Origin: Microcaldota archaeon
Lineage (GTDB): Archaea; Micrarchaeota; Micrarchaeia; Micrarchaeales; CABMGC01
Direction of reading: 5' to 3'
Assembly: GCA_021851985.1 (NCBI GenBank)
Contig: JAJZOS010000033.1
Coordinates: 1 to 8,427 of the forward strand
DNA: 8,427 bases
Shown here: positions 1 to 8,427 of the stretch, piece after piece
Layout of the letters: every line of letters begins with the position of its first letter
Position numbering within the stretch: the first letter of the stretch is position 1
The notes under the pieces: model-generated
Told to the model about the DNA's origin: nothing
What the model saw: the letters and a program-made list of their open reading frames with translations, nothing else
Database searches by the model: none
Made by a program: the position numbers and the translations under genes

Positions 1-2
1 AA

Positions 3-269
3 ATCTGCGTATGTGATATACTTGACAGGGAGACTAACAGAAAAATAAAAGTTTACATGGAAAAGAAAAAATTCAGGAAGTATATGACTATTGTAACAGG
101 TCTTGGAGGCGACGAACTTGAAAAGACGGCAAAGGAGCTTAAAAGACAGCTTGCATGCGGAGGGACGCACAAAAATGGCATGATAGAACTCCAGGGAGAG
201 CATAAGGATGCAGTGAAAAAAGCCCTTCTCAACCTAGGATACTCTGAGGACAGCATTGATGTTTCATGA
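3..269 (+). CDS. Translation initiation factor aIF1 (SUI1/eIF1 family), 5' end outside the window
   Basis: Archaeal homologue of eIF1, which binds the small ribosomal subunit and helps enforce correct start-codon selection. The body carries the SUI1 pattern: MTIVTGLGGDELEKTAKEL, then a CGGT turn, a GMIELQGEH strand and a closing GYSEDSI. The first ATG in the frame is at 57 and would give only 70 aa, but the frame stays open to the left edge. The codons before that ATG read ICVCDILDRETNRKIKVY, which closely resembles the N-terminal part of archaeal aIF1 (a CVC motif followed by a charged helix and K-I-K-V/I-Y). The usual length is about 100 aa, so the true start lies a few codons left of position 1 and the gene is cut by the window, not broken. 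It ends in TGA, about 70 nt before the next gene on the same strand. Family assignment is confident; only the start is unseen. Confidence 0.93.
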   Translation: MCVCDILDRETNRKIKVYMEKKKFRKYMTIVTGLGGDELEKTAKELKRQLACGGTHKNGMIELQGEHKDAVKKALLNLGYSEDSIDVS

Positions 270-340
270 ACATCGCAATGCGGAATATTGAACGGAAATT
301 AACTGAAACTGCACAAAATACAAAAAGGTGAAACAGGCGT

Positions 341-724
341 ATGATATTTTCAGTAAAGCTTAATAAGGAGCAAAAAGAGATCCGCAGGAACGGGGTTACG
401 GCAGAAGAACTGGATAATTTCATACGCAAGAATAATCAGGAAGCGCTCATATTCATAGCGACAAACTGCTCGGTAAATGTGCCTTTTATAGTGGGCTCCA
501 ATCCAGACGGCTCGATAAGGACATGGCCGAATTATGAAGAATTAAGGAAGCATGCTTTTATAGACACTGCAGCCAGGGAAAAGGCCATAAGATATGTGAT
601 GCCTGTGGCTGTCTTAAAGCAGCTTGCATCGCGCGATCCTGAAGCAAGGATAAGGAAGGCTGCAAATGAAAGGCTTTATGAGATTGAAGGCATGATAATA
701 GCGATTAAAAGATCTGCATTTTGA
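341..724 (+). CDS. Conserved-looking hypothetical protein, 127 aa
   Basis: I do not recognise a family. The start ATG is supported by a GGTGA Shine-Dalgarno-like sequence about 9 nt upstream, one of few such sites in the window. The protein is soluble, with no signal peptide or membrane segment. Residues 1-30 are highly charged (KLNKEQKEIRRN). A middle part contains NCSVNVPFIVGSNPDG and a WPNYEEL segment. The C-terminal third reads MPVAVLKQLASRDPEARIRKAANERL, which has the spacing of a HEAT-like helical hairpin (leucine helix, D-P turn, A-R-x-A-A helix); this is weak evidence from one repeat. It ends with tandem TGA TGA stops. It follows the aIF1 gene on the same strand after about 70 nt and could be cotranscribed with it. 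Coding potential is plausible from composition and the RBS; function is unknown. Confidence 0.72.
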   Translation: MIFSVKLNKEQKEIRRNGVTAEELDNFIRKNNQEALIFIATNCSVNVPFIVGSNPDGSIRTWPNYEELRKHAFIDTAAREKAIRYVMPVAVLKQLASRDPEARIRKAANERLYEIEGMIIAIKRSAF

Positions 725-900
725 TGAATTGTGCCATATGCACTACGAACGGATATATCATGGATTTGTATGCAACAATAACGCACATGGTATAGCCTAA
801 CCACCCAGAAACAATACAATATATGCCGTAGAAAGGAAATATTCCTTTGTGCAGCGCATAGATATGGAAACCTGGTATGAAATAGCGAAGATTTCTGATT

Positions 901-956
901 GCGGGCCGATTCGTCTCCGAGCTGGAGCACAGTCCTCCCTAGATTTCTTGGCCCGC
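901..956. repeat. GC-rich 7-bp inverted repeat upstream of the secreted-protein gene
   Basis: GCGGGCC (901-907) is perfectly complementary to GGCCCGC (950-956). The 42-nt interior contains a smaller hairpin (CTCC and GGAG around GAGCT, about 915-927). The spacing rules out a tRNA: it is 56 nt overall, and there is no TTCRA T-loop before the 3' arm. The repeat ends 7 nt before a TATA-like sequence. It could be the terminator or 3' hairpin of an upstream transcript, a small structured RNA, or a regulator site. The surrounding stretch 725-999 has no ORF that I believe; nothing else is recognisable there. Confidence 0.4.
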
Positions 957-973
957 CAAAGGATTTTTAACTT
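957..973 (+). promoter_or_regulatory. Probable BRE/TATA promoter of the secreted-protein gene
   Basis: CAAAGGATTTTTAACTTT places a purine-rich BRE-like block directly before a T/A-rich TATA-like core (964-970). This is about 30-36 nt upstream of the ATG at 1000, which implies a very short leader. The same CAA-purine-GG-ATTT arrangement precedes several other genes in the window. Confidence 0.5.
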
Positions 974-999
974 TAGCTTGCTATAGGTATGTTGATTAG

Positions 1000-1833
1000 A
1001 TGTCCGGATATGGGCTTCGCGCATTGATGCTTGCTATATCATTTATCGCAATTGCAAATGCGATGTACTTGAATGTGACTGGTCCGGTTGCCGGGACACT
1101 TACTAATAATCAGGGTCTGTTTCTCGGAAACATCGGGCCTGGCCAGAGCTTCTATGTGTCTGCATCTGCAACTACCACAAATGAAAGCGGGCTGCTTGTC
1201 AACATCGGCTGGGACAGGATGGAGGCAATAAACCTGCCACAAGGATGGTCTGCGCAGCCGTCGCCATTGTACGAAAACCCCATGAAGATAAAGATTACGG
1301 TGGCTCCGCATGCGGCATATGGCATATACAATATTACAATAAAGGCAATAAACATACAGAATTATTCCAAACTGGGAAACATTACAGTCAATGCCTATGT
1401 TAACGTAACGCCAAATGTGTTCAGGCTTTCAGTAAACCCGACTAACATAAGCTCAGGCATAAATGAACCAACAAATTTATATGTTACTATAAATAACACG
1501 GGCATCTCTGATGATCCTTTCGACATAAACCTTTACGGTCTGCCTGCATGGAACCTGTCTGACCAAGTTGTTGCTTTACATTCGACTTCATCAAGCTATG
1601 TCTATCCAGTGTTTGTAAGCACGCCGGGAACTTACCAGTTCAATCTCACGGTAAGTTCAACTACAAATCCTTTAATAAGCAGATCATATCTCATAAGCCT
1701 TGTTGCGCAGCCAAACCTGCTCAACGATTACTCTGCGGTGGGACAGGGAGTGGTGCTATCGCCGATAGTGTTCGGCCCGTCATACGAATTCATGCTCCTT
1801 CTCTCTTACCTTTACAAATCGCTTATCCACTAG
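1000..1833 (+). CDS. Secreted, probably glycosylated surface protein with Ig-like beta domains
   Basis: 277-aa exported protein. Residues 1-21 form a typical signal peptide (basic GYGLR, hydrophobic ALMLAISFIAIA, small-residue end NA) followed by beta-rich sequence. About ten N-x-S/T sequons are spread through the protein. Two repeat-like beta domains are suggested: residues roughly 22-135 end in an AYGIYNITIKA strand, and residues roughly 140-235 have the NPTNISSGINEPTNLYVTINNTG pattern seen in CARDB/NEW3-type Ig-like modules. This resemblance is by eye only. The C-terminus has a hydrophobic stretch, VVLSPIVFGPSYEFMLLLSYLY, ending in a Lys and a short tail, which could anchor it in the membrane. 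The ATG at 1000 is placed by the upstream TATA-like box; there is no good Shine-Dalgarno. Likely role: cell-surface structure or adhesion; no catalytic motif is seen. Confidence 0.78.
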   Translation: MSGYGLRALMLAISFIAIANAMYLNVTGPVAGTLTNNQGLFLGNIGPGQSFYVSASATTTNESGLLVNIGWDRMEAINLPQGWSAQPSPLYENPMKIKITVAPHAAYGIYNITIKAINIQNYSKLGNITVNAYVNVTPNVFRLSVNPTNISSGINEPTNLYVTINNTGISDDPFDINLYGLPAWNLSDQVVALHSTSSSYVYPVFVSTPGTYQFNLTVSSTTNPLISRSYLISLVAQPNLLNDYSAVGQGVVLSPIVFGPSYEFMLLLSYLYKSLIH

Positions 1834-1851
1834 GTGGTGTAATAAAAGGAA

Positions 1852-2525
1852 ATGGCGGATTTAGTAAAATCTTATATGTAAAGGCCACATCGCTAGACGA
1901 CATATCCAGGTATGTATGCAATTTTGACTATACAAGCTCTCCATTGCTCCTGATAAAATACGGGAATACGTTGAGGATGATGGCATTTGGAGAAAACATC
2001 GGAGATACAAGCATTGCATATTACATCAACTTAAGCAGGCATGAAAGGATGATAGAGTATACATATCCTTCAGCTTATGGGCAGTTTGAAAATGCGCATT
2101 TTGTGGACAAGCCAGACCATCACGGGCATTACATAAATATAATGAATATTGAGCACGCAGACTTCAAGGAAGTGGATAGCGTAAAGCGAAAGGACATCAT
2201 CATGATTTTGGCTTCGACGGTTGAGGACATTGTTGCAGCGTCTGTTAAAAAAGGTGTGAAAAACGAATCGCTTCCCGCCCTTTACGGATTTGATTATAAA
2301 GGAAGGGAAATACTCTGCGGATTTGATATGGTAGATGAGATATCTGATTTAAAAAGCGCCCTGTATTATTGCATTGTTAAGGATAAGCCGCACGGAAACT
2401 TCGCAAGGTATAAATATAGCGATGATAAAGTTGATTTTACAGAACATATTGGGGAGCATTCATATATGTATGCCAAGATAATAAATCTCGCTGAACCTTT
2501 TCCGTTTTTTAAAATGCCCGAGTAG
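1852..2525 (+). CDS. Unknown cytosolic protein, about 224 aa, with an apparent 5' frameshift
   Basis: The main body is an open frame ending in TAG at 2523-2525. The only start codon in that frame before clearly protein-like sequence is a TTG at 1944. Translation upstream of that TTG in the same frame (ILYVKATSLDDISRYVCNF) already looks coding, so the TTG is probably not the start. An ATG at 1852, with AAAGGA just upstream, opens one frame over as MADLVK. It joins the body if one base is re-read or was lost at the AAAA run (1866-1869), giving MADLVKILYVKATSLDDIS. This may be a real mutation, a sequencing error or a programmed -1 shift. The product has no signal peptide or membrane helix. It contains a histidine-rich patch (DKPDHHGHY) and a long acidic/hydrophobic C-terminal part. 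I recognise no family. The last four codons overlap the tRNA-Asn gene. Confidence 0.65.
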
Positions 2526-2587
2526 CTCAGTGGTAGAGCGCCTGGCTGTTAACCAGGATGTCGCAGGTTCGATCCCTGCTTCGGGCG
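2516..2587 (+). tRNA. tRNA-Asn (anticodon GTT)
   Basis: Complete cloverleaf without intron. The acceptor is 2516-2522 with 2580-2586 (six Watson-Crick pairs and one G-U). The D stem is GCTC/GAGC (2525-2528/2536-2539). The anticodon stem CCTGG/CCAGG (2541-2545/2553-2557) encloses loop CTGTTAA, with GTT at 2548-2550. The T stem GCAGG/CCTGC (2563-2567/2575-2579) encloses TTCGATC. The discriminator is G2587, as expected for Asn, and CCA is not encoded. The 5' end overlaps the 3' end of the upstream gene, so its promoter must lie within that coding sequence; an A/T-rich GATAATAAATC at 2477-2487 is a candidate. No T-tract follows. The last 11 bases plus 10 flanking bases recur in two repeats further right. 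Confidence 0.97.
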
Positions 2588-2597
2588 ATGCGCTTCA
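2577..2597 (+). repeat. tRNA-Asn 3'-end repeat, proximal copy (att-like)
   Basis: These 21 nt cover the last part of the tRNA T stem, the acceptor 3' strand, the discriminator and 10 nt of flank. They match 5942-5962 at 19 of 21 positions (including 14 identical in a row, GGCGATGCGCTTCA) and 6461-6481 at 18 of 21, all in the same orientation. Reuse of a tRNA 3' end in distal direct repeats is the usual footprint of tRNA-targeted integration. That interpretation is inferred; the matches are seen directly. Confidence 0.6.
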
Positions 2598-2632
2598 GGT
2601 GCAACCCCCGTGCCACAGACTGTCTGGCCCAC

Positions 2633-5600
2633 CTACGTGCACTCGAATCCTCCAAATTTATTGCACGAAATTGATGTAGGGCAGCTTGGTGGGCACGAAT
2701 CGCCGCCAATTATGATCTGATAACATAAATTACATGAGTAATAGCCCGATTGCACGGTAGTTGTTGAAGACGATGTCGTGCTGGTGGAAGAAGTGGATGT
2801 CATCGAAGTAGTGGTGGTCGTAGATGACGATGACATTGTAGTTGTGTTTACCGCACCATATATTTCTATATTTACAAATGTCACCTTTCCTGCGCTTACA
2901 TTCAGGTAATTGGTACTGTTGGTTATGTTGTCGTACGTAGCATCGACCTCGTATGATCCAGGGATTATAATGAATCCTGTGTTGTATTCCCCATTGGACC
3001 CTGTGTACCACCCGCTATAGCTTTGAACACCAGGCGAAAATGCCCGCACCTGCGCTGCATCTGCCGGAGCGCCGTTGAAGAGCACTGTTACATTCAATGC
3101 GCCGTAACCAGAACCACCAGGTATAGTGGTAGTCATGGATGTGGTGGGCGTTACTGTGGTAGTTGTGCTGGCGCTGCCGTTCTTGGATACATGCATTAGC
3201 AGTGGCACAGTCGCATTGTAAACCCCGTTGGCCGTTGACATTGTAGCCGTGATGTGCGCTACATACAGACTACTTACCACGCTATTGCCAAGTGATATGT
3301 GAAGGGCCGTAGTGTCATCAAGCGACTTTGAGTTCACGGCGGAAGGATTAGGCACGAATGCATATGTGGAATTGGCTGGTCTGTCATTCACGTATGCCAA
3401 TGACATATTTGCAGCGTTCGGCGCTAAAGGAATGCACGGTAGCGTCCTGTTTGAAATGAGATACGTTCTGCACAGTCTTACGGTTATGTTGTCTGCGAAA
3501 GACTCTCCCGGAGAAGCGTATTCTGTTGTATTTGAAAGGCTTATGTTCAACTCTGTCCTCAAATAATTGCCGGAATAGGCAACCACTGGCATAAAGTAGG
3601 ATTCCGACAGCATGGGCCATCCCACGCCGATCGTAAAGTTTATTCCGTGTATACCGGGAGTTTTGCCAACCTCCCACAAAAAGTCTGCAGTTCCGTTTGA
3701 TGAGAGGTTTGAATAGCCGTTTACTATGCGCCCAGAAGAGTATCCCTCCATTATGCCCGAAGTGGTGTGCGCATATAGATACCTTGAGGAATTTCCTGCA
3801 GACGCCCCGGTGCTGGCATAGCGCACGGATACGTTAATTGGTATGGTGCCGTTGACAGGCGCAAGTGCATACGGATATGATGACGGCCACGTTATATTGA
3901 ATATATAGGGATCAGTATCGACTAGGAACAACGATGTTGCGCCGTTGACGCATAGTGGATTCGGATCTGCGAAAAGATTGTAACCCGGTTTAGAAACGGC
4001 AACATTGTAGCACCCGCCTGAAAGCTTTCCAGTAACTGCCGTTGCTGTTGCATTTGTGGCCCCCGAAAATACCGCCTTCCCCCCAGGTATCGATATGGAC
4101 ACAGAGACATTTGGTATCCGGTAATAAACTCCGTACTTCGTGCAGTTCGCAGGGTTGTTAGAACATGACCCAAACTGGAACATAGGGATATAATCGCTGT
4201 ATATTGTAACATTGCCGGGACCGCTGGCCGCAGTGGCATTTGTTGTGTATATAGCCCTGGCCTGCGTTGGTCCTATAAGCTGGAATGTTATATCTGATGT
4301 GCTGTATCTTTTGTAGTATTGGTTGCCTGCCAGCTCGGAGTAGACACTCCAGTAGCTGAAGTAGTATGTCTCCGCAGAGGTTTTCACAATTTTGGGCGTA
4401 GAGAGCGACACAGGTTCCAGCACTGGCGAATAGTTAAGCTGCGACTTTGGCGAATATCCTCGCGGAGACGCCACCGACGCGTTCCCGGGTATAGTGGCTG
4501 ACACATTAAGGAGCGCATATATGGTGTAGTTGAATCTCATTCCGCATATTTCGCTGCCGCACGAATACGTAGAAGAGGAGTTTGTTGCGTTGTATACGGT
4601 AAAATTGCCGACAGGGGTTTCGCCAATGGGCGCAGAGAACATATCAACACCTGCGTTGATCAGCAGCGCAGTCTCAGACTCGTTCATAACCCCAGATAAG
4701 CTGGATTGGAACCCACCAGTCGACTCTCCGAACGAGTCCGGTCCATAAACCCACCAAGTGATCGGAAGGCTGGCTGACACAGGGCCAAATGTGCCATCCA
4801 TCGACGGAGGGACAGGACTTCCAGTAAAAGTGACTCCGAAGTAGACGCTTGGTATCTCGCTGTAGGGAAGCTGCGGGTTCAGTCCCGAAGCCGACCATCC
4901 CTCGGCATCTATGCAATCATCTATGCCAAAGAAATCGCAGTCTCCAGTATCATAGCTCCATTGCGGGCGCAAAGGGGGCGCACTTCCTACCTGCAGCATT
5001 GGCATTGCAGCATAATCGCCCACGCACATCGATGAACCACCTCCAGGAGGAGGAGGGGGCGGCATGCATATTGGAGCAAACAGCGGTAATCCAACACCCG
5101 AACTGTTGCCTTCCAATCCAGGAACTATCGAGGTTATCACAGGAGCATAATATATCAGGTATGCAAAGTTATCGTAATAGCTATATGGATATGGAAGTGC
5201 GCTGTCATGTGGACTGAGCTCATAAGTGCCGTCAAGAACCGCATCCATTATCGGGTCGCCAGATGCCTTGCCGCTCTCATTCACGAATCTGGCACTAAAC
5301 TGCTTTGGGGCGTAGACAGGGCTTTTAACAAAAAAACTCAACAGTGCCGAAGAAAGCGAGCTTGCGTTGTACCCTATTAACAGAAACACGGTCTGGCCGC
5401 GCTCCCATACATTATCCTTGCTTATCATTGCGCCTTTTGTGTAATTGAGAGCATTGTCAAGCTCTGTGGTATTGATGGCCTTCAGTGTAAGTTGCGCGTA
5501 TGCATCATTACTGCTGTTTACTACAATTACTATGAAGGTGGAATTCTGGACGTTTGTGAAATTAGATGCATCAGCATACCTGAAATCATATCTCTCCCTT

Positions 5601-5812
5601 GCCAGTGGCGCAAACTGGCCGTTGGCTGCCAAAACACTATGCGGCGCGACCAAGGCGAACGAGGCATTGCCCAGATGGGCAAAAGGATCCAACGCGCTGG
5701 GATTTTCTGCGTGCGTGCCAGGCAATCCCATTGTTAGCAGGAGTACAGCAATTATAGATATTACTACTGCAATAATTAGGATAATGACATAGTTTAGACT
5801 CTTCTTGGCCAT
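2633..5812 (-). CDS. Giant sequon-rich surface glycoprotein with Cys-rich C-terminal module, 1059 aa
   Basis: Residues 1-4 are basic and 8-30 form one strong hydrophobic helix. A possible signal-peptidase site follows (GTHA/EN), so the helix is either a signal peptide or an N-terminal anchor with the rest outside the cell. About forty N-x-S/T sequons are present. A CMPPPPPPGGGSSMC segment at roughly residues 248-262 is a proline hinge framed by two cysteines. Paired cysteines elsewhere (CSNNPANC; GGCYNV with NPLCVNG) suggest disulfides. Near the C-terminus a Thr-rich linker (about 880-900) leads to a carboxypeptidase-regulatory/CNA-B-like beta module (about 902-984, ALNVTVLFNGAPADAAQV to VNIEIYG). 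A second Ser/Thr linker follows (about 987-1020). The tail (1022-1059) has six cysteines, including CNLC and CPPSC. No enzyme motif is seen; likely role is S-layer, appendage or adhesion. The ATG at 5812 sits below a TATA box. The direct repeats at 2577 and 5942 bracket this gene. Confidence 0.9.
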   Translation of the reverse strand: MAKKSLNYVIILIIAVVISIIAVLLLTMGLPGTHAENPSALDPFAHLGNASFALVAPHSVLAANGQFAPLARERYDFRYADASNFTNVQNSTFIVIVVNSSNDAYAQLTLKAINTTELDNALNYTKGAMISKDNVWERGQTVFLLIGYNASSLSSALLSFFVKSPVYAPKQFSARFVNESGKASGDPIMDAVLDGTYELSPHDSALPYPYSYYDNFAYLIYYAPVITSIVPGLEGNSSGVGLPLFAPICMPPPPPPGGGSSMCVGDYAAMPMLQVGSAPPLRPQWSYDTGDCDFFGIDDCIDAEGWSASGLNPQLPYSEIPSVYFGVTFTGSPVPPSMDGTFGPVSASLPITWWVYGPDSFGESTGGFQSSLSGVMNESETALLINAGVDMFSAPIGETPVGNFTVYNATNSSSTYSCGSEICGMRFNYTIYALLNVSATIPGNASVASPRGYSPKSQLNYSPVLEPVSLSTPKIVKTSAETYYFSYWSVYSELAGNQYYKRYSTSDITFQLIGPTQARAIYTTNATAASGPGNVTIYSDYIPMFQFGSCSNNPANCTKYGVYYRIPNVSVSISIPGGKAVFSGATNATATAVTGKLSGGCYNVAVSKPGYNLFADPNPLCVNGATSLFLVDTDPYIFNITWPSSYPYALAPVNGTIPINVSVRYASTGASAGNSSRYLYAHTTSGIMEGYSSGRIVNGYSNLSSNGTADFLWEVGKTPGIHGINFTIGVGWPMLSESYFMPVVAYSGNYLRTELNISLSNTTEYASPGESFADNITVRLCRTYLISNRTLPCIPLAPNAANMSLAYVNDRPANSTYAFVPNPSAVNSKSLDDTTALHISLGNSVVSSLYVAHITATMSTANGVYNATVPLLMHVSKNGSASTTTTVTPTTSMTTTIPGGSGYGALNVTVLFNGAPADAAQVRAFSPGVQSYSGWYTGSNGEYNTGFIIIPGSYEVDATYDNITNSTNYLNVSAGKVTFVNIEIYGAVNTTTMSSSSTTTTTSMTSTSSTSTTSSSTTTVQSGYYSCNLCYQIIIGGDSCPPSCPTSISCNKFGGFECT

Positions 5813-5843
5813 GTTACATCAGAATACTAGAATATGACCGAAA

Positions 5844-5852
5844 TTATTTAAA
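5844..5852 (-). promoter_or_regulatory. TATA box of the surface glycoprotein gene
   Basis: Minus-strand TTTAAATAA lies 32-40 nt upstream of the ATG, in an A/T-rich stretch. It implies a leader of roughly 10 nt. No Shine-Dalgarno sequence is present. Confidence 0.5.
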
Positions 5853-5906
5853 TTGTTATATATTATTCACGCCAATATGATAAGGAGCAAAAATCCGTCT
5901 AAAAAC

Positions 5907-5964
5907 CCTCCTTGCCGGAGATGTGCCCGACGCACATCTTGTGCATCTGGCGATGCGCTTCAAG
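5907..5964. repeat. 58-nt hairpin element, copy A
   Basis: Ungapped repeat with 6426-6483 (46 of 58 identical). It holds a perfect 8-bp stem, AGATGTGC (5919-5926) with GCACATCT (5932-5939), around loop CCGAC. The outer ends CTTG (5911-5914) and CAAG (5961-5964) are also complementary. The right 23 nt match the tRNA-Asn 3' end and flank. Read on the minus strand, it starts 27 nt after the stop of the DUF1801 gene and ends in AAGGAGGGTTTTT. It could therefore also act as a 3' hairpin and terminator for that gene. Confidence 0.7.
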
Positions 5965-5990
5965 AGATTACTTATAGAAAATGTACAGAA

Positions 5991-6398
5991 TCAATATTTA
6001 TCCTTCATTACATTTAAACTTGCTTTCACTAGCTTCTTTACTAATGCAACTGAAGGCCATTTACCTGCCGGAAAACTAACAATAGCTTTAGTTGTAATAC
6101 AACCTGCTAGCTCTTTTTTATGTTCTTGAATCACTGGAGGGCGCAAGTGAAGACGTATATATGGCTTCTTAAAACTAAACCAAGCAAACATTCCATCATA
6201 ATCATACCCCTCGTAGGAATATCCAGGCATTTGGAAGTAATCTGTGCGCTCTGTAGCGCCAGGTGCTGCTTCTCGTATTGCATTTCTAATCTCCTTTAAT
6301 TTGTCTTGTACTTCTTCAGGGCATTTTGCTATGTATTCGTCTACGCTACTGATTTCCGCGGAATTAGCCTTGCCTTTTACTATAACATCACCAAACAC
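5991..6398 (-). CDS. DUF1801 (YdhG-like) domain protein
   Basis: 135-aa single-domain protein of the DUF1801/YdhG family, a small frataxin-like alpha/beta fold reported in bacteria as a possible iron-handling protein; biochemical role is poorly established. The family order is visible: an N-terminal helix SVDEYIAKCPEEVQDKLKEI, the NAIREAAPGATE segment, the FQMPGYSYEG motif (family consensus Y-x-MP-x-Y/F), a WFSFKKPYIRLHL strand pair, the EHKKELAG helix, TTKAIVSFPAGKWP and a final helix. Length is usual for the family. The start is GTG at 6398, because an in-frame TAA is the codon just before it and a TATA box lies about 26 nt upstream, so the mRNA is probably leaderless. It ends in TGA. Hairpin elements lie at both ends. 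Such proteins are best known from bacteria and are often transferred; no partner gene is evident. Confidence 0.88.
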   Translation of the reverse strand: MFGDVIVKGKANSAEISSVDEYIAKCPEEVQDKLKEIRNAIREAAPGATERTDYFQMPGYSYEGYDYDGMFAWFSFKKPYIRLHLRPPVIQEHKKELAGCITTKAIVSFPAGKWPSVALVKKLVKASLNVMKDKY

Positions 6399-6417
6399 TT
6401 ACAAAATGATTATATTT

Positions 6418-6430
6418 ATTTAAATCCTCC
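6418..6430 (-). promoter_or_regulatory. BRE/TATA promoter of the DUF1801 gene, inside the edge of element B
   Basis: On the minus strand GGAGG is followed at once by ATTTAAAT (6425-6418), about 26 nt before the GTG start. The GGAGG is the outer end of hairpin element B, so the repeat appears to supply the BRE half of the promoter. The GGAGG is too far (about 28 nt) from the GTG to be a ribosome binding site. Confidence 0.6.
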
Positions 6431-6483
6431 TTGTCGGAGATGCGCATGTGGCGCATCTTGTGCTTCGAGCGATGGCCTTCAAG
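6426..6483. repeat. 58-nt hairpin element, copy B
   Basis: Second full copy. The 8-bp stem is AGATGCGC (6438-6445) with GCGCATCT (6451-6458), loop ATGTG. Relative to copy A one T-A pair has become C-G, a compensatory change, while the loop sequence differs at four of five positions. The outer ends CCTTG (6429-6433) and CAAGG (6480-6484) pair. The right part (6461-6481) matches the tRNA-Asn 3' end and flank at 18 of 21. On the minus strand it begins 14 nt after the SnoaL-like gene's stop. Confidence 0.7.
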
Positions 6484-6496
6484 GTTTGCCCCTTGC

Positions 6497-6859
6497 TTAG
6501 GACATCGACTTCTGGAAGTATGCAGTGTCAAAGTATATTGCTATAGAAATCAACTTACCTCCTCCGGCTTTCCAGATTTCAGCTACATCAGCAGTAAACT
6601 TGTTTCCTTTTGGCGACATTAAGTCGTAGTTCACTATGGCGCATGCACTGTCACCGTCTATTATCATATTTTTAACCCTCAAGCCCAATACGCCTCTAAA
6701 GAAATTGTTTTTCATATATGCCTCCCTCCCTTTACTCTCTTTAACCCCAGTCCCAGTCAGCAAGAAATCATCAGATAAAAGAGAACCCCAATCTCCCTTC
6801 TTAGGAAGGCGATCGTAGTATTTGTCAAGTAATTCCTTTGTCATATTTGAATCCGCCAT
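6497..6859 (-). CDS. SnoaL/NTF2-like fold protein, 120 aa
   Basis: A compact protein of the SnoaL-like/NTF2 superfamily, a cone-shaped alpha+beta fold used by small isomerases, cyclases and ligand-binding proteins. Visible family order: a first helix MTKELLDKYYDRLPKKGDW, a SLLSDDFLLTG strand, the GREAYMKNNFF helix, then beta strands LRVKNMIIDGDSACAIVNYDL, KFTADVAEIWKAGGGKLISIAIYFD and a closing TAYFQ. Length is normal for the fold. An in-frame TTG lies at 6886, but the ATG at 6859 is preferred: homologues start near this helix, and a T-rich TATA-like box (6890-6895) lies 31-36 nt upstream. Substrate cannot be read from the sequence. It ends in TAA. It sits between element B and the partial element C and is a plausible horizontally acquired gene. 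Confidence 0.82.
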   Translation of the reverse strand: MADSNMTKELLDKYYDRLPKKGDWGSLLSDDFLLTGTGVKESKGREAYMKNNFFRGVLGLRVKNMIIDGDSACAIVNYDLMSPKGNKFTADVAEIWKAGGGKLISIAIYFDTAYFQKSMS

Positions 6860-6889
6860 TCTAACACCTATAGATATTGGCCTCAAAAA

Positions 6890-6903
6890 ATAAAATCCTT
6901 CTT
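6890..6903 (-). promoter_or_regulatory. BRE/TATA-like promoter of the SnoaL-like gene
   Basis: Minus-strand AAGAAGGATTTTAT is the same block that precedes the DUF1801 gene, here formed by the left edge of partial element C. It lies 31-36 nt upstream of the chosen ATG at 6859. Confidence 0.45.
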
Positions 6904-6927
6904 GTCTGAGATGTGTTCGCAGCGATT
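6897..6927. repeat. Partial hairpin element, copy C (hairpin missing)
   Basis: CCTTCTTGTCTGAGATGTG matches the left end of copies A and B (16 of 19 against B). It then passes directly to TTCGCAGCGATTGG, resembling their right end (CTTCGAGCGATGG in B). The right stem arm and loop are absent, as if the hairpin had been deleted. It lies in the short divergent space between the SnoaL-like gene and the plus-strand membrane-protein gene. Confidence 0.5.
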
Positions 6928-6933
6928 GGACAT

Positions 6934-6943
6934 AAACTTAAAT
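6934..6943 (+). promoter_or_regulatory. TATA-like box of the membrane-protein gene
   Basis: AAACTTAAAT lies about 17-26 nt upstream of the ATG at 6960 and 23-32 nt upstream of the ATG at 6966. It overlaps the alternative ATG at 6942, which argues against that more upstream start. Confidence 0.4.
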
Positions 6944-6959
6944 GCTTTGGTTGGTAGAT

Positions 6960-7460
6960 ATGTTTATGAAAAGCAGAATACTCAAACGATATGGTCTGGA
7001 GGCCGCAGCGAAGATATTAATCGTTATTGGTTCGCTTCTTGTTCTTTTTTCTTGGATTATGGGAGCCTATTATTTTGAATCTGCAGGAAAGATTGTGCTC
7101 TTTATAGTACCATTAATATTCACATGCGTTTCTGCGCTGCTCCTGCTGGTAATCAGATACCGCTATACATTATTCGAAAAGTACCCGTATCTTATGAATC
7201 TTCCTTAGTTATTTTATCGCATCGGAGAGCAAAAGGGCACAAATAAACAGAGTGCTGCATTCAGCATGATCTTCACGGTGCATGCGTTGGTATTGGCTTT
7301 TATTGGTTTCTTGAGCCTTATTTTGACAATATCTATAGGCTCTGGAATAAATAGAAGAATGGTTTCTCCACTTCTATACATATACCTGGCAACAGTGGCG
7401 ATACTTGTTGTGGCTGTACTGATGCTGTACCGTAGAATTTACATCAAATTTGCGAAATGA
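6960..7460 (+). pseudogene. Four-helix membrane protein interrupted by an in-frame TAG
   Basis: Two short open frames lie in the same reading frame, separated only by TAG at 7206-7208. The first (6960-7208) has two membrane helices, about residues 13-35 (AAAKILIVIGSLLVLFSWIMGA) and 43-63 (IVLFIVPLIFTCVSALLLLVI), then ends YPYLMNLP. Reading through the TAG gives LFYRIGEQKGTNKQSAAF and then two more helices (VHALVLAFIGFLSLILTI; SPLLYIYLATVAILVVAVLML) and a basic tail, to a TGA at 7458-7460. The linker after the TAG looks coding and has no other stop. If translated separately, the second half could start at ATG 7266 with no clear ribosome binding site. A single base change in one gene is the simplest explanation. 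TAG is used as the ordinary terminal stop by three other genes here, so routine recoding is unlikely. Family not recognised. Confidence 0.62.
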
Positions 7461-7465
7461 CTCTT

Positions 7466-7478
7466 GAGGTATTTAATT
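7466..7478 (+). promoter_or_regulatory. BRE/TATA-like promoter of the second DUF1801 gene
   Basis: GAGGTATTTAATT has the same purine block plus T/A core seen at other genes. It lies 20 nt upstream of the ATG at 7490 and 29 nt upstream of the ATG at 7499, so the spacing favours the latter as a leaderless start. Confidence 0.4.
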
Positions 7479-7489
7479 GAGGCGACTAT

Positions 7490-7912
7490 ATGAAAAACAT
7501 GAGCAGCAGGTCGAATGGGCTAACAAAGGAGGAGATAGAGGCAATGAAAGAGCGAATAACAGAACAAAGAGCAGGCAAGCAAAACGGCGAGGCAGATCTT
7601 TTTGCTAAGATCGATGCCATGCCAGAACCAGACAGGGGCATGGCCAAGAGAGTTCACGCAATCATCAAAGCCGCTGCTCCTGGCTTAACACCAAGAACGT
7701 GGTATGGAATGCCTGCATATTCAAAGAGCGATAGTGTCATATGTTGGTTCCAACCGGCAAGTAAGTTTAAGACGAGATATATTACATTGGGCTTCAGCGA
7801 CAAAGCGCATCTAGATGAAGGTAACATGTGGCCAACAGTATTTGCAATCACTAAGTTGAGTAAAGCAGAGGAGACTAAGATCACATCGTTGGTGAAGAAG
7901 GCAGTAAGCTGA
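7490..7912 (+). CDS. DUF1801 protein of bacterial type, 140 aa
   Basis: Second member of the DUF1801 superfamily in the window, but a different subfamily from the minus-strand one. It has an extra N-terminal charged helix, GLTKEEIEAMKERITEQRA, then DLFAKIDAMPEPDRGMAKRVH, the AAAPGLTPRTWYGMPAY core motif, WFQPASKFKTRYITLGFSD, LDEGNMWPTVFAITKLS and a final helix ending LVKKAVS. From memory this arrangement, including the EAMKER start and the MWPT-FA-T-L block, closely resembles proteins common in actinobacteria and other bacteria, so transfer from bacteria is likely. Function is unproven. Either ATG 7490 (GAGG 7 nt upstream) or ATG 7499 may be the start; 7499 fits the family's N-terminus better. 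The stop TGA is followed by a hairpin and T-tract. Confidence 0.9.
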   Translation: MKNMSSRSNGLTKEEIEAMKERITEQRAGKQNGEADLFAKIDAMPEPDRGMAKRVHAIIKAAAPGLTPRTWYGMPAYSKSDSVICWFQPASKFKTRYITLGFSDKAHLDEGNMWPTVFAITKLSKAEETKITSLVKKAVS

Positions 7913-7928
7913 AAATGTTGTGTATGGA

Positions 7929-7953
7929 CCTCTTGGGACAAGGGAGGTTTTTT
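7929..7953 (+). terminator. Hairpin plus T6 after the DUF1801 gene, overlapping the next promoter
   Basis: CCTCTTG (7929-7935) can pair imperfectly with CAAGGGAGG (7939-7947), and six T residues follow. Placed 16 nt after the DUF1801 stop, it resembles an intrinsic terminator; in archaea the T-tract alone can terminate. The same GGAGG-TTTTTTAAG also fits a BRE/TATA box, with the core at 7948-7955 lying 26-33 nt upstream of the ATG at 7981. The two roles cannot be separated by eye. Confidence 0.45.
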
Positions 7954-7980
7954 AAGTTTATTATGCAACATCAATTAATT

Positions 7981-8421
7981 ATGGCGATCAGGTATTGGGA
8001 GTATGAAGACGCTCCATTTAAAGAAAAGCTTAAGGAACCAAATGTCAAGGAGATTGCCAAAGTGTATTTTGATAATGAGACTAAAGCATACCGTTTTTCA
8101 AAAGCACTCAGTGAAGTTAAAAAGAAGGGAGGTATAAAGCTTAGGGACTGCGGCGAAGAACTGCCGATAGCAACATGGAAAAGGTATCTTGACTTCGGAG
8201 TCATGATTGGTATTCTCAAGCATGAGGATGGAATATACTCATTTACTGATCGTTATTCAAAGCCTTTCAGGAATGTATCCCTTTATATCAAAGCCTGGAT
8301 AGAGTCAAAAAAAGAAGATGATCTTTCACTTCTTTTTGCAAATGCGAGAATTGAAAAACAAACGAAGAGAGGGGGAAGGGTAGCAGCAATGCCATCGAAA
8401 CAGCAGGAGCAGCGGCTTTGA
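7981..8421 (+). CDS. Small basic unknown protein, possible winged-helix fold
   Basis: 146 aa if started at ATG 7981; in-frame ATGs at 7963 and 7915 would extend it, but the TATA-like box at 7948-7955 overlaps or follows them and points to 7981. No signal peptide or membrane helix. The sequence starts MAIRYWEYEDAPFKEKL, followed by a helical stretch (VKEIAKVYFDNETKAYRFSKALSEVKKKG). The segment IATWKRYLDFGVMIGILKHEDGIYSFTDRYSKPF has the helix-then-wing rhythm of a winged helix-turn-helix (recognition helix followed by a beta hairpin), so DNA or RNA binding is possible, but I recognise no named family. The tail is basic and low in complexity (KQTKRGGRVAAMPSKQQEQRL). It ends in TGA six bases before the right edge. 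Confidence 0.68.
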   Translation: MAIRYWEYEDAPFKEKLKEPNVKEIAKVYFDNETKAYRFSKALSEVKKKGGIKLRDCGEELPIATWKRYLDFGVMIGILKHEDGIYSFTDRYSKPFRNVSLYIKAWIESKKEDDLSLLFANARIEKQTKRGGRVAAMPSKQQEQRL

Positions 8422-8427
8422 TGATTG

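Follow-up and report, generated by a model that had tools for sequence, protein, structure and literature searches.

Candidate mobile gene cassettes stacked behind tRNA-Asn in an order of Micrarchaeota

The three genes that follow tRNA-Asn in the stretch of Micrarchaeota DNA analyzed here (the window, 8,427 nt) appear to be mobile gene cassettes stacked behind the tRNA gene. We put at about 80% the probability that they are nonautonomous cassettes inserted at tRNA-Asn by a recombinase, IntAsn, that was supplied in trans or has since been lost. Each cassette would comprise a recombination site of ~80 nt and a gene, most often a single one, with promoter-like sequence of its own. Recombination by IntAsn would take place between the site on a circular cassette and the tRNA 3′ end, with exchange at or near TGC^TTCGGGCG; because the incoming cassette would supply its own tRNA-end copy, the tRNA would be rebuilt at each insertion, and older cassettes would be shifted outward by each new one. 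IntAsn itself sits in a larger unit, likewise delimited by this site, and since most arrays, including that of the window, lack it, cassettes would move when IntAsn is supplied in trans.

The tRNA-Asn gene (GTT; positions 2515 to 2588, plus strand) ends in the proposed integration target, which would be attI- or attB-like. The core common to the tRNA and the sites, TGC^TTCGGGCG, occupies 2577 to 2587, and we infer an exchange point between 2579 and 2580, to within ~6 bases. It is followed on the plus strand by the right arm of cassette 1 (ATGCGCTTCAGG...CCCCCGTGCCACA, 2588 to 2620), which is absent behind the empty tRNA-Asn genes of relatives. A preliminary description of the window had noted that the 21 nt at 2577 to 2597 recur downstream. 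A repeat search of the window bore this out, with 90% identity at 5942 to 5962 (19/21) and 86% at 6461 to 6481 (18/21), all copies lying in one orientation, and also returned a longer 62-nt repeat pair (5903 to 5964 and 6422 to 6483, 79%). The 21-nt repeat is part of a putative recombination site of ~80 nt whose core is the tRNA-Asn 3′ end. Full copies on the plus strand span 5903 to 5985 (site 2, with the left arm from 5903, core ATCTGGCG at 5945 to 5952, and a right arm) and 6422 to 6504 (site 3, with core TTCGAGCG at 6464 to 6471). The degenerate terminal copy was recovered at 6893 to 6924, plus strand, by a profile built from relatives, which matched the left part only, at 17.6 bits; the coordinates first proposed for it, 6914 to 6927, cover only its right end.

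The candidate cassettes lie on the minus strand and carry the three minus-strand genes already described (2633 to 5812, 5991 to 6398, and 6497 to 6886). Cassette 1 (2580 to 5944) comprises the first gene and the left arm of the next site; the predicted 1059-aa product is probably exported. Homologous units occur in G003 (93.2%), G095 (95.8%), and G094 (84.6%), and the homologue in G095 does not adjoin the tRNA. Cassette 2 (5945 to 6463) holds a DUF1801 gene, with a TATA-like sequence at the gene's outer end, and cassette 3 (6464 to 6917) holds a SnoaL-like gene. The DUF1801 assignment stands (32.0 bits; Pfam cutoff, 27.2), while that to SnoaL is a likeness slightly under the family threshold (SnoaL_2, 24.8 bits; Pfam cutoff, 27.0). 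Homology to cassette 3 covers a block from 6415 to 6915 in a genome of another family (G038, 87.7%) and one from 6426 to 6895 in G021 (80.9%).

The element at 5890 to 5975 of the window was matched at an E value of <1e-6 in 24 of 60 genomes, its own included (best match outside its own genome, 5e-22), which excludes a chance origin of the repeat. The repeat is confirmed as real, and the cassette reading holds. In the assembly of the window's genome (G000), the contig stops within the second long repeat, at window position 6447, and the window from 6416 onward matches a separate contig, C9. A 2.5-kb stretch of C9 outside the array has its best match in the window's own genus, so the join in the window looks right; the same match disfavors the idea that the window is two organisms joined at the repeat. 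The suspect end of C9 is the other one, which carries a second tRNA-Asn.

The site is present in 61 of 164 genomes analyzed from the window's order; phylum-wide, 60 of 301 genomes matched, all within that order. We found 113 full sites in 57 loci, and none of the 29 multisite loci showed a strand conflict. The preliminary description had named a scatter of copies over many sites unrelated to tRNA as grounds for abandoning its reading; instead, 37 of the 57 full-site loci hold tRNA-Asn, and in all 37 the sites lie downstream on the tRNA strand. The other 20 are mostly near contig ends, and at least 5 of them have at least 7 kb on the tRNA side with no tRNA-Asn. Applied to the 37 tRNA-Asn loci, a positive control selected because they carry sites, a 21-nt test for tRNA-end copies detected one downstream in 28. 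Related recombinases occupy 16 distinct loci, of which 15 are at other tRNAs and 1 is at tRNA-Asn, and none of the 16 gave such a copy (at least 12 kb was examined in 7 of them). Contigs break at sites in places, e.g., C24 of G000, so the accessory gene pool is probably partly missed in assemblies.

Units were compared between genomes by using 90 units that lie between sites in 45 loci. Their median size is 1,320 bp, and 49 have one open reading frame (ORF) of at least 60 aa, 36 have two to six, and 5 have none. There were 90 homologous unit pairs between genomes, 37 of them across families, with nucleotide identities of up to 98.7% overall and up to 97.0% between families; one extra pair is 100% identical and is possibly one sequence binned twice. 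Neighbors of homologous units differed in 81 of 90 comparisons. Unit identity exceeded that of the tRNA-flanking genes in all 29 pairs measurable for both, which, having been picked by detectable similarity, attest that near-identical units exist and do not give an average. Complete small units with both ends intact are 95 to 98% identical across neighborhoods and genera. The earlier label of a gene-cassette-like array is thus strongly supported, since units recur singly across genomes and neighborhoods and have their borders within the repeat. The proposed comparison with empty sites agrees: cassette-free tRNA-Asn genes give way to unrelated sequence directly past GGGCG, and tRNA-Asn in G095 is joined straight to a unit that comes after three others in G096.

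TGC^TTCGGGCG is the center of a 39-nt imperfect palindrome, the left half of which is lacking in tRNA-Asn; tRNA and site overlap by only 11 nt. Unit homology begins and ends within ~6 bases of TGC^TTCGGGCG. Counted from the core start, the near-side excess in identity sets in at +2, and the far-side excess stops at −4. To the left of the core, there is still a small near-side excess (+0.045; interval, −0.015 to +0.098). With tRNA ends fixed on GGGCG, the site core equaled that of its own tRNA-Asn in 32 of 56 cases, compared to 22.4 in shuffles (P = 0.0014, not corrected for kinship). A 7-bp hairpin in the site has pairing in 95% of cells, and both strands fold well as single strands. Covariation in the hairpin had been expected, but none above shuffles was detected in the site alignments. 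A search of IMG/VR returned no exact match to the site pattern.

IntAsn is our name for a putatively tRNA-Asn-specific subfamily of tyrosine recombinases with six close members (75 to 100% identity to the query; for the G065 protein, 55% overall, the 75% being confined to 257 residues). In all six, the gene starts 66 to 67 nt behind tRNA-Asn. The far end of the IntAsn unit is known in three cases, and all three have a full site there along with the same AT-rich block; the remaining three contigs end before it. The gene is full length and adjoins the tRNA in G009, G084, and G097; of the other three, two run past the contig end, one of these also having a TAA, and the third has a TAG. Because IntAsn is full length in only three of six, most arrays may be relics. 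Two of the six genomes (G146 and G085) yielded no site; in both, the contig stops within the IntAsn gene. IntAsn is XerA/XerD-like and matches PF00589, and R170, K196, H266, R269, W291, and Y301 are invariant in six aligned proteins, four of which are IntAsn; we take these to be the R, K, HxxR, W, and Y residues expected of tyrosine recombinases. The recombinase behind tRNA-Asn in G124 is a different one (37% identity), with a full site ~4 to 5 kb beyond. A tyrosine recombinase search of the window's genome gave no PF00589 or IntAsn match, which, with IntAsn behind tRNA-Asn in six relatives, fits the original suggestion of a mover acting in trans or lost. Two other PF00589 genes, both on site-bearing contigs, were rejected as the array's recombinase: one on contig C24 of G051 sits behind tRNA-Lys, and the G008 gene is part of a distinct SSV-type element in the same tRNA-Asn. 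In IMG/VR, no IntAsn relative was confirmed by tblastn and no virus carrier was found, and one copy of the 140-nt block searched against Rfam had no hit above the cutoff.

The units might instead be accretion scars, i.e., immobile remnants of tRNA-targeting integrative elements that inserted serially and decayed to single genes. The IntAsn unit of G009, which holds type I restriction genes over ~11 kb, would suit such a history, as would the IntAsn remnants in G006, G032, and G078 and the units with the 140-nt end block, which resemble trimmed versions of the IntAsn element. This account shades into the cassette reading, the difference being whether small units still move; intact small units found elsewhere at 95 to 98% identity need single-unit movement after trimming, and we regard purely immobile remnants as unlikely. 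Homologous recombination between repeats of ~60 to 80 nt could also shuffle genes with no need of a recombinase. The sites are long and similar, six genomes (G000, G010, G033, G037, G053, and G057, all incomplete) have sites and no PF00589 matches, and the slight near-side excess left of the core fits a small contribution. Such recombination, however, predicts exchange anywhere in the repeat, whereas the clear excess on the near side sets in to the right of the core, and that on the far side stops to its left; with only 11 nt common to tRNA and site as well, we consider this very improbable.

We give even less weight to a regulatory or structured-RNA element that stands before unrelated genes, was copied because of what it does, and resembles the tRNA end only incidentally. 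The TATA-like sequence at the site edge, the hairpin, and the strong single-strand folds are compatible with one, but Rfam detected no family above its cutoff in the window besides tRNA, covariation did not exceed that of shuffles, the largest ORF of a unit may lie on either strand (48 minus, 37 plus, 5 none), and units recur as wholes. Least credible, to the point of being negligible, is a genuine IntI/attC-type integron or CALIN like those reported from other archaea, in spite of a shared layout of one-orientation sites and mostly single genes. Three IntAsn proteins scored 39.2 to 39.6 bits with the integron integrase model TIGR02249 (cutoff, 265) and 25 to 34 bits with NF011946 (cutoff, 435) and so fall outside the IntI subfamily by these models, and the target is a tRNA. 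In attC, exchange occurs at G^TT of GTTRRRY; here it is bracketed between −4 and +2 around TGC^TTCGGGCG and falls at TGC^TTC.

The cassette array works like an integron, yet it is not one by the tests run. Integrons, which also exist in archaea (PMC9668308), and CALINs resemble the array in several respects: most units hold a single gene, the sites share one orientation, the recombinase is of the tyrosine class, insertion occurs at a fixed point, the cargo varies, and integrase-less arrays are common. In contrast to them, the recombinase here is XerA/XerD-like and far under the integron integrase cutoff, the insertion point is a tRNA gene, and the site is a tRNA-derived palindrome. Rather than an attI next to intI, the tRNA-Asn 3′ end serves as the fixed site, with IntAsn inside the first unit, and genes lie on either strand. 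Integron cassettes mostly lack a promoter, whereas units here carry promoter-like sequence.

Archaeal tRNA-targeting tyrosine integrases likewise integrate at a tRNA 3′ end, rebuild the tRNA, and have the integrase gene adjoining it, according to a review (PMC8371274) that makes no mention of Micrarchaeota, DPANN, or cassettes in its main text. IntAsn has the catalytic residues of such enzymes, lies directly at the tRNA (6/6), and has a tRNA-end copy at the far end of its unit (3/3 known); the difference is that integrase-less units, mostly of one gene, form arrays here. In the SSV type, the integrase gene is split by integration, while IntAsn is not and stands full length beside the tRNA in the three genomes named above. 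The Dehalococcoides ssrA islands (PMC3146451) also lie in tandem behind a single RNA gene, have copies of its 3′ end as their borders, and occur both with and without an integration module, but theirs are serine recombinases and a six-gene integration module, and their repeats are 20 bp with a 15-bp motif, compared to the ~80-nt site here. Cis-mobilizable elements and accretion, both named in PMC3146451, likewise involve units that have attachment sites, lack a recombinase, and are stacked at one RNA gene. They differ in that the minimal unit here is one gene, spread across two families. Cis-mobilizable elements are tied to conjugative or mobilizable elements.

To our knowledge, exchange of single-gene cassettes is familiar chiefly from IntI integrons; in these archaea, the same job appears to be done by another recombinase lineage together with a tRNA. 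We lean toward the view that this is an independently evolved archaeal integron, in which a XerA-like IntAsn family and a tRNA-derived site would form a gene-capture platform and an order of small-genome Micrarchaeota would draw on a common pool of single genes that spans genera and families. The archaea concerned have assemblies of 0.4 to 1.3 Mb. The defined site and the defined enzyme are a testable pair, and the site is a marker with which the accessory gene pool of uncultured archaea can be traced.

In the window, tRNA-Asn occupies positions 2515-2588 of the plus strand. The preliminary description held that its last bases and flank recur at 5942-5962 (19/21) and 6461-6481 (18/21), and both copies were recovered; a repeat search of the window assigned these two distal copies to a 62-nt pair with 79% identity. 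The degenerate fourth copy that had also been proposed corresponds to the left part of the site, at 6893-6924, and three minus-strand genes occupy the units, one gene each, as described. The observation that repeats bound genes holds. A second DUF1801 gene lies just beyond the array (7490-7912, plus strand). The last 24 nt of the window (8404-8427) are an exact inverted copy of 7659-7682, probably an assembly fold-back, and the match of the window to contig C9 of the same genome ends at 8413. Past the repeat, C9 carries, at 4508-5276 of locus L007, a further cassette and a tRNA-Asn. This tRNA-Asn and its 10-nt 5′ flank are identical to those found in G051, which belongs to the other family, whereas the body of C9 agrees with the window's genus; either the contig is chimeric at this end or the end represents a variant within the population.

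Window positions 5890-5975, used as a DNA query, matched 24 of the 60 genomes searched (E < 1e-6), the window's own among them, often with several matches per contig. A covariance model built from the site alignment (A1) detected the site in 61 of 164 genomes of the window's order (E ≤ 1e-3); among the 51 good-quality genomes, 21 had it. Under strict filters, which lose weak matches, 60 of 301 genomes of the phylum matched (E ≤ 1e-4), all 60 inside this order, and a public genome collection yielded 35 stretches, labeled Candidatus Micrarchaeota (31), Marsarchaeota (3), or "bacterium" (1). By our genome set, the "bacterium" record corresponds to G074 C32, placed in the window's family, and one Marsarchaeota record to G001 C11, placed in the window's genus; several Micrarchaeota records correspond to contigs of that genus (G003 C25, G005 C29, G010 C22, and G006 C43). 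IMG/VR contained no exact match to the site pattern.

Loci were fetched by site or tRNA matches and are not a random sample; 57 of them had at least one full site, for a total of 113 sites. Sites never conflicted in strand in the 29 multisite loci, and in the 37 loci with a tRNA-Asn, every site lay downstream of it on its strand. In the other 20, the sites were mostly near the contig end where the tRNA would be; in at least five (G039 C1, G005 C29, G023 C6, G047 C20, and G001 C11), at least 7 kb on the tRNA side contain no tRNA-Asn. The genomes are mostly fragmentary MAGs with frequent contig ends at or near sites, and array ends are uncertain. Longer tRNA-Asn 3′ fragments in or near arrays (G006:C43:5368-5430, G021:C7:71438-71505, G032:C15:15528-15581, and G040:C3:6238-6293) are perhaps traces of further integrations at this tRNA. 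One genome (G008 C6, L136, 6040-15121) carries an SSV-type integrative element of ~9 kb within the same tRNA-Asn; its integrase open reading frame begins inside the tRNA, it encodes a cytosine methylase and an Eco47II-type enzyme, and a cassette right arm stands at its far end.

Units were defined as stretches between neighboring sites 150 to 6,000 bp apart (nhmmer E ≤ 1e-3, majority strand only), giving 90 units from 45 loci. Fifty-six units, in 15 groups, had a homologue in another genome. With within-genome pairs excluded, there were 90 homologous pairs, of which 37 linked the two families (best, 97.0%); of the 90 comparisons for which both sides were known, 81 showed different neighbors. 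Unit identity exceeded background, measured over the 1.7 kb preceding tRNA-Asn, in all 29 pairs for which this was measurable (medians, 83% versus 57%); since pairs were selected by blastn detection, these values demonstrate near-identical units in diverged genomes rather than an average. Examples are a G095/G096 unit (98.3% versus a background of 62.5%) and the first cassette of the window compared with G095 (95.8% versus 60.8%). The unit adjoining tRNA-Asn in G095 sits behind three other units in G096, with the join at the site, and a homologue of the window's SnoaL unit is present in G038, a member of the other family (87.7% over 6415-6915). A 100% identical pair (G006 C9/G074 C25) may be one sequence binned twice. 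Judged from these comparisons, cassette units move singly. The cargo was sampled as 49 representative proteins, with open reading frames picked by length alone (46 taken as single representatives of the unit groups and three selected manually). Of 59 Pfam families, the first 25 listed included AbiEii toxins (3), acetyltransferases (2), AAA_14/DUF4143 (2), RibD_C (2), AHSA1 (2), SnoaL_2 (2), a P-type ATPase, transporters, and DUF488; PADLOC reported AbiEii (3) and PDC-S01 (2) among the 49.

The site consensus is CTTGTCGGAGATGTGC-CTGAC-GCGCATC-TTGTGC-TTCGGGCG-ATGCGCTTCAGG, continuing further. Inverted halves (CCTGAC GCRCATC/GATGCGC TTCARG) flank TTGTGCTTCGGGC and, by consensus, match at 10 to 12 of 13 positions. 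In this register 77.5% of cells pair, compared with 29 to 38% when shifted by 1 to 3 columns; covariation did not exceed that of shuffles, which fits a double-stranded protein site. For an extra hairpin, GATGYGC-GCRCATC, 95% of cells are paired, and here too covariation is no greater than in shuffles. Only TGC[T/A]TCGGGCG is common to tRNA-Asn and the site. Past GGGCG, the sequence is unrelated between genomes at cassette-free tRNA-Asn genes, whereas at occupied ones it is mostly ATGCGCTTCAGG or similar, indicating that the right arm arrives with the cassette.

To locate the exchange point, homologous pairs (≥80%) whose neighbors differed were scored for identity in excess of unrelated units, with bootstrapping over groups and positions counted from the core start. 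On the near side, toward tRNA-Asn (33 pairs, 11 groups, tRNA-adjacent pairs excluded), the excess was weak or absent at -20 to -4 (+0.045; -0.015 to +0.098) and present from +2 (+0.074; 0.016 to 0.138). On the far side (73 pairs, 14 groups), it extended to -4 (+0.100; 0.039 to 0.152) and was absent from -3 onward. These limits confine the exchange to a span of about six bases around TGC^TTCGGGCG, which is the center of the palindrome. The first three core bases matched the tRNA-Asn of the same contig in 32 of 56 array sites, versus 22.4 in label shuffles (P = 0.0014, kinship ignored), and the rare tRNA forms AGC and TGC had a match at 4 of the 7 sites in their own arrays and at none of the 49 other sites. 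This matching lends independent support to the exchange point and fits a tRNA end that would be swapped at each insertion.

PF00589 was not found in the window's genome or in five other site-bearing genomes. The first gene after tRNA-Asn in G009 encodes a tyrosine recombinase with a C-terminal zinc ribbon; we call the subfamily of this enzyme IntAsn. Close relatives occur in six of 164 genomes, G009 included (the others are G084, G097, G146, G085, and G065), with 79 to 80% identity to the G009 protein except in G065 (one TAG; 75% over 257 residues, 55% overall). The G146 gene is cut off by a contig end, and that of G085 has one TAA and a contig end. All six start 66 to 67 nt behind tRNA-Asn, with the cassette right arm; four of these genomes have sites, and the G146 and G085 contigs end within the gene. 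In G006 and G032, N-terminal remnants (63 to 70%) follow tRNA-Asn; in G078 such a remnant is the second unit, behind another cassette. The known far ends of IntAsn units (G097, G065, and G009) are full sites preceded by an AT-rich palindromic block of ~140 nt, weakest in G009 (for an example of the block, see L285, 17446-17588). Of its 23 matches, ten of which are in the block's model, 22 lie 5 to 9 nt from a site; no Rfam family matched the one copy tested over its cutoff, and the block may be an origin or serve a recombinase as an accessory site. IntAsn would be the catalyst, presumably supplied in trans and acting on circular cassettes.

The picture is complicated by G124 (C16, L294, 96-5709), where a 37% IntAsn relative follows tRNA-Asn with a noncassette flank and a full site lies ~4 to 5 kb beyond. 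We also searched for copies of the last 11 nt of a tRNA plus 10 nt of flank, with up to 4 mismatches. A downstream copy was present in 28 of 37 tRNA-Asn loci, which had been chosen for having sites (reverse strand, 0), and none was present in the 17 of 25 related-recombinase loci (16 distinct) with the gene within 200 nt of the tRNA; seven of these had 12 kb or more downstream and the rest 1 to 7 kb.

The nearest solved structures to IntAsn are XerA and XerD, and IntAsn scored below cutoff for the XerA, XerD, and integron-integrase models. Of 5.8 billion proteins searched, at least 30 were relatives, the close ones at 79 to 100% and the next nearest listed at 46 to 59%, some of the latter annotated as XerD/ribosomal protein L40E. 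The arrays have the layout and behavior of an integron, but the enzyme, site, and target differ; we therefore class the system as integron-like by mechanism and not as a member of the integrons. The arrays, the spread of the site, and the exchange of units are shown by sequence evidence. Among the top papers listed by searches of an open-access library, none described arrays of this kind in Micrarchaeota; the main text of the archaeal integron paper (PMC9668308) mentions neither Micrarchaeota nor tRNA. Known systems used for comparison were archaeal tRNA-targeting integrases (PMC8371274) and Dehalococcoides ssrA islands (PMC3146451).

The next relatives of IntAsn (46% or less) are mostly behind other tRNAs. 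Loci L260 to L281 and L301 hold a family of tyrosine recombinases of ~400 amino acids, many directly behind one tRNA (Gly, Glu, Val, His, Thr, Ala, Asp, or Pro), and this family is a natural set for the study of tRNA target choice.
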